From an uncultured Bacteroidota bacterium (GTDB lineage Bacteria; Bacteroidota; Bacteroidia; Chitinophagales; Chitinophagaceae): a DNA stretch of 64,000 nucleotides. Of this stretch, positions 1-64,000 are shown in pieces (position 1 is the first letter of the stretch; each line of letters begins with the position of its first letter). The translations under genes were made by a program, and so were the position numbers. The stretch is from NCBI GenBank assembly GCA_903824665.1, contig CAIJXT010000024.1:124001-188000 (forward strand), written 5' to 3'. The notes below the pieces were generated by a model. That model had not been told where the DNA came from. It worked only from the letters and a program-made list of their open reading frames with translations, and made no database searches.

Positions 1-2235
1 CTGCCCACGTAACGTGATCTCACCGGTCATGGCATAGAATGGCTTTACCCTGCGCCCTGTGAACGAAGATGCAAGGGATGTAAGCATGGTGATACCCGCA
101 CTGGGTCCATCTTTAGGCACCGCACCTTCAGGCACATGTATATGAATATTCACCTCTTCGAAGCGATCGCTGTCGATGTTGAATTCTGCCGCATGTGCAC
201 GCAAAAAAGACAATGCTGTTGTTGCACTTTCCTTCATAACGGTACCCAGGTTGCCGGTAAGCGTAAGGGCACCTTTACCTTTTGACAAAGATGATTCAAT
301 AAACAAAATATCGCCTCCGACAGAGGTCCATGCAAGGCCAACCACGACCCCGGGTGGATGCCCCTTTGTGTAAATGTCGTTAGAGTATCTGGGCCTTCCC
401 AATGCCTGCACTACCTGTGCATCAGTGACCACAGGGTCTATAGTTTCTTCCATAGCCACTCGCTTGGCCATAGACCGCATCATACCAGCAAGCAATCTAT
501 CCAGTTCACGCACACCGCTTTCACGGGTGTATTCCTGTATGATCCGGAGGATGACCTTATCCGGAAATTTCATCGGTACCTTCACCAGTCCATGCAAATC
601 ACGTTGTTTAGGTATCAGATGACGTTTGGCGATCTCTGTTTTTTCCTCTGGCGAATAGCCAGAAAGCTGTATAATCTCGAGCCGGTCGCGGAGCGCAGGT
701 TGTATCTCACTCAGGCTGTTTGCTGTAGCGATAAACAAGACCTTGGACAAATCGTATTCGAGCTCCAGATAATTATCATAAAATGAATTATTCTGTTCCG
801 GGTCAAGTATTTCCAGCAAAGCCGAACTCGGATCTCCGCGAAAATCTTTGCCCAATTTGTCGACCTCATCAAGTATAAACACCGGGTTGCTGGTCTTGAC
901 CTTTCGCAAAGACTGAATGATACGGCCAGGCATGGCCCCAATGTATGTTTTGCGGTGTCCACGCAACTCGCTTTCATCATGCAAACCACCAAGACTCAGG
1001 CGAACGTATTTGCGCTCTATGGCTGCCGCAATACTCCTGCCCAGTGATGTTTTGCCAATACCCGGAGGCCCTACGAAACATAGTATCGGCGATTTCATAT
1101 CACCTTTTAACTTCAGTACTGCGAGATACTCAAGAATGCGGTCCTTTATCTTGTCCATACCATAATGATCGTGGTCCAACACCTTCTGAGCCTTTTTCAG
1201 ATCATAACTATCCTTAGTGTATGTTTCCCAGGGCAAATCGAGCATGAGATCCAGGTGATTATAAATCACTGAATAGTCCGGGGTGCTGGGGTGCATGCGT
1301 TCCAGCTTTTCAATGTTTTTCCGAAAGAGTTCCCTGGCACTTTCGGTCCATTTCATTTCTTCAGCCCTTTTTTGCAGGTCTTTTATCTCACGGTCATTCG
1401 GATCTCCACCCAGTTCCTCCTTAATAGACTTCATCTGCTGCTGAAGGAAATACTCCCGCTGCTGACGGTCTATATCTGCTCTTGTTTTATTGGTGATCTC
1501 GTTTTTCAACTCTACCAACTGCAACTCAGACTGTAACAAATTCAGCAATTTCTCAGCACGGAGGGTTACATTGTTCTCTTCGAGCATTGCCTGCTTTTCC
1601 TGCAATTTGGACGAGATATTGGAAGCAATAAAGTGCATCAAAAACGACTGTTGCTCTATATTGCGCAATACAATTCCAGCTTCGCTGGGGATATTGGGCG
1701 ACTGCTGTGCGATTCGTTCGCCATAGTCCTTTATAGACGATATCAGCGCGTCGAAACCGGGATCTTTTTTAGGGTATTCATCCTCGAGGTAATTTATCTC
1801 TGCACGATAGTATGGATCGGTCTGCGTGTACTTGCTGATGCGGAACCTGATGCGGCCCATAATGAACAGCGTAATATTGCCATCAGGCATTTTAATCTGC
1901 TTCACCACCTTTGCCAGTGTGCCTACCTCGTATATATCATCAGGTGTAGGGTCATCATTATTGCTGTCCTTCTGCGCAATTACACCAATCCATTTATTTG
2001 TTCGCTGCGCTTCTGCAATCGCTTTTACCGACTTCTCGCGGGCCACTGTGATCGGCAACACAACATTCGGAAACAGCACAGTATTGCGTAGGGCTATGAT
2101 AGGCAGGTCAGAAGGAAGAGATGCACGCTCCTGATCATCCATTTCATCCTCGCCAAGTGGGACAATAGGCATGAATTCCATCTCCTGCTCATTCTGATTC
2201 AGCAACATATCAAACATTGAGTTCATTTCAGACAT
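1..2235 (-). CDS. lon: ATP-dependent protease Lon (3' end outside window)
   Basis: Cytoplasmic AAA+ serine protease that degrades misfolded and regulatory proteins. The window holds 745 residues from the start codon at 2235; the C-terminus is cut off at position 1. Visible in order: an acidic N-terminal tail and the Lon substrate-binding domain (about residues 40-240, with LPIIALRNTVLFPNVVLP), a coiled-coil linker, the Walker A motif GPPGIGKT (389-396), Walker B FILDEVDK, and the start of the S16 protease domain with PKDGPSAG, whose catalytic Ser is residue 712. The catalytic Lys of the Ser-Lys dyad should lie just beyond the edge. A candidate -7 promoter element is only 5 bp upstream of the start. 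Other in-frame ATGs a few codons downstream are possible starts. Family assignment is secure. Confidence 0.97.
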   Translation of the reverse strand, partial: MSEMNSMFDMLLNQNEQEMEFMPIVPLGEDEMDDQERASLPSDLPIIALRNTVLFPNVVLPITVAREKSVKAIAEAQRTNKWIGVIAQKDSNNDDPTPDDIYEVGTLAKVVKQIKMPDGNITLFIMGRIRFRISKYTQTDPYYRAEINYLEDEYPKKDPGFDALISSIKDYGERIAQQSPNIPSEAGIVLRNIEQQSFLMHFIASNISSKLQEKQAMLEENNVTLRAEKLLNLLQSELQLVELKNEITNKTRADIDRQQREYFLQQQMKSIKEELGGDPNDREIKDLQKRAEEMKWTESARELFRKNIEKLERMHPSTPDYSVIYNHLDLMLDLPWETYTKDSYDLKKAQKVLDHDHYGMDKIKDRILEYLAVLKLKGDMKSPILCFVGPPGIGKTSLGRSIAAAIERKYVRLSLGGLHDESELRGHRKTYIGAMPGRIIQSLRKVKTSNPVFILDEVDKLGKDFRGDPSSALLEILDPEQNNSFYDNYLELEYDLSKVLFIATANSLSEIQPALRDRLEIIQLSGYSPEEKTEIAKRHLIPKQRDLHGLVKVPMKFPDKVILRIIQEYTRESGVRELDRLLAGMMRSMAKRVAMEETIDPVVTDAQVVQALGRPRYSNDIYTKGHPPGVVVGLAWTSVGGDILFIESSLSKGKGALTLTGNLGTVMKESATTALSFLRAHAAEFNIDSDRFEEVNIHIHVPEGAVPKDGPSAGITMLTSLASSFTGRRVKPFYAMTGEITLRGQ

Positions 2236-2240
2236 TATGA

Positions 2241-2248
2241 CAAAGTTA
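2241..2248 (-). promoter_or_regulatory. candidate -7 promoter element of lon
   Basis: On the minus strand this reads TAACTTTG, an exact match to the Bacteroidota -7 consensus TAnnTTTG. It ends 5 bp before the lon ATG. No clear TTTG -33 element is visible. Confidence 0.45.
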
Positions 2249-2430
2249 TCCCTTATTCGTATGTAAAATAGTGGAAAAGATAATGGGCAATACTTGTGCC
2301 AACAGAAATAATCGGCAATAATTGCAGGAATTTGCCTCAAAGAGTGAAGATATGCGACAAAATGTATTGGAGGAGAGAGCAAACCAGCAACGGCAAATAC
2401 CAGACCACGAAGTGCCGGGTATTCAACTTA

Positions 2431-2772
2431 TCATTTCTTCTTCTTCGCCGGCTTTGCAACGGTGTTGTACTCAAGACACAAACCGATCCAGTAGTTCATT
2501 TCTTTTTTTGATTTAAGCACATCCTGACTTACATAAACGTACCCTTTCATGGGTTTGCCTGTGAACTCCATTTCTCTGCACCCTTCCCTCATAAGTGCCT
2601 TCTCGTATGCATCGGGACCAATACGGCACATCATCTCATTTTTCACAACACCAACACACATCTTCCCATTGACCATGTAACATGTGCCGCCAAACATGTG
2701 TTTTTCTACAACATCGGGCAGGAAAGCAACAGCCTCTCTTATCCGGTCATTTAGTTTTTCGTCGAATGCCAT
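2431..2772 (-). CDS. TfoX/Sxy family N-terminal domain protein
   Basis: A 113-residue protein that matches the N-terminal domain of TfoX/Sxy, with the typical core MFGGTCYMVNGKMCVGV and a glycine-rich KGYVYV strand. In Gammaproteobacteria TfoX is a competence regulator, but this family member has only the N-terminal domain, so a role in competence is not implied. The C-terminus ends in a lysine run (AKKKK). It lies upstream of lon on the same strand, 195 bp away, and has its own promoter-like sequence directly before the start. The family is recognisable; the function in Bacteroidota is unknown. Confidence 0.85.
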   Translation of the reverse strand: MAFDEKLNDRIREAVAFLPDVVEKHMFGGTCYMVNGKMCVGVVKNEMMCRIGPDAYEKALMREGCREMEFTGKPMKGYVYVSQDVLKSKKEMNYWIGLCLEYNTVAKPAKKKK

Positions 2773-2776
2773 GTGA

Positions 2777-2809
2777 TAAATTTAAGAAAAACGGACGTGT
2801 ATTTGCAAA
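2777..2809 (-). promoter_or_regulatory. candidate promoter of the TfoX-N gene
   Basis: On the minus strand: TTTG (2809-2806), a 21-bp spacer, then TAAATTTA (2784-2777), a 7/8 match to TAnnTTTG. The -7 box ends 4 bp before the ATG at 2772, which predicts a nearly leaderless mRNA. Confidence 0.45.
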
Positions 2810-2919
2810 TGTTAAACCTGCTTTGATAAAAGGACTATAACATTTTGTTAGGTGGACCCACTTGCGATATTTGGTACCTTCAGGAAACAAAAATTTTAAA
2901 CAATCTAAAAAACACTGCC

Positions 2920-3225
2920 ATGACCATTCAATTCAATACGGATCACAACATCCCTGCAAGAAAAGCACTGAGAGAACCACTTGTGTCTATGATCGCTGAC
3001 GAGCTGCGCAGGTACAAAGACCACATAACCAGAATAGAAGCACACCTTACAGATGTAGATGGCGATAAAAACGGCATAAACGACAAACGGTGTGTATTGG
3101 AAGCAAGGATTGAAAAAAAGCGGCCTGTAGCAGTTACCAACTTTGCCAGCACACATTTGCTGGCCGTAGAGGGCGCGCTGGATAAACTGAAATCGCTACT
3201 CAGAAAGAAGCTTGAAAAAAAATAA
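2920..3225 (+). CDS. HPF/RaiA family ribosome-associated protein
   Basis: A 101-residue protein resembling the S30AE (HPF/RaiA) fold: a first strand MTIQFNTDHNI, a helix, then RIEAHLTDVDGDKNGINDKRC and a basic C-terminal helix (KLKSLLRKKLEKK). Proteins of this family bind the 30S decoding centre and slow translation or store ribosomes under stress. It lacks the long C-terminal dimerisation domain of long HPF. The ATG at 2920 is chosen because an in-frame upstream start at 2845 would add 25 residues unlike the family. Convergent with the downstream YrdC gene. The assignment rests on the GDK-GINDKRC block. Confidence 0.75.
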   Translation: MTIQFNTDHNIPARKALREPLVSMIADELRRYKDHITRIEAHLTDVDGDKNGINDKRCVLEARIEKKRPVAVTNFASTHLLAVEGALDKLKSLLRKKLEKK

Positions 3226-3262
3226 ACCGCACTAAAAAAGCAGCAACGCGATTCTGAAACGG

Positions 3263-3835
3263 TCAGGGGCGTAGAATTTCCAACGATCCGTCTTCGCATA
3301 TACGCACAAGTCTTGAAGGCTTGCTGACGACGGTATCTGTTTGCCGGTAACCAACAACATAGTCGACCCCAGACCGAATTCCTACATCTACCATATCGAA
3401 AATGGCTGGTGTTGGCTGTCCGCTAATGTTGGCTGAAGTAGAAACCAGGGGCTTTCTGAAACGCTTGATCAATGCCTTGCAGAATGGCTCTGCGCAAACC
3501 CTGATTGCGATACTGCCATCGGCATTCACTGCATTTTCCGGAAAACCTAGGGCATTTTCGTACACAACAGTTGTGGGCACATCAAATGATTCGATGATAG
3601 CGATGATATCGGGATGAGGGCTGGCTACATATTGAATGACGTCCCGTGCCTCAGCTAATAAAACAATGAGGCTTTTCTGGCGCGGGCGCTGTTTTATAGC
3701 AAATATTTCGTCTACGGCTTTTTCGTTCAGCGCATCACACCCCAATCCCCAAACAGTGTCGGTGGGGTAAAGGATATTACCGCCATTTTGCAGGACAGCG
3801 ATGCAATTTTTTATGTCGTTTTCAAAGTCCACCAT
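3263..3835 (-). CDS. L-threonylcarbamoyladenylate synthase (Sua5/YrdC/TsaC family)
   Basis: Makes threonylcarbamoyl-AMP from Thr, bicarbonate and ATP, the first step of the t6A37 modification in ANN-decoding tRNAs; cytoplasmic. The roughly 190-residue length is the YrdC domain alone (TsaC type, without the Sua5 extension). Visible are the substrate-binding PTDTVWGLGCDA, the KQRPRQKSLIVL segment (KxR motif) and the VSTSANISG block. The start at 3835 (MVDFENDI) fits the family; it overlaps the end of the upstream heptosyltransferase by 25 bp, suggesting translational coupling. A longer reading from 3889 would add an atypical leader of 18 residues. Confidence 0.92.
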   Translation of the reverse strand: MVDFENDIKNCIAVLQNGGNILYPTDTVWGLGCDALNEKAVDEIFAIKQRPRQKSLIVLLAEARDVIQYVASPHPDIIAIIESFDVPTTVVYENALGFPENAVNADGSIAIRVCAEPFCKALIKRFRKPLVSTSANISGQPTPAIFDMVDVGIRSGVDYVVGYRQTDTVVSKPSRLVRICEDGSLEILRP

Positions 3836-4821
3836 AGTAATTGGTTGTTTGTTATTTGATGCGCACATTTGAAGTGTCCTTCCGGGCAAGTTTTATGACC
3901 ATGCAGCCCGCAGGGACGGCAGCTAAGTGTTTCCCGGGTCTGCACAATACGGGCTTCCGGTCTCAATGGACCAAACCCAAATGATGGTACCGTGGAACAA
4001 AAGACTGCAGTAAGTGGCGCAGCAACTGCAGACGCGAAGTGCAGTGGTGCCGAATCATTGGTATAGTTCATTACAGCACCCTGCATCAATGCGGCTGATT
4101 GCAGAAAATTCAATTTGCCACAAAGATTCCGGACATTGGCATGGGTGACCTTACCAATTATTGCGTCGCCGGTGACAGTGTCTGAGGGGGCACCAATGAT
4201 AAAAACAGTATACATTTCGGGTATTTCGTTGATCAACTCAACCCATTTTTGTGCCGGAAACTGCTTTGTGAACCAAACCGACGATGGGGCGATACAAACG
4301 TAGGGTTGTGCTGTGTACTGCTCGATCCATTTCCTGTCAGCAACAGAGGGGTATAGTGCAGGCATTGCATAACCACCTTCTGTAATATCAGCAATCAGCA
4401 ATTGATTTCGCTGTACCTCATGAACAGCATTTTTGTCAGCAGTTGCCGAAATGACATGCTTTACAATACGTGTAAATCCGAAAGACAGGGGATTCTTGTC
4501 GAATCCGGACCGGTAAGGGGCGCCCGACAGCAATGAAATAATGCCTGATGTGGCAAAGCGATGAGGGTTGATAACATGAGTATAATGTGTACGCCGCACC
4601 TGCATTGCCAACCTGAACAGGTTCCTGTTCTTTTGCTCCTTTTTATCCCAGATCAGAACATTACTAATGAACGGATGATTACTGAGCAGACCTTCATTGC
4701 CTTTGCGCAGCAAAACGTCGATAACGGCATCCGGGTATCGGTCATGTAACTTTTCGGCAAGGGCAGTTGCGAGCACTACATCGCCGGTAAAGGCGGTCTG
4801 AATGATTAGGAATCTGAACAT
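3811..4821 (-). CDS. glycosyltransferase family 9 (heptosyltransferase-like)
   Basis: A 336-residue GT9 enzyme of lipopolysaccharide core assembly, expected to transfer heptose or a related sugar at the cytoplasmic face of the inner membrane. The start ATG at 4821 gives the family opening FLIIQTAFTGDVVLATALAE. The acceptor/donor block CIAPSSVWFTKQFPAQKWVE is followed by NDSAPLHFASAVAAP and a C-terminal Cys-rich segment (CRPCGLHGHKTCPEGHFKC) seen in many Bacteroidota homologues. Upstream in-frame codons to 4923 would extend into a probable promoter region and are rejected. It overlaps the YrdC gene. The sugar specificity cannot be read from the sequence. Confidence 0.88.
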   Translation of the reverse strand: MFRFLIIQTAFTGDVVLATALAEKLHDRYPDAVIDVLLRKGNEGLLSNHPFISNVLIWDKKEQKNRNLFRLAMQVRRTHYTHVINPHRFATSGIISLLSGAPYRSGFDKNPLSFGFTRIVKHVISATADKNAVHEVQRNQLLIADITEGGYAMPALYPSVADRKWIEQYTAQPYVCIAPSSVWFTKQFPAQKWVELINEIPEMYTVFIIGAPSDTVTGDAIIGKVTHANVRNLCGKLNFLQSAALMQGAVMNYTNDSAPLHFASAVAAPLTAVFCSTVPSFGFGPLRPEARIVQTRETLSCRPCGLHGHKTCPEGHFKCAHQITNNQLLWWTLKTT

Positions 4822-4891
4822 CGGCAATGTAAAATTACAACTGTATTGCTTTTGGATTGTTTTAACAATAAAAAAATCTGTTTTTTCGAAT

Positions 4892-4907
4892 TTTGGTCCT
4901 AAATTTG
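4892..4907 (+). promoter_or_regulatory. candidate promoter of the DUF1573 cluster
   Basis: TAAATTTG (4900-4907) is an exact TAnnTTTG element, 30 bp before the ATG at 4938. A second TTTG lies four bases upstream (4892-4895), giving TTTG-N4-TAnnTTTG, an arrangement also seen before ribBA and the MFS gene. Confidence 0.5.
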
Positions 4908-4937
4908 TTACACTCTTAAACAATAAAACAATTAATC

Positions 4938-5480
4938 ATGAGAAAGCTATTTCTGGCGTTGAGTATCATCCTATTGTCAGGTGGCGTGGTAATGGCGCAG
5001 GGTAAAAAAGGCAAAAAGGGCAAAGACAAAGATAAAGGCGAGCAACTTGTAATAGAGTCGGCAGCAAATGCTACACCTACCAATCTGAGTGCTCTACCGG
5101 CAGCGCCTGCAACAACCCTGAAAGTTGAAGATCTGGATTTCACAGACGTAGTACATGACTTTGGTACGGTGATGGAAGGTCCTGACGCGTCATGTGTCTT
5201 CACGTTTAAAAACAATGGTAAAGAACCAATCATCATTCAGAAAGCTCAGCCATCATGTGGCTGCACAGTTCCCTCTTTCTCGAGCGAACCAGTAGCTCCG
5301 GGTGCTACAGGAAAAATTGATGTTGCCTATCACACAAAGGGCAAGCCAAATGCATTTTCAAAGTCAATCACTGTGGTTTCTAATGCCGGCACTAAAGTGC
5401 TTACCATCAAGGGCACTGTAGAAAAAGCACCTGTTTCGTCTGTACCGGAGAACACATCAATGATGAAAACAACTAATTAA
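4938..5480 (+). CDS. DUF1573 domain protein 1
   Basis: A 180-residue secreted protein with a signal peptide (about residues 1-21, ending VMAQ), a short Lys/Gly-rich stretch (GKKGKKGKDKDKG), a linker, and one DUF1573 domain of about 95 residues. The domain carries the family hallmarks HDFGTV, a strand with FTFKNNGKEPIII and the invariant block PSCGCTVP. DUF1573 has an immunoglobulin/ASH-like beta sandwich and is abundant in Bacteroidota; its biochemical role is unknown. First of three tandem paralogues with 41 bp to the next. A good TAnnTTTG promoter precedes it. Export to the periplasm or outer membrane is inferred from the signal peptide. Confidence 0.85.
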   Translation: MRKLFLALSIILLSGGVVMAQGKKGKKGKDKDKGEQLVIESAANATPTNLSALPAAPATTLKVEDLDFTDVVHDFGTVMEGPDASCVFTFKNNGKEPIIIQKAQPSCGCTVPSFSSEPVAPGATGKIDVAYHTKGKPNAFSKSITVVSNAGTKVLTIKGTVEKAPVSSVPENTSMMKTTN

Positions 5481-5521
5481 TTCAATAACAATTCAAATTA
5501 ACCAAACTAACAAACAAGTAC

Positions 5522-6019
5522 ATGAAAAGAGTATTTCTGGCTTTTATCTGCCTTTCATTAACAGCGGCTGTTGCAACTGCACAGGATATCAAACCGTCGG
5601 CACCTACACCGGCACCTACACCTGCGTCTCCTACACCACCACCGCCACCGGCACCACCAAAAGTTAATCCGAATGCAGGCAAATTCAAGTTTAGTGAAGA
5701 GACTCATGACTTTGGCGAAGTACCGGAAGGCCCATTGGCTGAATATGATTTCGAATTCAAGAACGTAGGAAAAGAGCCAATCGTAATTCAGGAAGCACAT
5801 GGCTCTTGCGGCTGTACTGTACCTAAATGGCCTACTGAGCCTATCCTGCCAGGTAAAAAGGGTGTAATTCATGTTGCTTACAACTCTCAGGGACGTCCCG
5901 GACCGATCAACAAAGACATCACTATCAACTCTAATGCGGCTCAAAGTCCAATGGTATTGCACATAAAAGGTAATGTGAAGCCAAAACCAGCGGAACCAGC
6001 TGCGGCAGAGAAAAAATAA
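5522..6019 (+). CDS. DUF1573 domain protein 2, with Pro-rich linker
   Basis: A 165-residue paralogue of its upstream neighbour. A signal peptide (about residues 1-20, ending ATAQ) is followed by a Pro/Thr/Ala-rich linker (residues 23-46, including PTPPPPPAPPK) and a DUF1573 domain with HDFGEV, FEFKNVGKEPIVI and the conserved GSCGCTVP block. The Pro-rich linker suggests the domain is held away from an anchor or spans a distance in the periplasm; this is inference. It is followed 26 bp later by a strong hairpin (6046-6073) that separates it from the third paralogue. Function unknown. Confidence 0.85.
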   Translation: MKRVFLAFICLSLTAAVATAQDIKPSAPTPAPTPASPTPPPPPAPPKVNPNAGKFKFSEETHDFGEVPEGPLAEYDFEFKNVGKEPIVIQEAHGSCGCTVPKWPTEPILPGKKGVIHVAYNSQGRPGPINKDITINSNAAQSPMVLHIKGNVKPKPAEPAAAEKK

Positions 6020-6045
6020 GCTTACTTTAACAGTTATAACAATAT

Positions 6046-6073
6046 AAAATAGTTGGCTTTCGCCAACTATTTT
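6046..6073 (+). terminator. hairpin between the second and third DUF1573 genes
   Basis: A perfect 12-bp stem (AAAATAGTTGGC / GCCAACTATTTT) with a TTTC loop. The 3' arm ends in TTTT, so it could terminate or attenuate transcription in either direction. It lies 26 bp after the second gene's stop and 27 bp before the third gene's start. Confidence 0.7.
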
Positions 6074-6100
6074 AAGATAAGAAAAGTCTGAACCTAAAAA

Positions 6101-6568
6101 ATGATGAAAATGAAGAAAGCAATTGTTGTAATACTATGTATGATAGCTGTAGTTTCGGGCCGGGCTACAGCTCAAAATAAGGTTGAAGGACCGGTTTTTA
6201 AGTTTATTGACGGCGAAACACATGATTTTGGAGTGGTTAAAAAAGGACCTCCGGCAGGACATACCTTTGAGTTTACGAACGTGGGTACGGAACCAATAAT
6301 CGTGATGAATGTTACCCCTTCATGTGGCTGTACCAATGTTGACTGGAGTAAAAACCCTGTCCTTCCCGGTCAAAAAGGCTTTATACATCTGGACCTGAAA
6401 ACAGAGGAGCAAAACGGTGTATTTCACAAAGAGGTGTACATACAATCTAATGCAAAAACTCCAAGAGGAGAAAAAAGGTATACGTTGTATATAAAAGGTG
6501 ATGCGAAAGACAATGTGACTGAGGATGACCTGAAAAAGAACAACGACAAAAAGAAAGTTAAGCATTAG
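6101..6568 (+). CDS. DUF1573 domain protein 3
   Basis: A 155-residue third paralogue. Signal peptide (about residues 1-24, ending ATAQ), then almost directly the DUF1573 domain with ETHDFGVV, FEFTNVGTEPIIV and PSCGCTNV, so the final Val-Pro of the other copies is changed. The C-terminus is a charged Lys/Asp tail (DDLKKNNDKKKVKH). Because a hairpin lies between this gene and the second copy, its expression may be lower than or separate from the first two. A strong bidirectional terminator follows at 6591-6622. Function unknown. Confidence 0.85.
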   Translation: MMKMKKAIVVILCMIAVVSGRATAQNKVEGPVFKFIDGETHDFGVVKKGPPAGHTFEFTNVGTEPIIVMNVTPSCGCTNVDWSKNPVLPGQKGFIHLDLKTEEQNGVFHKEVYIQSNAKTPRGEKRYTLYIKGDAKDNVTEDDLKKNNDKKKVKH

Positions 6569-6590
6569 TAACCGTAAAGATTCGAAAAGT

Positions 6591-6622
6591 AGTAAAAGGC
6601 TGCCCTCAGGCAGCCTTTTACT
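6591..6622. terminator. bidirectional rho-independent terminator
   Basis: A perfect 14-bp stem (AGTAAAAGGCTGCC / GGCAGCCTTTTACT) with loop CTCA. It lies between the convergent third DUF1573 gene and the small minus-strand gene ending at 6659, and can serve both. Confidence 0.85.
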
Positions 6623-6658
6623 TTGGGATACCGGCGTGCTCAACACCACCCCAAAGCG

Positions 6659-6964
6659 TCATTTTCGGCAAGAAAGCTTCTCCAGGATTTTTTCAGAGAT
6701 GGCATCAGCATATATGCCATAGCCGGTCACTAATACACCTTTGAGTCCAAGCGGCGAAGCGATAGCATATACTACTGCTTCGTCGGCCGGATCTGAATTG
6801 CCCTCGTATCGGTAAACCTGGTCAATCTCAAAATTCTCGTAACTCAGTTGAACAATATCGCAAACCAGGTGTTCGCCTACAATATTAAAATCTACATTGT
6901 ATCCTTGCTTCCTCAACTCTGCGATGGCCTCTGTAACAGTGGCGTAGTGATAATTCTCTTCCAT
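6659..6964 (-). CDS. conserved small protein (often labelled 'phosphoribosylpyrophosphate synthetase')
   Basis: A 101-residue cytoplasmic protein opening MEENYHYATVTEAIAELRKQ, with a conserved YRYEGNSDPADEAVVYAI block and a C-terminal GVLVTGYGIYAD segment. Close relatives in Bacteroidota often carry the name phosphoribosylpyrophosphate synthetase, from my memory of the family. The sequence is far too short for that enzyme (about 310 residues) and shows no PRPP-binding motif, so the label should not be used as a function. The acidic SDPADEAV patch is the most conserved-looking part. It shares a terminator with the convergent DUF1573 cluster. Confidence 0.8.
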   Translation of the reverse strand: MEENYHYATVTEAIAELRKQGYNVDFNIVGEHLVCDIVQLSYENFEIDQVYRYEGNSDPADEAVVYAIASPLGLKGVLVTGYGIYADAISEKILEKLSCRK

Positions 6965-7186
6965 GGTAGTTGCATTAATTGCAGATAGTTGAAGCTATAA
7001 GTAACATCAACATCATGATAACCTTAAGTAAAGTTAGCAAGTAACCTATGCGTAATGTTACAGGATTACCACGTAAGACAAACTAAAATACACCGCATCG
7101 ATGGGTAAACAGGAAAAGGAAAGCCGGATATCTGTGCAACGCGAAAAACCGATTCAAAATACCGTATTCAGTGTTTCCCGGTGTAA

Positions 7187-8002
7187 TCAGTATTGTTCCT
7201 TTTCATTAGGAAAATCACGGCTCTTAATGTCCCTGATGTATTGGGTTGTCGCTCCTGATATTGCTTCGTACAGGTTGAGGTAACGACGGAGGAAACGAGG
7301 AGAAAAGTTTTTGGTTATACCCAACATGTCATGCATCACCAATACCTGACCGTCAACACCGTTGCCGGCACCGATGCCTATTACAGGTATCTTTAGTTGG
7401 GCTGCAACCTCTGCACCAAGTGTAGCTGGTATTTTTTCGAGTACCAAGGAAAAGCAACCGGCTTCCTGCAGGGCTTTTGCATTCCGCAGCAACATTTCTG
7501 CCTCGGCCTCTTCGCGGGCACGAACGGTATAAGTTCCGAATTTGTAAATTGATTGTGGTGTAAGACCCAAGTGACCCATAACCGGAACACCGGCCCCAAC
7601 GATCCGTTTAATAGACTCACAAACCTCTTCACCCCCTTCCAGCTTTATGCCATGTGCGCCGGCTTCCTTCATAATCCGGATAGAGGAAATCAAAGCCTCT
7701 TTGCTGTTGCCCTGATAAGAGCCGAACGGCAGGTCTACAATGATCAGACAACGCTTGCAGGCCCTCACCACACTCTGCGCATGATATATCATCTGATCGA
7801 GGGTTATCGGGAGTGTAGTTTCATGCCCTGCCATAACGTTTGAGGCTGAGTCGCCAACAAGTATTACGTCTATTCCGGCATCATCGAATATACGCGCCAT
7901 CGAGAAATCATACGCCGTGAGCATACTGATCTTCTCGCCATGGTCCTTCATAGACTGAAGGGTATGAGTGGTTACGCGTTTTATTTCTCCGTGTATAGAC
8001 AT
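7187..8002 (-). CDS. panB: 3-methyl-2-oxobutanoate hydroxymethyltransferase
   Basis: Transfers a hydroxymethyl group from 5,10-methylene-tetrahydrofolate to 2-oxoisovalerate to make ketopantoate, the first step of pantothenate and coenzyme A synthesis; cytoplasmic. Its 271 residues match the family length. Visible are [17 protein letters not shown], the metal-binding [42 protein letters not shown] and [20 protein letters not shown]. The ATG at 8002 gives the normal N-terminus. It stands alone between a small minus-strand gene and a divergent plus-strand gene. Another CoA-pathway gene, coaX, lies 31 kb away in this window. Confidence 0.97.
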
Positions 8003-8202
8003 AAACTAAAATTATTGGCAAAGACCCGCAAACGCGGAAGGTTTCATTTTTTGTAAAAGTAAGCCTACATGGCGACTTTTTCCATCCAAAAAGCAAAAAA
8101 ACACGTTTTGGTGACACTGATCAGCGGCAAGGAAAATCGCATGTTTTTGAGTTTCTTTCAATAATCGATCACGGCAATCCGCACCCCGACCGGTCAGGCT
8201 GG

Positions 8203-8232
8203 TTTGCTGCTTTGTCAATAAATACTATCTTT
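8203..8232 (+). promoter_or_regulatory. candidate promoter of the GT-C-like gene
   Basis: TTTG (8203-8206), an 18-bp spacer, then TATCTTTA (8225-8232), a 7/8 match to TAnnTTTG. The start codon follows 48 bp later at 8281. Confidence 0.45.
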
Positions 8233-8280
8233 ACGACCACGATATAAGAGGCAAATTGAGTAGCACAACAATTAATTTTG

Positions 8281-9558
8281 ATGAATTACAAGTTAGATAA
8301 AAAGCAGATTTATATTGCTACCTGTGTTGCTATTCTTTTCATTGTTGTAGTTGCTTTTTTCAAATTCCCACTCAGTCACCGCCAGGTTGGAGACGAGAGC
8401 AGTTATTTTCAGGAAGTAGATTATTTCGCCCGATTCGGCTTTTTTCAGGCGTTGGCACAGGGCACATCACTGGTATATTCCCTACTTATTTTTGCGGTTG
8501 ACAAGATTTTCTTCCTTGGCAATTTCCTTGTTGCCGCACGTGTGCTGAATATTCTCTGTTTTGTTTTTAGCGCATTTCTCCTGTTCAGGCTACTGCACAG
8601 GTTCAAAGGTATGTCGCCGGCAGCCATCTCCATGAGCCTGATGTATTTTACGGTTATCTGCAGTGGATGGTGCTGGAAAGGACTGCCGGACATTGTAAGC
8701 CTGATGTTCCTCTTTGGCGCAATGAACCTGATTACTGGTAACGGAAAAAAGGCAAACTATGCAATAGCTGCATTTTTTGTGCTGTGTGCATTTGCTACAA
8801 AGCCTACAGCCATTTTCTACTTCCCGGCACTCCTGGTTGTTACGTTCATCTATAGCAAAAGACGCAGCGGTATGCGCAATGGCATCACGGATGCGCTGCT
8901 TTTTACAGGTACATTCGCGCTTTGCTTTGCTGCCTATCACGTACCCGGATACATGAGTTATGGCCGGCTGATGCTGGAAGATAAAAATCACACCTACTCC
9001 GGAATACAACGGGTAGAAAACAAAGTATCGTGGAATGATGCGAATGTGTACTTTGAAAAATACAATCCGCAACACAAGGAAAATATATGGGCGATAACCA
9101 TGGAAGAAGTAGATTCTTTCAGAACTGCACACCCCGAAATGAAACTGTACGAGGGACACATAGCGTTTGCGGTCAACAGTCCTGCAAAATTTGTTAGCAA
9201 TACCGCAGATAAGATTTTTCTGATACTACCCTACAGCATACAATATGGTTTTTTCTTCGCAAAGTGGACAATCGCCAACAGGTTCATTCACAGCATTTTT
9301 ATCGTAAAGCTACTGAGCATGCTGTTGATAGGTGGCATTTTTGTTATGGAGCGAAAGTTTGTAAAAGACAATCTATTGCTATTGATACTACCCCTAAGCT
9401 ACTATGTATTCCTGAGCCTTTATGTATTTGCGCAGATGCAGGACAATTGGATTCTCTGCTGCCTTCCGCTCCTCGCAATACCGGTAGCAAGGTTTCTCGC
9501 GGGCAAAATTCATATAGTACAGCTGCTGCTGCTGCAGGCGATCTATATTTTATTGTAA
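8281..9558 (+). CDS. polytopic membrane protein, GT-C/GT39-like glycosyltransferase
   Basis: A 425-residue integral membrane protein with about ten hydrophobic helices. After the first helix comes GDESSYFQEVDYF, an acidic loop motif like the Asp-Glu catalytic loop of GT-C (ArnT/PMT-type) glycosyltransferases that use polyprenyl-phosphate sugars. This points to sugar transfer on the periplasmic side of the inner membrane; the assignment is by topology and this motif only. The ATG at 8281 is preferred to the in-frame TTG at 8278. It is convergent with the VWA gene, only 19 bp away. Substrate unknown. Confidence 0.65.
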   Translation: MNYKLDKKQIYIATCVAILFIVVVAFFKFPLSHRQVGDESSYFQEVDYFARFGFFQALAQGTSLVYSLLIFAVDKIFFLGNFLVAARVLNILCFVFSAFLLFRLLHRFKGMSPAAISMSLMYFTVICSGWCWKGLPDIVSLMFLFGAMNLITGNGKKANYAIAAFFVLCAFATKPTAIFYFPALLVVTFIYSKRRSGMRNGITDALLFTGTFALCFAAYHVPGYMSYGRLMLEDKNHTYSGIQRVENKVSWNDANVYFEKYNPQHKENIWAITMEEVDSFRTAHPEMKLYEGHIAFAVNSPAKFVSNTADKIFLILPYSIQYGFFFAKWTIANRFIHSIFIVKLLSMLLIGGIFVMERKFVKDNLLLLILPLSYYVFLSLYVFAQMQDNWILCCLPLLAIPVARFLAGKIHIVQLLLLQAIYILL

Positions 9559-9577
9559 CACTACCGCATTTGCACAG

Positions 9578-11614
9578 CTACTGTGCAAGCCAGTATTTGC
9601 GAAGCAACCACTCTGCTACTGCAACTATAAGGATAATGAGAAAATACCATTTCCGGTCTACCAGCGGCACAGTCTCTGTATTAGTCTGTATTACCGGCTT
9701 TATGTTTGCATTGCTGATAATGCTGTCGTACAACGACGGGATACCGGACAGCGTAGCAAAAGTACCTTTGTTTTTCTGTGCCAGATCGTAGAGCAGATGA
9801 TAGTCTGCTCCCGTCTCCATCAGTTCAAGCGGTACGCTTTCCACAACAAATGTGCCGGATGCAGACAGCGCCTTGCTTCCATAATTTGTGCGGGCTGTGT
9901 AGGTGTACCTTCCGCCCGCCCTGATACCTATGTTGAGATTGTATCCTGTACCTGAGCGCTCAAAAGTATATTCCTGCGCTCTGCCGGAAGAATCGGTAAC
10001 GGTAATCTGAACATCCGGTGTATTGATGGGCTCGTTACTGGCGTTTAGTAAAATAGCATTCATGGAAACCGCCTCCTGATCGCTCCAAATATGTCTGGGT
10101 AGGATGACGTTAAATTGCCTTTCGCCGGTATTTGCACAAAGGAATGCGACTGTCTGCCGGATACACTCATCAATCACATTGTGCTCGTCAAAGTGCTTGA
10201 ACTCGTACATACGCCACCGCCATATCCCCTCCCCCGCCAGTATTGCCGACGGCACACTACCCTGCTGCATCATCCAGGCTGGCATAACGCCAGCAGGCGT
10301 GCGCTGGGTAAACAGTATGTTGGTGCCCGGTGCAGCCATAATATTGCTGGAGTAAGCCACCAATGGAGGCATTTTGTCTGTAACAGCCTGAATACGTTGT
10401 GGCACCGTAAACGCATTGAACGGAGAGTGAAATGAAAGTGCAATATCATGACCAGCTGCTGCTGCAATACCAATGTGTGTGATTTGCTTCAGCCCATTGA
10501 TAGCCGTAATATCAGATTGAGAAGTGAGTATAAACCACAATGGCTTGTGTGCTGCACCCAAAAAAGGCCCCATACGATGACGGGCGGATGGAAGCCCATG
10601 CAGAATGATCACATCATAATTGCTAACTGATGCGGGGAAGTTTTCGGCACTGCATATCGTAACCTCATGACTTTCGAGTGAAGACAGCGCATCTTTGAAA
10701 GCGTTAACATCGGGATGGGGTGCGGCTGACGCGATCAATACCTTTTTCTTTTCGTCAACAATCTCAACAAAAACATCACGCCTGTTGTTAGTGACGTTCT
10801 TTTCCCCTTCGGCCTTTGGTAGCGTGATGACGTAGTGGTGTACCCCTGCCTTATCTGCCTTAACCGAAAATGAAATGGAACGATCAAAGCGGTCACTTTT
10901 TACCTGAAAAGGTATCGTCAAAAGCACCTCACCCCCCTCCTGCAGTACTGCCCCCTGGTTATATCCACTGCACAACTCAGCAATGACATCGGTACGAATT
11001 TCAAAACTGGTGTTGATGGTTGCCGTTCGGTTGGCATAGGTACGCGAAATGCGCAAATCCTTTTCCCTGGTGCTGTCGCCAAGTGCTATGGTATACAATG
11101 AAAAATTACCGGATGACTGACGGAATGCCGGATTTACACCCTGATTGAATCTACCATCACTGGCAAGCACTACGGCGCCCAGGTTTTGCATACCATAGTA
11201 TTCCTCTGCCCGTGCCAGCGCTGCAGAAATGTCTGTAGCCGGTCTGGAAAACAAATAGAAACTATCCTTTCCTACATCGCCACCAAAAGACCATTGTACA
11301 ACCCTGTATTTACCGGCCAGTTTTTGGGAGAGGGCTTCCATATTTTTGCGATATATGGCTGAGTCGTCACCTAACGCTATTCCTGCAGATGTAGAATTAT
11401 CCTGTAGCAACAGTACTACGGGCTGTTCAGTAACATTTTTGTTGATGACGATATCTGGTACAAGTACCAGCAGCACAACAGTCAATACCACAATGCCCCG
11501 TAAAAGGGAAGTAAGCCAGGGATAAGGAACAGCGCGCCGTTTGTCGGCCAGATAAACCCAAAAAGCTGCGCCAAAAGCTATTAAAAAGGCGAACAGCCAG
11601 TATATCAATTGCAT
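9578..11614 (-). CDS. VWA-like domain membrane protein
   Basis: A 678-residue protein with two N-terminal membrane helices (about residues 3-22 and 36-56), a von Willebrand A-like domain starting VVLLLQDNSTSAG (the DNSTS matches the MIDAS pattern DxSxS), a long extracytoplasmic beta-rich region, and a final helix (YFLIILIVAVAEWLL) with a short basic tail. The layout resembles Bacteroidota VWA membrane proteins related to the Bat family, but it is not in a bat/moxR cluster. The middle contains a glutamine-amidotransferase-like region (about 290-400, VLIASAAPHPDVNAF). It probably takes part in metal-dependent protein contacts in the envelope; function unknown. Confidence 0.7.
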   Translation of the reverse strand: MQLIYWLFAFLIAFGAAFWVYLADKRRAVPYPWLTSLLRGIVVLTVVLLVLVPDIVINKNVTEQPVVLLLQDNSTSAGIALGDDSAIYRKNMEALSQKLAGKYRVVQWSFGGDVGKDSFYLFSRPATDISAALARAEEYYGMQNLGAVVLASDGRFNQGVNPAFRQSSGNFSLYTIALGDSTREKDLRISRTYANRTATINTSFEIRTDVIAELCSGYNQGAVLQEGGEVLLTIPFQVKSDRFDRSISFSVKADKAGVHHYVITLPKAEGEKNVTNNRRDVFVEIVDEKKKVLIASAAPHPDVNAFKDALSSLESHEVTICSAENFPASVSNYDVIILHGLPSARHRMGPFLGAAHKPLWFILTSQSDITAINGLKQITHIGIAAAAGHDIALSFHSPFNAFTVPQRIQAVTDKMPPLVAYSSNIMAAPGTNILFTQRTPAGVMPAWMMQQGSVPSAILAGEGIWRWRMYEFKHFDEHNVIDECIRQTVAFLCANTGERQFNVILPRHIWSDQEAVSMNAILLNASNEPINTPDVQITVTDSSGRAQEYTFERSGTGYNLNIGIRAGGRYTYTARTNYGSKALSASGTFVVESVPLELMETGADYHLLYDLAQKNKGTFATLSGIPSLYDSIISNANIKPVIQTNTETVPLVDRKWYFLIILIVAVAEWLLRKYWLAQ

Positions 11615-11787
11615 AGAGGCAGCAAGCTAAGTAAAAAATCAAAAAGAAAAAGTAAAAATACAACGGCCCAGCCACTCTTTCTAAATGTTAAAGTTCGCCG
11701 GCGACAAGCAGTTTTATATCCGGCTTTATGTTCCGGTGACTTTTCAATAATCATATTCACTAATTTCACGGCAGAGAACAGAGTAAT

Positions 11788-12579
11788 ATGCGCCTATTTA
11801 TACTTGCTTTTATAGCTTTACTGGTTACAGTATTCAATGCCCGTGCACAAGATGATCTTTTTGGCCCGTCTGAACACAAAGATGCGCGTCATGGGTTTGT
11901 GCTGAATGGCAATGGGGGATTTGATCTGGCAGGCGGAGATATGGCCAAACGTTTTGGCAACTCTTTCAGAGTTGGGCCGGCATTAATGTATAAAACCGCG
12001 TCAAACTGGCTTTTCGGTGCAAAATTTGATTTCATAATTGGAAGAAATGTGAAGGAAGACTCACTGATGTTTAATATCAGGGACAAATACCAAACATATA
12101 GCCAAAATTTGTTTGAGTTTATCAATATTGATGGCCAACGTATAGGTGTACCGGTTTATGAGCGCGGCTATGCGGTGGGGCTGGCTGCCGGTAAGATTTT
12201 TTCGCATTCCAAATCGCATCCGGACAACGGCATAATGGTGCTGACAACAGCCGGGTTTATGCAACACCGTATCAACATCTTTGACAAAGACAAAACTGTA
12301 ATGCAGTTGCGTGGCGACTACCTGAAGGGCTATGATCGCCTTTCAAACGGTCTGTTTCTGGAACAATTTATTGGGTACATTTACTTTTCAAACAATAAGC
12401 TGATCAACTTCAATATCGGACTCGATATTATGGCTGGCTTTACCCAAGGACGTCGCGACTACCTTTACGATGTGATGCGACCCGACCATGCAAAACGCCT
12501 GGACCTGCTGTATGGAGTACGTGCGGGATGGTTTATACCCATGTTCAAGCGGCACTCAGAAGACCTGATGTTTGAATAA
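11788..12579 (+). CDS. putative outer-membrane beta-barrel protein
   Basis: A 263-residue protein with a signal peptide (residues 1-20, ending ARAQ) and alternating hydrophobic/aromatic strands typical of a beta barrel, for example FRVGPALMYKTASNWLFGAKF and YAVGLAAGKIFSH. It includes GLFLEQFIGYIYF and ends without a terminal aromatic signature. I do not recognise a named family, although similar proteins appear in Bacteroidota near gliding and type IX secretion genes; no such genes are visible here. It is divergent from the VWA gene with 173 bp between them. Placement in the outer membrane is inferred from the pattern. Confidence 0.6.
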   Translation: MRLFILAFIALLVTVFNARAQDDLFGPSEHKDARHGFVLNGNGGFDLAGGDMAKRFGNSFRVGPALMYKTASNWLFGAKFDFIIGRNVKEDSLMFNIRDKYQTYSQNLFEFINIDGQRIGVPVYERGYAVGLAAGKIFSHSKSHPDNGIMVLTTAGFMQHRINIFDKDKTVMQLRGDYLKGYDRLSNGLFLEQFIGYIYFSNNKLINFNIGLDIMAGFTQGRRDYLYDVMRPDHAKRLDLLYGVRAGWFIPMFKRHSEDLMFE

Positions 12580-12644
12580 AAAACGACTATCTGAACTACC
12601 AGAATACACCCATTCAAAAATGTAATGGCCCGAATTTTCGTGGC

Positions 12645-13286
12645 TTACGGCATTCGATAGGGAAATCTTCTGGCGGCTCGGCGCATCACCATCTCTGTTA
12701 GCTGAACGGGTGAACTTCCCACGCTGCCCTGCGCCCTAAGGGTCATTCGCCAAAGTAACTCTCCAGAAGCACCATCCCGTATGCTGGTTGTGGCAGTAGT
12801 GTTGTTGGTACTACCCATCACTCCAAATAGTGCGTAAATGGCTATCGCAGCACCATCAGACATCGGCTTGTCTGTATTTATAGACATATCAATCACTCCG
12901 TCAACGCCGAGCAACGCAGCAATTTTCTTAGCATCCATGGCACGCATTGATGTGTAGTCCACATTTTCGTTCCTGAGCTTTGCATTCGTAACCGCAATAT
13001 CCTGAAACGCTACCGAGTACTTCATACGCCCCTGCTTACGTAGTATCCAATTGTATATAGCTTCCTGCACAGCGGCTGATGCCCTCTGCTCCATATCAGC
13101 GTGCTCTGATGGTGATATCTTTTTCATTTGACCGGGTCTGAGTTGGATGTAGACCTGAGGCGGTATAATTGCTACCATTTTGTGCCTATCAATTTTCTCA
13201 TACATAGATGCCGCCCGAAAGGGCCTTGGAGCACATGCGCTAATCAGAACGACAAATACGAGTAAAATAACCGGGCTTATTTTCAT
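12645..13286 (-). CDS. putative lipoprotein of unknown function
   Basis: A 213-residue protein with a lipoprotein signal (VLLISAC-type end, lipid Cys in SACAPRP, about residue 18). The mature part has YEKIDRHKMVAIIPPQVYI, a strand-helix pattern containing IAALLGVDGVIDMSI, and a glycine-rich hydrophobic turn AIAIYALFGVMGS, a layout like the GNA1162/DUF799-type putative lipoproteins that act with outer-membrane assemblies. The ATG at 13286 places the signal peptide at the N-terminus; the in-frame start at 13331 would not. A good promoter (13302-13332) lies just upstream, so it can be expressed independently of the preceding peroxidase gene. Confidence 0.65.
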   Translation of the reverse strand: MKISPVILLVFVVLISACAPRPFRAASMYEKIDRHKMVAIIPPQVYIQLRPGQMKKISPSEHADMEQRASAAVQEAIYNWILRKQGRMKYSVAFQDIAVTNAKLRNENVDYTSMRAMDAKKIAALLGVDGVIDMSINTDKPMSDGAAIAIYALFGVMGSTNNTTATTSIRDGASGELLWRMTLRAQGSVGSSPVQLTEMVMRRAARRFPYRMP

Positions 13287-13301
13287 AAAAGGTGGTTTGT
13301 G

Positions 13302-13332
13302 TAAATGTACAAGACCGTCGCAAAATGACAAA
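13302..13332 (-). promoter_or_regulatory. candidate promoter of the lipoprotein gene
   Basis: On the minus strand: TTTG (13332-13329), a 19-bp spacer, then TACATTTA (13309-13302), a 7/8 match to TAnnTTTG. The spacing fits the Bacteroidota -33/-7 layout. The start codon is 15 bp downstream. Confidence 0.55.
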
Positions 13333-13346
13333 ACAAACAGAAACTG

Positions 13347-15164
13347 CTAATTGTGGGAATACGAAGTATCTGTAAGCGACTGCAAAAAGGCTATAATATC
13401 TCGTTTCTCTTTTGGCGATAAATTCAGTTTGTCACCCGGTAGTGTTTGGGTGGCAAGAACTATTCCACGGCCGGCACCGCCACCATCGTTATAAAAATCT
13501 ACTACTTCTTCGAGAGTACTAAAAACCCCGTTGTGCATGTAGGGTGCTGTTAGTGCAACGTTTCTAACGCCCGGAGTCTTGAACGCATATTTATGAAAAG
13601 GATGGCGGGTAAACAAAAACCTACCCTCGTCCTGATCAAGGTTGGAGATATTTCCAGCTGTTTCGGGTACAGCCAGCGTTTCTGATTCCGTCTCCTGGTA
13701 GAGCGGCGGTATGAGTCCATTGAATAGTGGAGCGTAATGGCAGGTGCCACACCGGGCCTTCCCCATAAACAGATTAAAGCCACTTCTTGCTGCGACTCCA
13801 AGGCTATCAGTCTGCCGCCGAATATAGCGGTCGAAAGGGGAATCGAAACTGATCAAAGTACGAATGTATGACGACATGGCATTAGCAATATTGAATTCAG
13901 ACACAGCTACCGGCTCTTTGGGGTAGGCTGCACGAAACATACCATGGTACACACTGTCTGCCTCCAGCCGGGGAATACTGTTCAGCAATGAACCATTCAT
14001 TTCATCTGCATTGTGCACTACCGCACTCAACTGATGCTCCAGGATACGAGCACGAGAATCGTAGAACTGTGCTGTTTGCAAAGCAGCATTCCATAAAGAG
14101 GGCGTATTGCGCAGCAACAGTTTTTTGCCTGTCATATCCGGACCTTTTTTTAGGCTATCTGAAAATGCCAGTTCCGGCTTATGACACGAGGCACAACTGC
14201 GACTGCCGTCTCCCGACAAGATCGGGTCGTAAAACAAACGCCTTCCCAACGCTGCCCTTGCAGGAGTGACTCTGAAATTGTCGTTGGGCGAAAAAAAATC
14301 GGGATTGAAAATATCCGCCGTAAAAAGGTTATCCGCGTATGGATTCAATGGATATACCTCGGTACCATCTACAAAACCCAGCGTACGGCTGCAGTAAGAC
14401 AGCCAGTCAGATATCGGATTGATATATTCCCTGATGAAGGTGAGTCGGTCGAACGTGTTGAAATTGTTATTTACAGTCAGGTAACGGTCTGCTTTGACAA
14501 ATAACAATGCACCTTTACGGCCAACAGAATCGGGTAACAATTTGCCGTAATAGCCTGCAACATGCCTGACGGAAGACAAAACAACACGGGTCTCCGGAAG
14601 GCTATGAAATGATAAGGGCGCATCGAAACCAGTGATACCCATAGATATCGTGCGATAGGTCGCTAAACGCAATGCCCTCCATAATCTGTCATCACTGAAG
14701 TAGTATTGCCGGTCCGGATCCGATCGAAGTTGTTTGATATTGCGGGACAGGAAAAGAATCTCTGCGGCAATTTCGTTCTGACGAACCGATGATGCAAAAA
14801 GCATTCGTTCCAGTACCTGCAACCCATGGGGTTTAAGTGAATCGGAAGGATTCTCTTCATCGATCTTCAATAAATCCGGACCATTGATTACACGCACTTT
14901 GTAAGTGGCAAAAATATCGACAAACATTTCCACCCTCTTGTAGTCGTTTCGGCATCGGTAAAAATGACCTATTAATGAATCCCTTCCACAATTGCGCACA
15001 GCAGCCGACCTGAACACAGAAAGTGACTTCAGCAACACATCAAGTTGCTGATCGTAATAAACAGCAGCCGACTGCTTGGGAACGCCGATTTCGCGGAAAG
15101 AAAGGCTCGCCACAAACGTCACGACCGTAAGAAAAACAAGTATCCACTTACTACTCTGCTTCAT
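13347..15164 (-). CDS. di-heme cytochrome c peroxidase, MauG/CcpA family, with N-terminal extension
   Basis: A 605-residue periplasmic protein. The C-terminal half (from about residue 290) is a normal di-heme peroxidase: ALGRRLFYDPILSGDGSRSC with heme site CASCH (324-328), RNTPSLWNAA, the second heme site CGTCH (472-476), and TPGVRNVALTAPYMHNG, which supplies a distal region. These enzymes reduce H2O2 or oxidise partner proteins. The N-terminal 280 residues after the signal anchor form a helical domain with no heme motif that I recognise, perhaps imelysin-like; such fusions occur in Bacteroidota. Divergent from the metallophosphoesterase gene across a 211-bp control region. Confidence 0.88.
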   Translation of the reverse strand: MKQSSKWILVFLTVVTFVASLSFREIGVPKQSAAVYYDQQLDVLLKSLSVFRSAAVRNCGRDSLIGHFYRCRNDYKRVEMFVDIFATYKVRVINGPDLLKIDEENPSDSLKPHGLQVLERMLFASSVRQNEIAAEILFLSRNIKQLRSDPDRQYYFSDDRLWRALRLATYRTISMGITGFDAPLSFHSLPETRVVLSSVRHVAGYYGKLLPDSVGRKGALLFVKADRYLTVNNNFNTFDRLTFIREYINPISDWLSYCSRTLGFVDGTEVYPLNPYADNLFTADIFNPDFFSPNDNFRVTPARAALGRRLFYDPILSGDGSRSCASCHKPELAFSDSLKKGPDMTGKKLLLRNTPSLWNAALQTAQFYDSRARILEHQLSAVVHNADEMNGSLLNSIPRLEADSVYHGMFRAAYPKEPVAVSEFNIANAMSSYIRTLISFDSPFDRYIRRQTDSLGVAARSGFNLFMGKARCGTCHYAPLFNGLIPPLYQETESETLAVPETAGNISNLDQDEGRFLFTRHPFHKYAFKTPGVRNVALTAPYMHNGVFSTLEEVVDFYNDGGGAGRGIVLATQTLPGDKLNLSPKEKRDIIAFLQSLTDTSYSHN

Positions 15165-15204
15165 GCATGTGGGTCACAGCCCAATAATTCAATGTGTTAG
15201 ATTG

Positions 15205-15212
15205 CGAACATA
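15205..15212 (-). promoter_or_regulatory. candidate -7 element of the di-heme peroxidase gene
   Basis: On the minus strand this reads TATGTTCG, a variant of TAnnTTTG with C at the seventh base. The same TTCG ending occurs in the divergent phosphatase promoter (TACTTTCG). It lies 40 bp before the ATG. Confidence 0.3.
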
Positions 15213-15286
15213 GCAGTAAAACCAACGGCAACCTTAAACCTTTTAAACACATAATAATTAGTTAACAGTAAACGCTAAAACACAGA

Positions 15287-15354
15287 GGTAACAAATCGGT
15301 AATTCAGGATACACAATGAGGTAACATGCCGGTAACGTGCCGAAACTACTTTCG
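15287..15354 (+). promoter_or_regulatory. phased GGTAA operator array and promoter of the metallophosphoesterase gene
   Basis: Four GGTAA(C/T) motifs start at 15287, 15298, 15320 and 15331, all on one 11-bp register (the unit at 15309 is degenerate). The last two 11-mers differ at one base (GGTAACATGCC, GGTAACGTGCC). A -7-like TACTTTCG follows at 15347-15354, 5 bp after the array, so the array occupies the -33 region. Direct repeats one helical turn apart over the -35 region are the layout bound by PhoB/OmpR-type activators. The gene served encodes a secreted phosphatase-like enzyme, which makes a phosphate-responsive operator plausible but unproven. Confidence 0.55.
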
Positions 15355-15375
15355 GGGCTTGAAAATCAAGCAATT

Positions 15376-18300
15376 ATGAAAAAAGCATTTCTACTCCTTT
15401 TTGTAGTGCTCGCGCAGATTGTCGCCGGGCTAACAGCACATGCTCAAACGCAGACCCTATTCGACTACGCATCACGGTGGCGCTATCTCGACAACGGCAG
15501 CGATCAGGGAACAACATGGAAAGACATTGGCTTCAATGATGCCTCATGGACCGACTCCACTGGCATTTTCGGGTATGGCGATCCATGGATCACAACCTGC
15601 ATTCGCGGATGCGCCACAGCTTGTGGCACAGGCTGCCCCACAAAATTCATTACCACCTATTTCCGCAAAAATTTCAATATAGCAGATGTCAACAAATTCT
15701 CAGGAGTCACGCTCAATGTGTGGCGGGATGATGGCATTGTTGTATATGTAAACGGAGTGCGTGTATGGGAAAGCAATATGACTACGGGCGCTGTAAACTA
15801 TCTCACTAATGCATTAACCATAATAGATGCACCCAACGAAAACACACCTGTTTCGACAACGATACCTATTTCTGCGTTTGTGAATGGCAACAACCTGATC
15901 GCTGTGGAAGTGCACCAGCGAGATGCCAACAGCTCCGATGTCACCTTCAACATGCAGGCACTTGGCGTCATCAAAACTTCATTTGTAACCTATGGGTCGC
16001 AATGGAAATACCTGACCGGTAGTGATCAGGGCACAACATGGAGAAATGGGACATTCAATGACGCGTCGTGGGCAACCGGTACCGGCCACATGGGATACGG
16101 TGAGTCTTGGACAAATACGTGTATCCCCGCCGGCCCAACATGTGTCAGTTACCCGCCAACCGGGCCTTGCAGTTCGTTTGCAGGCTGCAATAAATACCCG
16201 ACCATCTACTTCAGGAAAACACTTAACATCTCGGACCCTGCAGCCTATGACTCTATGCGATTTTCACTTATAGTTGACGATGGCGCAGTTGTATACGTAA
16301 ATGGAACTGAGGTATCACGTATCAATATGCCCGCCACTCCCGGTTTGAATCTGATGACCTATAATACACTGACGCCTACCCTGATGGCAGAAAACACAGC
16401 GGTGACCATATCGATACCGATTTCTGCATTTACAGCCGGTGATAATCAGATCGCTATTGAAGTGCACCAGAATGGAACCGGGGCCACATCAACCAGCTCT
16501 GATGCAGACTTCAATGCTCAGATCACAGGCGTGGTGCATGTTGTACCGGCCCTAGTGCGTGGACCATACCTGCAAATGGGCAACCAAACCTCTTTTATGG
16601 TACGCTGGCGTACCAATGTTGCCTGCAAATCGAAGCTGGAAGTGGGCACTGTTGCCGGCACCTTCCCACTAGTAGTTAATGATCCTGCAATGGTAACAGA
16701 ACATGAAATAACCGTCAGCGGCCTGAATCCGGAAACCAAATACTTTTACAGGTTCGGAACCAATCTGGAAACTTTGCAGGGCGACACAACGAACTTTTGT
16801 GTTACAGCACCTGCAACAGGGTCACATCGCAGGGTAACCATTGCAGCCTATGGCGACTGTGGGCAGAATTCTGCCGGTAACCAGACAGGCGCACTAAGTG
16901 CCTACCAAAACTTCCTTTCAACCATAGGCATCAAAGCAGCGGATCTGATGTTGCTGGTAGGTGACAATGCCTACAATAGCGGTACGGATGGCGAGTATCA
17001 GACCGGTTTCTTCAATGCCTACCAGGGAAACATTCTGAAGAATCACATGCTTTTCCCGGCGCCTGGCAACCATGACTATGAGAATGGCAGTTCAGCACGA
17101 CAAAATGACCACAATATCCCATACTACTCCATCTTCACAATGCCACAAAACGGTGAATCAGGAGGAGTACCATCGGGCACAGAGGCATACTATTCATACA
17201 ACTGGGGCGATGTACATGTCCTTTCGCTTGATTCTTATGGTCGCGAAGATGCAGGTACTACCCGCCTGTATGATACACTCGGGGCACAGGTGCAGTGGAT
17301 CAAGGCCGACCTGGCAGCCAACTCAAGAAAATGGGTAGTTGCGTATTGGCACCATCCTCCGTATACCATGGGCAGCCACAACTCAGACAATGAAGGTGAA
17401 CTGGTAAATATCAGACAGAATTTTATCCAAATTCTAGAGCGCATGGGTGTAGATGTGATCATTTGCGGACACAGCCATGACTATGAGCGATCTTACCTGA
17501 TGAAAGGGCACTTCGGTAACGAAGCATCTTTCAATACAGCAGCGCACGCTGTTGACAATTCCAGCGGAAAATACAATGGATCAGCTAACTCCTGCCCTTA
17601 TACTACCCAGTCAGGGATGGTGAATCATGGCACTGTATACGTGGTATCGGGCTCATCAGGAGCAAGCGGCGGTACACAGGGTGGATACCCGCACAATGCC
17701 CTGCCTTTCTCGCTCAACGATGGTGGTATGTTCTTCATGGACATCAACGACAACAGACTGGATGCAAAATTCATCCGTAAAGACAACAGCATCTACGACC
17801 AGTTCACGATAATGAAAGATGTAAAAGTGCAGGATACAGTAGAAGTGCTATATGGCGAAAGTGTAGCACTTTCAGCTTCGTGGTCTGGCAACTACTCATG
17901 GGCTCCCGGAGTTACAACACGGACTGTAACTGCAACCCCACTTGCCGACACCCTTATTGAGGTGAAAGACAATGCAACAAATACCTGTCTCACAGACAAA
18001 CATTACGTAGATGTGTTGTGCACCACTCCAGACATAACAACAAGTCCATCAGACATAACACGAATTGGCTGCGATGCAATGGTAACCTACGCGATAACCG
18101 ACACCGGCAGACCGGCAGCAGCCATCACTTATGCATTTACCGGAGCAACATCAGGAACCGGCAACGGAACCGGAAGCGGCACAACATTTAGCGTGGGTGT
18201 AACAACAGTAACGCTTACCGCAGCAAACGAATGCGGTAGTTCGAGCAAAAACTTCAGAATAACGATACAAGCGCTTCCTACAATGTATAATGTGACAGGT

Positions 18301-20697
18301 GGCGGTGGCTACTGCCCGGGTGGTACCGGCGTAGCGGTAGGCCTGAGCGGATCTCAGGTAAATGTAAACTACCAATTGTACAATGGAGCAACGGCAATAG
18401 GAACACCTGTTGCAGGCACCGGGTCTGCTATTTCTTTTGGCATAATGTCTGTTCAGGCCACCTATAGTGTATTGGCTACTGATGTAGTCACAAATTGCAC
18501 AAAAGGAATGAATGGCAATGTTACTGTGTTTGTACACCCCTTGCCACAGCCTTATACTGTTACCGGAACCGGCAATTACTGTTTAGGAGCATCGGGTTCT
18601 ACACTTGGACTCAGCGGCTCTCAGGCAGGCGTGAACTATCAGCTATACACCGGCACGACAGCCATGGGCAGCGCAATCACTGGCACAGGCGCTGCAATAT
18701 CCTTTGGCAGCTTCACCACTGTAGGCACCTATAGTGCGGTTGCCACCAACACTACGACAACCTGTGTAAACAACATGAACGGCAGCACAACAGTGAGCAT
18801 TAATCCATTGCCTGCACAACACAACGTTACTGGCGGTGGCAACTATTGCATGGGGGGTACCGGAGTAGTAACAGGGCTTGATAACTCTGCAATCGGATTC
18901 AGCTACCAATTATACAATGGCACTACACCTACAGGCAGCGTGGTTGCCGGCACTGGTGCAGCAATCAGCTTCGGAGCACAAACCGCTTCGGCTGTATATA
19001 CTGCCAAAGCAACAAACGATGCTACAGGCTGTGTTGCCATTATGAATGGCAATGCAACAGTTGCAATTGATCCATTACCATCCGCTTTCAACATAACTGG
19101 CGGCGGCAACTATTGCGCAACAGGAACGGGAGTAGCCATTGGACTGGACGGGGCAATAAGCGGAACCAACTACCAGTTGTATAACGGATCGACAACCGCT
19201 GGTACAGCAGTAGCCGGTACAGGATCTTCAATTACCTTCGGGCTGCAGACATCAGCGGGAACCTACAGTGTACTGGCAACAATCGCAGCCACCGGATGTA
19301 CCAATGCAATGTCTGGCTCAGCGGCTGTAGGCATATATGCCCTGCCAACACCATTCTCGGTAACCGGTGGTGGTGAATACTGTAATGGCGGATCGGGAGT
19401 GACAATTGGTCTTGGCGGGTCTAACCTGGGCACTACATACCAACTACACAACGGAACAACACCTGTAGGAGCGGCTCTGGCCGGGTCTGGTGCACCGCTC
19501 AGCTTCGGGCTGCAGACAACTGCTGGTGTATACACAGTAACGGCTGTGAACACAACGACTACATGTACCAATTCCATGCCCGGTAGCGCTCTGGTTGTCA
19601 TCAATCCAGTGGTCACACCAGCTATCCACTTGTCGGCCACGCCGGGATCAGATGTATGCACGGGCACCACAGTAGCATACACTGGCGCTGCCACCAACGG
19701 CGGTATTGCCCCCGGATACGAATGGAGCGTTAACGGTACAGTTGTATCAACAGGCGCTCCGTTACATAGTTACACCCCTGCAAACAACGACGTCGTGATA
19801 CTGAAACTGACAAGCAACTATGCATGTGTAACCCAAACTAATGCCTTTGACACCATTACAATGTCTGTGCGTCCATGGGTAATGCCTACAGCAAACATTA
19901 CAATAACACCAAATGACACACTGTGCGAAGGCACACCGGTAACGCTCTCTGCTACAATGACCAATGGCGGATCAGCGCCAGTTGCAAAATGGATTGTTAA
20001 CTCTTCCGTAGTCAGTACCGCAAATAGCTACTCCTACACACCGGCCGACGGCGATGGTATTGTTTTGAACCTGGCAAGTAACGCACCGTGCCGCCTTGCA
20101 GAAAATGTGTACAGCAATATCATTAATATGCGTGTAAATGATGCCTATGTACCAGTTGTCAATCTGGTAGCTGTGCCGGGCACCTACATAGCAAAAGGAC
20201 AGGTCGTGGTATTCACAGCATATGTTTCTGATGCAGGATCTGCGCCAACGTACAAATGGTCGATCAACAACACCGTAGTTTCCGGTGCCACCTCTGCTAC
20301 TTTCGTCACCTCTGCGCTATCCAACAATGACTCTGTGAGTTGCTTGGTACGTGGCTCCGGTGGTTGCGGTGAAAATGGATTCAACAGCGTTATCATGAAC
20401 GTAGAATCTGTAGGTGTTGCAACAACTGGCAACCGTAATGGTATAATTGTAACACCCAACCCAACTGCTGGTTCGGTACTCATAACTGGCAATATAGGAT
20501 CATCGATCGATGGTAATATTACATTGAAAGTAACTAATATACTGGGCCAGGAAGTATTAGCAGCAACTGGGAAAACCAATGGAGGTAACATCAGCGAACA
20601 ATTGACTCTGGGAAATAATCTCGCCGATGGTATGTACCTGCTGACTGTAACTACAACTTCAGGTGCGTATGTCTTTCATATCGTATTGAAAAAGTAA
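15376..20697 (+). CDS. secreted metallophosphoesterase (purple acid phosphatase-like) with five tandem repeats and T9SS sorting domain
   Basis: A 1773-residue T9SS cargo. Order: signal peptide (1-24); two related beta-sandwich modules (about 25-205 and 208-395, each starting with a WRYLDNGSDQGTTW-type strand); a fibronectin-like domain (about 397-485); the calcineurin-like phosphoesterase domain with metal ligands YGDCG (D494), VGDNAY, GNHD (564-567), WHHPPY and GHSHDYER (698-705), the purple acid phosphatase set; five 89-residue repeats (about 967-1411); two or three Ig-like modules; and a C-terminal sorting domain starting VTPNPTAGSVLITG. It should hydrolyse phosphoesters outside the cell. 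The ATG at 15376 gives a clean signal peptide. A strong terminator follows. Confidence 0.9.
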   Translation: MKKAFLLLFVVLAQIVAGLTAHAQTQTLFDYASRWRYLDNGSDQGTTWKDIGFNDASWTDSTGIFGYGDPWITTCIRGCATACGTGCPTKFITTYFRKNFNIADVNKFSGVTLNVWRDDGIVVYVNGVRVWESNMTTGAVNYLTNALTIIDAPNENTPVSTTIPISAFVNGNNLIAVEVHQRDANSSDVTFNMQALGVIKTSFVTYGSQWKYLTGSDQGTTWRNGTFNDASWATGTGHMGYGESWTNTCIPAGPTCVSYPPTGPCSSFAGCNKYPTIYFRKTLNISDPAAYDSMRFSLIVDDGAVVYVNGTEVSRINMPATPGLNLMTYNTLTPTLMAENTAVTISIPISAFTAGDNQIAIEVHQNGTGATSTSSDADFNAQITGVVHVVPALVRGPYLQMGNQTSFMVRWRTNVACKSKLEVGTVAGTFPLVVNDPAMVTEHEITVSGLNPETKYFYRFGTNLETLQGDTTNFCVTAPATGSHRRVTIAAYGDCGQNSAGNQTGALSAYQNFLSTIGIKAADLMLLVGDNAYNSGTDGEYQTGFFNAYQGNILKNHMLFPAPGNHDYENGSSARQNDHNIPYYSIFTMPQNGESGGVPSGTEAYYSYNWGDVHVLSLDSYGREDAGTTRLYDTLGAQVQWIKADLAANSRKWVVAYWHHPPYTMGSHNSDNEGELVNIRQNFIQILERMGVDVIICGHSHDYERSYLMKGHFGNEASFNTAAHAVDNSSGKYNGSANSCPYTTQSGMVNHGTVYVVSGSSGASGGTQGGYPHNALPFSLNDGGMFFMDINDNRLDAKFIRKDNSIYDQFTIMKDVKVQDTVEVLYGESVALSASWSGNYSWAPGVTTRTVTATPLADTLIEVKDNATNTCLTDKHYVDVLCTTPDITTSPSDITRIGCDAMVTYAITDTGRPAAAITYAFTGATSGTGNGTGSGTTFSVGVTTVTLTAANECGSSSKNFRITIQALPTMYNVTGGGGYCPGGTGVAVGLSGSQVNVNYQLYNGATAIGTPVAGTGSAISFGIMSVQATYSVLATDVVTNCTKGMNGNVTVFVHPLPQPYTVTGTGNYCLGASGSTLGLSGSQAGVNYQLYTGTTAMGSAITGTGAAISFGSFTTVGTYSAVATNTTTTCVNNMNGSTTVSINPLPAQHNVTGGGNYCMGGTGVVTGLDNSAIGFSYQLYNGTTPTGSVVAGTGAAISFGAQTASAVYTAKATNDATGCVAIMNGNATVAIDPLPSAFNITGGGNYCATGTGVAIGLDGAISGTNYQLYNGSTTAGTAVAGTGSSITFGLQTSAGTYSVLATIAATGCTNAMSGSAAVGIYALPTPFSVTGGGEYCNGGSGVTIGLGGSNLGTTYQLHNGTTPVGAALAGSGAPLSFGLQTTAGVYTVTAVNTTTTCTNSMPGSALVVINPVVTPAIHLSATPGSDVCTGTTVAYTGAATNGGIAPGYEWSVNGTVVSTGAPLHSYTPANNDVVILKLTSNYACVTQTNAFDTITMSVRPWVMPTANITITPNDTLCEGTPVTLSATMTNGGSAPVAKWIVNSSVVSTANSYSYTPADGDGIVLNLASNAPCRLAENVYSNIINMRVNDAYVPVVNLVAVPGTYIAKGQVVVFTAYVSDAGSAPTYKWSINNTVVSGATSATFVTSALSNNDSVSCLVRGSGGCGENGFNSVIMNVESVGVATTGNRNGIIVTPNPTAGSVLITGNIGSSIDGNITLKVTNILGQEVLAATGKTNGGNISEQLTLGNNLADGMYLLTVTTTSGAYVFHIVLKK
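18274..19609 (+). repeat. five tandem 267-bp repeats within the metallophosphoesterase gene
   Basis: Five consecutive units of about 89 residues, each with LPxxxxVTGGGxYC, a YQLYNGxT strand, a GTGxxISFG turn and a C-terminal TYSVxAT segment with a second conserved Cys. The two Cys per unit could form a disulphide. Units are clearly related but diverged at the DNA level, so recent slippage is not evident. Confidence 0.9.
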
Positions 20698-20720
20698 ACC
20701 GCAACAAATCTAAAATGCAA

Positions 20721-20758
20721 ATAGCCGCACCGAAAATCGGTGCGGCTATCTTTTTTTT
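20721..20758 (+). terminator. rho-independent terminator of the metallophosphoesterase gene
   Basis: A perfect 13-bp stem (ATAGCCGCACCGA / TCGGTGCGGCTAT) with an AAA loop, followed by C and eight T. It lies 24 bp after the stop codon. Nothing else is visible between it and 20978. Confidence 0.93.
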
Positions 20759-20978
20759 CATTTGAAATTTGTTCCAAACTGTGCCCTTATACCTTATCCT
20801 ATTACACCAAGATTACTGCCTGTATACAATATATTCGGGAGCAGGACAATCTCCAAATCTACTTCACAAGTAAAACTACAACATACCACCGTTCAGGATT
20901 GCTCAACACAAGAAACAGCGTATACATGATCGGAATAGCTGCTACCACATTCGTTTTCGTAACAACAATTGGCCAATA

Positions 20979-21329
20979 CTACAAAGCGAGCTCAACTGCC
21001 GGGTCCCAGAAAATAGTCTTAAAATTAACCACTGCATCGTCAACAATAACGATACCTTCCCGCTCCAGCAACTGCTGCATTTTTTCCGGCGGGCTGAAGT
21101 GGTGCTTTCCGGTGAGCAACCCATTCCTGTTCACAACCCTGTGTGCGGGAACTTTTGGTTTTAAGCCATGACAGTTGTTCATAGCATACCCTACCACCCG
21201 GGCTCCGGAGGCAACACCGATAGCCGCAGCAACGGCACCATAGCTTGTTACACGACCTTTGGGCACACACCTAACTACATCATAAATTGCATTGTAAATG
21301 CTATCACTATCCGGCTTTTCCTTTGCCAT
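20979..21329 (-). CDS. alkyltransferase-like (ATL) protein, MGMT family without the active-site Cys
   Basis: A 116-residue protein of the O6-methylguanine methyltransferase C-terminal domain family, with the helix-turn-helix GRVTSYGAVAAAIG and the recognition strand ARVVGYAMNNC. The catalytic motif PCHRV is replaced by PAHRVVNRNG, so it cannot accept an alkyl group. ATL proteins bind alkylated guanine, flip it out and hand the lesion to nucleotide excision repair. The ATG at 21329 (MAKEKPDSD) overlaps the upstream DUF5522 gene by 23 bp, suggesting coupled translation. Last gene of a trmB-DUF5522-ATL operon. Confidence 0.88.
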   Translation of the reverse strand: MAKEKPDSDSIYNAIYDVVRCVPKGRVTSYGAVAAAIGVASGARVVGYAMNNCHGLKPKVPAHRVVNRNGLLTGKHHFSPPEKMQQLLEREGIVIVDDAVVNFKTIFWDPAVELAL

Positions 21330-21501
21330 TTTCGATTCTTTTTTGCAGTAACATAGTTCGCTTGGGTTCAGCAACCTGCTCGTAGTGGTATGGGCAATTC
21401 AAACAACCGTTTCCGCAGCAATACCCCCGCTCTAAGAGATACCGTGCCGTAAAAACAAGCAAACCATCCTGCGTTATATAATAGTCTTGTCCTTCGAGCA
21501 T
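21307..21501 (-). CDS. DUF5522 family small Cys-rich protein
   Basis: A 64-residue protein opening MLEGQDYYITQDGLLVFTA and containing a compact cysteine cluster RGYCCGNGCLNCPYHY (four Cys: CC-x3-C-x2-C), followed by a basic tail. The cluster could bind zinc or an iron-sulphur centre; this is inferred from the Cys spacing. The family is known from Bacteroidota with no assigned function. It starts 45 bp after trmB and overlaps the ATL gene by 23 bp, which ties it to DNA-lesion recognition or to tRNA modification by neighbourhood only. Confidence 0.8.
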   Translation of the reverse strand: MLEGQDYYITQDGLLVFTARYLLERGYCCGNGCLNCPYHYEQVAEPKRTMLLQKRIENGKGKAG

Positions 21502-21546
21502 GCTACACTACATTAAATCGACACCAAACACTGATTTTCAATACAA

Positions 21547-22260
21547 CTATTCACTTTCAGGTATTTCAGCAACTCCGTCATCTGCGATCAGCCTGTTGAA
21601 ACGACCAGTTAACTTCACCCCATCGGGCGGCAATGAGAACGACACAAAATATATCGTTCTAGCATCTGCAAGATGCATCTTCTCATAAAATGTCTGAATG
21701 GCCAATGGCCCTGTCGCCTTTCCCTTTCCGTATATATCAGCGATATTTTCGTGCACTACGCAATGCTGAGCCAATATTGTCTCAACTGTAAAGTCGTACA
21801 ATTCTTTCGAGTCTGTCTTCAGGTTGATTGTGGCACCGGGTTTGAGTATTTGCTCATACAGGTGCAGGTAGCGGGGATGTGTCAACCGGTTGGACTCTTT
21901 CTTTAAGAACGGATCGGGAAAAATAATCCAGATTTCTCCAACTTCCAGCGGAGCAAAATACTCTGTTATGTTCCCGATGTGGATTCGCAGAAACCCTACG
22001 TTACCGAGCCCTTCCTGCAGTGCAGTTTTCGCACCCGTATAGATTCGATTGCCCTTGATATCTACACCAACGAAATTCCTGTCTTTGTGCTCCCGCCCAA
22101 GGTTCACACTGTATTCACCTTTCCCACAGGCAAGCTCCAGCGTTACAGGATTATTGTTGCCAAAAAATGTAGCCCAGTTGCCGCTCATGTTCTCAGGATA
22201 TTGCAGCACATTTTTATATGTTTCTATTGCCTGGAATTTGATCAGTTTTTTATGTCCCAT
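21547..22260 (-). CDS. trmB: tRNA (guanosine(46)-N7)-methyltransferase
   Basis: Methylates N7 of G46 in the variable loop of tRNAs using S-adenosylmethionine; cytoplasmic. Its 237 residues match TrmB: the SAM-binding motif LELACGKGEYS, the second strand FVGVDIKGNRIY, the FPDPFLKK active-site motif (canonical FPDPWxKxxH, here Phe for Trp), RLTHPRYL, and the substrate loop LKTDSKELYDF. The start at 22260 gives the normal Bacteroidota N-terminus MGHKKLIKF. It heads an apparent operon with the DUF5522 and ATL genes downstream. Confidence 0.96.
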   Translation of the reverse strand: MGHKKLIKFQAIETYKNVLQYPENMSGNWATFFGNNNPVTLELACGKGEYSVNLGREHKDRNFVGVDIKGNRIYTGAKTALQEGLGNVGFLRIHIGNITEYFAPLEVGEIWIIFPDPFLKKESNRLTHPRYLHLYEQILKPGATINLKTDSKELYDFTVETILAQHCVVHENIADIYGKGKATGPLAIQTFYEKMHLADARTIYFVSFSLPPDGVKLTGRFNRLIADDGVAEIPESE

Positions 22261-22333
22261 GTAGCGGCAAAGATAGGATGTGTGAGCAGAGTAACAATAG
22301 CGTAACTGCCATCATGAATCCAGCACACAAAAA

Positions 22334-22359
22334 AGCTCCGGGAAATTAATCCCGGAGCT
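22334..22359 (-). terminator. rho-independent terminator of the surface-protein operon
   Basis: A 10-bp perfect stem (AGCTCCGGGA / TCCCGGAGCT) with a six-base loop. On the minus strand it is followed by a T run, and it lies 24 bp after the stop of the 2072-residue gene, so it ends that transcript. Confidence 0.9.
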
Positions 22360-22383
22360 GCACAAAACCTATCCTCACAAAAA

Positions 22384-25300
22384 CTACTTGTTCAATACTA
22401 TTCTCACCATCTTAGAAGACCCGTCAATTCCTGCGAAACGGCACATATAAATACCTGAAGCAAGGTCATAAGGAAGTGATATTGCAGTAATCTCCGCATC
22501 TATCGGAAACTGCCCTACCATCCTTCCGTCTATGGTAAAGACAGAGAATAAGCCATGAACCGAGCTATTGATGGTCAATGAACCAGCAGTCGGGTTTGGA
22601 TAAACTGCAAACAACGAATTGCCGGTTGCAGTCTCATCAGCAATCCCTTTGCTTGCTGGGGTCACCACTGATATGTCACGGGCTGAGAAACATCCGTTGC
22701 CCAATGTATACCTGATCGTTGCAACGCCATCGCTGACACCAGTCACAATGCCACCGGTAACAACAGTTGCAAGCGGTACATTCAGACTGCTCCAGGCACC
22801 ACCGCCGGGTGTGCATACCAGAGTAGCCGTTGAGCCAACGTTTACAGATGTTGGACCGGTAATCGCTACGGGCGATGGGTTAACAGTAACAGTTGTTTTG
22901 CTGATACACCCGGTAGGAAGTGTATAGGTAATATTCGCACTACCGGCAGATACACCAGTTACAACACCTGTACTGGCGCCGATAGTTGCTTTGGCTACAG
23001 CTCCACTTGACCATACGCCGCCACCCGAAGATGAAAGCGTTTGCGGAACACCGATACACAGGCTCAAGGTGCCGGAAATGGCATCAGGCAGTCCGTTTAC
23101 TGTTACCTGGCGTGTTGCCTGGCAACCCGAAGATGGAATCTTATAGGTGATCACAACAACACCGCTGGAAAGTCCTCTAACCAAGCCACCGGTACTTACA
23201 GTTGCCGTTGCTGGCACACTGCTGCTCCAGGTACCACCAGTAGTTGTGGAGGAGAGTGCAGTTGTGAGCCCTGCACAAACGGTGTCCTTCCCTGTGAGCG
23301 CCGAAGGTGGAGCAAAAACGGTTACGACAACCTTTCTGAAACATCCGGTGCTAACTGTGTAGGTAATGTTGGTAGTTCCTGTCTGCAATCCTGTTACGAT
23401 ACCGAGAGCAGGGTCAACTGTTGCTTTTACTATGTTACCGCTGGTCCATACACCACCACCAGTCGCACTGGCCAGAGGGCTAGGAACACCCAGACAAGCC
23501 GCTAATGACCCGGTAATGATAGCCGGTGTAGCATTAACAGAGATGTCCTGAGTTACCTGACAACCAGTACTGGAAACACTGTAGGTGATCGTTGTGTTTC
23601 CTGGTGCAATTCCTGCTACAACACCACTGGTGCTAATTGTAGCTGCAGCAGTATTACTGCTGCTCCATGTTCCACCAGTACTGCTTGAGAGCGTTATAAC
23701 ACTACCATCGCAAACACTAGAACCACCTGTAATTGCCCCTGGTAAGGCATTTACAGTTTGAACAAATGTCTTGTAACAACTTGGTGTAACAACATAGGAA
23801 ATGACAGATGTACCTGCCGCGATACCACCAACAAAGCCTGTTACCCCATCAATGGTTGCTGATGCTGGATTACTGCTGCTCCAAACACCTCCACCATCGC
23901 TATTAGCCAAGCTATTGGTAGCTCCAGGACAGATGTTAGCTGTACCGGTAATAGTTGCCACTGAAGGACTAACAGTCACGACACGGGTAACGTAGCAACC
24001 TGAAGAACCCAATTTGTAGGTAATAACTGCAGTGCCTGCAGATACTCCAGTAACTACACCAGACGAAATGTTCACAGTAGCTCTGGTTGTATTGTTGCTG
24101 CTCCAGGTACCTCCTGACGGACCGCTTGCCAAGGTTGAATTAGATCCCTGACAAATCAACGCTGATCCGCTAATATCGGTAATGAACCCATACACAGTCA
24201 TGTTAATTGTTTTGTAGCAACCTGCAGATACAGAATAACTGATAATTGAGGTCCCCTCAGAAATGCCAGTAAAAATACCACCAGTACCGGCAGTTGCAAC
24301 AGCAGTATTCGTACTGCTCCAAATACCGCCGGGGGTAGGATTGGTAAGTATGGTAGATGAGCCAGGGCAGATATTTGCAACACCTGTTATAGCACCTACA
24401 GCCGCGTTTACTGTCATTTCAGTAGTACTGAAACAACCTGCATCGAGATGGTAAGTTACGATAGCAGTACCTACGGTCAACCCTCTAAGGTAACCTGTAG
24501 AAGAGCTGATAAGTATCCTGTCAGGATTACTGCTGGTCCATGAACCACCAGCTGTCGCATTGCTAAGCAACGCTACAGATACCGGCTGCCCAAGGCAAAC
24601 CACCTGATCACCTGTATTGGGACTCGGAGTAGCAACTGTTACCGTTACTGAGCGCGGGCATAGCACACCAACAGTATAGTTGATCGTCGCAGTACCTACG
24701 CCTGCCACGCTCGTCACAATACCTGTCGAGGCATTCACTGTGGCAATAGCAGTGTTGTTGCTTGTCCATACACCGCCACCAGTGAGCGAAGCCAGAGTAG
24801 TTGTATTGCCTGGGCAAAGTGTCAATGCACCGGTAATTTCTTCCGGTGCTGCATTAACGGTAACTACTGTTGTATTAAAACATCCTGCACTGAGCGTATA
24901 GGTGATCACAACTACTCCAGGACTAACTGCTGTTACCACACCAGTAGCCTCATCAACTGTCGCTTTTGCGATCGCACTACTTGTCCAGGTACCACCTGTT
25001 GCAGCATTGGTAAGTGTAGTTGTAGCTCCCGGACAAACTGTCAGCGTACCACCTATCGCTGATGGAGGTGGCGTTACCGTCACAATTGCAGTTGCTACGC
25101 AACCAGCAGGAAGTGAATAACTAATAAGTGCCGTACCAGGCGTAATACCTGTTACTTTACCATTTGTGGCTGTCACAGATACGGTTGCATCAGCGCTGCT
25201 CCACACACCGCCGCCAGGGCTATTTGTGAGTGTGGTGATTGCACCCGGACAAACAAACAGTGTACCGCTAATTGTAGAAGGAACGGGATTAACTGTAATA

Positions 25301-28300
25301 GGGTAAACTGCCGAAGCACTTCCGCAACCATTTGTATTGGTATAAGAAATGATCACAGCACCTGCTGCCAAGCCACTTACCACACCGGCACCTGAGACGG
25401 TAGCCTGACCACTGTTGGATGAAGTCCAACTACCACCAGAACCTGCATTGACCAATGAAATGTTAGTTCCGGCACACAGCTCCGTAGGACCAGTGATTGC
25501 AGACGGCACCGCCGGCAGCGGATTCACTGTTATCGGATAAGTAGCCGTTATACTGCCGCAGTCATTGGTTACCGCATATGTAATTACGGTTTCACCGGGA
25601 CCAATACCTGTTACAACCCCTGTGGCAGAAACGGTACCGATTAACGAACTTGCGCTCGACCAGCTGCCACTATGCAAACCATTCGAAACCAATGTAATGT
25701 TCGCGTTCTGACAAACCTCATTTGGACCCGAAATAGTACCGGCATTAGCCAATGGATTTACTGAAACTGTCACTGTTGCTGCATTACTACAACTACCAAC
25801 ACCTCCTGTTACAGTGTATGTTGTTGTAACAGTAGGGCTCGCGGTAACCGTAGCGCCTGTTGTTGCTGACAATCCAATCGCTGGCACCCAAATGTATTGT
25901 GATGACCCGGTAGCCGTTATCGTAGTACCCGAACCAATACATATAACCTGGTTCGGACCTGCACTCACGGTTGGCAGCGCGTTTACAGAAACAGTTACTG
26001 TAGCCGAATTGGTGCACGAACCTGTTGTACCTACTACAGTATAGGTTGTTGTTACAGTTGGAGATGTGGATACCGTAAAACCAGTAGTGGTTGAAACCGA
26101 AGCAGCTGGAGACCAGACATAGGTTGTTGCTCCAGACGCCGCAAGGTGCGTGAGACTACCTATACATATAGAAAGATCAGAACCTGCATTGACTGCGGGA
26201 GTTGGCATTACAGTAACTGTTACAAGTGCATTTGCACTGCAACCATTGCTAAAACCCTTTACTGTATATGACGTTGTTACAGACGGGGTTGCTATCACGC
26301 TGGCGCCTGTAGTAGCCGAGAGTCCACCAACCGGTGTCCATTGGTACGTGGTGGCTCCTGACGCAGAAAGCGTTGTTGATGTACCTCCACATATCGAAAC
26401 ACCTGATCCTACACTTGTAGCTGGCAGAGCATTGACTGTCACAACAGTAGTGGAATAACACCCTCCCGGTGTCATATATGTGATAACCGAAGTACCTGCC
26501 GAAACACCTGTTACTAAACCCGTTGATACTCCAACTGCAGCATTACCATTGTTGCTCATCCAGCTACCTCCCGCAGTCGCGTTAGACAATGTGGCTGAAC
26601 TACCCACGCATACCGTTAATGACGCGGCTGTTGCCGATACTTTACGAATACGGTGATTGCCCACATCTGAAATCAAAAAATTTCCGTTTGCATCAAAAAT
26701 TCCACCAGCAGGATAATACAGTTGCGCCGATGTCGCACTACCTCCATCGCCGCTAAATCCTCCAGTACCGGTACCGGCATACGTATTGATCGTTCCTGTT
26801 GCATCAACAATACGTACACGCTGATTATAAGCATCGATAATATACATATTGCCAGCGCCATCAAATGCCAAACCCTGAGGCAAACTTATCTGTGCGTTGG
26901 TAGCCGCACCGCCGTCGCCGGAAAAATGCGGCTCAAAAGTATCGGCGCCAAAACCAGTACCTGCAACTGTAGTAATTACATTCGTAACGTGGTCAATCTT
27001 ACGGATACGATTGTTTCTCGAGTCAACTATGTACAAGTCGCCATTTGCATGAAAGCATATTTCACTTTCGCCACCATTTCCACGAAACTTAGCACCCGTT
27101 GCCGGACCATTATCCCCTGAGTATCCGGAAACTCCCGGAGTACCTGCTATCGTCGTAACCAAACCGGTTACATGGTTAACTTTACGAATGATATTGTTGT
27201 TGTAATCATAGTAATGCAGATCACCGGCAGCATCGAAGGCAAGGCTTGTTGATAGCACCCATGTTGCAGTTGCCGCACTGCCATCAGGCAGGTAACTCGG
27301 ACCGCCAAACGGACCACCTACATAGGTACTGATCAAATTAGTAGCGTGATCGACTTTTCTGATTCTAAAATTATTTACATCATTGAAATACATATTACCG
27401 GCTGCGTCAAAAGCAATTGCATAAGGATTGCTAACTAGTGCAGCTGTAGCTGGTATGCCATCACTATTGAAGCCAGTAGTACCTGTTCCAACAATAGTTG
27501 TAATAGTACCCGACGTGCTGATCTTGCGTATTGATGCCTGATCTGAAATGTACAGGTTGCCACTTGCATCATAGCGCAATTTGCGTGGGTAATTGAAAGA
27601 AACCGACGCCGATGTTGCGGGCCCGCCATCCCCTGTATGTCCAACAGATCCATTACCTGCAACGGTGGTGATAATACCGCCGCCACCAGGGCCTGAAATC
27701 ACAGATGGAGATGGGTTTACAGACACAGTTACTGTAGATGTACCCAAGCAACCACCAGCATCCGATCCAGTCACTGTGTATGTTGTTGTAATTGCTGGTG
27801 TCGCATTTACGCTGGCACCAACGGTGGATGATAACCCAGCAGACGGAGCCCAGACATAGCTTACACCGCCTGTAGCTGTGAGCGATGCAGCAGAACCTGA
27901 ACAAACAATAGTACCTGTACCGGCACTGATCGAAGGACCGCCTGTTGTTGTGATCAGCACACCAGCTGTCGCCTGCACGTAACCGCTGTTGTTAGTGGTG
28001 AGGTTGCACCTATACCATCTTGTTGCGTTCACCGAAGCAGCATAGGTTGCCGATGTAGCGCCAGAGATGTTAGAGTACACTGATCCATCTGCTGAAGACT
28101 GCCACTGGTATTGCATCGCAGGTCCGGATACATTTGTAGAGAGTGTTGTGGCTACCGGGCAGGCACCGCTTGTAACCGTAGCAATAGCAATCAAACCCTG
28201 TGTTGTACCGGTGAGAATACCGGTAACCGATAAATTGGCAAGCGGATTCAGATCTGTACGGATGTACAGATTACCACTTCCAGTCGCCAGACTACCTGCA

Positions 28301-28602
28301 GTTAGTGTCGCATTTGTCATTACAGACACCTGAGACCCTAGCGAAGTACTACCGGCATTGTTGACCGTGAAATAGTTAAAAACGGTAGTTCCGCTTCCAC
28401 TGAAGCTCATAGCTCCGAGAGCTCGAAACGTACCCGTTACGTCATTATAGCTGCCATTGTTTACAAAATTGTTTGCATTAGACGCCACTTGTACGGTACC
28501 GCTGCCAACAACTTTTGTGCCCGAAGCTATGTTGATCGTATTCTGCGCGTACGACGATGTCATGTACAGCAAGCAGGATAATGAGATCAAATATTTTTTC
28601 AT
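22384..28602 (-). CDS. giant T9SS-sorted surface protein with NHL propeller and Ig-like (Big2-type) repeats
   Basis: A 2072-residue secreted protein. Order: signal peptide (1-19); a beta-rich N-terminal region (to about 300); an NHL beta-propeller (about 310-650) with repeated G-x-x-SGDGGxAT and NHRIRKV-type strands; several PKD/Ig-like modules (to about 945); about fourteen Big2-like modules of roughly 75 residues, each ITGxxxxCxG...GGxWSSxN...ATV...GxVTGVxxGTxxITY; and a T9SS C-terminal sorting domain from about residue 2000 (YPNPTAGSLTINSS). The rod of Ig-like modules would hold the propeller far from the cell surface, as in adhesins. It is the last gene of a three-gene run with two S74 proteins, 51 bp downstream of the nearer one. 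Ligand unknown. Confidence 0.88.
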   Translation of the reverse strand: MKKYLISLSCLLYMTSSYAQNTINIASGTKVVGSGTVQVASNANNFVNNGSYNDVTGTFRALGAMSFSGSGTTVFNYFTVNNAGSTSLGSQVSVMTNATLTAGSLATGSGNLYIRTDLNPLANLSVTGILTGTTQGLIAIATVTSGACPVATTLSTNVSGPAMQYQWQSSADGSVYSNISGATSATYAASVNATRWYRCNLTTNNSGYVQATAGVLITTTGGPSISAGTGTIVCSGSAASLTATGGVSYVWAPSAGLSSTVGASVNATPAITTTYTVTGSDAGGCLGTSTVTVSVNPSPSVISGPGGGGIITTVAGNGSVGHTGDGGPATSASVSFNYPRKLRYDASGNLYISDQASIRKISTSGTITTIVGTGTTGFNSDGIPATAALVSNPYAIAFDAAGNMYFNDVNNFRIRKVDHATNLISTYVGGPFGGPSYLPDGSAATATWVLSTSLAFDAAGDLHYYDYNNNIIRKVNHVTGLVTTIAGTPGVSGYSGDNGPATGAKFRGNGGESEICFHANGDLYIVDSRNNRIRKIDHVTNVITTVAGTGFGADTFEPHFSGDGGAATNAQISLPQGLAFDGAGNMYIIDAYNQRVRIVDATGTINTYAGTGTGGFSGDGGSATSAQLYYPAGGIFDANGNFLISDVGNHRIRKVSATAASLTVCVGSSATLSNATAGGSWMSNNGNAAVGVSTGLVTGVSAGTSVITYMTPGGCYSTTVVTVNALPATSVGSGVSICGGTSTTLSASGATTYQWTPVGGLSATTGASVIATPSVTTSYTVKGFSNGCSANALVTVTVMPTPAVNAGSDLSICIGSLTHLAASGATTYVWSPAASVSTTTGFTVSTSPTVTTTYTVVGTTGSCTNSATVTVSVNALPTVSAGPNQVICIGSGTTITATGSSQYIWVPAIGLSATTGATVTASPTVTTTYTVTGGVGSCSNAATVTVSVNPLANAGTISGPNEVCQNANITLVSNGLHSGSWSSASSLIGTVSATGVVTGIGPGETVITYAVTNDCGSITATYPITVNPLPAVPSAITGPTELCAGTNISLVNAGSGGSWTSSNSGQATVSGAGVVSGLAAGAVIISYTNTNGCGSASAVYPITVNPVPSTISGTLFVCPGAITTLTNSPGGGVWSSADATVSVTATNGKVTGITPGTALISYSLPAGCVATAIVTVTPPPSAIGGTLTVCPGATTTLTNAATGGTWTSSAIAKATVDEATGVVTAVSPGVVVITYTLSAGCFNTTVVTVNAAPEEITGALTLCPGNTTTLASLTGGGVWTSNNTAIATVNASTGIVTSVAGVGTATINYTVGVLCPRSVTVTVATPSPNTGDQVVCLGQPVSVALLSNATAGGSWTSSNPDRILISSSTGYLRGLTVGTAIVTYHLDAGCFSTTEMTVNAAVGAITGVANICPGSSTILTNPTPGGIWSSTNTAVATAGTGGIFTGISEGTSIISYSVSAGCYKTINMTVYGFITDISGSALICQGSNSTLASGPSGGTWSSNNTTRATVNISSGVVTGVSAGTAVITYKLGSSGCYVTRVVTVSPSVATITGTANICPGATNSLANSDGGGVWSSSNPASATIDGVTGFVGGIAAGTSVISYVVTPSCYKTFVQTVNALPGAITGGSSVCDGSVITLSSSTGGTWSSSNTAAATISTSGVVAGIAPGNTTITYSVSSTGCQVTQDISVNATPAIITGSLAACLGVPSPLASATGGGVWTSGNIVKATVDPALGIVTGLQTGTTNITYTVSTGCFRKVVVTVFAPPSALTGKDTVCAGLTTALSSTTTGGTWSSSVPATATVSTGGLVRGLSSGVVVITYKIPSSGCQATRQVTVNGLPDAISGTLSLCIGVPQTLSSSGGGVWSSGAVAKATIGASTGVVTGVSAGSANITYTLPTGCISKTTVTVNPSPVAITGPTSVNVGSTATLVCTPGGGAWSSLNVPLATVVTGGIVTGVSDGVATIRYTLGNGCFSARDISVVTPASKGIADETATGNSLFAVYPNPTAGSLTINSSVHGLFSVFTIDGRMVGQFPIDAEITAISLPYDLASGIYMCRFAGIDGSSKMVRIVLNK
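22660..25760 (-). repeat. fourteen Big2-like module repeats within the giant surface gene
   Basis: About fourteen in-frame units of roughly 210-235 bp encode Ig-like modules with the shared blocks GGxWSS, ATV, G(V/I)VTG and TxITY and a Cys near each end. They are moderately diverged. Repeats of this kind can recombine to change adhesin length. Confidence 0.85.
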
Positions 28603-28653
28603 AAAAAATAGATTTTAAACTTTTAAATTATTTGTACCGATTGATCGATTCCT

Positions 28654-30861
28654 TTATTTCTTTGCATTTTGCATACTTTCAATTTTCTTCATCAGCAGTT
28701 CTACCTTCTGCTCCAGGGCAGTGATAGTGCGTTGCTGTTCTTGAACTGCCTTTACAAGCGGCACTGTAAACTCAGCATACGCCAGACTGTAGTTGTCCTT
28801 TGCATTCTGAGGCGTGTGCAAACCACTAAAATCGTAGCCTGCTTCACTCGCTGCTTTTTCAACTTCCTGAGCTATAAATCCTGTATGAACAATTTTTCCT
28901 GCTGCATCATAAGCTGCTGATTCGTTCTTCATATCTGCTGCTGTGCGACCTACGAACTGATCGTACTTGCGAGTATCGAAATTGTACGTGACAGGTTTGA
29001 GTTTCATAATAAACGCCAGTCCGGGCACATTCTCTGTGATTTGAGTTTTGAATCTTGCATCAGACACCGAGGTGAAAGCTACCTGTCCTTCTATCACCGT
29101 AACAGAAGAATTACCAATCCGCACCTTATTGCTTGCATTTACAGACGCACCAAATCCGATCGCTGTAGCATTGGTAAGATCTCCGGTAGCCACATCGGCC
29201 TGGTAGCCTACCGCTGTATTGTTTGACCCGGTTGTATTGGTATACAAACTCCTACCACCGAATGCTGCATTTTGCGACCCGGTAGTATTTAAGTAGAGAC
29301 TGTTTGTACCAAAACCCGAATTACTGCCAGCAGTGTTGTTGTACAAGCTATTGTACCCTGTTGCCGTATTGTCAGTGCCTGTCTGATTCAAACGCGAACT
29401 GTTGTATCCAATACCAACATTCCTTCCGCCGGTAGTGTTTTCATACATTGTCGTTGTTCCCATTCCTACATTACCGTTACCTGTTGTATTTGATTTCAGG
29501 CACATCAACCCTACAGCAGCATTTTCAGAGCCAGTCGTAGAAGCAAGACATAATGCACCAACCGCTGTGTTAGAACCTCCGGTATTGGCACCGAGACTAC
29601 CATATCCGCAAGCCGTATTGAATGTGCCGTTTGTATTAGCTGAAAGGGCATACGCACCCATCGCCGTATTCTGATTACCCGTTAAGTTATTCTGAAGTGA
29701 ATATATACCAACTGCGGAGTTGGCAGTACCGGTAGTATTGCTTTGCATGCTATGGGCGCCTACTGCTGAATTGTCATTGGCTGTTGTGTTGCCGTTCAGT
29801 GTATACAAACCAACTGCAGTATTCTGCGAACCGGTTGTATTGTTTGCCAGTGTAGATGCGCCCAATGCCGCATTGTAACCTCCGGTGGTATTAACCATCA
29901 AACTCTGGTGACCCACTGCGGCATTGTATGCGCCGGAAGTATTTGCAGCCAGGCTATTGTAGCCATTCGTCGAATTGTAATATCCGGTTGTATTTGCAGC
30001 CATACTGGAATGTCCTGTTGCCGTATTCTCGCTACCGGTTGTATTTGCAGCCAAGCTGGAATGTCCTGTTGCCGTATTCTTACTACCGCTTGTATTTGTG
30101 GTCAAGCTCTGGTAACCTACTGCTGTGTTTTCATTGCCAGCAGTATTGGCTGTGAGGCTCTTGTATCCTATAGCGGTATTAGTACTCCCTGTCATGTTGT
30201 CCTTAATACTCTGGTACCCAACGGCGGTATTATAATACCCGGTGGTGTTTGCATACAAAGTCTTACTGCCTACGGCTGTGTTACGACCATTACCAGAACT
30301 CTGATTCATAAGCGATGAATCACCTATTGCCACCATATTCCCCAGAAATATGTTTGCATTCAGCGCTTTGGTACCTAACGCAACATTGCTGTAGCCATAA
30401 GTAGCAGACTCTCCTGCTTTTATACCCAGCGATACATTACCTGTACCGGGTGTGACTTCACCAGCCCATTGGTTCTTAACTTTTATCCTGAATGAAACAC
30501 TGTCTGTTGTACCAATAAAGCTCGTACCGCTTGTGCCTGCATTGCCTGTTAATGCCCATCCTGCTGATCCACCACCGCCAGATACCGCTGTCCAGGCAGA
30601 TCCATTGTAATAGTAGAAACCCGGTGTATTGTCCGTCTGGTACACCAAAAGGCCGGTTGCCGGTGTACTTATGGCATCGCGCTGAGACATAGTCATACGC
30701 GGTGTCAGTACACCTTTATCTGTTGCGCTAACATCCAGCATGGCCGATGCAACGGGTGCCGCTCCGGAATTGTTTATTGCCAATCCCTGGGCATTTGCGA
30801 TCGGGCTGCTCAGCGCGAGGGCTGCAACAGAGGCAATCGAAAGCATTACTTGCTTTTTCAT
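28654..30861 (-). CDS. tail-fibre-like protein with 17-residue head repeats and C-terminal S74 chaperone domain (copy 1)
   Basis: A 735-residue protein with a signal peptide (1-24), the conserved Bacteroidota N-terminal block (SAMLDVSATDKGVLTPRMT, then GLLVYQTD and GFYYYNGSAW), about 24 repeats of 17 residues of the type NTAVGYQSLTTNTTGSE (about 142-575), and a C-terminal intramolecular chaperone/S74 peptidase domain beginning SDARFK (S600, K605), then GFIAQEVEKAA and a coiled coil. S74 domains trimerise phage tail fibres and self-cleave; the S-D-x-R-x-K dyad is intact. The head repeats resemble YadA-type left-handed beta-roll repeats. No T9SS sorting domain is present. A trimeric surface or periplasmic fibre is the likely product. 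Confidence 0.88.
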   Translation of the reverse strand: MKKQVMLSIASVAALALSSPIANAQGLAINNSGAAPVASAMLDVSATDKGVLTPRMTMSQRDAISTPATGLLVYQTDNTPGFYYYNGSAWTAVSGGGGSAGWALTGNAGTSGTSFIGTTDSVSFRIKVKNQWAGEVTPGTGNVSLGIKAGESATYGYSNVALGTKALNANIFLGNMVAIGDSSLMNQSSGNGRNTAVGSKTLYANTTGYYNTAVGYQSIKDNMTGSTNTAIGYKSLTANTAGNENTAVGYQSLTTNTSGSKNTATGHSSLAANTTGSENTATGHSSMAANTTGYYNSTNGYNSLAANTSGAYNAAVGHQSLMVNTTGGYNAALGASTLANNTTGSQNTAVGLYTLNGNTTANDNSAVGAHSMQSNTTGTANSAVGIYSLQNNLTGNQNTAMGAYALSANTNGTFNTACGYGSLGANTGGSNTAVGALCLASTTGSENAAVGLMCLKSNTTGNGNVGMGTTTMYENTTGGRNVGIGYNSSRLNQTGTDNTATGYNSLYNNTAGSNSGFGTNSLYLNTTGSQNAAFGGRSLYTNTTGSNNTAVGYQADVATGDLTNATAIGFGASVNASNKVRIGNSSVTVIEGQVAFTSVSDARFKTQITENVPGLAFIMKLKPVTYNFDTRKYDQFVGRTAADMKNESAAYDAAGKIVHTGFIAQEVEKAASEAGYDFSGLHTPQNAKDNYSLAYAEFTVPLVKAVQEQQRTITALEQKVELLMKKIESMQNAKK
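29130..30438 (-). repeat. about 24 tandem 51-bp repeats (17-residue head repeats)
   Basis: In-frame tandem units encoding N-(T/S)-A-V-G-x-x-(S)-L-x-x-N-T-T-G-x-x. Several neighbouring units are close to identical (for example around 30000-30090), which makes copy-number change by recombination possible. Confidence 0.9.
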
Positions 30862-30888
30862 ACTATATGTTTTTAAAGGTAAGAAATT

Positions 30889-32454
30889 CTATTTATTCCC
30901 CGAGTCTGGTAGTGTAGTCGCAGATTTGGCATTTTCCAAAGCCTGCATTCTAGCTACCAACTCAGTCAACTGGGTACGCATTTCTGTATTTGATTTTTCA
31001 AGCGTTGCCTTTGCTTGTAGCAGTGCTGCAATTGTCTGCTGCTGCTCCTGCACAGCCTTTACAAGTGGCACAGTAAATTCGGCATAGGCGAGGCTATAAT
31101 TATCTTTTTCACTTTGCGGCTTGTGGATACCGCTGAAATCAAAACCCGCTTCCTGTGCTGCTTTCTCTACATCCTGCGCCAGAAAACCAGTGTGCAATAT
31201 CTGTTCAGCCGCAGCAAAGTCTGCCGCATGTTTTTGAATATTGCTGTCGGCCTGACCCACAAAACGCTCATACTTGCGTGTGTCAAAATGATAAGTCACC
31301 GGCTTCAGCTTCATAATAAAAGACAAACCCGGTACATTCTCCTGAATCTGTGTTTTGAAACGGGCGTCAGATACCGATGTAAATGCCACCTGTCCTTCAA
31401 TTACCGAAACGCTTGAATTACCGATCCGCACCTTGTTGCTTGCATTACAAATAGCATTAGCGCCTATTACCGTTGCATTGCTGAGGTTTGATGTGCTTAC
31501 GTCGGCATTGTAACCTACTGCCGTATTATTACTGCCTGTAACATTAGAGAACAACGACTGTGCACCAAACGCACTGTTACTGTTTCCTGTAGTATTCTGC
31601 ATCATCGCGACGTACCCACAGGCGCTATTGCTATTGCCGGTGGTATTATTTTGTATTGCACTACCCCCAAATCCGGAGTTTGAACTACCGGTAGTATTGG
31701 CATAAACCGAATAATTTCCTGATCCGGTATTACCTGTTCCGGTTGTATTAGCTGTAAGACTCTGGTAACCGGTAGCGGTATTACCATTGCCATCTGTATT
31801 AGAAGCCAGGCTTTGGTAACCAACTCCTGTGTTGCCACCAAAACCACGGTTTACAGCCAGGCTCTGATACCCGATAGCCGTATTTGCATACCCGGTATTC
31901 AGATTCAGACTCTGATACCCTATAGCCACATTGTAGTCGCCGTTTACATTAGTTGCAAGACTTTGCGTGCCTACAGCAGTATTCTTTACGCTGGCCGATT
32001 GGTTTTTGCCAGCATTTTGACCCAAAGAAACACTGGCACTTGCTGTAACCTCACCGACCCATTCATTATTAACACGAAACCTTAGCGGCACACCATCTGT
32101 AGTACCCACAAAATTGCTGGACGCCGATGTACCCGAATTGCCACTCAGCCCCCAACCCGCAGATGTAGCCCCAGCTACTGCTGTCCATGCACTGCCACTG
32201 TAATAATAGAAGCCCGATGTACCGTCTGTTTGAAAAATGAGCAATCCGGTGGCCGGACTCGCAATTGCATTGCGCTGTGCATTTGTCATTCTGGGCGTCA
32301 GCATACCTTTGTCAGTTGCACTTACATCCAGCATAGCTGAAGCGACGGGCGCTGCTCCGGAAGTGTTGACAGCCAGCCCCTGTGCCGTACTGTAGTTTGT
32401 AGAAAACGATAATAATGTTGCTGTTGCAATCGGCAATAAAACGTTCTTTTTCAT
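30889..32454 (-). CDS. tail-fibre-like protein with head repeats and C-terminal S74 domain (copy 2)
   Basis: A 521-residue paralogue of the downstream gene, with the same signal peptide type (ending STAQ), N-terminal SAMLDVSATDKGMLTPRMT block, about ten 17-residue head repeats (DNA 31440-32030), and an S74 chaperone domain with the dyad SDARFK (S362, K367) followed by HTGFLAQDVEKAA and a longer C-terminal coiled coil (about residues 460-510). The two proteins differ mainly in head-repeat number and in the coiled-coil tail. It is the first gene after the 525-bp control region below the hybrid two-component regulator, and the gap to copy 1 is only 27 bp, so the two and the giant gene probably form one operon. 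Confidence 0.88.
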   Translation of the reverse strand: MKKNVLLPIATATLLSFSTNYSTAQGLAVNTSGAAPVASAMLDVSATDKGMLTPRMTNAQRNAIASPATGLLIFQTDGTSGFYYYSGSAWTAVAGATSAGWGLSGNSGTSASSNFVGTTDGVPLRFRVNNEWVGEVTASASVSLGQNAGKNQSASVKNTAVGTQSLATNVNGDYNVAIGYQSLNLNTGYANTAIGYQSLAVNRGFGGNTGVGYQSLASNTDGNGNTATGYQSLTANTTGTGNTGSGNYSVYANTTGSSNSGFGGSAIQNNTTGNSNSACGYVAMMQNTTGNSNSAFGAQSLFSNVTGSNNTAVGYNADVSTSNLSNATVIGANAICNASNKVRIGNSSVSVIEGQVAFTSVSDARFKTQIQENVPGLSFIMKLKPVTYHFDTRKYERFVGQADSNIQKHAADFAAAEQILHTGFLAQDVEKAAQEAGFDFSGIHKPQSEKDNYSLAYAEFTVPLVKAVQEQQQTIAALLQAKATLEKSNTEMRTQLTELVARMQALENAKSATTLPDSGNK

Positions 32455-32979
32455 TTCTGCTTTACTTTTTAGTTTTTAATAAATATGTTTTTTATTTCAA
32501 CCATTTCCGGATTACCCCGGATATCTTTGTTACTTTCTTTTTAATATTTTGGGGCGTTAGCCATACCACTAATCTGTTTCGAGAGATCGGTATTCACTTT
32601 TTCGAGCGCCGAAATTTTTTGTTCCTATGTTGTATTTTACCCTATTTCCACCTCCTTTTAGATAATAGCAGGTGCCAAAAACAAACTATTAGACTGATTT
32701 TTTATTATAATTTATTTTTAAAAATGCATTTGCATCGCATCGGATTACAATAAATCACCTTTTAGCACGATACAAAGTAGGAACCGTACAAGCAACAAAC
32801 CTGCCAATCAGGTCAACAAACCTGCCAAATAAAATCAAACAATTGATTTACATTGATTTAGACACAAATTATAATCTTCATCAATTACCTCCATTAACAG
32901 AAGCAATAACAAATGAACTGCTGAAAATGCAGATTAATTACTGAAGACGGGCAAAAAACGGCAGGCAAAAAGGAATTTT
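32455..32979. other. AT-rich intergenic region between the hybrid regulator and the surface operon
   Basis: A 525-bp stretch with no convincing gene; the only open frame (32415-32753, plus strand) overlaps the antisense of copy 2 and has a phenylalanine-rich, unlikely composition. It holds the long upstream region of the S74 operon. Its upper third carries the paired direct repeats at 32793-32860. I did not find an exact TAnnTTTG element on the minus strand. Confidence 0.6.
32793..32860. promoter_or_regulatory. paired direct repeats, candidate AraC-type operator
   Basis: CAACAAACCTGCCAA occurs exactly at 32793-32807 and 32814-32828, start to start 21 bp (two helical turns). A second pair, ATTGATTTA, lies at 32842-32850 and 32852-32860, start to start 10 bp (one turn). 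AraC-family dimers usually bind two direct half-sites 21 bp apart. The adjacent hybrid regulator ends in an AraC domain, so it is a natural candidate binder. Confidence 0.5.
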
Positions 32980-35763
32980 TTAAAGGAATTCTGTTGCTTT
33001 TTTGCCGAATCTTTCATAGAACTGACGTGAAAAGTATGCAGCGGTATCGTAGCCAACCCTGTTTGCTACATCTTCTACCTTCGTTATATCTCCAGCCTGC
33101 AGCAACTCCAGCGCACGCTGAAGCCGTACCTCTTTGATCAGTTGCGCGGGTGTGCATCCGGTTAGGTTTTTTGAGCATCTGTAGAGTTGGCGCTCACTCA
33201 TATTCAATTCATACGCCAGATCAAAAACCGAAATTGAGGTGGTCTTGATACGCGCAAGTACATATTCTGTAACTTTTATTCTGAACTCAACAGCGTCTTT
33301 GCTGTCCTCCGGGATATCGTCTGGCTCAGGTGGTAACTCAGTAAAAAGTAGCCTTTCCTTTTGATTCTGCAACAGATTGAACGTTCTGATCCTGAGTTCT
33401 GCGGCATTAAATGGTTTCGCAATATAATCATCAATTCCCAGCCGCAGCATATTCATCCTGCTCTCATTATCGTTTAGGGCTGTGAGTGTAATGACCGGTA
33501 TTCTCCTAAGTTGTTGATCCTTTTTTATCCGGTCTACAAATTCCTTACCATCCATTTCCGGCATCATCACATCTGATATGATCAGGTCTGGTGTATTACT
33601 ACGCAACCACTCGATCGCTTCCCGGCCATTACCTGCTTCAGCAATATTAACCTTATCCCCAAGTATCTCGCGTACGTAGTACCTCATCTCGTTGTTGTCC
33701 TCAACAAGTAATACCGTTTGCCGGGTTCCAAATTGATCCCAATGTGTCTCTGGCTCTGTAAATGGCTGTACTGTAGTAATTTCGGACGGTGCATTTTTAA
33801 CAATGGGGAACTGCAACACAAATGTTGTCCCATCAGTATTGCTTTTTACATCTACTGTGCCATTCATTTCCAATGTAAATTCCCTCACCAGAGCAAGCCC
33901 TATACCTGCACCTTCTTCCCTGCCCGCCTCACCATTCCCCTGAAAAAACCGGTCGAAAATATGCGGCAGATCTTGTGCACTGATTGCTTTTCCTGTATTT
34001 GTAAACTGTAATTCAATATAATTGCCATCCTGCACAATGAAGCCACTCACCACTATTGAACCGCCAGGGTTGTTAAACTTTATTGCATTGTACACCAGAT
34101 TATTGACAATCTTTTCAAATCTGACTTCGTCTAGCAATACACAAACACCTTCTATCCCGGCACTATTGAAATGAAGGGAAAGGCCACCATTTTGTATCAA
34201 TGTTTCAAAAGCAAAGACCATTCGCTTCAACATTGACGAAATTTCCACTTCGCCCATATGGGGAGCTGTTGCCCTGGCTTCCTGTTTCGACAGGTCAAGT
34301 ATCTCGCCTACCATGTGCTGCAACTTACGGCTGTTGGCATAGGCAACCTCTACTTTGGTACTCAGGTATTCATCTTCTTCTTTTACCTTCTCCCGCATCA
34401 ACTCCAGCATACCGGCTATCAGAGTGACGGGCGTGCGCAATTCATGGGAAATATTAGCGAGAAATCTCGCCTTCATCACCGCGGATTGCTCCAACTGCAT
34501 CGCAAGCTGATCTTTTATTACCAGCGACTCCTGTAGGGTTTGCGCCATCGCTTCCGACTTATTTTTTTCATCAGCCAGCCTGGCATTGCTCATTTTTTGC
34601 TTCCTGTTGTTACGCAGCACAATCAAGACCAGGACAGAAAGTAATAACATTCCGGATACAAAAAACACCTGCTCTGCCCTTTTTTGCTTTCCCAGAGCGT
34701 TGTTTACCTCTATCTGCTTGTCTTTTAGCATTGCCTCACGCTGGGTCTCCAACCTTGCAATGCTATTTTCGTTAGCTGCAGAAAAAACAGTATCTCTTAA
34801 CTTATAGCTCTCATTCAGTTTTGCATAAGCTTTCTCGTGCATGCCTGCCAGACTATACGCCTCAGCAAGGCTATGGGTAAATTCTAAGACTACATCATCA
34901 TTATCCAGCTTTTTACCTTCCAGAACTGCTCTCTCAAGGTACGAAATCGCCATGTTCAGTTCGGCCTGTTTGTTACTTTTGCCTGTCTTTGCAATGCCAA
35001 GGTAGGCTTCCCCGATATTGCCAAGATTCAGTGCATAAAAACGGATATTGCCAAGCGCCTGCTGTATATACACTGCAATCAGCATGTTTTTCAATGCATT
35101 CTCGTAATCTTGCATGTTGAGATACACATTGCCAATATTTCCATAACTTCTTGCTAATGCATCGCTATCATGCATAGCTTTAGACAGGCTGAGCACCCGG
35201 TAATAATTAGATAGTGCGCTGTCGTAGTTTTTCAATTCCAGAAAAACGTTGCCAACACCCATCTGTGCCAATGCTACTCCCTTGCTATCGCCCGATTCAG
35301 CAAAAAGACGTAACGCCTGCTGCTGATATTTTAAAGACTGAACAAAATCTTTTTGCCTGTGGTACACATTCCCGATACTTAAATGGGCTTTTGCCTGATT
35401 TTTTATGTCGCCACGTTCCTCATTGATTCTTAGGAATTCAAAATTGTACTTCAGTGCCTGAGCATAATCGGCCATGGAATAGTAATACATACCCAACCGG
35501 CTACAGCTCGCCATAGCCCCCCACTTCCATCCGAGCCGCTCAGATAATTCCAATCCGGTTTTTGTATACCTTATTCCTTCCTTAGTGTCCAGATTCTCAT
35601 ACGCCCGCCCCAACAACAGATAAAGCCTCACCTTATTCGTATCATCCTGGTAGTTCTTTATTTCAGCAATCAGCGAATCTGCTTTTTGCTTTGGTGTTTT
35701 TTGCGCAATCACTTTAACCGGCAAAATGCACAATAGAATTACTATTACTGTGTACTTTATCAT
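32980..35763 (-). CDS. hybrid two-component regulator: TPR sensor, histidine kinase, receiver and AraC DNA-binding domain
   Basis: A 927-residue single-chain signalling protein. Order: signal peptide (1-20), six to seven TPR repeats (about 35-330) expected in the periplasm, a coiled coil, one membrane helix (about 367-386), HisKA with phospho-acceptor H440 in NISHELRTP, HATPase with N-box NNLVYNAIKFN and G-box GAGIGLALVREF, a receiver domain with phospho-acceptor D731 in IISDVMMPEMDG and the later TLTAL and K (YIAKPF), and an AraC helix-turn-helix (about 825-927, ending GYDTAAYFSRQFYERFGKK). It senses an unknown periplasmic signal or protein partner and regulates transcription directly. It lies upstream of the surface operon in the same orientation. 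Confidence 0.95.
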   Translation of the reverse strand: MIKYTVIVILLCILPVKVIAQKTPKQKADSLIAEIKNYQDDTNKVRLYLLLGRAYENLDTKEGIRYTKTGLELSERLGWKWGAMASCSRLGMYYYSMADYAQALKYNFEFLRINEERGDIKNQAKAHLSIGNVYHRQKDFVQSLKYQQQALRLFAESGDSKGVALAQMGVGNVFLELKNYDSALSNYYRVLSLSKAMHDSDALARSYGNIGNVYLNMQDYENALKNMLIAVYIQQALGNIRFYALNLGNIGEAYLGIAKTGKSNKQAELNMAISYLERAVLEGKKLDNDDVVLEFTHSLAEAYSLAGMHEKAYAKLNESYKLRDTVFSAANENSIARLETQREAMLKDKQIEVNNALGKQKRAEQVFFVSGMLLLSVLVLIVLRNNRKQKMSNARLADEKNKSEAMAQTLQESLVIKDQLAMQLEQSAVMKARFLANISHELRTPVTLIAGMLELMREKVKEEDEYLSTKVEVAYANSRKLQHMVGEILDLSKQEARATAPHMGEVEISSMLKRMVFAFETLIQNGGLSLHFNSAGIEGVCVLLDEVRFEKIVNNLVYNAIKFNNPGGSIVVSGFIVQDGNYIELQFTNTGKAISAQDLPHIFDRFFQGNGEAGREEGAGIGLALVREFTLEMNGTVDVKSNTDGTTFVLQFPIVKNAPSEITTVQPFTEPETHWDQFGTRQTVLLVEDNNEMRYYVREILGDKVNIAEAGNGREAIEWLRSNTPDLIISDVMMPEMDGKEFVDRIKKDQQLRRIPVITLTALNDNESRMNMLRLGIDDYIAKPFNAAELRIRTFNLLQNQKERLLFTELPPEPDDIPEDSKDAVEFRIKVTEYVLARIKTTSISVFDLAYELNMSERQLYRCSKNLTGCTPAQLIKEVRLQRALELLQAGDITKVEDVANRVGYDTAAYFSRQFYERFGKKATEFL

Positions 35764-35801
35764 CTAAAAATCAAATGTTTATCTCAAAAATCAGACCAAG
35801 A

Positions 35802-35809
35802 CAAATATA
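35802..35809 (-). promoter_or_regulatory. candidate -7 element of the hybrid regulator gene
   Basis: On the minus strand: TATATTTG, an exact TAnnTTTG match, 38 bp before the start codon. Confidence 0.45.
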
Positions 35810-36000
35810 GTTTTATTTACAGAACATTAAGATAAAAGTATTGGTTTTATTCAATTTACAAATATTTACCAAAATTAAGCAGATCAGAATTTTGCATAGC
35901 ACTATCCACAAGATCAACAAATACTCGATTTCATGAAATATTCAATAGTATTAGTATGCCATACAACATGACTCCAAATAATTAACAGAATTTCATCTAT

Positions 36001-36039
36001 ATGATAATGTCTGAAAAATCAGTCATTATCATAGCTTTG
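36001..36039 (+). promoter_or_regulatory. inverted repeat overlapping the candidate cca promoter
   Basis: An imperfect palindrome spans 36001-36032: ATGATAATGTCTGA, spacer AAAA, TCAGTCATTATCAT (14-bp arms with one T-T mismatch). Its last base is the first base of TAGCTTTG (36032-36039), an exact TAnnTTTG element, so the palindrome covers the -33 region. The cca ATG is 8 bp further on. There is no T run, so it is not a terminator. It looks like an operator. Confidence 0.45.
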
Positions 36040-36047
36040 CCGGGGAT

Positions 36048-37472
36048 ATGGATATCGTTTGCACATCTGAAGAACTCAGGCTATTTCGTACTATCGGCGA
36101 TGTCGCATCGGCACTCAATGTCAGTTGCTATCTGATTGGTGGTTTCGTTCGGGACAAAATACTGGGACGACCAACCAAGGATGTAGATATAGTGTGCACC
36201 GGCGACGGTATAGCACTGGCTCATGCGGTATCCGACACGTTCCCCCATAAACCCCATGTCAGTTTTTTCAAAACCTTTGGCACTGCACAATTCAGACAGA
36301 ACGGGCTGGATGTGGAATTTGTAGGTGCACGAAAAGAATCATATAGTGCAGACTCGCGAAAACCGCAGGTTGAACCTGGCACTATTCAGGACGACCAGCT
36401 GCGCAGGGATTTTACTATTAACGCACTTGCCATTAGCCTCAACGAATCTGATTTTGGCAAACTAATTGACCCCTTCAATGGGATGGAGGACCTTGCTAAC
36501 AGGATCATCCGCACACCATTGGCACCGGACGCGACTTTTTCAGACGACCCGCTGCGCATGATGCGGGCCATACGCTTTGCCACCCAACTCCATTTTACGA
36601 TACTACCGGGTGTTTTCGATTCCATTCACAATAACCGGGAACGAATCCGTATTGTCTCTCAGGAACGAATAACAGATGAGCTGAATAAGATCATGGCGGC
36701 CGCAAAACCATCTGTGGGGCTGGACCTGCTGTTTCGCAGCGCACTGCTTCATGAGTTCTTCCCACAAATGACCGATCTATCGGGTGTGGAAATAGTGGAG
36801 GGCAAGGGCCATAAAGACAATTTTTACCATACACTGCAGGTAATAGACAATACCGCAGCTAAAAGCGATAACCTTTGGCTACGCTGGGCAGCACTACTGC
36901 ATGATATAGGCAAGCCAGCAACGAAAAAATTTGAAGATGGTCATGGCTGGACCTTTCATGGACATGAGGTTGTAGGCGAAAGAATGACCCCACGCATTTT
37001 CAGGCAGCTGAAACTACCGCAAAACGAGAAGATGAAGTATGTGGCCAAGTTGGTGGCGCTGCACCTTCGGCCTATCAGCCTTACCAAGGAGGATATTACC
37101 GACTCTGCCATGCGGCGCCTGCTATTCGACGCCGGCGAGGAACTCGAAGACCTGATGATACTGTGCGAAAGCGACATCACATCTAAAAACAGGCTGAAAG
37201 TAAGGCGGTATCTCGAAAACTTCGGGCTGGTGAAGCAGCGGCTGAAAGAAGTGGAAGAGAATGACAAGATCCGCAGCTGGCAGCCCCCGATCAGTGGCGA
37301 GGATATCATGCAAATCTTCGGCCTACAGCCGTCGCGTGAGGTGGGAGTGCTGAAAACAACCATCCGGGAAGCCATATTGGATGGGCTGATTCCCAACGAC
37401 CGGAACGCTGCATACGATCTGCTACTGCAAAAAGCCAGCGAACTCAATTTGCACCCTGTAGCGGGTAAGTAA
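36048..37472 (+). CDS. cca: CCA-adding tRNA nucleotidyltransferase with HD domain
   Basis: Adds or repairs the 3' CCA end of tRNAs; cytoplasmic. 474 residues. The polymerase head carries [13 protein letters not shown] and the two metal-binding Asp of DVDIVC, then [11 protein letters not shown], the neck with [11 protein letters not shown], and a C-terminal HD phosphohydrolase domain (HTLQVID, LHDIGKP and HGHEVVG). The HD domain may process the terminal 2',3'-cyclic phosphate or A-residue. Start at 36048 sits just 8 bp from a -7 element. It is followed after 27 bp by the aminotransferase gene in the same direction. Confidence 0.95.
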
Positions 37473-37499
37473 ACAAAAGCCTCACGAACAATACTTTTT

Positions 37500-38696
37500 A
37501 TGACCAACCGTCAGCTATTCCTGCAACATCAGGCACAAACGTCTCCCGCGCCGGTGGGTGTAGAGATCTCATCAGCCTCTGGCAACTATCTGTATGATAC
37601 CGATGGCCACAAATACCTGGATCTTATAGGCGGTATCAGCGTATGCAATATAGGCCACAGGCACCCTGCTGTTGTAAATGCCATCAAACAACAAGCCGAC
37701 CAGTACCTGCATGTAATGGTATACGGAGAACTTGTACAAAGCCCTCAGGCTCAGTATGCCCGGCTGCTCACCAGCTACCTGCCAGACAGCCTGAATTGTG
37801 TTTACTTCACCAACTCCGGAAGTGAGGCCACTGAGGGTGCTCTGAAGCTGGCCCGCAGGGTCACTGGTCGTTCAGAAATAATATGCTGCAACAACAGCTA
37901 CCACGGCAGCACAATGGGTGCCCTCAGTGTTATGGGCGATGAATACTGGCGCAATGCGTTCAGGCCACTGCTGCCCGGGGTCTGGCACCACCGGTACAAT
38001 AGTCCCGGCCTGATTGAGGCTGTGAATACGAATACCGCTTGCGTGATCATAGAGACCATTCAGGCTGAAGCGGGCGTACTTGTGCCAGATGCGGCATGGC
38101 TGCAGCAGCTCAGAGACCGATGTACCGCCACCGGCACATTACTCATTTTCGATGAGATACAGTGCGGTTTTGGCCGCACCGGCACACTTTGGGGCTTTGA
38201 GCATTACAATGTGGTGCCAGATATACTGCTGCTGGGAAAGGCGCTGGGCGGCGGTATGCCGCTGGGCGCATTCATTGCGTCGCACGGCTTGATGCAAGCT
38301 TTGACTGCCAACCCCGTACTCGGGCATATTACCACCTTTGGCGGGCACCCGGTTTGCTGTGCGGCCGGTATGGCTGGTATGCAAGTACTGCTCACCGAAA
38401 AAATTACCGAAACTGTGACAGAAAAAGGGCTGCTTTTCATCAGCCAACTTCAGCATTCCCGTATCAAAGCTGTGCGTGGCATAGGGTTGCTGATAGCTGT
38501 CGAGCTGGATTCACAGGCGCAGGTGATGGCTGTGCTACAGGAATGCCTTAAAGCAGGGCTGTTCTCAGACTGGTTTCTATTTGCCCCTGAGTGTATCCGG
38601 ATAGCGCCACCGCTCACGATAACGGCCGAAGAAATCGCACATGCGTGTAACATATTGACAACGTGCATCGAAAAATGTGAAGTATCAAACACATAG
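37500..38696 (+). CDS. class III pyridoxal-phosphate aminotransferase (ArgD-like)
   Basis: A 398-residue fold-type I, class III aminotransferase of the acetylornithine/4-aminobutyrate family. Seen are YLDLIGGISVCNIGHRHP, the PLP phosphate-binding FTNSGSEATEGALKLARR, the SYHGSTMGALS loop, the Asp of IFDEIQCGFGRTG that contacts the pyridine nitrogen, and the Schiff-base Lys of LLLGKALGGGMP. Substrate is not certain: no arginine-biosynthesis neighbours are visible, so it may use ornithine, another omega-amino acid or a beta-amino acid. It follows cca by 27 bp and may share its transcript. Confidence 0.88.
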   Translation: MTNRQLFLQHQAQTSPAPVGVEISSASGNYLYDTDGHKYLDLIGGISVCNIGHRHPAVVNAIKQQADQYLHVMVYGELVQSPQAQYARLLTSYLPDSLNCVYFTNSGSEATEGALKLARRVTGRSEIICCNNSYHGSTMGALSVMGDEYWRNAFRPLLPGVWHHRYNSPGLIEAVNTNTACVIIETIQAEAGVLVPDAAWLQQLRDRCTATGTLLIFDEIQCGFGRTGTLWGFEHYNVVPDILLLGKALGGGMPLGAFIASHGLMQALTANPVLGHITTFGGHPVCCAAGMAGMQVLLTEKITETVTEKGLLFISQLQHSRIKAVRGIGLLIAVELDSQAQVMAVLQECLKAGLFSDWFLFAPECIRIAPPLTITAEEIAHACNILTTCIEKCEVSNT

Positions 38697-38790
38697 AACG
38701 ATATATGTATGCGTAAAAAAACAACGCTTTATAGTAACTCAGCGGGCTTTTTTTATTATTTTGCCATCCTTTCCACAAAAAACATAACCG

Positions 38791-39537
38791 ATGTCCTTGA
38801 ATCTCTGTATCGATTGGGGTAATACCAACGTAAAAGCTGCAATATTTGCCGACGATAAACTGCAAAAACAAATCACCTGCTCAGACGACACAGTGCTGGA
38901 GCAAGTAGCAAGTCTGATAGAGGCTCACAATCCGGCTAAAGCGATATTGTGCAGCGTTGTGCAGGCCAGCGGCGAACTGACGCAGCTTCTGCGCTCAAAA
39001 ATTCCCGGTACTGTGGTTATGTCCGGCGATACCAACGTACCTATAATGAATGCTTACCTTTCTCAGGACACCCTTGGTCCGGACAGACTTGCATTGGTTA
39101 ATGGTGCCTACTTCGCTTACCCCGACAAGAACAATCTCGTGGTGAGTCTGGGTACATGTATCACTTACAATCTGGTGCAGAAAAACAAGACATTCCGTGG
39201 TGGTGCCATCTCTCCGGGTCTGCAGATGCGCCTAAAGGCTATGAGTGCCTTTACGGACCGCCTTCCCGAAGTAAAGTCGCTGGATGATGATCCGCTGCTA
39301 CTGGGCTACGACACCGATACCTGCCTGCAAAGCGGTGCCGCAAATGGTATGGCCGCTGAAATAGATGGCATGATAAAGGCATTCGAAGATCGATACCCTG
39401 ATTTTAACGCCATATTAACGGGCGGTGATGCACCATACTTTGTCACCAAATTGAAAAGTAAGATATTTGCCGACCCTGACATATTGCTAAAGGGTTTAAA
39501 TTTAATTCTCAACCATAATGTTCCATTGCCACGCTAA
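38791..39537 (+). CDS. coaX: type III pantothenate kinase
   Basis: Phosphorylates pantothenate with ATP, the committed step of coenzyme A synthesis; cytoplasmic. The 248 residues show the nucleotide loop IDWGNTNVKAA, the GPDRLALVNGAY motif whose Asp is the catalytic base in the family, and GAISPGLQMR. The later phosphate-binding strand normally reads DxGT; here it is VVSLGTCITYN, with Ser at the Asp position. That is unusual, but the rest is intact. The last 20 bp overlap the start of the outer-membrane protein gene. This order (coaX, outer-membrane protein, lptC) resembles what I recall from Bacteroidota genomes. Confidence 0.93.
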   Translation: MSLNLCIDWGNTNVKAAIFADDKLQKQITCSDDTVLEQVASLIEAHNPAKAILCSVVQASGELTQLLRSKIPGTVVMSGDTNVPIMNAYLSQDTLGPDRLALVNGAYFAYPDKNNLVVSLGTCITYNLVQKNKTFRGGAISPGLQMRLKAMSAFTDRLPEVKSLDDDPLLLGYDTDTCLQSGAANGMAAEIDGMIKAFEDRYPDFNAILTGGDAPYFVTKLKSKIFADPDILLKGLNLILNHNVPLPR

Positions 39538-40864
39538 GTCACTGTTGCTTGTTCTGTTCGTTTTATCGGGCAATGTTATCTTTGCACAGACTTCAGCCTC
39601 AGGCAGCAACCCCAGCAACGGCCGGGAAAACAACCCCTATTCGAAATATGGAATCGGCGAACTGGTGAATGGTAACAATGCCGTACTCCGGGGTATGGGT
39701 AATATTACTTCTGCCTACGCCAATCCGTACAAAGTAAATACTGACAATCCGGCTTCTTATTCTTTTCTGGAGCGTACAACGTTTGAGGTAGGTGCAGTAG
39801 CATCTACACGTACTGTGCACGGCCTTATGAATGGTGTTGACCAGTCGTACAAGACAGGAACTGCAACACTCGCCTACCTGAATATGGCAGTACCCATAAA
39901 TAAGCGTGGAGGGCTCAATTTCGGTTTCCGACCACAGACGCATGTGTACTATTCACTGTCTGATACGATGCGGACCACATCTACCCCTCCATCACCCATT
40001 GGAGATGTGGAGCGGAGGTACAATGGCGAGGGTGCGCTCAACTATGCTTTTCTGGGTGGCAGCGCCCGCTATAATGGGCTGAGCCTGGGCTTCAATGCCG
40101 GCTACCTGTTTGGCACAATACGCAACAGTTCGTACCTGGCTCCGTTTGATACCAGCTCGCTTTATGACAACTCATTCCGTGCAGAGTTCAGCAACTACAG
40201 CCGCATCGGCGGCATACAGTGGAAGGGTGGTCTGCAATACGAAACGCGTCTGGATTCAACCCACACCCTGCGGTTTGGTGGTACAATTTCTATGGGCCAG
40301 AAGGTTACACAGCACTTCAGTGAATTCCACATTTCATCGTACTACTTTGGTGACACAATAACAAGAGATACCAGTGTAAACATAAACGAACAAAAAGGCA
40401 AAATAACTCTGCCTCTATCGTACAGCATAGGCGTGATGCTAGCCCGAAATAACAAATGGGCTATAGGCATTGACTATGCTGCTACCCAGTGGAGCGACTT
40501 TAAAAGCGACCTGAGTGCAGGGTTGACTACCGGTATAGCAGGAAGTGCCTACAAACTGAGTGCTGGCGGTGAGCTGACACCTGATGCAGATAATATAAAA
40601 CGATACCTGTCGCGTGCTACCTACCGGATAGGTGCCTACTATGGTACCGACTACCTGCAATTAAAAGGACAGGCGCTACCCTACTATGGCATCACGGCAG
40701 GTGTGAGTCTTCCCTTCAAACGGTCGCTGTCACAGCTGCACGCTGCAGTGGATGCCGGTGTACTGGGTACTACCAACAACGGACTCAACCGCCACAACTA
40801 TGTGCGCTTCACGCTGGGCATTTCAATGAATGACCTGTGGTTTGTGAAACGCAAGTACGAATAA
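39518..40864 (+). CDS. putative outer-membrane beta-barrel protein (between coaX and lptC)
   Basis: A 448-residue protein with a signal peptide (1-23, ending VIFAQ) and a long barrel-like pattern of alternating aromatic strands. The mature N-terminus holds NPYSKYGIGELVNG and VLRGMGNITSAYANPYKVN followed by NPASYSFL, a layout typical of Bacteroidota FadL/OmpP1-like barrels with an N-terminal hatch. It overlaps coaX by 20 bp and is followed after 79 bp by lptC, which suggests an envelope-biogenesis role, perhaps transport of a hydrophobic molecule; that is inference. No specific substrate can be named. Confidence 0.75.
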   Translation: MFHCHAKSLLLVLFVLSGNVIFAQTSASGSNPSNGRENNPYSKYGIGELVNGNNAVLRGMGNITSAYANPYKVNTDNPASYSFLERTTFEVGAVASTRTVHGLMNGVDQSYKTGTATLAYLNMAVPINKRGGLNFGFRPQTHVYYSLSDTMRTTSTPPSPIGDVERRYNGEGALNYAFLGGSARYNGLSLGFNAGYLFGTIRNSSYLAPFDTSSLYDNSFRAEFSNYSRIGGIQWKGGLQYETRLDSTHTLRFGGTISMGQKVTQHFSEFHISSYYFGDTITRDTSVNINEQKGKITLPLSYSIGVMLARNNKWAIGIDYAATQWSDFKSDLSAGLTTGIAGSAYKLSAGGELTPDADNIKRYLSRATYRIGAYYGTDYLQLKGQALPYYGITAGVSLPFKRSLSQLHAAVDAGVLGTTNNGLNRHNYVRFTLGISMNDLWFVKRKYE

Positions 40865-40943
40865 TGCCTGCCGAATGGCTGTCAGAACAGGCAACAAGAA
40901 CGACGGAAACCTCTAACACTGCGCTGATAACACATGCCCGACT

Positions 40944-41528
40944 TTGGTAAACCCGTACGAACATATCAGGTTACAACGCTCACGGTTGCTGCTGCCGTGT
41001 CTGCTGCTGTGTATGCTTGCCGCCTGCAAAAATGACCCCGAAACGATACGTGCACTGACCGGAAAAAACAACCGTCAGGAAGACCGTGCTACAGGAGTCA
41101 CGTTTCTGTACAGCCAGGAAGGCATGGTAAAAATGCGCATTTTTGCACGCGAGTTTGTACGCAACAGCTCTGCCAAGCGGCCCTATATTGACATGAACAA
41201 AGGGCTGAAAATGGAATTTTTCGACGACAGCGGTGTTATCTCAGATGTGCTCACAGCCGACTCATCGCGGTACTACGAGGTCCAGCGGGATTTCATAGTA
41301 TGGGATAGTGTGCAGATCATCAGTAAAAAAGGTGAAAAGCTAAATACTGATGAACTAATCTGGAACGAAAGTGCCCAGAAATTCTTCACTGAAAAACCCG
41401 TGGTCATTACCACCAATAACGAAGTGCTTTATGGCAACGGTATGGAAGCCAACCGCGATTTCACCTGGTACCGCATACTTAACCCCAAGGGATCTGTACA
41501 GGTAGACAAGGGCGAATTGCCCAAGTAA
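40944..41528 (+). CDS. lptC: LPS export protein LptC
   Basis: LptC links the inner-membrane LptBFG exporter with LptA and passes lipopolysaccharide across the periplasm. 194 residues, with a lipoprotein-type signal (CLLLCMLAACKND) and the beta-jellyroll repeats GVTFLYSQEGMVKMRIFAREF, GLKMEFFDDSG, VLTADSSRYYEVQRD and KKGEKLNTDELIWN that define the LptC/OstA fold. The only in-frame start before the signal is a TTG at 40944; an out-of-frame ATG lies 10 bp upstream. TTG initiation is unusual but the family match is clear. A 601-bp gap follows. Confidence 0.88.
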   Translation: MVNPYEHIRLQRSRLLLPCLLLCMLAACKNDPETIRALTGKNNRQEDRATGVTFLYSQEGMVKMRIFAREFVRNSSAKRPYIDMNKGLKMEFFDDSGVISDVLTADSSRYYEVQRDFIVWDSVQIISKKGEKLNTDELIWNESAQKFFTEKPVVITTNNEVLYGNGMEANRDFTWYRILNPKGSVQVDKGELPK

Positions 41529-42129
41529 AACCAGACGTTTCGGAGCTCTTACCACAATGTTACAGCATGATGCCAATCGCTAAACACCCTACTTTTGCGC
41601 ACTCTCAGGAATATTTTTTCTTCTTACCTACTTTTCAATTAAGTTATTGGTTATCAATTTATTACACCATTTTTAACACTCCCGTTTTTGCGCACTTTTT
41701 GCGCACTTGCTTCCCACTGTGGAGTTGTGTTTTTTTACATATGGGCGCTGCACCATCCTGAAATAGGTTTACACTTGGCTAGATAATCCCTGTTTTAGTG
41801 GACCGATTGATATCTGCTTACCCTAAAAATAACGCCCGTATACGGAATATGCAAAACCCACATTTATCATATACCGCTACCTGTCTATGACTTACCGCCA
41901 GCTGAATATCATAAATATTCAATTGCAGGCCAGGAAAGGGTTTGACCTCAATTTATTGCTGCGCGCCGGTATACTATGGAGAAATATTTTTCCCATTCGA
42001 CAAACGTTTTGACGGATTGGCCCTAAAGTGGGAACAGCCGGTGAAACACCTGAGCTTCAGCCCATAATATTCGCTGCGCATCGCCAACTGCCGCTAAAAC
42101 TGCGGGAGTGCCAACGACAGCGGACGGAC
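41529..42129. other. 601-bp intergenic region between convergent genes, with repeated 11-mers
   Basis: No convincing gene lies between lptC and the convergent PIG-L gene. A 64-residue plus-strand frame (41567-41761) is Phe/Tyr/Leu-rich with no family match, and a 41-codon frame at 41887-42012 has no supporting feature. Three copies of TTTTGCGCACT occur in the first third (see repeat at 41593). The second half (42000-42129) is more GC-rich without an obvious terminator. Confidence 0.6.
41593..41707 (+). repeat. three copies of TTTTGCGCACT
   Basis: The 11-mer TTTTGCGCACT occurs at 41593-41603, 41686-41696 and 41697-41707; the last two are in direct tandem. The function is unknown. Confidence 0.8.
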
Positions 42130-44586
42130 CTACCGGCCCACACTCAGCATATTCATCAGCAATTTGATAGCGCCTTTGTTGCCGGCGGGCAACTGCCGGG
42201 AAAAGGAAAGTGCTGTGTAGATGTAGTGCCCCTTGCCTGTTTTGGCATACAAGGTGCTGCCCAGAAGCGGCTGCTCACCGGCATCGTTCATACTGAATAG
42301 CGGAGTGTATTTGCTGTCCCATACCGATGGGAAATACAAACCACGCTCCTGCACCCACCCGCTAAAGTCTTCGTCCTGAATCTTATTGGGGTAGTTGAGC
42401 AACCGGTGGGTGGGGTCTGTCAGGGTCACTTTTGCATCTTCTTCCGTAACGCGCTTGCCCGACAGCGTGAGTGGGTATGGTCCCAGCTTTGTCGTAGCCA
42501 TATCCTGCAAGGTATTGTATTGCACCACCAGTGTGCCGCCGTTTTCGGCATACTGCAGCAGTACCGGCATCCAGTAGATCATGTTCTTTTCGGCATTTAC
42601 TGCCCTTATGCCGGTGATGATGGCGTCGTATTTCTTCAGTTGGGTAGCCGATACGAAATCGCTCGCTTTCAGCATATCAACCTCCAAACCCGCCTGACGC
42701 AAAATGTCGGGTATATTATCGCCGGCACCTGCCACATATCCTATCCGCTTCACTGCCGATTTCCATACCGGCTGTATCACTTTGGCTACCGGCCGGGTAA
42801 AGTACTGGAGGGCAGGCAGATGGTTGTACTGAATGAGATGCAGGGTGCCCGCATCGCGGAACTGAAAATTGGGTACCAGCATGTATTCTTTCTTACCCGC
42901 TACCGCACCGGCAGGGATATCAATAGTTACAAGCGTATCAGCACCCTTTCTGAGACTGAAATTTTGAATCTCATATACGATACGGTCGGTACTGTCGGTA
43001 GTAAAAGTTACAAAACCATCTTTAATGTCTTTGTAGGCATGTATCCGGATACCTGTATGAACAGAACCATTGGTCCCTGCTATGATGAGGCTGTTGCTGA
43101 ATGCCAGTGTGATGTCGGGTACTATCCTTAATTGTTCTACGATGTCGCCCTTTACGGGATCCAGCTTTTTGTAAGATAGGGGCACTTTCATTTCGAACTG
43201 CATACCAGCAATTGCTACCAATACCGATACAGTAAGCCCATTGGGTGTTTGCGGCATACCGGCAGCGTCTCCATCGGGCATGGTGTACATGGCCACATTG
43301 CCCGACGGCTGCGCCAACCAGTAAGGTTGTGTAACAGGAGCGGAGGCCGGAATGGCTATGGTATGCTCAAAGGTATGCAGTGTATCGTTTGTAAGGCGCA
43401 TGCTCATGTTCGTATCGGCACTACCCCATTTGATACCAGTAAGCGACACACCTGCACCCGACCTGCCGATAACACGTAAGGTAAATGGCAACACCTCGCC
43501 CCGCACGGCCTCTGGCTGTCTGGTATAGACCTCGGCCATAATACCGGCACAATGCAGTATCACATTGTCTATCTCTGCCAGCTTGAGGCTGCGCCAGTAC
43601 TCATCTTTCACCTCTGCAACCTTTCTGCGAACGGCAATCAGCGCCGCTATACTGGCCTCAGGATGCAAAAAATCGAACCGGGCGGTGATTTGTTCCAGAT
43701 CAGCGCCTATATCTGCACGGCCTACCCTGCCCCAGGTCATATCTATACCATCGAACAAAGAAGCCGAGAAATTCTCGCCTGCCACCAGTTTGAAATACTC
43801 TGTTTGCATACCGGGGACACTGGGTGTACCTGCACCCTGGCTTTTGTGTACGCTGCGGCTCTGCCCGGCAAGCTCGCCCACGCCCATGCCCAGTGCAGGC
43901 ACATACTGACCGACCTGCAACTTGAACTGATCTTCGGATGTTGTGTTTCTGCTGCCAAAACGAAAAGTATTGAGCAGCAGGCGTTTGGGCTGCCAGGGTG
44001 CGTAGTACTTCAGTTGTTCGGTGTACCTGGTCTTATCGCCTGAGGCTCGGTAGGCCATCTCAGCAACAATAGCCGATGCTGCGTGTTGCCCATGACCTGC
44101 ATTGGTATCGGGTGGAAAGCGGCATATCACCACATCGGGCCGGAAACGGCGCATAACCCATGCCGCATCACCAGCCAGCACATCGGCAGGCCAGTGCTTA
44201 AACGTTTCATCAAAAGTTTTGGAAAAACCAAAATCGACCGCGCGACTGAAAAACTGTTCTGCGCCATCCAGTTTTCGCGCTTCGATGAGCTCGTGTGTGC
44301 GAATGAGTCCCAGTGCCTCGCCCTGCTCGCTGCCCAGCAAATTTTGCCCACCGTCGCCACGGGTGAGCGACAAATAAGCGGTGCGGATGTGACGGTCGTT
44401 GACCAGATAAGCCAACAGGCGGGTATTCTCATCATCGGGGTGTGCTGCAACGTACAGTACGTTTACCAGATTGCGGAGCTGCGCAATTTCGTGATAGATG
44501 GTGCCTGATGGAGCCGGGCGCACCTGCTGTGCATGCAGTCCTGCAACATGCAGCAACAGAAAAGCTATGATAGATAGTATTCGCAT
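42130..44586 (-). CDS. secreted PIG-L (LmbE-like) deacetylase with large C-terminal region
   Basis: An 818-residue protein with a signal peptide (1-20, ending LHAQ) and an N-terminal zinc-dependent de-N-acetylase domain (about 30-300): VAAHPDDENTRLLAYL provides the metal-binding AHPDDE motif, RGDGGQN follows, and the third ligand lies in NAGHGQHAAS. Members remove N-acetyl groups from sugars or related small molecules. The C-terminal 500 residues are beta-rich and then end in a glutamine-amidotransferase/ThuA-like domain (about 640-760, with WMPVLLQYAENGGTLVVQYN). The ATG at 44586 gives the signal peptide; the upstream in-frame start at 44622 does not. Divergent from asnB by 188 bp. Confidence 0.87.
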   Translation of the reverse strand: MRILSIIAFLLLHVAGLHAQQVRPAPSGTIYHEIAQLRNLVNVLYVAAHPDDENTRLLAYLVNDRHIRTAYLSLTRGDGGQNLLGSEQGEALGLIRTHELIEARKLDGAEQFFSRAVDFGFSKTFDETFKHWPADVLAGDAAWVMRRFRPDVVICRFPPDTNAGHGQHAASAIVAEMAYRASGDKTRYTEQLKYYAPWQPKRLLLNTFRFGSRNTTSEDQFKLQVGQYVPALGMGVGELAGQSRSVHKSQGAGTPSVPGMQTEYFKLVAGENFSASLFDGIDMTWGRVGRADIGADLEQITARFDFLHPEASIAALIAVRRKVAEVKDEYWRSLKLAEIDNVILHCAGIMAEVYTRQPEAVRGEVLPFTLRVIGRSGAGVSLTGIKWGSADTNMSMRLTNDTLHTFEHTIAIPASAPVTQPYWLAQPSGNVAMYTMPDGDAAGMPQTPNGLTVSVLVAIAGMQFEMKVPLSYKKLDPVKGDIVEQLRIVPDITLAFSNSLIIAGTNGSVHTGIRIHAYKDIKDGFVTFTTDSTDRIVYEIQNFSLRKGADTLVTIDIPAGAVAGKKEYMLVPNFQFRDAGTLHLIQYNHLPALQYFTRPVAKVIQPVWKSAVKRIGYVAGAGDNIPDILRQAGLEVDMLKASDFVSATQLKKYDAIITGIRAVNAEKNMIYWMPVLLQYAENGGTLVVQYNTLQDMATTKLGPYPLTLSGKRVTEEDAKVTLTDPTHRLLNYPNKIQDEDFSGWVQERGLYFPSVWDSKYTPLFSMNDAGEQPLLGSTLYAKTGKGHYIYTALSFSRQLPAGNKGAIKLLMNMLSVGR

Positions 44587-44595
44587 AATGAGCTT

Positions 44596-44603
44596 CAAAT
44601 GTA
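44596..44603 (-). promoter_or_regulatory. candidate -7 element of the PIG-L gene
   Basis: On the minus strand: TACATTTG, an exact TAnnTTTG element ending 9 bp before the ATG at 44586. Confidence 0.45.
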
Positions 44604-44774
44604 CAGCGGAATAGCAATACAATTCTTATCTGCCCATCAATAACAGCTATCCGTGCGGTTTGTATCGCCATAGCATCTAACTGGCGGCGACCAGCCAGCG
44701 CTTTTCAATATTTCACTGCTATACTACCCATGCTGTGGGTTATTTTTTTTACTTTCGGCCCATAACTGGGAAAC

Positions 44775-46610
44775 ATGTGCGGGATAGCCGGGTACATAGG
44801 GCATAACAAGGAAAAAGGCATGGTTTTCGGCAGGAATGCCGGTGCACTCATGGAACATCGCGGACCTGACGACAGCGGCATATACAATGCTGACAAGGTC
44901 ACGCTGCTGCACCGCAGGCTCTCTATCATTGAGCTTTCGGCACTGGGCCACCAGCCGATGGTATCGTCGTGTGGCAGGTATACTATGGTTTTCAATGGCG
45001 AGATCTACAACCACCTGGAACTGCGAAAAAAACACCTGCCCGGACACCCCTTTCGCGGACACTCTGACACTGAAACCATACTGGAACTATTCCCGCTGAT
45101 GCAGGAAAAAATGCTGGCCGAAATGGTGGGCATGTGGGCATTGATCATCTGGGACAACAAGGCTGAACGCGCATTCGTGAGCCGCGACCGATATGGTCAG
45201 AAGCCGTTGTACCTTAGAAAGACCAATGATGCGTGGCTGCTGGCCAGCGAAGTGAAACCACTCTTTGGTGCAGGTGAGCGTACCAGTGCAGACCCTACAG
45301 CACTGGCAGAGTTTCTGGCACTGGGCAACTACGGCCATCTGGGCAGGCACACCTTCTTTGCCGATGTGCGGCATTTCCGGCAGGGCTGCTATGCATGGGT
45401 CGCACCGGGCCAGACTTCCATAGACCCAATACCCTACTGGGTGCTGCCCGATATAGCGCCTGGTGACAAGCGCCCGTTTGACAACATAGCAAAAAAACAA
45501 CTGCACGACAGTATCGTAGAGGGCGTGCTCTCCCAGACACTGGCCGATGTACCGGTAGGCATTACGCTATCTGGTGGCATAGACTCCTCGATAGTTGCGG
45601 GAATACTATCTACCTATTACGACAAAGACATACACATATTCACGGCACAGTCGCCGGGCAGCAAGTATGACGAATCGAGATACGTAGACGCATGCATTGC
45701 GATGAATAAAAAGGGCAACTTTATTGTACACAAAAAAGATCTGGCCACATTGTCTGTAAGAGATGGGCTGGAGCGCTATATACGCACACAAGAAGAACCC
45801 TTTGGAGACCCATCGATCATGGCACATGGTTTCCTGATGCGTATGGCTGCCGATGCAGGAATAAAAGTTATTCTCAATGGTCAGGGCGCTGATGAGCTCT
45901 TCTTTGGATACAACAATATGGCACAGGCGATATTGCTGCAACAATTCAAGGCACTGCAATTCGGAAAATTTTCGGAGAACCTCAAAAAAATGAATCTCGG
46001 AAAAAAGTACATGGTGCGTACCCTGCTGAAGTCGGTAATGCCCGGTATGGAAACTCGTATGCGCTCTGACTCACGCATAAAACGGAGAGACATCATCAAC
46101 CCTGCATTGCTTCAGGGGGTAGACAATTCGCTCATCGCACTTTATGACTACTCCAAACCCTATGATGTGTGGCAGGAGAGCATATATGGTGTGCATCTGC
46201 CCCACCTGGTGCATTATGACGACCGGAATGGAATGGGGTGCAGCATCGAAGGCCGTATGCCATTTCTGGACCACCGCATTGCAGAGATCGTAGCCACCAT
46301 AAGGCCAGATGATTTTCTGGTTCATGGTCTTCGCAAATACCTGCTACGCGAGGCTTGCCGGCAATACCTGCCCGACGAGGTATACAACCGCACAGACAAG
46401 ATTGGCTTCTTCACGCCACTTATAGATGCGCTGTATAAGGATGAAAAATGGGTAGCCGAAAAACTGGTGGCACGGCAAACGCTGACACAGGAGTACAACA
46501 CCATATTGCTGGGGAAACTCTCTGCCAAAACGCTGGATGTACCAACCGCTTTGCAGCTATGGCGTGCGGTATCTGTAAATATCTGGATGGATGTGTTTAA
46601 CGTAGCCTAG
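44775..46610 (+). CDS. asnB: asparagine synthetase, glutamine-hydrolysing
   Basis: Converts aspartate to asparagine using glutamine and ATP; cytoplasmic. 611 residues: the N-terminal class II glutaminase domain with catalytic Cys2 (MCGIAGYIG), RGPDDSG, and the FNGEIYNHLELR loop; then the synthetase domain with pyrophosphate loop LSGGIDSSIVAG and QGADELFFGY; and a C-terminal region with GCSIEGRMPFLDHRI and KYLLREA. Members near envelope genes sometimes modify sugars or proteins, but nothing here argues against an amino-acid role. A TACTTTCG promoter-like sequence lies at 44750-44757, 17 bp before the start. A bidirectional hairpin terminator follows. Confidence 0.94.
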   Translation: MCGIAGYIGHNKEKGMVFGRNAGALMEHRGPDDSGIYNADKVTLLHRRLSIIELSALGHQPMVSSCGRYTMVFNGEIYNHLELRKKHLPGHPFRGHSDTETILELFPLMQEKMLAEMVGMWALIIWDNKAERAFVSRDRYGQKPLYLRKTNDAWLLASEVKPLFGAGERTSADPTALAEFLALGNYGHLGRHTFFADVRHFRQGCYAWVAPGQTSIDPIPYWVLPDIAPGDKRPFDNIAKKQLHDSIVEGVLSQTLADVPVGITLSGGIDSSIVAGILSTYYDKDIHIFTAQSPGSKYDESRYVDACIAMNKKGNFIVHKKDLATLSVRDGLERYIRTQEEPFGDPSIMAHGFLMRMAADAGIKVILNGQGADELFFGYNNMAQAILLQQFKALQFGKFSENLKKMNLGKKYMVRTLLKSVMPGMETRMRSDSRIKRRDIINPALLQGVDNSLIALYDYSKPYDVWQESIYGVHLPHLVHYDDRNGMGCSIEGRMPFLDHRIAEIVATIRPDDFLVHGLRKYLLREACRQYLPDEVYNRTDKIGFFTPLIDALYKDEKWVAEKLVARQTLTQEYNTILLGKLSAKTLDVPTALQLWRAVSVNIWMDVFNVA

Positions 46611-46616
46611 AAAAAG

Positions 46617-46651
46617 CGAACAGCAACCATTAATGAAATGGTTGCTGTTCG
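46617..46651. terminator. bidirectional hairpin terminator
   Basis: A perfect 14-bp stem (CGAACAGCAACCAT / ATGGTTGCTGTTCG) with a seven-base loop, between the convergent asnB and DUF5777 genes. The flanking T/A runs are modest, so it may act weakly in each direction. Confidence 0.7.
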
Positions 46652-46692
46652 AAATAATATCCAATTTTTTCTTGTGGCGGTGTAGAAATCAA

Positions 46693-47625
46693 TTACCACT
46701 TCTCCTTCTTCTCTCCTCTGAATTCCTTTGGCTTCACAATGGTGAATACCCTCGAAATATTAAAGCCGAAGTGCAACTGGCCTTTCTCCCAGGTGTCTGT
46801 GGTTTGTGTCACAAAAGCACGCTCTGTGATACCCAGGGAATTGCTGAAGAATAGTTGAAACACGTGTCCTCCGGTTTCGATCTCGGCACCCAGCGATAAT
46901 GAGTTGAATGTGGGTGCGCCAAATGAAGTCATATCCGTATTGTTGAAGCGGTAGTAATATTCGGCAGTAATGGCCATACGCTTGCTCACCTTTACCCTGC
47001 CGCCGGCACCAAGTGCAATAGTAGAATTTGAATTTTTGGAGCTATCCACAAGGTTCTGATGAATCAATGTGGGCATGAGCTGAAAAGATACTTTGTTGCT
47101 GAATTTGCGGGCTATCAAAAGCTGATGCACATAAGACAGTCTGTGGGAGAAGTAATATTCTGATCCCGGAGGAAGTGGTGGTGGCTTTTCGCCTATCACG
47201 GCCATACCGCCGAAATAAGACAGCGTAATGGGCATACCTTCGTTTTTCTGAGCGAGCATTTTCACCTTCAGAAAACCGTCATCGGTCTTGCGCAGTGTGT
47301 TGTGCCCTATACCTACCATCAGCCATTTGGTTATGCCGTAGTCGAGCCCTATACGGGTCGTAGCATTATCAAATCCGAAAAAATTATCGATACCATCACT
47401 CACCCTGCCAAACCTGTGGAGAATACGAAAATCAAGTACACCTGCAGCAAGATTCTCTACCGTATTGCTGTTTATGATTCTTGTAGCTTTGAAGGTTGCC
47501 GTAACCGCCTCATTGTTCTTTTTTGCGGGTTCGTCATTAAGCATATCCATCAACTTATCTGCCTGCGAAAAAGATGCTGTCGCCTGGCAAAAAAGCGCCA
47601 ATGTAATTATAGTTGCTTTGCGCAT
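46693..47625 (-). CDS. DUF5777 family beta-barrel protein
   Basis: A 310-residue outer-membrane barrel-like protein with a signal peptide (1-20, ending SFSQ). Features of DUF5777 are VTATFKATRIINSNTVE, DFRILHRFGRVSDG and FFGFDNATTRIGLDYGITK at the N-terminal third, and late barrel strands such as TAEYYYRFNNTDM and GGHVFQLFFSNS. Last gene of a four-gene minus-strand run with YceI, a cytochrome-like and an OB-fold gene. The family is linked with YceI and c-type cytochrome genes in Bacteroidota (from memory), which suggests a role in an envelope redox or lipid process. Function unknown. Confidence 0.85.
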   Translation of the reverse strand: MRKATIITLALFCQATASFSQADKLMDMLNDEPAKKNNEAVTATFKATRIINSNTVENLAAGVLDFRILHRFGRVSDGIDNFFGFDNATTRIGLDYGITKWLMVGIGHNTLRKTDDGFLKVKMLAQKNEGMPITLSYFGGMAVIGEKPPPLPPGSEYYFSHRLSYVHQLLIARKFSNKVSFQLMPTLIHQNLVDSSKNSNSTIALGAGGRVKVSKRMAITAEYYYRFNNTDMTSFGAPTFNSLSLGAEIETGGHVFQLFFSNSLGITERAFVTQTTDTWEKGQLHFGFNISRVFTIVKPKEFRGEKKEKW

Positions 47626-47695
47626 ATTGGTTCTTTAAAATAACACTTCTGTATCAATGACTTTTCCACTTCATTCTATAAACACCGGTCCACAA

Positions 47696-48250
47696 TTATT
47701 TCTGCGCCAATGTGCTCTCTATCGCTATTATAGCCTGTTTACCTACTTTATCGGCAACGACACCAGGTACTTCAATTTTGTAGTCTATCAGCTTTGCAAC
47801 AAATTTAGCCTTCAAAGTGACGCTTGTGCCCTTCACTGTCACTGAACCCGGAACCGTAACATCGTTGGTGACTCCATGTATGGTGAGCTTTCCTGTTACC
47901 TTGACTTCGAAATTGCCGTCTTTACTAAAATCAGCGCCTGCCAGGTTGGTCACAGCACCCTTAAACTCGGCCTTGGGGTATTTGTCACTTTCCATGTAGT
48001 TTTCGTTGAAGTGCTCCTGCATCAGCGCACGCTCAAACTTGAAGCTCTTAACGGGCACCTGAAAAACCATTTCACCGGTCTTTCCGTCCAGAATATTAGA
48101 TACTTCATTGTTGATGGCTTTGATATCTTCTGGCGATCCCTGAGCGGTGGCGTCAAAAGACACTTTGGCTGTGCGGGTCATGTATTTCTGGGCGAAAACG
48201 CCAGTTGCTGCTGCAACCATCATTGCTATAGTAAGCACTGTTTTTTTCAT
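47696..48250 (-). CDS. YceI family periplasmic protein
   Basis: A 184-residue secreted protein with signal peptide (1-20, ending VFAQ) and a YceI-type lipocalin-like beta barrel (about 25-182). Markers are ATAQGSPEDIKAINNE, VPVKSFKFERALMQEHFNENY, MESDKYPKAEFKG and KLTIHGVTNDVTVPG, the last being the most conserved strand pair. YceI proteins bind polyisoprenoids such as quinones in a hydrophobic pocket in the periplasm. Placed 77 bp after the cytochrome-like gene and 70 bp before the DUF5777 gene, it may bind an isoprenoid or quinone that takes part in the neighbours' redox process; this is inference. Confidence 0.93.
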   Translation of the reverse strand: MKKTVLTIAMMVAAATGVFAQKYMTRTAKVSFDATAQGSPEDIKAINNEVSNILDGKTGEMVFQVPVKSFKFERALMQEHFNENYMESDKYPKAEFKGAVTNLAGADFSKDGNFEVKVTGKLTIHGVTNDVTVPGSVTVKGTSVTLKAKFVAKLIDYKIEVPGVVADKVGKQAIIAIESTLAQK

Positions 48251-48327
48251 TGTTGAGTTGTTTTTATGATTTGGAATTCTTTGTCGAAAAAAGTTGTTTC
48301 TATTCCCCCTGGTGTTTGTCCCCTGTA

Positions 48328-48711
48328 CTAATTATTCAACGCGCCCTGATTCACCCACCTGGCAATTTTGTTGATCTCGCACGGTGATAGTTTTGGCAGG
48401 TTCTTGGGCATGGCACTGAAACCTGCCGCCCAGTTGATACAGCCGACAATCTTACCATTCAATGCGCCGGGCTGCGTGCCAGCATGTGTGGTGAAGTTAT
48501 ATCCTCCGGAGATCGTGGCCGCATCGTGGCAGCCCACCGTGTTGCACTTTGCAGTCAGTATCGGCGATATGTCGCCTGCATAAGTAATAGTTGTAGTATC
48601 ACAAACCACGCTTCCGGTTGCCGGATACAGTTTGTCGTACTTATCATTGTAACACCCTGCAGTTGCTATTGCGATCCCCGCTACTACGATCAGTTTCTTC
48701 ATTTTTATCAT
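48328..48711 (-). CDS. lipoprotein with atypical c-type cytochrome domain (CX4CH)
   Basis: A 127-residue lipoprotein (lipobox ATAGCYNDKY, lipid Cys at about residue 20) with a small cytochrome c-like domain. The heme-binding motif is CNTVGCH, that is CX4CH instead of CXXCH. A candidate distal Met lies in FSAMPKN, and two more Cys (VGCINW and SPCEIN) could form a disulphide; the end IARWVNQGALNN is typical of the family. Similar CX4CH proteins are known in Bacteroidota, but the heme attachment must be shown. ATG 48711 (MIKMKKL) is chosen; longer in-frame starts reach into the upstream gene. Part of the OB-fold/cytochrome/YceI/DUF5777 operon. Confidence 0.8.
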   Translation of the reverse strand: MIKMKKLIVVAGIAIATAGCYNDKYDKLYPATGSVVCDTTTITYAGDISPILTAKCNTVGCHDAATISGGYNFTTHAGTQPGALNGKIVGCINWAAGFSAMPKNLPKLSPCEINKIARWVNQGALNN

Positions 48712-48731
48712 CCTATTCAGCATTTTTCTTA

Positions 48732-49136
48732 CTATTTTTTCAAAATACAATCTGTTAGCGAAACACCGGTGATTCCGTTGCCCGAACAAAACCCTTTTAT
48801 TGTTACCTCCTGCCCTTTAGCTACCTGCACCCCTTTTTCGCGCATGGCACACTGCACACCTGCCATGGGGTCTCCGGTTTCCAGTATTACCATAGTGCCA
48901 CCATCCTGATTCTGCTCTGTCTCTCCCACCTTGCCTGTCACTTCTATCACATTGTTGAGGTATATGGAGTCTGCTGCTTTTTCGCTGGTGCTGTATGCTG
49001 CCGATAGTGCCGCTGCCGCAACTACGATACCTTTTTTATCGTCTACCGTCTCTGGCTTTTTATAAAAAAAGTACATACCTGTACCTACACCTATCAGGCC
49101 CAGAACCAAAACGACAAGTATTATTTTTTTGACCAC
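48732..49136 (-). CDS. OB-fold protein, tRNA_anti-like family
   Basis: A 134-residue protein with an N-terminal membrane helix (about 4-24) and a small OB-fold domain (about 45-134) of the tRNA_anti-like family: AAALSAAYSTSEKAADSIYLNN, VIEVTGKV, MVILETGDPMAGVQCAM and KGQEVTIKGFCSGNG. In Bacteroidota such domains are anchored in the envelope and their ligand is unknown; the tRNA name refers only to the fold. The start is a GTG at 49136 (an ATG 5 bp upstream is out of frame). First gene of the four-gene run; a -7 element is 21 bp upstream of the start. Confidence 0.78.
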   Translation of the reverse strand: MVKKIILVVLVLGLIGVGTGMYFFYKKPETVDDKKGIVVAAAALSAAYSTSEKAADSIYLNNVIEVTGKVGETEQNQDGGTMVILETGDPMAGVQCAMREKGVQVAKGQEVTIKGFCSGNGITGVSLTDCILKK

Positions 49137-49157
49137 AGCATATCGGTTTTATGTCAA

Positions 49158-49165
49158 CAAATATA
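49158..49165 (-). promoter_or_regulatory. candidate -7 element of the OB-fold/cytochrome/YceI/DUF5777 operon
   Basis: On the minus strand: TATATTTG, an exact TAnnTTTG element, 21 bp before the GTG start at 49136. Confidence 0.45.
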
Positions 49166-49209
49166 GGGAAAAGCATTTTAAATTCTGTATTGTTATTATA
49201 TCTCATTCA

Positions 49210-49626
49210 CTACTCCCCCACAATATTCCGTCCGGTGCGGTAACCCGTTCCTTTGAACAGTGCTATGAGATCGCCATGCTGGTTGCTGATGGTTATGTCA
49301 TAAAACCCGGTCTTATTACCTTTATGTACCTCTCTGGCCTCTACGCTGAGTACATCTCCGGCAGTGGCTGTTTTTACGAAACTTATTGTCACATCAAGTG
49401 CCACCGTCAGTTGTCCATCGGCATTGCATGCAAATGCGAAAGCACTATCTGCTGCTGAGAAAAGAATACCTCCATGGGCTATGCCGAAACCGTTCAGCAT
49501 CTCCGGCCGTATGGTGTAATGCAATCTGCAGTACCCATCGCGGTGCTCATCTATTGTTATTCCCAGCCATTCCGTGAAGCTGTCTCTGGCGAGCATAGCT
49601 GCCAATACCTCCTGTGTTGTTGCCAT
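49210..49626 (-). CDS. PaaI family hotdog-fold thioesterase
   Basis: A 138-residue cytoplasmic acyl-CoA thioesterase of the PaaI type. The hotdog fold shows the diagnostic NGFGIAHGGILFSAADSAFAF helix (catalytic region HGG..FSAAD) and a later VALDVTISFVKTATAGD strand. PaaI hydrolyses hydroxylated phenylacetyl-CoA in phenylacetate degradation, but no paa genes are visible here, so the substrate is open. The start at 49626 gives the normal length. It is alone, with the OB-fold operon downstream on the same strand 73 bp away. Confidence 0.88.
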   Translation of the reverse strand: MATTQEVLAAMLARDSFTEWLGITIDEHRDGYCRLHYTIRPEMLNGFGIAHGGILFSAADSAFAFACNADGQLTVALDVTISFVKTATAGDVLSVEAREVHKGNKTGFYDITISNQHGDLIALFKGTGYRTGRNIVGE

Positions 49627-49764
49627 TAGGTGTGTTGTAGTTACTACTGCTATAATGAGGCAATTACTATGCCATCAAATACCGGTAAGGAGCAAAGTTG
49701 GTGAAAATTAACAGAAAAGAACCCGGGTATACATGCATAGCGGACCATGAAGCGGGAAAAAAAC

Positions 49765-49794
49765 AAAAAGAGCATGAATTACCACGCTCTTTTT
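49765..49794 (-). terminator. rho-independent terminator, minus-strand direction
   Basis: On the minus strand: AAAAAGAGCGTG, loop GTAATT, CATGCTCTTTTT (12 bp including one G-U pair), then GTTTTTTT. On the plus strand the same position is an A-C mismatch, so the hairpin is better on the minus strand. Confidence 0.8.
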
Positions 49795-49889
49795 TTCATT
49801 TCGGCCCTTGTTTGGAAAAACAGAACCTTACCCCTTGTTGAAACGAAATTCTTACGACTATTATAAAGTTCTATTGGTTTAGCTTTCTA
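49767..49889 (-). ncRNA. possible small RNA or long 3' UTR
   Basis: A stretch of about 120 nt between a TATCTTCG element (49895-49902, minus strand) and the terminator at 49765-49794. It contains two AACAAGGG repeats on the minus strand. It could equally be the end of the L,D-transpeptidase transcript. No known RNA family is recognised. Confidence 0.22.
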
Positions 49890-50072
49890 TATAACGAAGA
49901 TAGAAACCTTTTCTCAAATTAACCACTAATTAACAATTATTTTTACAAATATTTTTTGCATGTATTTATTTCGTTATAATCGACAACAATTTGCAGGAAC
50001 GGATTTCACCTACTATTGCCGCAAAACGGCTAAATCGTCAGAAAAAAAGCCTTTTTGTGCATAAAAACCAAA

Positions 50073-51725
50073 TCAGTTCATCAGGGCCATCAGCTTTTCA
50101 TCCCGCTGGTAAATGTCGCGTGCAAAGCGTATGTGGGCGCCGGTACTGTCTTCGAAAGCGGTGAGGTACGTAATAAACACCGGAATTTTTGTCTTAAGCA
50201 GCTCCCAACGGGTTTTGTGGGTACTTATCATGGTATCCAGCTTTCCCTGTGTATACGATGTTCGCTGCTCCAGACCTGCCAGTATATACAAGGCCATTTC
50301 CTGTGGCTCATGCACCCGCACACAGCCACTGCTCAGTGCTCGGTCGTGCTTGCCAAAGTCTTCCCGATGGGGGGTATCGTGCAGGTATATGTCCCACTTA
50401 TTGGGCATATTAAATTTTACATAGCCGAGCGAGTTATCGCTGCCCGGTGCCTGCTTGTAGGTATACCGCTTGTAGTTCTTTGCATTTATCGTCGATACAT
50501 TCACTGCTTTGCCTTCATGCGTATACACCTTCAGACCCTTTTTGGCCAGATACTGCCTGCCACTTTTCTGTATACCGGGCAATACGTCATTCTTCAGAAT
50601 AGTTGGTGGCACACCCCATGGCGGGTTAATCACAATATTGGTCATATTAGCAAACAGCGATGGGGTTTGGCGTGCACGCTTGCCCACTACCACTTCTTTA
50701 TGCATCACATCTACACCATCTTTTCTGAAAAAGAGCTCCATCAGCGGAACATTCACCACTATATAAAGCGATCCGGTTTTGCGTTTCATCCACCTGATAC
50801 GCTCCATATTAGCGCATAACTTCTTCAGGTAATCCTCGGGACTAACAGCAAGAGTAGCCACAGTCGTGCTGTCGAGTTTTCTGGTGACCCGCAACGAATG
50901 GGCCCGCTGATAGGCCATTATCAACTGCTTTCGGTCACTGATACTGTCATTGGGTACCACCTCTACCCAAGGCATCTCGGCCCTGATAATGTAGTCGGCG
51001 CTCACCTTTATCACGCTGTCATTCTGCCAGCATTGAGCCATATTGAATTTAGCATTCAGGTACGAACTGTCTGCGAGCAGGTTGCGATACATTCTGTATT
51101 CTTTTCGCAGCGCCTGATAGGTAGGGAGCTCGCTCCTGAAACTGTCCAGTGCCGGATAGGCTCCGCCCGAAGTGAGCAGCAATTCGGCTGCATTCCACAC
51201 CGTGTCATTTACATGATGCCAGAGCGAGTCGGCTTTGCGGGGTTTAATGCTGCCAAGCAGCAAAAAACGGGACGCAGCAAGGTAGCTGTGTGTAAGCGTT
51301 GTATCGAACCTGATCGCATCAGCTACTGCATTGTGTTTTGTAGTATCCAGTTTTGTCTTCAGATTTCTGAGGTCGTTGATGTTGTATACCTCCGGATCTA
51401 CTCCATCCCACTGCATCTCTTCCAGATCAGTAAGCAGTTGGGCTGCAGCTACAGTAGACGAGTAATTCTCTTTCACCCATATTGGCTGGTATTCGTCAGC
51501 CTGATATACAAGCCGCAATTCCTCGCTGACACTGCGTATTTTACCGGATTGGCCCGTTGTATCAATGGTGGTCAATGACTCACTGAGCTTATCGGCAAAG
51601 GATTCGTCGGCAAAGCCGGATGGTCCGGGCTTTACATGCCGTCCACAGGAGTGCAACAACGAAAGCGACAACAATAAAAAAAGGCGGAGCGCACTGAAAT
51701 GAACAATAGATTTTCGCGGATACAT
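50073..51725 (-). CDS. L,D-transpeptidase family lipoprotein (YcbB-like)
   Basis: A 550-residue periplasmic enzyme expected to make 3-3 cross-links in peptidoglycan or attach proteins to it. Lipoprotein signal (SLSLLHSCGRH, lipid Cys about residue 27), an N-terminal peptidoglycan-binding and helical region (about 60-290), and a C-terminal YkuD domain (about 330-500) with YLHDTPHREDFGKHDRALSSGCVRVH: the His and catalytic Cys468 of the SxGCxR motif are intact. The length and layout are like YcbB-type enzymes. The ATG at 51725 is preferred to the in-frame one at 51737. The adjacent ribBA gene is divergent. Confidence 0.88.
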   Translation of the reverse strand: MYPRKSIVHFSALRLFLLLSLSLLHSCGRHVKPGPSGFADESFADKLSESLTTIDTTGQSGKIRSVSEELRLVYQADEYQPIWVKENYSSTVAAAQLLTDLEEMQWDGVDPEVYNINDLRNLKTKLDTTKHNAVADAIRFDTTLTHSYLAASRFLLLGSIKPRKADSLWHHVNDTVWNAAELLLTSGGAYPALDSFRSELPTYQALRKEYRMYRNLLADSSYLNAKFNMAQCWQNDSVIKVSADYIIRAEMPWVEVVPNDSISDRKQLIMAYQRAHSLRVTRKLDSTTVATLAVSPEDYLKKLCANMERIRWMKRKTGSLYIVVNVPLMELFFRKDGVDVMHKEVVVGKRARQTPSLFANMTNIVINPPWGVPPTILKNDVLPGIQKSGRQYLAKKGLKVYTHEGKAVNVSTINAKNYKRYTYKQAPGSDNSLGYVKFNMPNKWDIYLHDTPHREDFGKHDRALSSGCVRVHEPQEMALYILAGLEQRTSYTQGKLDTMISTHKTRWELLKTKIPVFITYLTAFEDSTGAHIRFARDIYQRDEKLMALMN

Positions 51726-51941
51726 AAAGCGCGGCAAAGGCCGCTATTTTTCATTTATTTTATAGAAACAAAAAGAATACCAAAATTAGCTATTAACAAC
51801 ACCATACCTCAGATAACATTGTTAATATATTCACACAATTCCAAACCACAATGGCAAATGTAATGAATGGAAACACAGTGCACATCCCATTGAATTACAT
51901 AATTTTATTTGCCCGATTACCTGAAAGTGCTGAACCCGATA

Positions 51942-51981
51942 TTTGATTGTACCTTTGCGAAATTCCTGCTTTTGAGCAGGA
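51942..51981 (+). promoter_or_regulatory. candidate ribBA promoter and leader hairpin
   Basis: TACCTTTG (51950-51957) is an exact TAnnTTTG element, preceded by TTTG at 51942-51945 (TTTG-N4-TAnnTTTG). A 7-bp hairpin (TCCTGCT, loop TTTG, AGCAGGA) spans 51964-51981, 11 bp before the ATG, where it could affect ribosome access. It is not an FMN riboswitch; no RFN core sequence is seen. Confidence 0.4.
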
Positions 51982-51992
51982 TACCTAACAAT

Positions 51993-53195
51993 ATGCTGGA
52001 TACGATAGAAGCCGCGCTCGACGACCTGAGGCTGGGCAAATTACTGATTGTAGTAGATGATGAGGACCGTGAGAATGAAGGTGATTTCATTACAGCGGCG
52101 CGAAACGTGACCCCGGAGATCATCAATTTCATGTCGAAACATGGCCGGGGCCTGATATGTGCACCAATAACCGAAGCCCGCTGCGATGAACTGAAGCTGA
52201 ACCTGATGGTGGAGAACAATACCGTGCTGCACCAGACGCCATTCACCGTTTCTGTAGACCTGATAGGCAATGGTTGTACCACCGGCATTTCAGCGCACGA
52301 CCGCGCACAAACAGTGCAGGCACTCATTAACCCCGCTACCCGCCCCGATGATCTGGGCAGGCCGGGACATATTTTTCCGTTAAGGGCAAAAAATGAGGGT
52401 GTGTTGCGCCGTACCGGGCATACTGAAGCGACGGTAGACCTTGCCCGGCTGGCAGGGTTCGAACCCGCAGGTGTACTGGTAGAAATAATGAATGATGACG
52501 GCACTATGGCACGTATGCCGGAGTTACTGGAAATCGCAAAGCGGTTTGATCTGAAGATCATATCGATCAAGGATCTGATTGCCTACCGGCTGGAAAAGGA
52601 AACACTAATAAAAGAAGAAGTACGGGTACAGATGCCTACCAAGATCGGAGACTTTGAGCTGATCGCGTTTAAGCAGACTAATACGGGCGAAAACCACCTG
52701 GCGCTGACAAAAGGAACATGGGAGAAGGATGAGCCTGTACTGGTTCGTGTACACAGCTCCTGCTTTACCGGCGATATACTGCACTCGCTGCGTTGCGATT
52801 GCGGAGACCAACTGGAAGCGGCAATGCAAATGGTAGAAGATGCAGGCAAAGGCATAGTGCTGTATATGAATCAGGAAGGCCGGGGCATAGGGCTGATGAA
52901 TAAACTAAAAGCCTACAAATTACAAGAAGAAGGCAAAGACACAGTAGAGGCAAATCTGGCTCTGGGTTTCAAAAACGATCAGCGTGACTATGGTGTAGGT
53001 GCGCAGATACTCAGGTACCTGGGTGTATCTAAAATGAAACTGATGAGCAACAACCCCCGCAAGCGGGCAGGTATGCTGGGCTACGGGCTGGAAATAGTGG
53101 AGAATGTGCCGATAGAAATTAAGGCAAACGACCACAACCGTTTTTATCTGCAGACCAAGCGCGACAAACTGGGACATGAGATCATGAAACAGTGA
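51993..53195 (+). CDS. ribBA: bifunctional 3,4-dihydroxy-2-butanone-4-phosphate synthase / GTP cyclohydrolase II
   Basis: Supplies both early branches of riboflavin synthesis: residues 1-200 form the DHBP synthase ([54 protein letters not shown]) and 210-400 the GTP cyclohydrolase II ([20 protein letters not shown] carries the zinc Cys ligands, followed by [18 protein letters not shown]). 400 residues, the normal fused length. The start is the ATG at 51993; an ORF start at 51909 is in the promoter region. It is transcribed alone and ends at a good terminator. The canonical Arg in the YxRQEGRG loop is replaced by Asn (YMNQEGRG). Confidence 0.96.
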
Positions 53196-53249
53196 GAGGA
53201 TTCAATAGTATTACGCGATTGAACGCATTAAAATGAAAATAACGAAAGA

Positions 53250-53279
53250 GCGCATGGGCAATTCTGCTTATGCGCCTTT
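53250..53279 (+). terminator. rho-independent terminator of ribBA
   Basis: GCGCATGGGCA, loop ATTC, TGCTTATGCGC (11 bp with two G-U pairs as RNA), followed by CTTTTTAT, 55 bp after the stop codon. Confidence 0.75.
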
Positions 53280-53288
53280 TTATTTCAA

Positions 53289-53696
53289 TTAGCTTTTGTC
53301 AACAGAATACGCACCTGCTCCGATGAACATGAGTCCGAAGAAAGTACACATCAGCTCTATGGCATGCGATGCGTCTGCAATATTGTAGATGTTGGAATAA
53401 TGAAAAACTGTTGCCACAACAAAGTTGATGAACAACGCCAGGCACACTGGCCTGAACCATAACCCAAGAATACAGAACAGTCCTCCTATCGTCTCCGTAA
53501 AAGCGCACATAAAGCCCCAGAATGCAGGCCAGAAATGAATGTGCAACTTACCCATGGCCTCTCCCAGTTCTGCCCACTTATCGGGACCGCCCAGCAGCTT
53601 ATCCTTGCCATGCAGTATCATCATCGCACCAAGCCCCACGCGCATGATCAGCAGCCCAAAGTTCTGGTATCTGCCCAGTTTTCCCAATATTGCCAT
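53289..53696 (-). CDS. DoxX family membrane protein
   Basis: A 135-residue inner-membrane protein with four hydrophobic helices (about 13-33, 54-74, 77-99, 110-128). The family pattern is visible in RVGLGAMMILHGKDKLLGGPDKWAELG and GFMCAFTETIGGLFCILGLW. DoxX proteins are of uncertain function, with links to quinone and redox homeostasis. The gene is followed on the same strand by nothing and preceded after 30 bp by the GT4 glycosyltransferase gene, so the two may share a transcript. TATCTTTA (53713-53720, minus strand) lies 16 bp before the start but inside the short gap to that gene. Confidence 0.88.
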   Translation of the reverse strand: MAILGKLGRYQNFGLLIMRVGLGAMMILHGKDKLLGGPDKWAELGEAMGKLHIHFWPAFWGFMCAFTETIGGLFCILGLWFRPVCLALFINFVVATVFHYSNIYNIADASHAIELMCTFFGLMFIGAGAYSVDKS

Positions 53697-53726
53697 AGCA
53701 GGTAAGTTTGTGTAAAGATAAATGGT

Positions 53727-54872
53727 TTAGCTGGTTTGGAATGGATGCACAGTACCAGCCGCATGCGCTGCTACAGCTTGTGTTACGAATGCACTAAACT
53801 CCTGTCTGAAACGCTCATCAGAAAAACGGAGTGCATTAGCCCTTATTGCTACATTGTCCGTGAGCGGATTGGTCTCCATCTTGTTTACTGCGGCAATCAC
53901 ACTCTCCTCTGTCTGCTCAGCAAACAGATATCCGGTCTTGCCGTCCACCACCGTTTCGCGATAGCCACCATAGTCGAGTGCCAGCACAGGGGTGCCACAG
54001 GCCTGTGCCTCAACACACATGATGCCGAAGTCTTCTTTTGCAGCAAAGATGCAAGCGCGGGCCTCCTGCATATACTTTATTACCTCAGCGTCTTCCCGGT
54101 AACCCAGCCATTCTATATTCGGATGGCCTTTCAACATCTCATCAAAACCCGATGCGCCCCAACCCTCACCCAATAATATCAGTTTCTTATCGGGCATTTG
54201 TTGAAAAGCACGAATGACCATGTCTATTTTTTTATAGGGCACAAACCTGCCTGGGCACATATAGTAGTCTTTACGGGCACCTGCATTCAGCGCAAATTTC
54301 TCTGTTCGTACAGGAGGGTATATCACTACCGCATCGCGGTCGTAGCTCTTTTTGATGCGCTGGCGGATATGGTGTGAGTTGGCAATGAAGTAATGTACTT
54401 TTCCTGCTGATTTTACATCCCACCTGCGCAGCCAGCCTACAAAGCTGCGGTAGATAAAGGAATGCCCCAACGAATGCGTGGCTGCATAGTCGTCGTACAT
54501 ATCCCAGATGGGTCGCAGTGGTGTATGGCAATAACAGATATTGAGAATGAAAGGGTCGCTTCGAAACCCCTTGGCCACGGCATGCGATGCGGCTATGATC
54601 ACATCATAACCACTCAACCGAAACCGCCCCATCATCCATGGCATAAAGGGCAGAAAATACCGGTAGAAACGTGCAATAAACGGCACATACTGCAGCAAAG
54701 ACACCTGCACACTTTTGCCCTTCAATATTGATGCAGTTGCTTCCGGACCAAATTTGTTGAACAATGCGTATACTGTAACATCGTCTTTATCAAATACCGT
54801 CAATATCTCACCTGCTACTTTCTCAGCACCACCATTTGCGTTAAACCAGTCTTGTACAACCGCAATTTTCAT
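53727..54872 (-). CDS. glycosyltransferase family 4 (GT-B fold)
   Basis: A 381-residue cytoplasmic GT4 enzyme for a surface polysaccharide or lipid-linked sugar. The N-terminal opening is IAVVQDWFNANGGAEKVAGE with the GGAEK loop; the C-terminal domain has VCIFAAKEDFGIMCVEAQACG-type donor-binding residues (E-x7-E, here EDFGIMCVE) and PVLALDYGGYRETV. Donor and acceptor are not evident. The ATG at 54872 matches the family start. It is in the same direction as the DoxX gene 30 bp away and divergent from the MFS gene. Confidence 0.9.
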   Translation of the reverse strand: MKIAVVQDWFNANGGAEKVAGEILTVFDKDDVTVYALFNKFGPEATASILKGKSVQVSLLQYVPFIARFYRYFLPFMPWMMGRFRLSGYDVIIAASHAVAKGFRSDPFILNICYCHTPLRPIWDMYDDYAATHSLGHSFIYRSFVGWLRRWDVKSAGKVHYFIANSHHIRQRIKKSYDRDAVVIYPPVRTEKFALNAGARKDYYMCPGRFVPYKKIDMVIRAFQQMPDKKLILLGEGWGASGFDEMLKGHPNIEWLGYREDAEVIKYMQEARACIFAAKEDFGIMCVEAQACGTPVLALDYGGYRETVVDGKTGYLFAEQTEESVIAAVNKMETNPLTDNVAIRANALRFSDERFRQEFSAFVTQAVAAHAAGTVHPFQTS

Positions 54873-54953
54873 CCGAGGCGCAATTTAGCAGTTTTAATAT
54901 AGACTGTACGGATCATTTATATGCCGGCTGTGTAAAATAGTAATATTATCATA

Positions 54954-54969
54954 TTTGCCTGTACCTTTG
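54954..54969 (+). promoter_or_regulatory. candidate promoter of the MFS gene
   Basis: TACCTTTG (54962-54969), exact TAnnTTTG, with TTTG at 54954-54957, giving TTTG-N4-TAnnTTTG. The start codon is 54 bp downstream. Confidence 0.45.
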
Positions 54970-55023
54970 CCGGCTAATTTCTTCTGCTGGCTGCATATAA
55001 CAGCCCTCGCTCAATCTGATACA

Positions 55024-56268
55024 ATGAAACCCGAAAAACAAACCATACCTTTTACACCCTACCAGAAATTTGTTATATTTCTGCTCACGATCACACAATT
55101 CTCTGTGATACTAGACTTCATGATCATGTCGCCACTGGGCGATATGCTGATGAAATCCATGAACCTGACTACTACTCAGTTCGGGCTTGCAGTGTCTGCC
55201 TATGCTATAAGTGCCGGACTTTCCGGGCTGCTTACTGCGGGCTTTGCAGACCGGTACGACCGCAAAAGTCTGCTGCTGTTCTTCTATGTGGGGTTCATTG
55301 TTGGCACTGTATTGTGCGGACTTGCAACTTCTTACTGGCTGCTTATCGGGGCCCGTATATTCACGGGTATTTTTGGCGGTGTTATCGGGTCTATATCTAT
55401 GGCTATCATCACAGACCTGTTCGACATACACCACCGGGGCAGGGTCATGGGTTTTATTCAGATGGGGTTTGGTGCCAGCCAGGTTTTGGGTATACCCATC
55501 AGCCTGTATATTGCCAATCTGTGGGGCTGGCAGTCACCGTTTATGCTGGTTGCCGGCCTTGCAGCTATTACCGGAGTGCTGATATTCTCAAAACTGCAAC
55601 CTGTTACAAAACACCTGGCATTGCAACACGATCGTAACGCATTTCAGCACCTGTGGCAAACCATATCCAAACGGCATCACCGAATGGGATTTCTCGCCAC
55701 GGCGCTGCTATCGCTTGGTGGGTTTATGATGATGCCCTTTGGCAGCGCATTTGCCATCAACAATCTGGGCCTTACCAATGCACAGCTGCCCATACTGTTT
55801 ATGCTCACTGGCATAGGCACGCTCATCATTATGCCTATCATAGGCAAGCTCAGCGACAAGATCGATAAGTTCAAGCTATTTACAGTAGCATCGGTATGGA
55901 TGATGGTAATGGTGGTGATCTACACCAATCTGGCTGTGACACCCTTTTACCTTGTTGTAGTACTCAATATCATTATGATGATGGGAGTGATGAGCCGTAT
56001 GGTGCCATCTTCGGCACTGGTGAGTGCCATACCCGATATGCAGCAGCGTGGCGCATTCATGAGTATCAACTCGTCGCTGCAGCAGATAGCAGGTGGCTTT
56101 GCCGCTGCCTTTGCTGGCATGGTGGTGGTACAGAAAGACAAGACCAGCCCACTACAGCACTACAATACACTGGGTTTTATTATTGTGGGCATTACGCTGC
56201 TGTGCATCTACATGCTTTTTCGTATCAATGTAATGGCAAAAAGCAAGGCAAAAGAGTCAACACTTTAA
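55024..56268 (+). CDS. major facilitator superfamily transporter
   Basis: A 414-residue inner-membrane protein with twelve hydrophobic helices. The MFS signature between helices 2 and 3 reads GFADRYDRKSLLLFFYVGF (A-motif GxxxDRxxRK), and helix 5 carries GASQVLGIPISLYIANLWG. The helix pattern and length suggest a drug or sugar exporter (DHA1-like), but the substrate cannot be read. The ATG at 55024 is preferred over an in-frame start at 54955 inside the promoter. Divergent from the glycosyltransferase gene and convergent with a T9SS protein gene, 27 bp away. Confidence 0.88.
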   Translation: MKPEKQTIPFTPYQKFVIFLLTITQFSVILDFMIMSPLGDMLMKSMNLTTTQFGLAVSAYAISAGLSGLLTAGFADRYDRKSLLLFFYVGFIVGTVLCGLATSYWLLIGARIFTGIFGGVIGSISMAIITDLFDIHHRGRVMGFIQMGFGASQVLGIPISLYIANLWGWQSPFMLVAGLAAITGVLIFSKLQPVTKHLALQHDRNAFQHLWQTISKRHHRMGFLATALLSLGGFMMMPFGSAFAINNLGLTNAQLPILFMLTGIGTLIIMPIIGKLSDKIDKFKLFTVASVWMMVMVVIYTNLAVTPFYLVVVLNIIMMMGVMSRMVPSSALVSAIPDMQQRGAFMSINSSLQQIAGGFAAAFAGMVVVQKDKTSPLQHYNTLGFIIVGITLLCIYMLFRINVMAKSKAKESTL

Positions 56269-56295
56269 CAACTGTCCAGACAATTTCTTACACAA

Positions 56296-57963
56296 CTAGT
56301 TTTTAACGAACATCTGCTGCCCCCACTGCCCTGCACAGCAGTAGCGCAGTATGTACATACCCGGTATGAACGAATGTATATCTATGGTACAACGATAAGC
56401 CGATGCGCCTGGAGGGAATGCGTGCACCTGCCTGCCCAGCAAATCAATGATTTGTATGCGCTCCAATGAATCGCCCGAAATATTTTCTACCACCAACTTA
56501 TCGTGGGCAGGATTGGGATAGACATTAATACCTGTCTCTGTGAGCTGAATCGGGTCTACATATATAGGTGGCGGCGGATTTCGGAACACGCCCCATGCAG
56601 TATCGGCAACTGTCCTTATTTTTTTGAAATTTCCCAACCTACAACCGCCAGCTGAGTCGACCACTACCAATGCCATCACCACCCGCTTTTTGTCTCCCGA
56701 TTTTAGTTCGAAATCATTGCTGGCAAGCACAAACCGTCGGTCACCCAGATTATTTGAGCATATACATTCACTCCAAGCGTTCGTATCCATTAGGTCACCG
56801 GTAAAAACATAATTGCATTCCGGACCAACCCCATACCCATAATTTGGTATTCCCCTACCAGAAAAAGTATTTGTGAGATGATTTCCATTCCGCCATCGGG
56901 ATCGCATGTAATGGTTGTATTCCGTATCTACCAGGGGAATTCCATTCACACTGTTATCATTATTATAATAAATAAAAGTACCCGCAGGCACGTAGCCGGG
57001 TGCTGCGTCACCGGGCAACGATACAAAAGTCACCCCAACCATAGGTGAATTCAGCCCATAAGAATTTACTGGAGTGCCGGATATACCACCGTCGCTACTG
57101 CCGCCATCATAGCAAATGCCCAGCCGCCAAGATGAATCGAACCCGATATAATCGTCCATATAAAAACCCAGTTCTACGTCGTCCCACAGCGCCATCCGGA
57201 AATCATGATAATCATTCGCCGATTTGTTCAGTATAGTATAGTCGTAATACACCACATTGTCTATCAGCGTACCCCGCTTGTAGGCATATGCCAGCACACG
57301 CACCTCCACACCCAGCGGAGTTCCATTGGTTTGTGAATGTGACGGGCCATTATCGGTAAATACATACCATAATCCCTGATCGCCCCGAATGTCGGGGTAG
57401 TCACCTTTCAGTGGCTGGTAGCGACCATCGCCGTTCAGGTCTACAAATGGTGCCATTTCTGCCGGTACATCCAGCAATGCTCCTCCATTCCCTTTTGCAA
57501 ATACGTTGTTCTTGCCCGGCCATGTAAGTATGGACTCAGGTGTATTCGCAACAGTATGGTACAGGTTAGCCTTGTGGGCATTGATCTCATCGCGTGTTGC
57601 CTTCCATATCTTCGCCCATTGGTACGATGTGGCATAGCTGAGGGTACCACCCGCATCCAACGGACCGGGCCAATAGTCGTTGCCATCCTGTCGGTAAGTC
57701 TGTGCAGCCACATGCAGCTGATTGCCGGCATCGTAGCCACTCATCCATACTGATGCGGCAAACTGCAGGTGCTTCCCGGAACCTTTGGGGAACTCACATT
57801 TCGGCTGTCCGGTTTCAGGATCCCACCACATATCGCCGTGCACCAGCATTGTTGCACTTATGTTGTTGGCATCGATTATTGCTTTGCCGTTAAATGGCGT
57901 TTGGGCAATGGCAGGCGATACAGCGGCTATTGCCAATGCTGCCAGCCATACAATCTTCTTCAT
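56296..57963 (-). CDS. T9SS-sorted secreted protein of unknown function
   Basis: A 555-residue exported protein with a signal peptide (1-21, ending AIAQ) and a C-terminal T9SS sorting domain from about residue 475 (NVYPNPAHDKLVVENISG and FIPGMYILRYC). The N-terminal half contains GDMWWDPETGQPKCEFPKG, LQFAASVWMSGYDAGNQLHVAA and FTDNGPSHSQTNGTPLGVEV, blocks I have seen in uncharacterised Bacteroidota proteins, perhaps a beta-propeller or other sandwich; I do not recognise a named domain. The start ATG at 57963 is the one before the signal peptide. The gene is convergent with MFS; an ABC transporter gene follows upstream on the same strand. Confidence 0.8.
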   Translation of the reverse strand: MKKIVWLAALAIAAVSPAIAQTPFNGKAIIDANNISATMLVHGDMWWDPETGQPKCEFPKGSGKHLQFAASVWMSGYDAGNQLHVAAQTYRQDGNDYWPGPLDAGGTLSYATSYQWAKIWKATRDEINAHKANLYHTVANTPESILTWPGKNNVFAKGNGGALLDVPAEMAPFVDLNGDGRYQPLKGDYPDIRGDQGLWYVFTDNGPSHSQTNGTPLGVEVRVLAYAYKRGTLIDNVVYYDYTILNKSANDYHDFRMALWDDVELGFYMDDYIGFDSSWRLGICYDGGSSDGGISGTPVNSYGLNSPMVGVTFVSLPGDAAPGYVPAGTFIYYNNDNSVNGIPLVDTEYNHYMRSRWRNGNHLTNTFSGRGIPNYGYGVGPECNYVFTGDLMDTNAWSECICSNNLGDRRFVLASNDFELKSGDKKRVVMALVVVDSAGGCRLGNFKKIRTVADTAWGVFRNPPPPIYVDPIQLTETGINVYPNPAHDKLVVENISGDSLERIQIIDLLGRQVHAFPPGASAYRCTIDIHSFIPGMYILRYCCAGQWGQQMFVKN

Positions 57964-58045
57964 AGGCGTATACATTACGGGTATACTCCTAAAGACGTAA
58001 AATCTGGGGGATAACTTGGGTGACTTTTAAAATAAATTAAATTAC

Positions 58046-59821
58046 CTATAAAACTTCCTGCGCTTTCATTTGCTCTACCGCTGTGTACAGCTCGTAATAT
58101 GCACCACGGGCGGCTATTAGTGCAGCATGGTTGCCTCGCTCGCTCACCAGGCCTTTGTCCATCACCAGTATTTCATCGGCTTTACGAATAGTTGACAACC
58201 TATGTGCAATCACTATTGATGTTCGCCCTTTTATCAGTGTATCTATCGCATGCTGTATCAGTTGCTCGCTTTCACTATCTACAGATGATGTTGCCTCGTC
58301 GAGCACCAGTATTGCCGGGTTGTACAGCAGCGCCCGGGCGAATGATATAAGCTGCCGCTGCCCCTGCGACAGGGTATTACCCCGCTCCATCACATCAAAA
58401 TCATACCCACCGGGCAGCTTGCTTATGAAGCCATGTATGCCCAGCATTTTAGCCACTTCTTCCACCTTCTCCCGTGGTATCTCTGCATTACGCAGCGTGA
58501 TGTTATCTGCGATAGTACCGGAAAAAAGGAACACATCCTGCAACACAATACCTATGCGGCTCCTGAGGCTGTATATATCGTATGCCTTCAGTGGTTGCCC
58601 ATCAATAAGTATGTCGCCCGACTCTATTTCGTACAGCCTGTTCAGTATACTTATCAGCGATGTTTTGCCTGCTCCGGTGGAGCCCACTACCGCCATGGTC
58701 TTGCCAGCATCCAGCGAAAAATTCACGCCACGCAGTACCGGAGTTTCCGGCTTGTAGCTAAAATGCACATCACGGAAAGAAATCGCGCCTTTCAGTTGAT
58801 CAGCCTTCAGTGTACCGTTGTCCGGCAGATGCTCGTCACTGTCCAGCACGGCGAAAACACGCTCACCGGCCACAATGCCCATCTGTAGTACATTGAATTT
58901 ATCGGCCATCATCCGCAGCGGACGAAAGAGCAGATTGAGGTACAACACAAACGATATGATGACACCCGGTGTGACCCCAAAATCAAGTATTCGCGATGCG
59001 CCATACCATACCAGCAACCCCATAGACATAGCCAGAATGATCTCCACTATGGGGAAGAAAACAGAATAGGCAAATATGCCCTTGATATTGGCATCCCGGT
59101 GCTCCTTGTTGATTGTGGTGAACTTGCCCAGCTCACGCTCCTCGGCAGCGAATGCCTGCACAATGTACATGCCAGTAAGGTGTTCCTGGGCAAAGGCGTT
59201 GAGTGCAGATACAGCATTGCGCACGCGCTGAAACGATTTGTTCACTGCTTCCTTAAACCACCACGTTGCCAGAATCAGCAACGGGAAGGTAGCCAGGCAT
59301 ACCAGCGTAAGCCGCCAATCTGTAAGCAGCATTACCGTGATGATGGCGATAATGGTGAGTATATCGGCAACTATTGAGATAATACCTTCCGAGAAAATAT
59401 CATTGATCGCCTCGATGTCGTTGATGGTACGGGTAGTAAGTGTACCAATAGGTGTGCGGTCAAAAAACGAGAGATTCTGATGCAGTATTTTCCTGAACAT
59501 CGAATTGCGAATATCATTTACAACGGTTTGTCCCAGCCAGTTGGCACGATAGCTGAACCAGAACCGTAGCCCACTCTCCACGATCAGCAATCCAAACTGA
59601 AAGACACTGATCCATACCAGACCCATCAGCAGATTACCACCTATATACTTGTCTACAGATACCTTTATCAGATAGGGTCTTAATGGCGACACTACCGACA
59701 GTACCACAGCAAGGCTCATGGTCAGGTACAGCGTATTGCGGTAAGGACCCGTGAATGCGAATATGCGCCGCAGCAGGCCCAGGTCAAACGACTTTTTCTT
59801 TATTTCTTTCTTTGTTCCCAA
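58046..59821 (-). CDS. ABC transporter, fused permease and ATPase (MsbA/exporter type)
   Basis: A 591-residue half-transporter that dimerises. Six membrane helices lie in residues 1-325 (LYLTMSLAVVLSVVSPLRP, LVWISVFQFGLLIVESGL and others), followed by the ATPase with Walker A VVGSTGAGKTS, Q-loop IVLQDVFLF, signature LSQGQRQL, Walker B ILVLDEATSSVD and switch His IAHRLST. Lipid or drug export is likely, as in MsbA-type systems. The start is TTG at 59821, with a GAGGAA ribosome-binding sequence contributed by the end of prfB; the gap to prfB is 7 bp, so the two are co-transcribed. Confidence 0.92.
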   Translation of the reverse strand: MGTKKEIKKKSFDLGLLRRIFAFTGPYRNTLYLTMSLAVVLSVVSPLRPYLIKVSVDKYIGGNLLMGLVWISVFQFGLLIVESGLRFWFSYRANWLGQTVVNDIRNSMFRKILHQNLSFFDRTPIGTLTTRTINDIEAINDIFSEGIISIVADILTIIAIITVMLLTDWRLTLVCLATFPLLILATWWFKEAVNKSFQRVRNAVSALNAFAQEHLTGMYIVQAFAAEERELGKFTTINKEHRDANIKGIFAYSVFFPIVEIILAMSMGLLVWYGASRILDFGVTPGVIISFVLYLNLLFRPLRMMADKFNVLQMGIVAGERVFAVLDSDEHLPDNGTLKADQLKGAISFRDVHFSYKPETPVLRGVNFSLDAGKTMAVVGSTGAGKTSLISILNRLYEIESGDILIDGQPLKAYDIYSLRSRIGIVLQDVFLFSGTIADNITLRNAEIPREKVEEVAKMLGIHGFISKLPGGYDFDVMERGNTLSQGQRQLISFARALLYNPAILVLDEATSSVDSESEQLIQHAIDTLIKGRTSIVIAHRLSTIRKADEILVMDKGLVSERGNHAALIAARGAYYELYTAVEQMKAQEVL

Positions 59822-59828
59822 TTGGCAA

Positions 59829-60914
59829 TTATTCCTCGTTCATCGTCATCAGGTATGCCTTGATAAAGTCATCCAACTCTCCATCCATCACTGGTTGCAC
59901 ATTGCCCACCTCGTAGTCAGTACGGTGGTCTTTGATCATTTTGTAGGGATGGAATACATAACTGCGTATCTGCGACCCCCACTCTATCTTCTTCTTGTTA
60001 GAGTTGGTGGCATTCAGTATTTCCTGGCGCTTACGCAGTTCCTCTTCATACAGCCTGCTCTTCAGCATGGTCATTGCCTTCTCACGGTTCTCTCCCTGTG
60101 TACGTGCTATCTGGCACTCTACTATTATTCCGCTGGGTATGTGTTTCAGGCGTACTGCCGTTTCTACTTTGTTCACGTTCTGCCCACCAGAGCCACCCGA
60201 TCTGAAGAATGCCCATTCTATGTCTGCAGGGCTCACCTGTATGTCTATCGTGTCATCAATCAGCGGATATACAAACACGGAAGCGAAAGAGGTATGCCTG
60301 CGCGCATTAGAGTCGAACGGAGAAATACGCACCAGGCGGTGCACACCACTCTCCGCTTTCAGCAAGCCATATGCAAACGCACCATCAAACTCCAGTGTGG
60401 CCTGCTTTATGCCTGCACCGTCGCCATACTGCACATCTATTTCACTTACCTTCCATCCCTGCTTGTCGCCATACATGCGGTACATGCGCAGCAGTATCTC
60501 TGCCCAGTCCTGACTTTCGGTACCACCGGCACCGCTGTTGATCACCAGCATTGCCGGCATCTCGTCTTCAGGTGCATTCAGTGTACTCTTAAACTCCAGC
60601 TCGTCCAGATCCTTCACAGCACCATCATATGTTGCTTTAACTTCCTCTTCGCTTGCCTCGCCCTCTTTCCAGAAATCAAACAATACCGCAAAGTCTTCAA
60701 CAGCAGCCTTCACCCTGTCGAAAAACTCGGTCCAGTATTTGTCTATTTTCATTTCTTTCAGGATAGCTGTAGCGCGTACATTATCATCCCAAAACCCGGG
60801 CGACAATGTGAGTTGCCTGTCGTTCTCCAGCTTTGCCAGCCTGTCTTCAATATGTAAAAAGCGATGCAGGTGCGTAATACGCTCGCGCATTTCTTTCAGG
60901 TTCTCCTGTGTCAT
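59829..60914 (-). CDS. prfB: peptide chain release factor 2, no programmed frameshift
   Basis: Releases polypeptides at UGA and UAA stops. 361 residues in one continuous frame. Features: the RF2 anticodon-like SPF motif (RISPFDSNA), the catalytic GGQ loop ([13 protein letters not shown]), and the C-terminal [16 protein letters not shown] tail ([14 protein letters not shown]). In many bacteria prfB contains an in-frame UGA at about codon 26 read by +1 frameshift; here the equivalent region reads [12 protein letters not shown] with no stop, so that autoregulation is absent. A -7 element ends 8 bp before the ATG. The ABC transporter gene starts 7 bp after its stop. Confidence 0.97.
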
Positions 60915-60922
60915 AACGGCTG

Positions 60923-60930
60923 CAAAGGTA
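60923..60930 (-). promoter_or_regulatory. candidate -7 element of prfB
   Basis: On the minus strand: TACCTTTG, an exact TAnnTTTG element ending 8 bp before the ATG at 60914, followed by C as in the ribBA and MFS promoters. Confidence 0.45.
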
Positions 60931-60955
60931 AGTGATTGCTACTTTGTATCGGGAT

Positions 60956-61576
60956 TCAGGCAATCAGTATCTTATTGATACTTCTGCTGACGATCTTATA
61001 TTCGGGAAATACAGTGCCAAATACGTGCTGTACATGCTCCCACTCTGCCTCGTTGGCTACAATATAATTAAATGCAAGCCGCCCGCCGGGAGCCAGGCTA
61101 TCCCTGCATTGGGTCAGAAACGGCAATTCAAATACAAAAGCAGGCACTGTTCTGTTGTTGAAGATATCAATGAATATCAGATCGTACTTTGCTGTATTCC
61201 GCTGCATAAAGCCAGCAGCATCCTCACATATCGGTTCTATGTTGCCTGAAACCGGATCGGGCAAAAATTCCAATGCCCATTGCAAAATAAGCTTGTCTTT
61301 TTCTACCAGTGTAAACTGTGGCCTGAACCCCTGCTTTGCCAGTACCTGCACCATACTGGCCAGTCCTGTACCCAGTACCAATACATGCTGTGCATGCGGA
61401 AGAAATTGATTAAGGTGGTTACAAACAACTGTTGCAGGTAAGTATTGGTCTCCATCAGAGTACAGCACATCTTTAGTGGCCAGCTGCAGCCTGTTACGAA
61501 ACAGTATTAATTCTAGGAAAGACGTATCTGAACCCAGGCCCTTACGTAAAGAAACCGGGTACAAATAACTGAACAC
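60956..61576 (-). CDS. spermidine synthase-like methyltransferase family protein
   Basis: A 206-residue Rossmann-fold protein resembling spermidine synthase: the nucleotide-binding HVLVLGTGLASMVQVLA (GxG motif), FTLVEKDKLILQWALEFLP and the acidic strand YDLIFIDIFNNRTVPAF. It lacks the N-terminal beta-hairpin domain of full spermidine synthases, and no speD or speA gene is nearby, so it may use another substrate. The start is a GTG at 61576; no in-frame ATG lies between it and an upstream stop. It is followed downstream after 41 bp by prfB in the same direction. Confidence 0.75.
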   Translation of the reverse strand: MFSYLYPVSLRKGLGSDTSFLELILFRNRLQLATKDVLYSDGDQYLPATVVCNHLNQFLPHAQHVLVLGTGLASMVQVLAKQGFRPQFTLVEKDKLILQWALEFLPDPVSGNIEPICEDAAGFMQRNTAKYDLIFIDIFNNRTVPAFVFELPFLTQCRDSLAPGGRLAFNYIVANEAEWEHVQHVFGTVFPEYKIVSRSINKILIA

Positions 61577-61622
61577 CTGCTTATAATATGGAATCCGGAT
61601 ATTGGAGGAAGATTACGTTTGT

Positions 61623-62261
61623 TTACTGGCGCATTTTCCGCTTGCGGAAGAATGGTACTTTGTTTTCATTACCACTGATAAGCCGGCTGATATTCTTGTG
61701 GTGAGTAAGCACAACAAGAAAAGCTGTCGCGATTGCAAAAAGACGATAACTCAACTCTTGCGCCTGAGCATTGAAAATAAACAAAATGAGCAGGGGGAAT
61801 GCAATACTTGCAGCAATAGAGCTCAGTGATACATATCGGGTTATCAGCAGCATGCCCATAAAAACAAGCACCAGACTTATCGCTACTATTGGGTGTATGG
61901 ATAAAATCATCCCAAACAATGTGGCAATACCCTTTCCACCTCTGAAATCGGCCCAAATCGGAAAAATGTGCCCCAATACGGCAGCCAGTCCTAAAAATAT
62001 CTGAAGATTTACAAAAGGCTCACTGGTCCAGGGAAAAGATGAAAATATCGACAATTTTACAGCCAGAAAACCCTTCATCATGTCTGCCGTCATTACACCG
62101 GCACCAGCTTTTGAGCCCAATATTCTGAACGCGTTTGTAGCTCCGGCATTGCCGCTGCCATGCTCACGAATGTCAATACCGTACATCCACTTACTAACCC
62201 ATACAGCCGTGGGAATAGACCCTAACAAATAAGCTAAAACAAGGAGAATTGCTATTGTCAT
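61623..62261 (-). CDS. plsY: glycerol-3-phosphate acyltransferase PlsY
   Basis: Inner-membrane enzyme that transfers an acyl group from acyl-phosphate to glycerol-3-phosphate, the first step in phospholipid synthesis. 212 residues with five helices and the family motifs LAYLLGSIPTAVW, the GSGNAGATNAFRILG segment (motif 1, conserved GSGNxGATN), and the FRGGKGIATLFG motif, where acyl-phosphate and glycerol-3-phosphate bind. A TATATTTG element lies 26 bp before the start. It is followed on the same strand by the spermidine-synthase-like gene after 46 bp. Confidence 0.95.
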   Translation of the reverse strand: MTIAILLVLAYLLGSIPTAVWVSKWMYGIDIREHGSGNAGATNAFRILGSKAGAGVMTADMMKGFLAVKLSIFSSFPWTSEPFVNLQIFLGLAAVLGHIFPIWADFRGGKGIATLFGMILSIHPIVAISLVLVFMGMLLITRYVSLSSIAASIAFPLLILFIFNAQAQELSYRLFAIATAFLVVLTHHKNISRLISGNENKVPFFRKRKMRQ

Positions 62262-62287
62262 TATTTCTTTAATATTACTGAGAGAAA

Positions 62288-62295
62288 CAAATATA
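62288..62295 (-). promoter_or_regulatory. candidate -7 element of plsY
   Basis: On the minus strand: TATATTTG, an exact TAnnTTTG match, 26 bp before the start codon. Confidence 0.42.
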
Positions 62296-62380
62296 GACGT
62301 TGTCTTTCAAAAATCCTAACACATCACAAGCAAAAATTACGCGTATTTAACATCTTATTCATAAAAAACCAGCACAAAAT

Positions 62381-63199
62381 TTAACTTTTCGAACATCTGA
62401 TTGATATCCAACCCGAACGCTCCGCAACATGGTCTACCTGAAAACCTGCTTCCAACGCGGCTTCCGCGATTATCGGCTCATCGGCTATAAGCAAACCACT
62501 CATCAGCAATATACCTCCCCCAGCAAGCCGTTGGTACAAGCCCTGCATGTGCTCCAGCAGTATATGCCTGTTAATATTGGCCAGTAAAATGTCGTATGTA
62601 CGTTGAGGCAATTGCTCCAACGATGCCTGGAGCATCGCAATTCCCGGCACCAGGTTCCGTTCTGCATTCTCTATTGCATTCTCCACAGCCCATTCATCAT
62701 TGTCGATCCCGGTTATGTCTGTTGCACCCAGCATAGCAGCAAGTATCGCCAGCACACCTGTGCCAGAACCAAAATCCAAAACAGACTTGCCGTTAAAATC
62801 TATGTCCTTCATTGCCATCATCATCAACTGAGTAGTAGCGTGATGACCTGTACCAAATGACATTTTGGGCGTAATAATAATCTCGTAGGGTGTTGTACTG
62901 GTTACGGTATGAAAATGAGCCCTTATTGTACAAAAGTCGTCAACAATGACCGGTTCGAAACTTGACTCCCAAATCGCATTCCAGTTTTGCTGCTGTATCG
63001 ATTCGGTTACATACGGTACACCAACTGTATTTGCCACTGCTTCCAGTTCTGCTGCGTCGTACCTTTCTGCCGGTATGAATGCTTTCAACGAACCGGTATT
63101 TTCTTCAAATCCTTCATACCCAATGTCCATCAGCAATGCCAGCAATATCTCTCCGCTTTCTGCCGATGGCAATTCAAAAGCAACCTGTATATGTTCCAT
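62381..63199 (-). CDS. prmA: ribosomal protein L11 methyltransferase
   Basis: Trimethylates lysines and the N-terminus of L11 using S-adenosylmethionine; cytoplasmic. 272 residues: an N-terminal substrate-recognition domain (1-100), a linker, and the SAM-dependent domain with TPKMSFGTGHHATTQ, the glycine-rich VLDFGSGTGVLAILAAMLG, DITGIDNDEWAVENA and ILLANINRHILLEHM. The GTGHHATT block is diagnostic. It is followed by a 119-bp gap to plsY. The GlsB/YeaQ gene is 12 bp upstream in the same direction, indicating a shared transcript. Confidence 0.95.
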   Translation of the reverse strand: MEHIQVAFELPSAESGEILLALLMDIGYEGFEENTGSLKAFIPAERYDAAELEAVANTVGVPYVTESIQQQNWNAIWESSFEPVIVDDFCTIRAHFHTVTSTTPYEIIITPKMSFGTGHHATTQLMMMAMKDIDFNGKSVLDFGSGTGVLAILAAMLGATDITGIDNDEWAVENAIENAERNLVPGIAMLQASLEQLPQRTYDILLANINRHILLEHMQGLYQRLAGGGILLMSGLLIADEPIIAEAALEAGFQVDHVAERSGWISIRCSKS

Positions 63200-63211
63200 C
63201 CCGTAAATAGT

Positions 63212-63460
63212 TTAAAAGATCTTTCGCACAATCTTTACACCCAGCGCAAGTATGGTTGCGCCGGCTGTGGCAGTCAGTACTTCGTTTATAAAACGGCTGT
63301 GTGTAATATTCAACTGATGCCCGAACAATTTATAGCCCAGCCAGCCACCCACAATACCAATGACAATATCGAGCAGAAAACTGTTATTTTCTGACCGCAC
63401 TATCGATCCGGCAATCCAGCCAGCCAAAGCACCTACAAGAAGGATTATAAGGAGGTTCAT
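63212..63460 (-). CDS. GlsB/YeaQ/YmgE family small membrane protein
   Basis: An 82-residue protein with three hydrophobic segments (about 3-18, 27-44, 58-77) and the family opening LIILLVGALAGWIAGSIV followed by GIVGGWLGYKLFG. These are known as transglycosylase-associated proteins and are induced by stress in other bacteria; the molecular role is not established. It is 12 bp upstream of prmA on the same strand. The OmpA-type gene upstream ends in a terminator at 63487-63514, so a separate promoter is likely. Confidence 0.88.
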   Translation of the reverse strand: MNLLIILLVGALAGWIAGSIVRSENNSFLLDIVIGIVGGWLGYKLFGHQLNITHSRFINEVLTATAGATILALGVKIVRKIF

Positions 63461-63486
63461 TTTGCTTCGCGTTTTATACTAAAAGC

Positions 63487-63514
63487 AAAAGGTTGCAAGA
63501 AACTGCAACCTTTT
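63487..63514 (-). terminator. rho-independent terminator of the OmpA-family gene
   Basis: An 11-bp perfect stem (AAAAGGTTGCA / TGCAACCTTTT) with a six-base loop; on the minus strand a T-rich tail (TTTTGCTTTTAG) follows. It is 24 bp after the stop at 63538. Confidence 0.85.
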
Positions 63515-63537
63515 GAATATCGTAATCAATTTAAAAA

Positions 63538-64000
63538 TCAATCATCATCATCATTTACAGGAGCCTTTCCTGCACCACCTTTTACAGGCTCATCATCAGT
63601 GCTTTCTGGCTCTATCTGCAGATTCCTTTCCTGCTGATCCATTGTTCCCGGCAATGCGCTGTTGTAAAGCACTCTGCGTGTAGGAAGATCAGTAACGATA
63701 CGGAACTCAGTACGACGATTCATCTGCCTGCCTTCCGGATTGTCTTTTCCGTTCATAGCATTTGCTGCTACAGAGTTTTTGCTGCCAAATCCTCTTGCTG
63801 TAAGCCTTACCCTGTCAATTCCACTCTTCTCAAGGTAATCCATTACTGCCTGAGCTCTGCGCTGAGAAAGAGCAAGATTGTACTCTTCTTTACCTTTTGC
63901 ATCGGTATAAGAATAGATCTCAACAGATATCGATGGATTGTCAGTTAGGAAATGAACTACAGAATCGAGAGATGCTACAGACTCAGGACGAAGTGTTGAC
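63538..64000 (-). CDS. OmpA family protein (5' end outside window)
   Basis: The visible 154 C-terminal residues hold an OmpA-like peptidoglycan-binding domain: LRPESVASLDSVVHFL, NPSISVEIYSYTDAKGK, YNLALSQRRAQAVMDYL and the arginine-rich NRRTEFRI. The Asp and Arg that bind diaminopimelate in family members match TDAKG and RRTEFR. A low-complexity acidic tail (EPVKGGAGKAPVNDDDD) follows. The open frame extends beyond the window end at 64000 in the same phase, so the in-frame Met at 63843 is not the start. Probably an outer-membrane lipoprotein or barrel linked to the cell wall. Confidence 0.93.
   Translation of the reverse strand, partial: STLRPESVASLDSVVHFLTDNPSISVEIYSYTDAKGKEEYNLALSQRRAQAVMDYLEKSGIDRVRLTARGFGSKNSVAANAMNGKDNPEGRQMNRRTEFRIVTDLPTRRVLYNSALPGTMDQQERNLQIEPESTDDEPVKGGAGKAPVNDDDD

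Follow-up and report, generated by a model that had tools for sequence, protein, structure and literature searches.

A probable 11-bp-phased, Pho-type operator before a secreted phosphatase gene in an uncultured Chitinophagaceae bacterium and its relatives

Introduction

The Pho box of Escherichia coli consists of 11-nucleotide direct repeats, on which the OmpR-family regulator PhoB binds head to tail and contacts sigma to control the phosphate regulon; its core is CTGTCAT, and the core differs between species (PMC4415409). In Bacteroides fragilis, PhoB of the PhoRB system binds a 512-bp fragment of the pst promoter, and pstC expression depends on it (PMC3547664); no site sequence was found in that paper, and the words "motif", "consensus" and "repeat" do not occur in its main text. 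In Flavobacterium johnsoniae, phosphate depletion induces a MauG protein encoded next to PhoX, T9SS proteins, and TonB transporters followed by lipoproteins, one such pair lying in the PhoBR cluster, in which OprP showed no induction by phosphate depletion (PMC8115612). No operator is named there, and "motif", "promoter" and "pho box" are absent from the main text of PMC8115612. The Riemerella anatipestifer regulator PhoP, which is up in phosphate starvation, has a DAP-seq motif that was linked to virulence and redox (PMC9603813).

Here we analyze a phased repeat array before a phosphatase gene of an uncultured Chitinophagaceae bacterium. The array is very probably an operator with an 11-bp phase that is also used by pst and further phosphate genes; a PhoB-type (OmpR-family) response regulator likely binds it and would switch on phosphatase expression under phosphate scarcity. 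This reading was derived from sequence comparisons.

Results

A phased array before the phosphatase gene

The window, i.e., the whole stretch of 64,000 nucleotides that was analyzed (positions 124,001 to 188,000 of contig CAIJXT010000024.1), contains 93 GGTAA pentamers on the forward and 98 on the reverse strand. Four on the forward strand start at 15287, 15298, 15320 and 15331, at intervals of 11, 22 and 11 bp, which reproduces the exact 11-bp phase that an earlier note on this DNA had read from the letters. Counted from the -7 element, the forward-strand units are GGTAACGTGCC, the promoter-proximal one (15331..15341, offset 16 bp), GGTAACATGCC over the -33 region (15320..15330, offset 27), a degenerate in-phase unit, ATACACAATGA (15309..15319, offset 38), GGTAATTCAGG (15298..15308, offset 49) and GGTAACAAATC (15287..15297, offset 60). 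The degenerate unit at 15309 occupies the 22-bp gap between GGTAA sites as a fifth unit. GGTAACATGCC and GGTAACGTGCC differ at a single base, as the earlier note had it, and its placing of the array 5 bp short of a -7-like element agrees with our coordinates: the array ends at 15341, and the -7 element TACTTTCG (15347..15354, forward strand; consensus TAnnTTTG), for which an octamer was picked by eye at the equivalent place in orthologues, starts at 15347, leaving a gap of five bases.

Among 300 simulated windows of equal size (first-order Markov, both strands considered), none placed four GGTAA in a common 11-bp phase within 60 bp, and one placed three or more. The exact pattern GGTAAN6GGTAA matched twice in the whole window, both times within the phosphatase array. 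Rfam gave no match between 14900 and 15700.

The phosphatase gene (15376..20697, forward strand) encodes a predicted secreted, purple-acid-phosphatase-like protein of 1773 aa with a C-terminal T9SS domain; the assignment in the earlier note holds, since Pur_ac_phosph_N (PF16656), Metallophos (PF00149) and the T9SS sorting domain (PF18962) all exceed their curated cut-offs. Its ATG at 15376 is probably a better start than the GTG at 15337, with which the longer listed reading frame begins inside the array, because the ATG lies 21 bp past the -7 element and appears to open a signal-peptide-like stretch. The -7 consensus TAnnTTTG spans -12 to -5 in Flavobacterium psychrophilum (PMC9723704), which would place the transcription start near 15359, leave a leader of 17 bases and put the two proximal units at -39 to -18.

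The divergent neighbour (13347..15164, reverse strand; PF03150) is a MauG/di-haem cytochrome c peroxidase-like gene and the conserved partner of the phosphatase gene. Its candidate -7 element is TATGTTCG (15205..15212, reverse strand), and TATGTTCG or TAAGTTCG was found in six of the seven promoters inspected; no forward array lies in register before this gene. The MauG-like and purple acid phosphatase genes form a conserved pair that is divergent in this genus and co-directional in the genome of another genus, G035, in Dyadobacter, Hufsiella and others; on contig C4 of this genome, a MauG gene and a phytase-like gene form another such divergent pair. In two relatives (L091, L092) a second 11-bp-phased, GGTAAC-like cluster is present at offsets 69, 80 and 91 before the -7 element of the phosphatase gene, in phosphatase orientation, two bases off the main register and near the MauG -7 element; it may serve the divergent gene.

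Conservation at orthologous promoters

A search of 60 genomes (own included) yielded 22 with some match to the phosphatase region, and the promoters of eight were examined: the own promoter, six from the same genus and one from another genus (G035). Their -7 elements were picked by eye: six read TACTTTCG or TACTTTTG, and G016 and G035 have weaker octamers that were chosen with the array in view. With the -7 elements so defined, a site with at least four of six matches to GGTAAC starts 16 bp before the -7 element in all eight close orthologues, and the highest mean numbers of GGTAAC matches occur at offsets 16, 27, 49, 60 and 38, all of them equal to 16 + 11k. Distances of 11, 22 or 33 bp between sites numbered 52, whereas 2000 mononucleotide shuffles gave 3.1 on average and never more than 14. 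When the last 68 bp of the eight promoters were aligned, all 12 invariant columns fell in TAA cores or in the -7 octamer. The 11-bp repeats at a fixed register, with the unit at offset 27 over the -33 region, bear out the claim that the array stands in place of the -33 region.

In more distant relatives, outside the genus and G035, an array before the phosphatase gene is mostly undetected. Among 18 named loci (L098-L115), a site with a score of at least 9 just before the phosphatase or a MauG-led operon was found in two, L098 and L111; L098 is the same assembly as G029, a same-genus genome, and in L111 (Dyadobacter sp. CY261) the site precedes MauG. Two of the ten MauG starts in this set (L108, L112) are doubtful. 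Five full-length relatives (L099-L103) displayed no site with a score of at least 9 near the gene start.

Literal patterns and a promoter model in the genus

The earlier note had proposed to search the genome for GGTAAC-N5-GGTAAC and to see whether matches lie before phosphate genes. The only exact match in the genome is the phosphatase array itself, without enrichment, and with up to one mismatch there were 30 matches versus 48 in a reversed control, so that the literal pattern was rejected as too narrow. A pattern including the -7 element (GGTAAN6GGTAAN11TANNTTYG, up to three mismatches) gave 78 matches in the genome versus 106 in the reversed control, showed no enrichment either, and was rejected as too loose.

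Two sequence models were applied, whose E-values are rough. Only the best 150 candidates per genome were scored with the first model in the genus, and 52 and 21 with the second model in the order and the class, respectively; for this reason missing matches are no evidence of absence. The first model, R1, uses sequence only, was built from the eight orthologous promoters alone and was run on 35 genomes of the genus. Among the best 150 candidates per genome it returned 22 non-training matches at E ≤ 0.05, about 1.75 being expected. Four further sites at this threshold are in the own genome (best 150 candidates): two on contig C30, before a TonB-dependent receptor gene and before the lipoprotein gene that follows it, one before a T9SS protein gene on C34 and one before a second receptor gene on C15. 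A weaker own match (E 2.7) precedes the MauG gene on C4; the phytase-like gene transcribed away from it is preceded by a separate array. Among the genes preceded by R1 matches in relatives are receptor genes paired with T9SS or lipoprotein genes and SdiA-regulated/phytase-like genes; in one relative the match lies some 360 bp upstream of a gene for an S1/P1 nuclease.

In the loci around matches and pst operons, a matrix derived from the eight promoters found a site within 60 bp of 82 of 399 ORF starts (seven of the 82 are training promoters), and 30 column-shuffled matrices reached a mean of 0.57 and a maximum of three; because the loci were picked for matches and pst operons, the column shuffles test the motif and not the choice of loci. 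Some matches precede genes without a known phosphate role (a lipoate ligase, a glyoxalase-like gene and several without a Pfam family).

Several side observations concern these loci. Before the lipoate ligase-like gene (L162, 4593-4638) two phased GGTAA units occur with no -7 element at the expected place, and probably reflect chance or a different use. In L159, L161 and L164-L172 a TonB-dependent receptor gene is followed by a gene for a secreted lipoprotein or T9SS protein, often each with its own array; the scanned proteins have no Pfam family or a sorting tail only, and the pairs resemble the phosphate-induced FII pair of receptor and lipoprotein in F. johnsoniae. An extra array on the opposite strand is located just before the receptor gene on C30 (G000:C30:112679-112716, reverse strand), with no gene in promoter position, and similar back-to-back arrays are found on G007:C74 and G013:C84.

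Arrays before the pst operon

The own pst operon on contig C12 comprises pstS, pstC, pstA and pstB and lacks phoU. PstC, PstA and PstB score above their NCBIfam cut-offs; PstS reaches 165.7 versus a cut-off of 206.6 and passes PF12849. The array before this operon, ATTAAC-ACCCG-ATTAAT-ACTGC-CGTAAC, shares the register, lies 11 bp before the start codon of pstS and scores 15.0; it is absent from the R1 matches among the best 150 candidates and was first found as a three-mismatch match of the pattern with the -7 element.

PhoU is present in 27 of the 35 genus genomes, and eight, the own included, gave no match. The own genome, whose stated completeness is 99.42%, has pstSCAB but no phoU at the pst locus (L252, G000:C12:13000-24000); PhoU was discarded as a pst marker in this genome, where it has no match although pstSCAB is present. 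Weaker R1 matches (E 0.08 to 0.68) in four relatives (G031, G014, G005, G001) coincide with the head of the pst operon, some 5.2 kb upstream of phoU and on the phoU strand.

The 27 PhoU loci minus three in which the contig ends before the operon start (L209, L225, L227) leave 24, to which the own locus was added. In 24 of these 25 pst loci the best position of the eight-promoter matrix on the operon strand fronts the pst operon, and in L224 this position ranks second. The array lies 11-32 bp before the first ORF of at least 90 codons in 20 pst loci; in four others it lies 219-491 bp before pstS, and the leading porin ORF is not intact in the ORF calls. In L210 and L221 the matrix settles on the array out of register; by eye, an in-phase unit is seen 16 bp before CAATTTTG. 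Of the 18 control strands, two have maxima of 12.6 and 12.3 with this matrix; for pst arrays at the low end (9.5 to 13) it is therefore position and not score that is convincing.

Consensus and breadth in the order and class

Forty sites align without gaps (nTTAAnATTGnGGTAATATTGnGGTAACATTnnnnnnnTACTTTTG), and their majority consensus is nTTAAnATTGnGGTAATATTGnGGTAACATT-n7-TACTTTTG, from which each unit reads nKTAAY; the core GGTAAC given in the earlier note has to be replaced accordingly. The form nnTAAY occurs in 85% of the 40 sites at offset 16, in 90% at offset 27 and in 75% at offset 38, and the upstream units outside the model stay in phase (offset 49, 47%; offset 60, which is among the five best in the eight orthologues, 28%). 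Off phase, the mean is about 1% and the maximum 12.5% (offset 24). Strict nnTAAY at the 16-bp offset is found in 34/40 sites; since these sites had been picked up by a model with this register, independence is limited to the units at offsets 49 and 60. Some units among the array sites have the form nTTAACA.

The second model, R2, was built from the 40 aligned sites. Its nine matches in the own genome (E ≤ 0.05) are not independent evidence, as those of R1 are, because seven belong to the training set and the eighth has a near copy there. In the order, 47 of 119 genomes (own included) have a match at E ≤ 0.05 among the best 52 candidates per genome, about six being expected. Twenty-nine loci outside the genus were kept (L274-L302), and four of them show clear phosphate or Pho genes: PstS (L289, PF12849), PstS followed in L287 by what was read by eye as PstC, a porin of the pst type recognized by eye with no Pfam match (L277), and an OmpR-type response regulator followed by a gene that by eye is kinase-like (L297). 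By eye, several of the other loci resemble receptor genes.

In the class, a match at E ≤ 0.002 among the best 21 candidates per genome was obtained in 28 of 294 other genomes (29/295 with the own), about 0.6 being expected; most class genomes sampled have none at this threshold among those candidates. Twenty-five class loci, all from other orders, were examined, and in nine the gene that follows is a phosphate gene according to Pfam: six of the PstS type (PF12849), the largest single gene group, and one each of a Na/Pi cotransporter (PF02690), PhoU_div (DUF47, PF01865) and Porin_O_P (PF07396). Four precede receptor-type outer-membrane proteins. The remaining 12 are unassigned and were kept in the count (L304, L306, L310, L314, L316-L318, L321-L325); L304, L321, L322 and L324 have a poor in-register matrix score, L316, L318 and L322 no clear ORF, and L314 and L321 were outside the Pfam scan and still are part of the 25. 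Arrays before pst in the own genome and its relatives, and before PstS-type, Na/Pi cotransporter, PhoU_div and Porin_O_P genes in other orders, favor the Pho-type operator that the earlier note had suggested, by the kind of comparison that it had called for.

Candidate regulator

The own genome encodes six OmpR-type regulators (PF00486), none of which reaches an NCBIfam PhoB cut-off. With the Bacteroides PhoB model (cut-off 270), L118 scores highest among them, at 203.7. Under TIGR02154 (cut-off 296.2), L117 scores 215.3 versus 209.8 for L118, and the best model of L117 is a heavy-metal one. The kinase beside L118 matches best to the PnpS and PhoR models, all below cut-off. In another genome (G129) an R2 match (E 0.006) lies 99 bp before a response regulator gene, and L118 is the closest of the own six to that regulator (49% identical). 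Since it is the best of the six to the Bacteroides PhoB model, has a PnpS/PhoR-like kinase and a relative with an upstream array in G129, the L118 regulator, together with its kinase on contig C3, is the likeliest candidate for the cognate system. No array was found in the roughly 3.2-kb loci of the six regulators, L118 included (best score 4.5), and autoregulation of any of them was rejected on this ground.

Discussion

Phase, register, conservation among close relatives, occurrence before phosphate genes as well, and additional in-phase units outside the three-unit model are established at the level of sequence, and we infer PhoB binding and induction at low phosphate. Mechanistically, response-regulator subunits would bind in tandem, head to tail, over about -39 to -18, take the place of the sigma contacts at -33 and recruit sigma, and further units upstream would strengthen the binding. 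The regulator would activate rather than repress, with scarce phosphate as its signal.

It is unlikely that the array belongs to another OmpR-family regulator (RprY-type or copper-type) that responds to a stimulus other than phosphate, with the phosphate genes forming only a part of its regulon. The absence of a regulator past the PhoB cut-off among the own six would suit such a regulator, as would the many matches before TonB-dependent receptors and genes of unknown function, and the motif of Riemerella PhoP, found around 579 of 583 peaks, resembles that of ArcA (PMC9603813). However, PstS is the largest group in other orders (6/25 loci) and is joined there by a Na/Pi cotransporter, PhoU_div and Porin_O_P, and the receptor-lipoprotein and MauG classes are themselves phosphate-induced in F. 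johnsoniae (PMC8115612).

That the array might be a repressor site, with a regulator on the -33 region blocking transcription, is quite improbable. The array does overlap the -33 region, and repression at some sites may occur, because 34 of 50 direct targets of Riemerella PhoP are higher in a phoP deletion (PMC9603813). The array, however, takes the place of a -33 element, and the constant 16 bp between its proximal unit and the -7 element would suit an activator that touches sigma; moreover, deletion of phoB in B. fragilis brings pstC expression down to a trace (PMC3547664), and extracellular enzymes are among the commonest activated genes of Pho regulons (reviewed in PMC4415409).

LytTR-type regulators read repeats about 22 bp apart, and the array in the window has one gap of this size. 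Nevertheless, such another reader of direct repeats, or DNA bending alone, is a very improbable cause of the phase, since the units recur every 11 bp at 16, 27, 38, 49 and 60 with a TAAY core and an off-phase mean of 1%, and bending alone requires no common sequence core. Chance repetition in an A+T-rich intergenic region, with which the lack of genome-wide enrichment of the literal pattern would agree, has a negligible probability and is already refuted by conservation, given none of 300 simulated windows, the register in 8/8 orthologues, the 12/12 invariant columns in TAA cores or the -7 octamer, and the arrays common to phosphate genes in other orders.

For the phosphate-responsive activator site that we prefer, a wider reading is slightly favored: a single code across the Bacteroidia, consisting of three to five nKTAAY-N5 units placed 16 bp from TAnnTTTG, may mark a scavenging regulon that jointly comprises pst, Pit-type and Na/Pi transporters, phosphatase/MauG pairs and functionally uncharacterized pairs of TonB receptor with lipoprotein or T9SS protein, and that in part of this genus would operate with pstSCAB in the absence of PhoU. 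A readable operator would make it possible to predict the phosphate regulon from the DNA, in uncultured members too, and would link the uncharacterized pairs of TonB receptor and lipoprotein to phosphate. A further question is how phosphate is sensed in a species that has pstSCAB and the operator, yet no PhoU match.

Comparison with known systems

Like the Pho box of E. coli, the array has at least two direct repeat units of 11 bp, a phase that recurs in the orthologues and in the 40 sites; it stands in place of the -35/-33 region with a constant spacing to the -10/-7 element (8/8 orthologues with -7 elements picked by eye, and 34/40 sites), and it precedes pst and other phosphate genes (the own pst operon, 24 genus pst loci and 9/25 class loci). 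Unlike the E. coli Pho box, it does not have the core CTGTCAT (PMC4415409): its consensus is nKTAAY with an ATTG-like spacer, there are typically at least three units, and the register is set to the Bacteroidota -7 element TAnnTTTG.

The earlier note knew of no described box of this kind for the lineage. This stands for the phased array, as a phosphate operator of such architecture for Bacteroidota was not found in the open-licence literature, which misses most subscription papers; it does not stand for the unit, to which the motif of Riemerella PhoP is close. PMC9603813 describes a single motif around 579 of the 583 peaks; an 11-bp phased array, a -7 register or a link to pst was not found there, and its main text does not contain "direct repeat", "pho box" or "pstS". 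The motif belongs to a Bacteroidota regulator, named PhoP, that is up in phosphate starvation, and its most conserved part, TTTAACA, is close to the CTTAACATT and GTTAATATT units of our arrays (PMC9603813; compared without the logo). The Riemerella PhoP motif is the nearest described relative of the phased operator and may be regarded as the strongest outside support for it.
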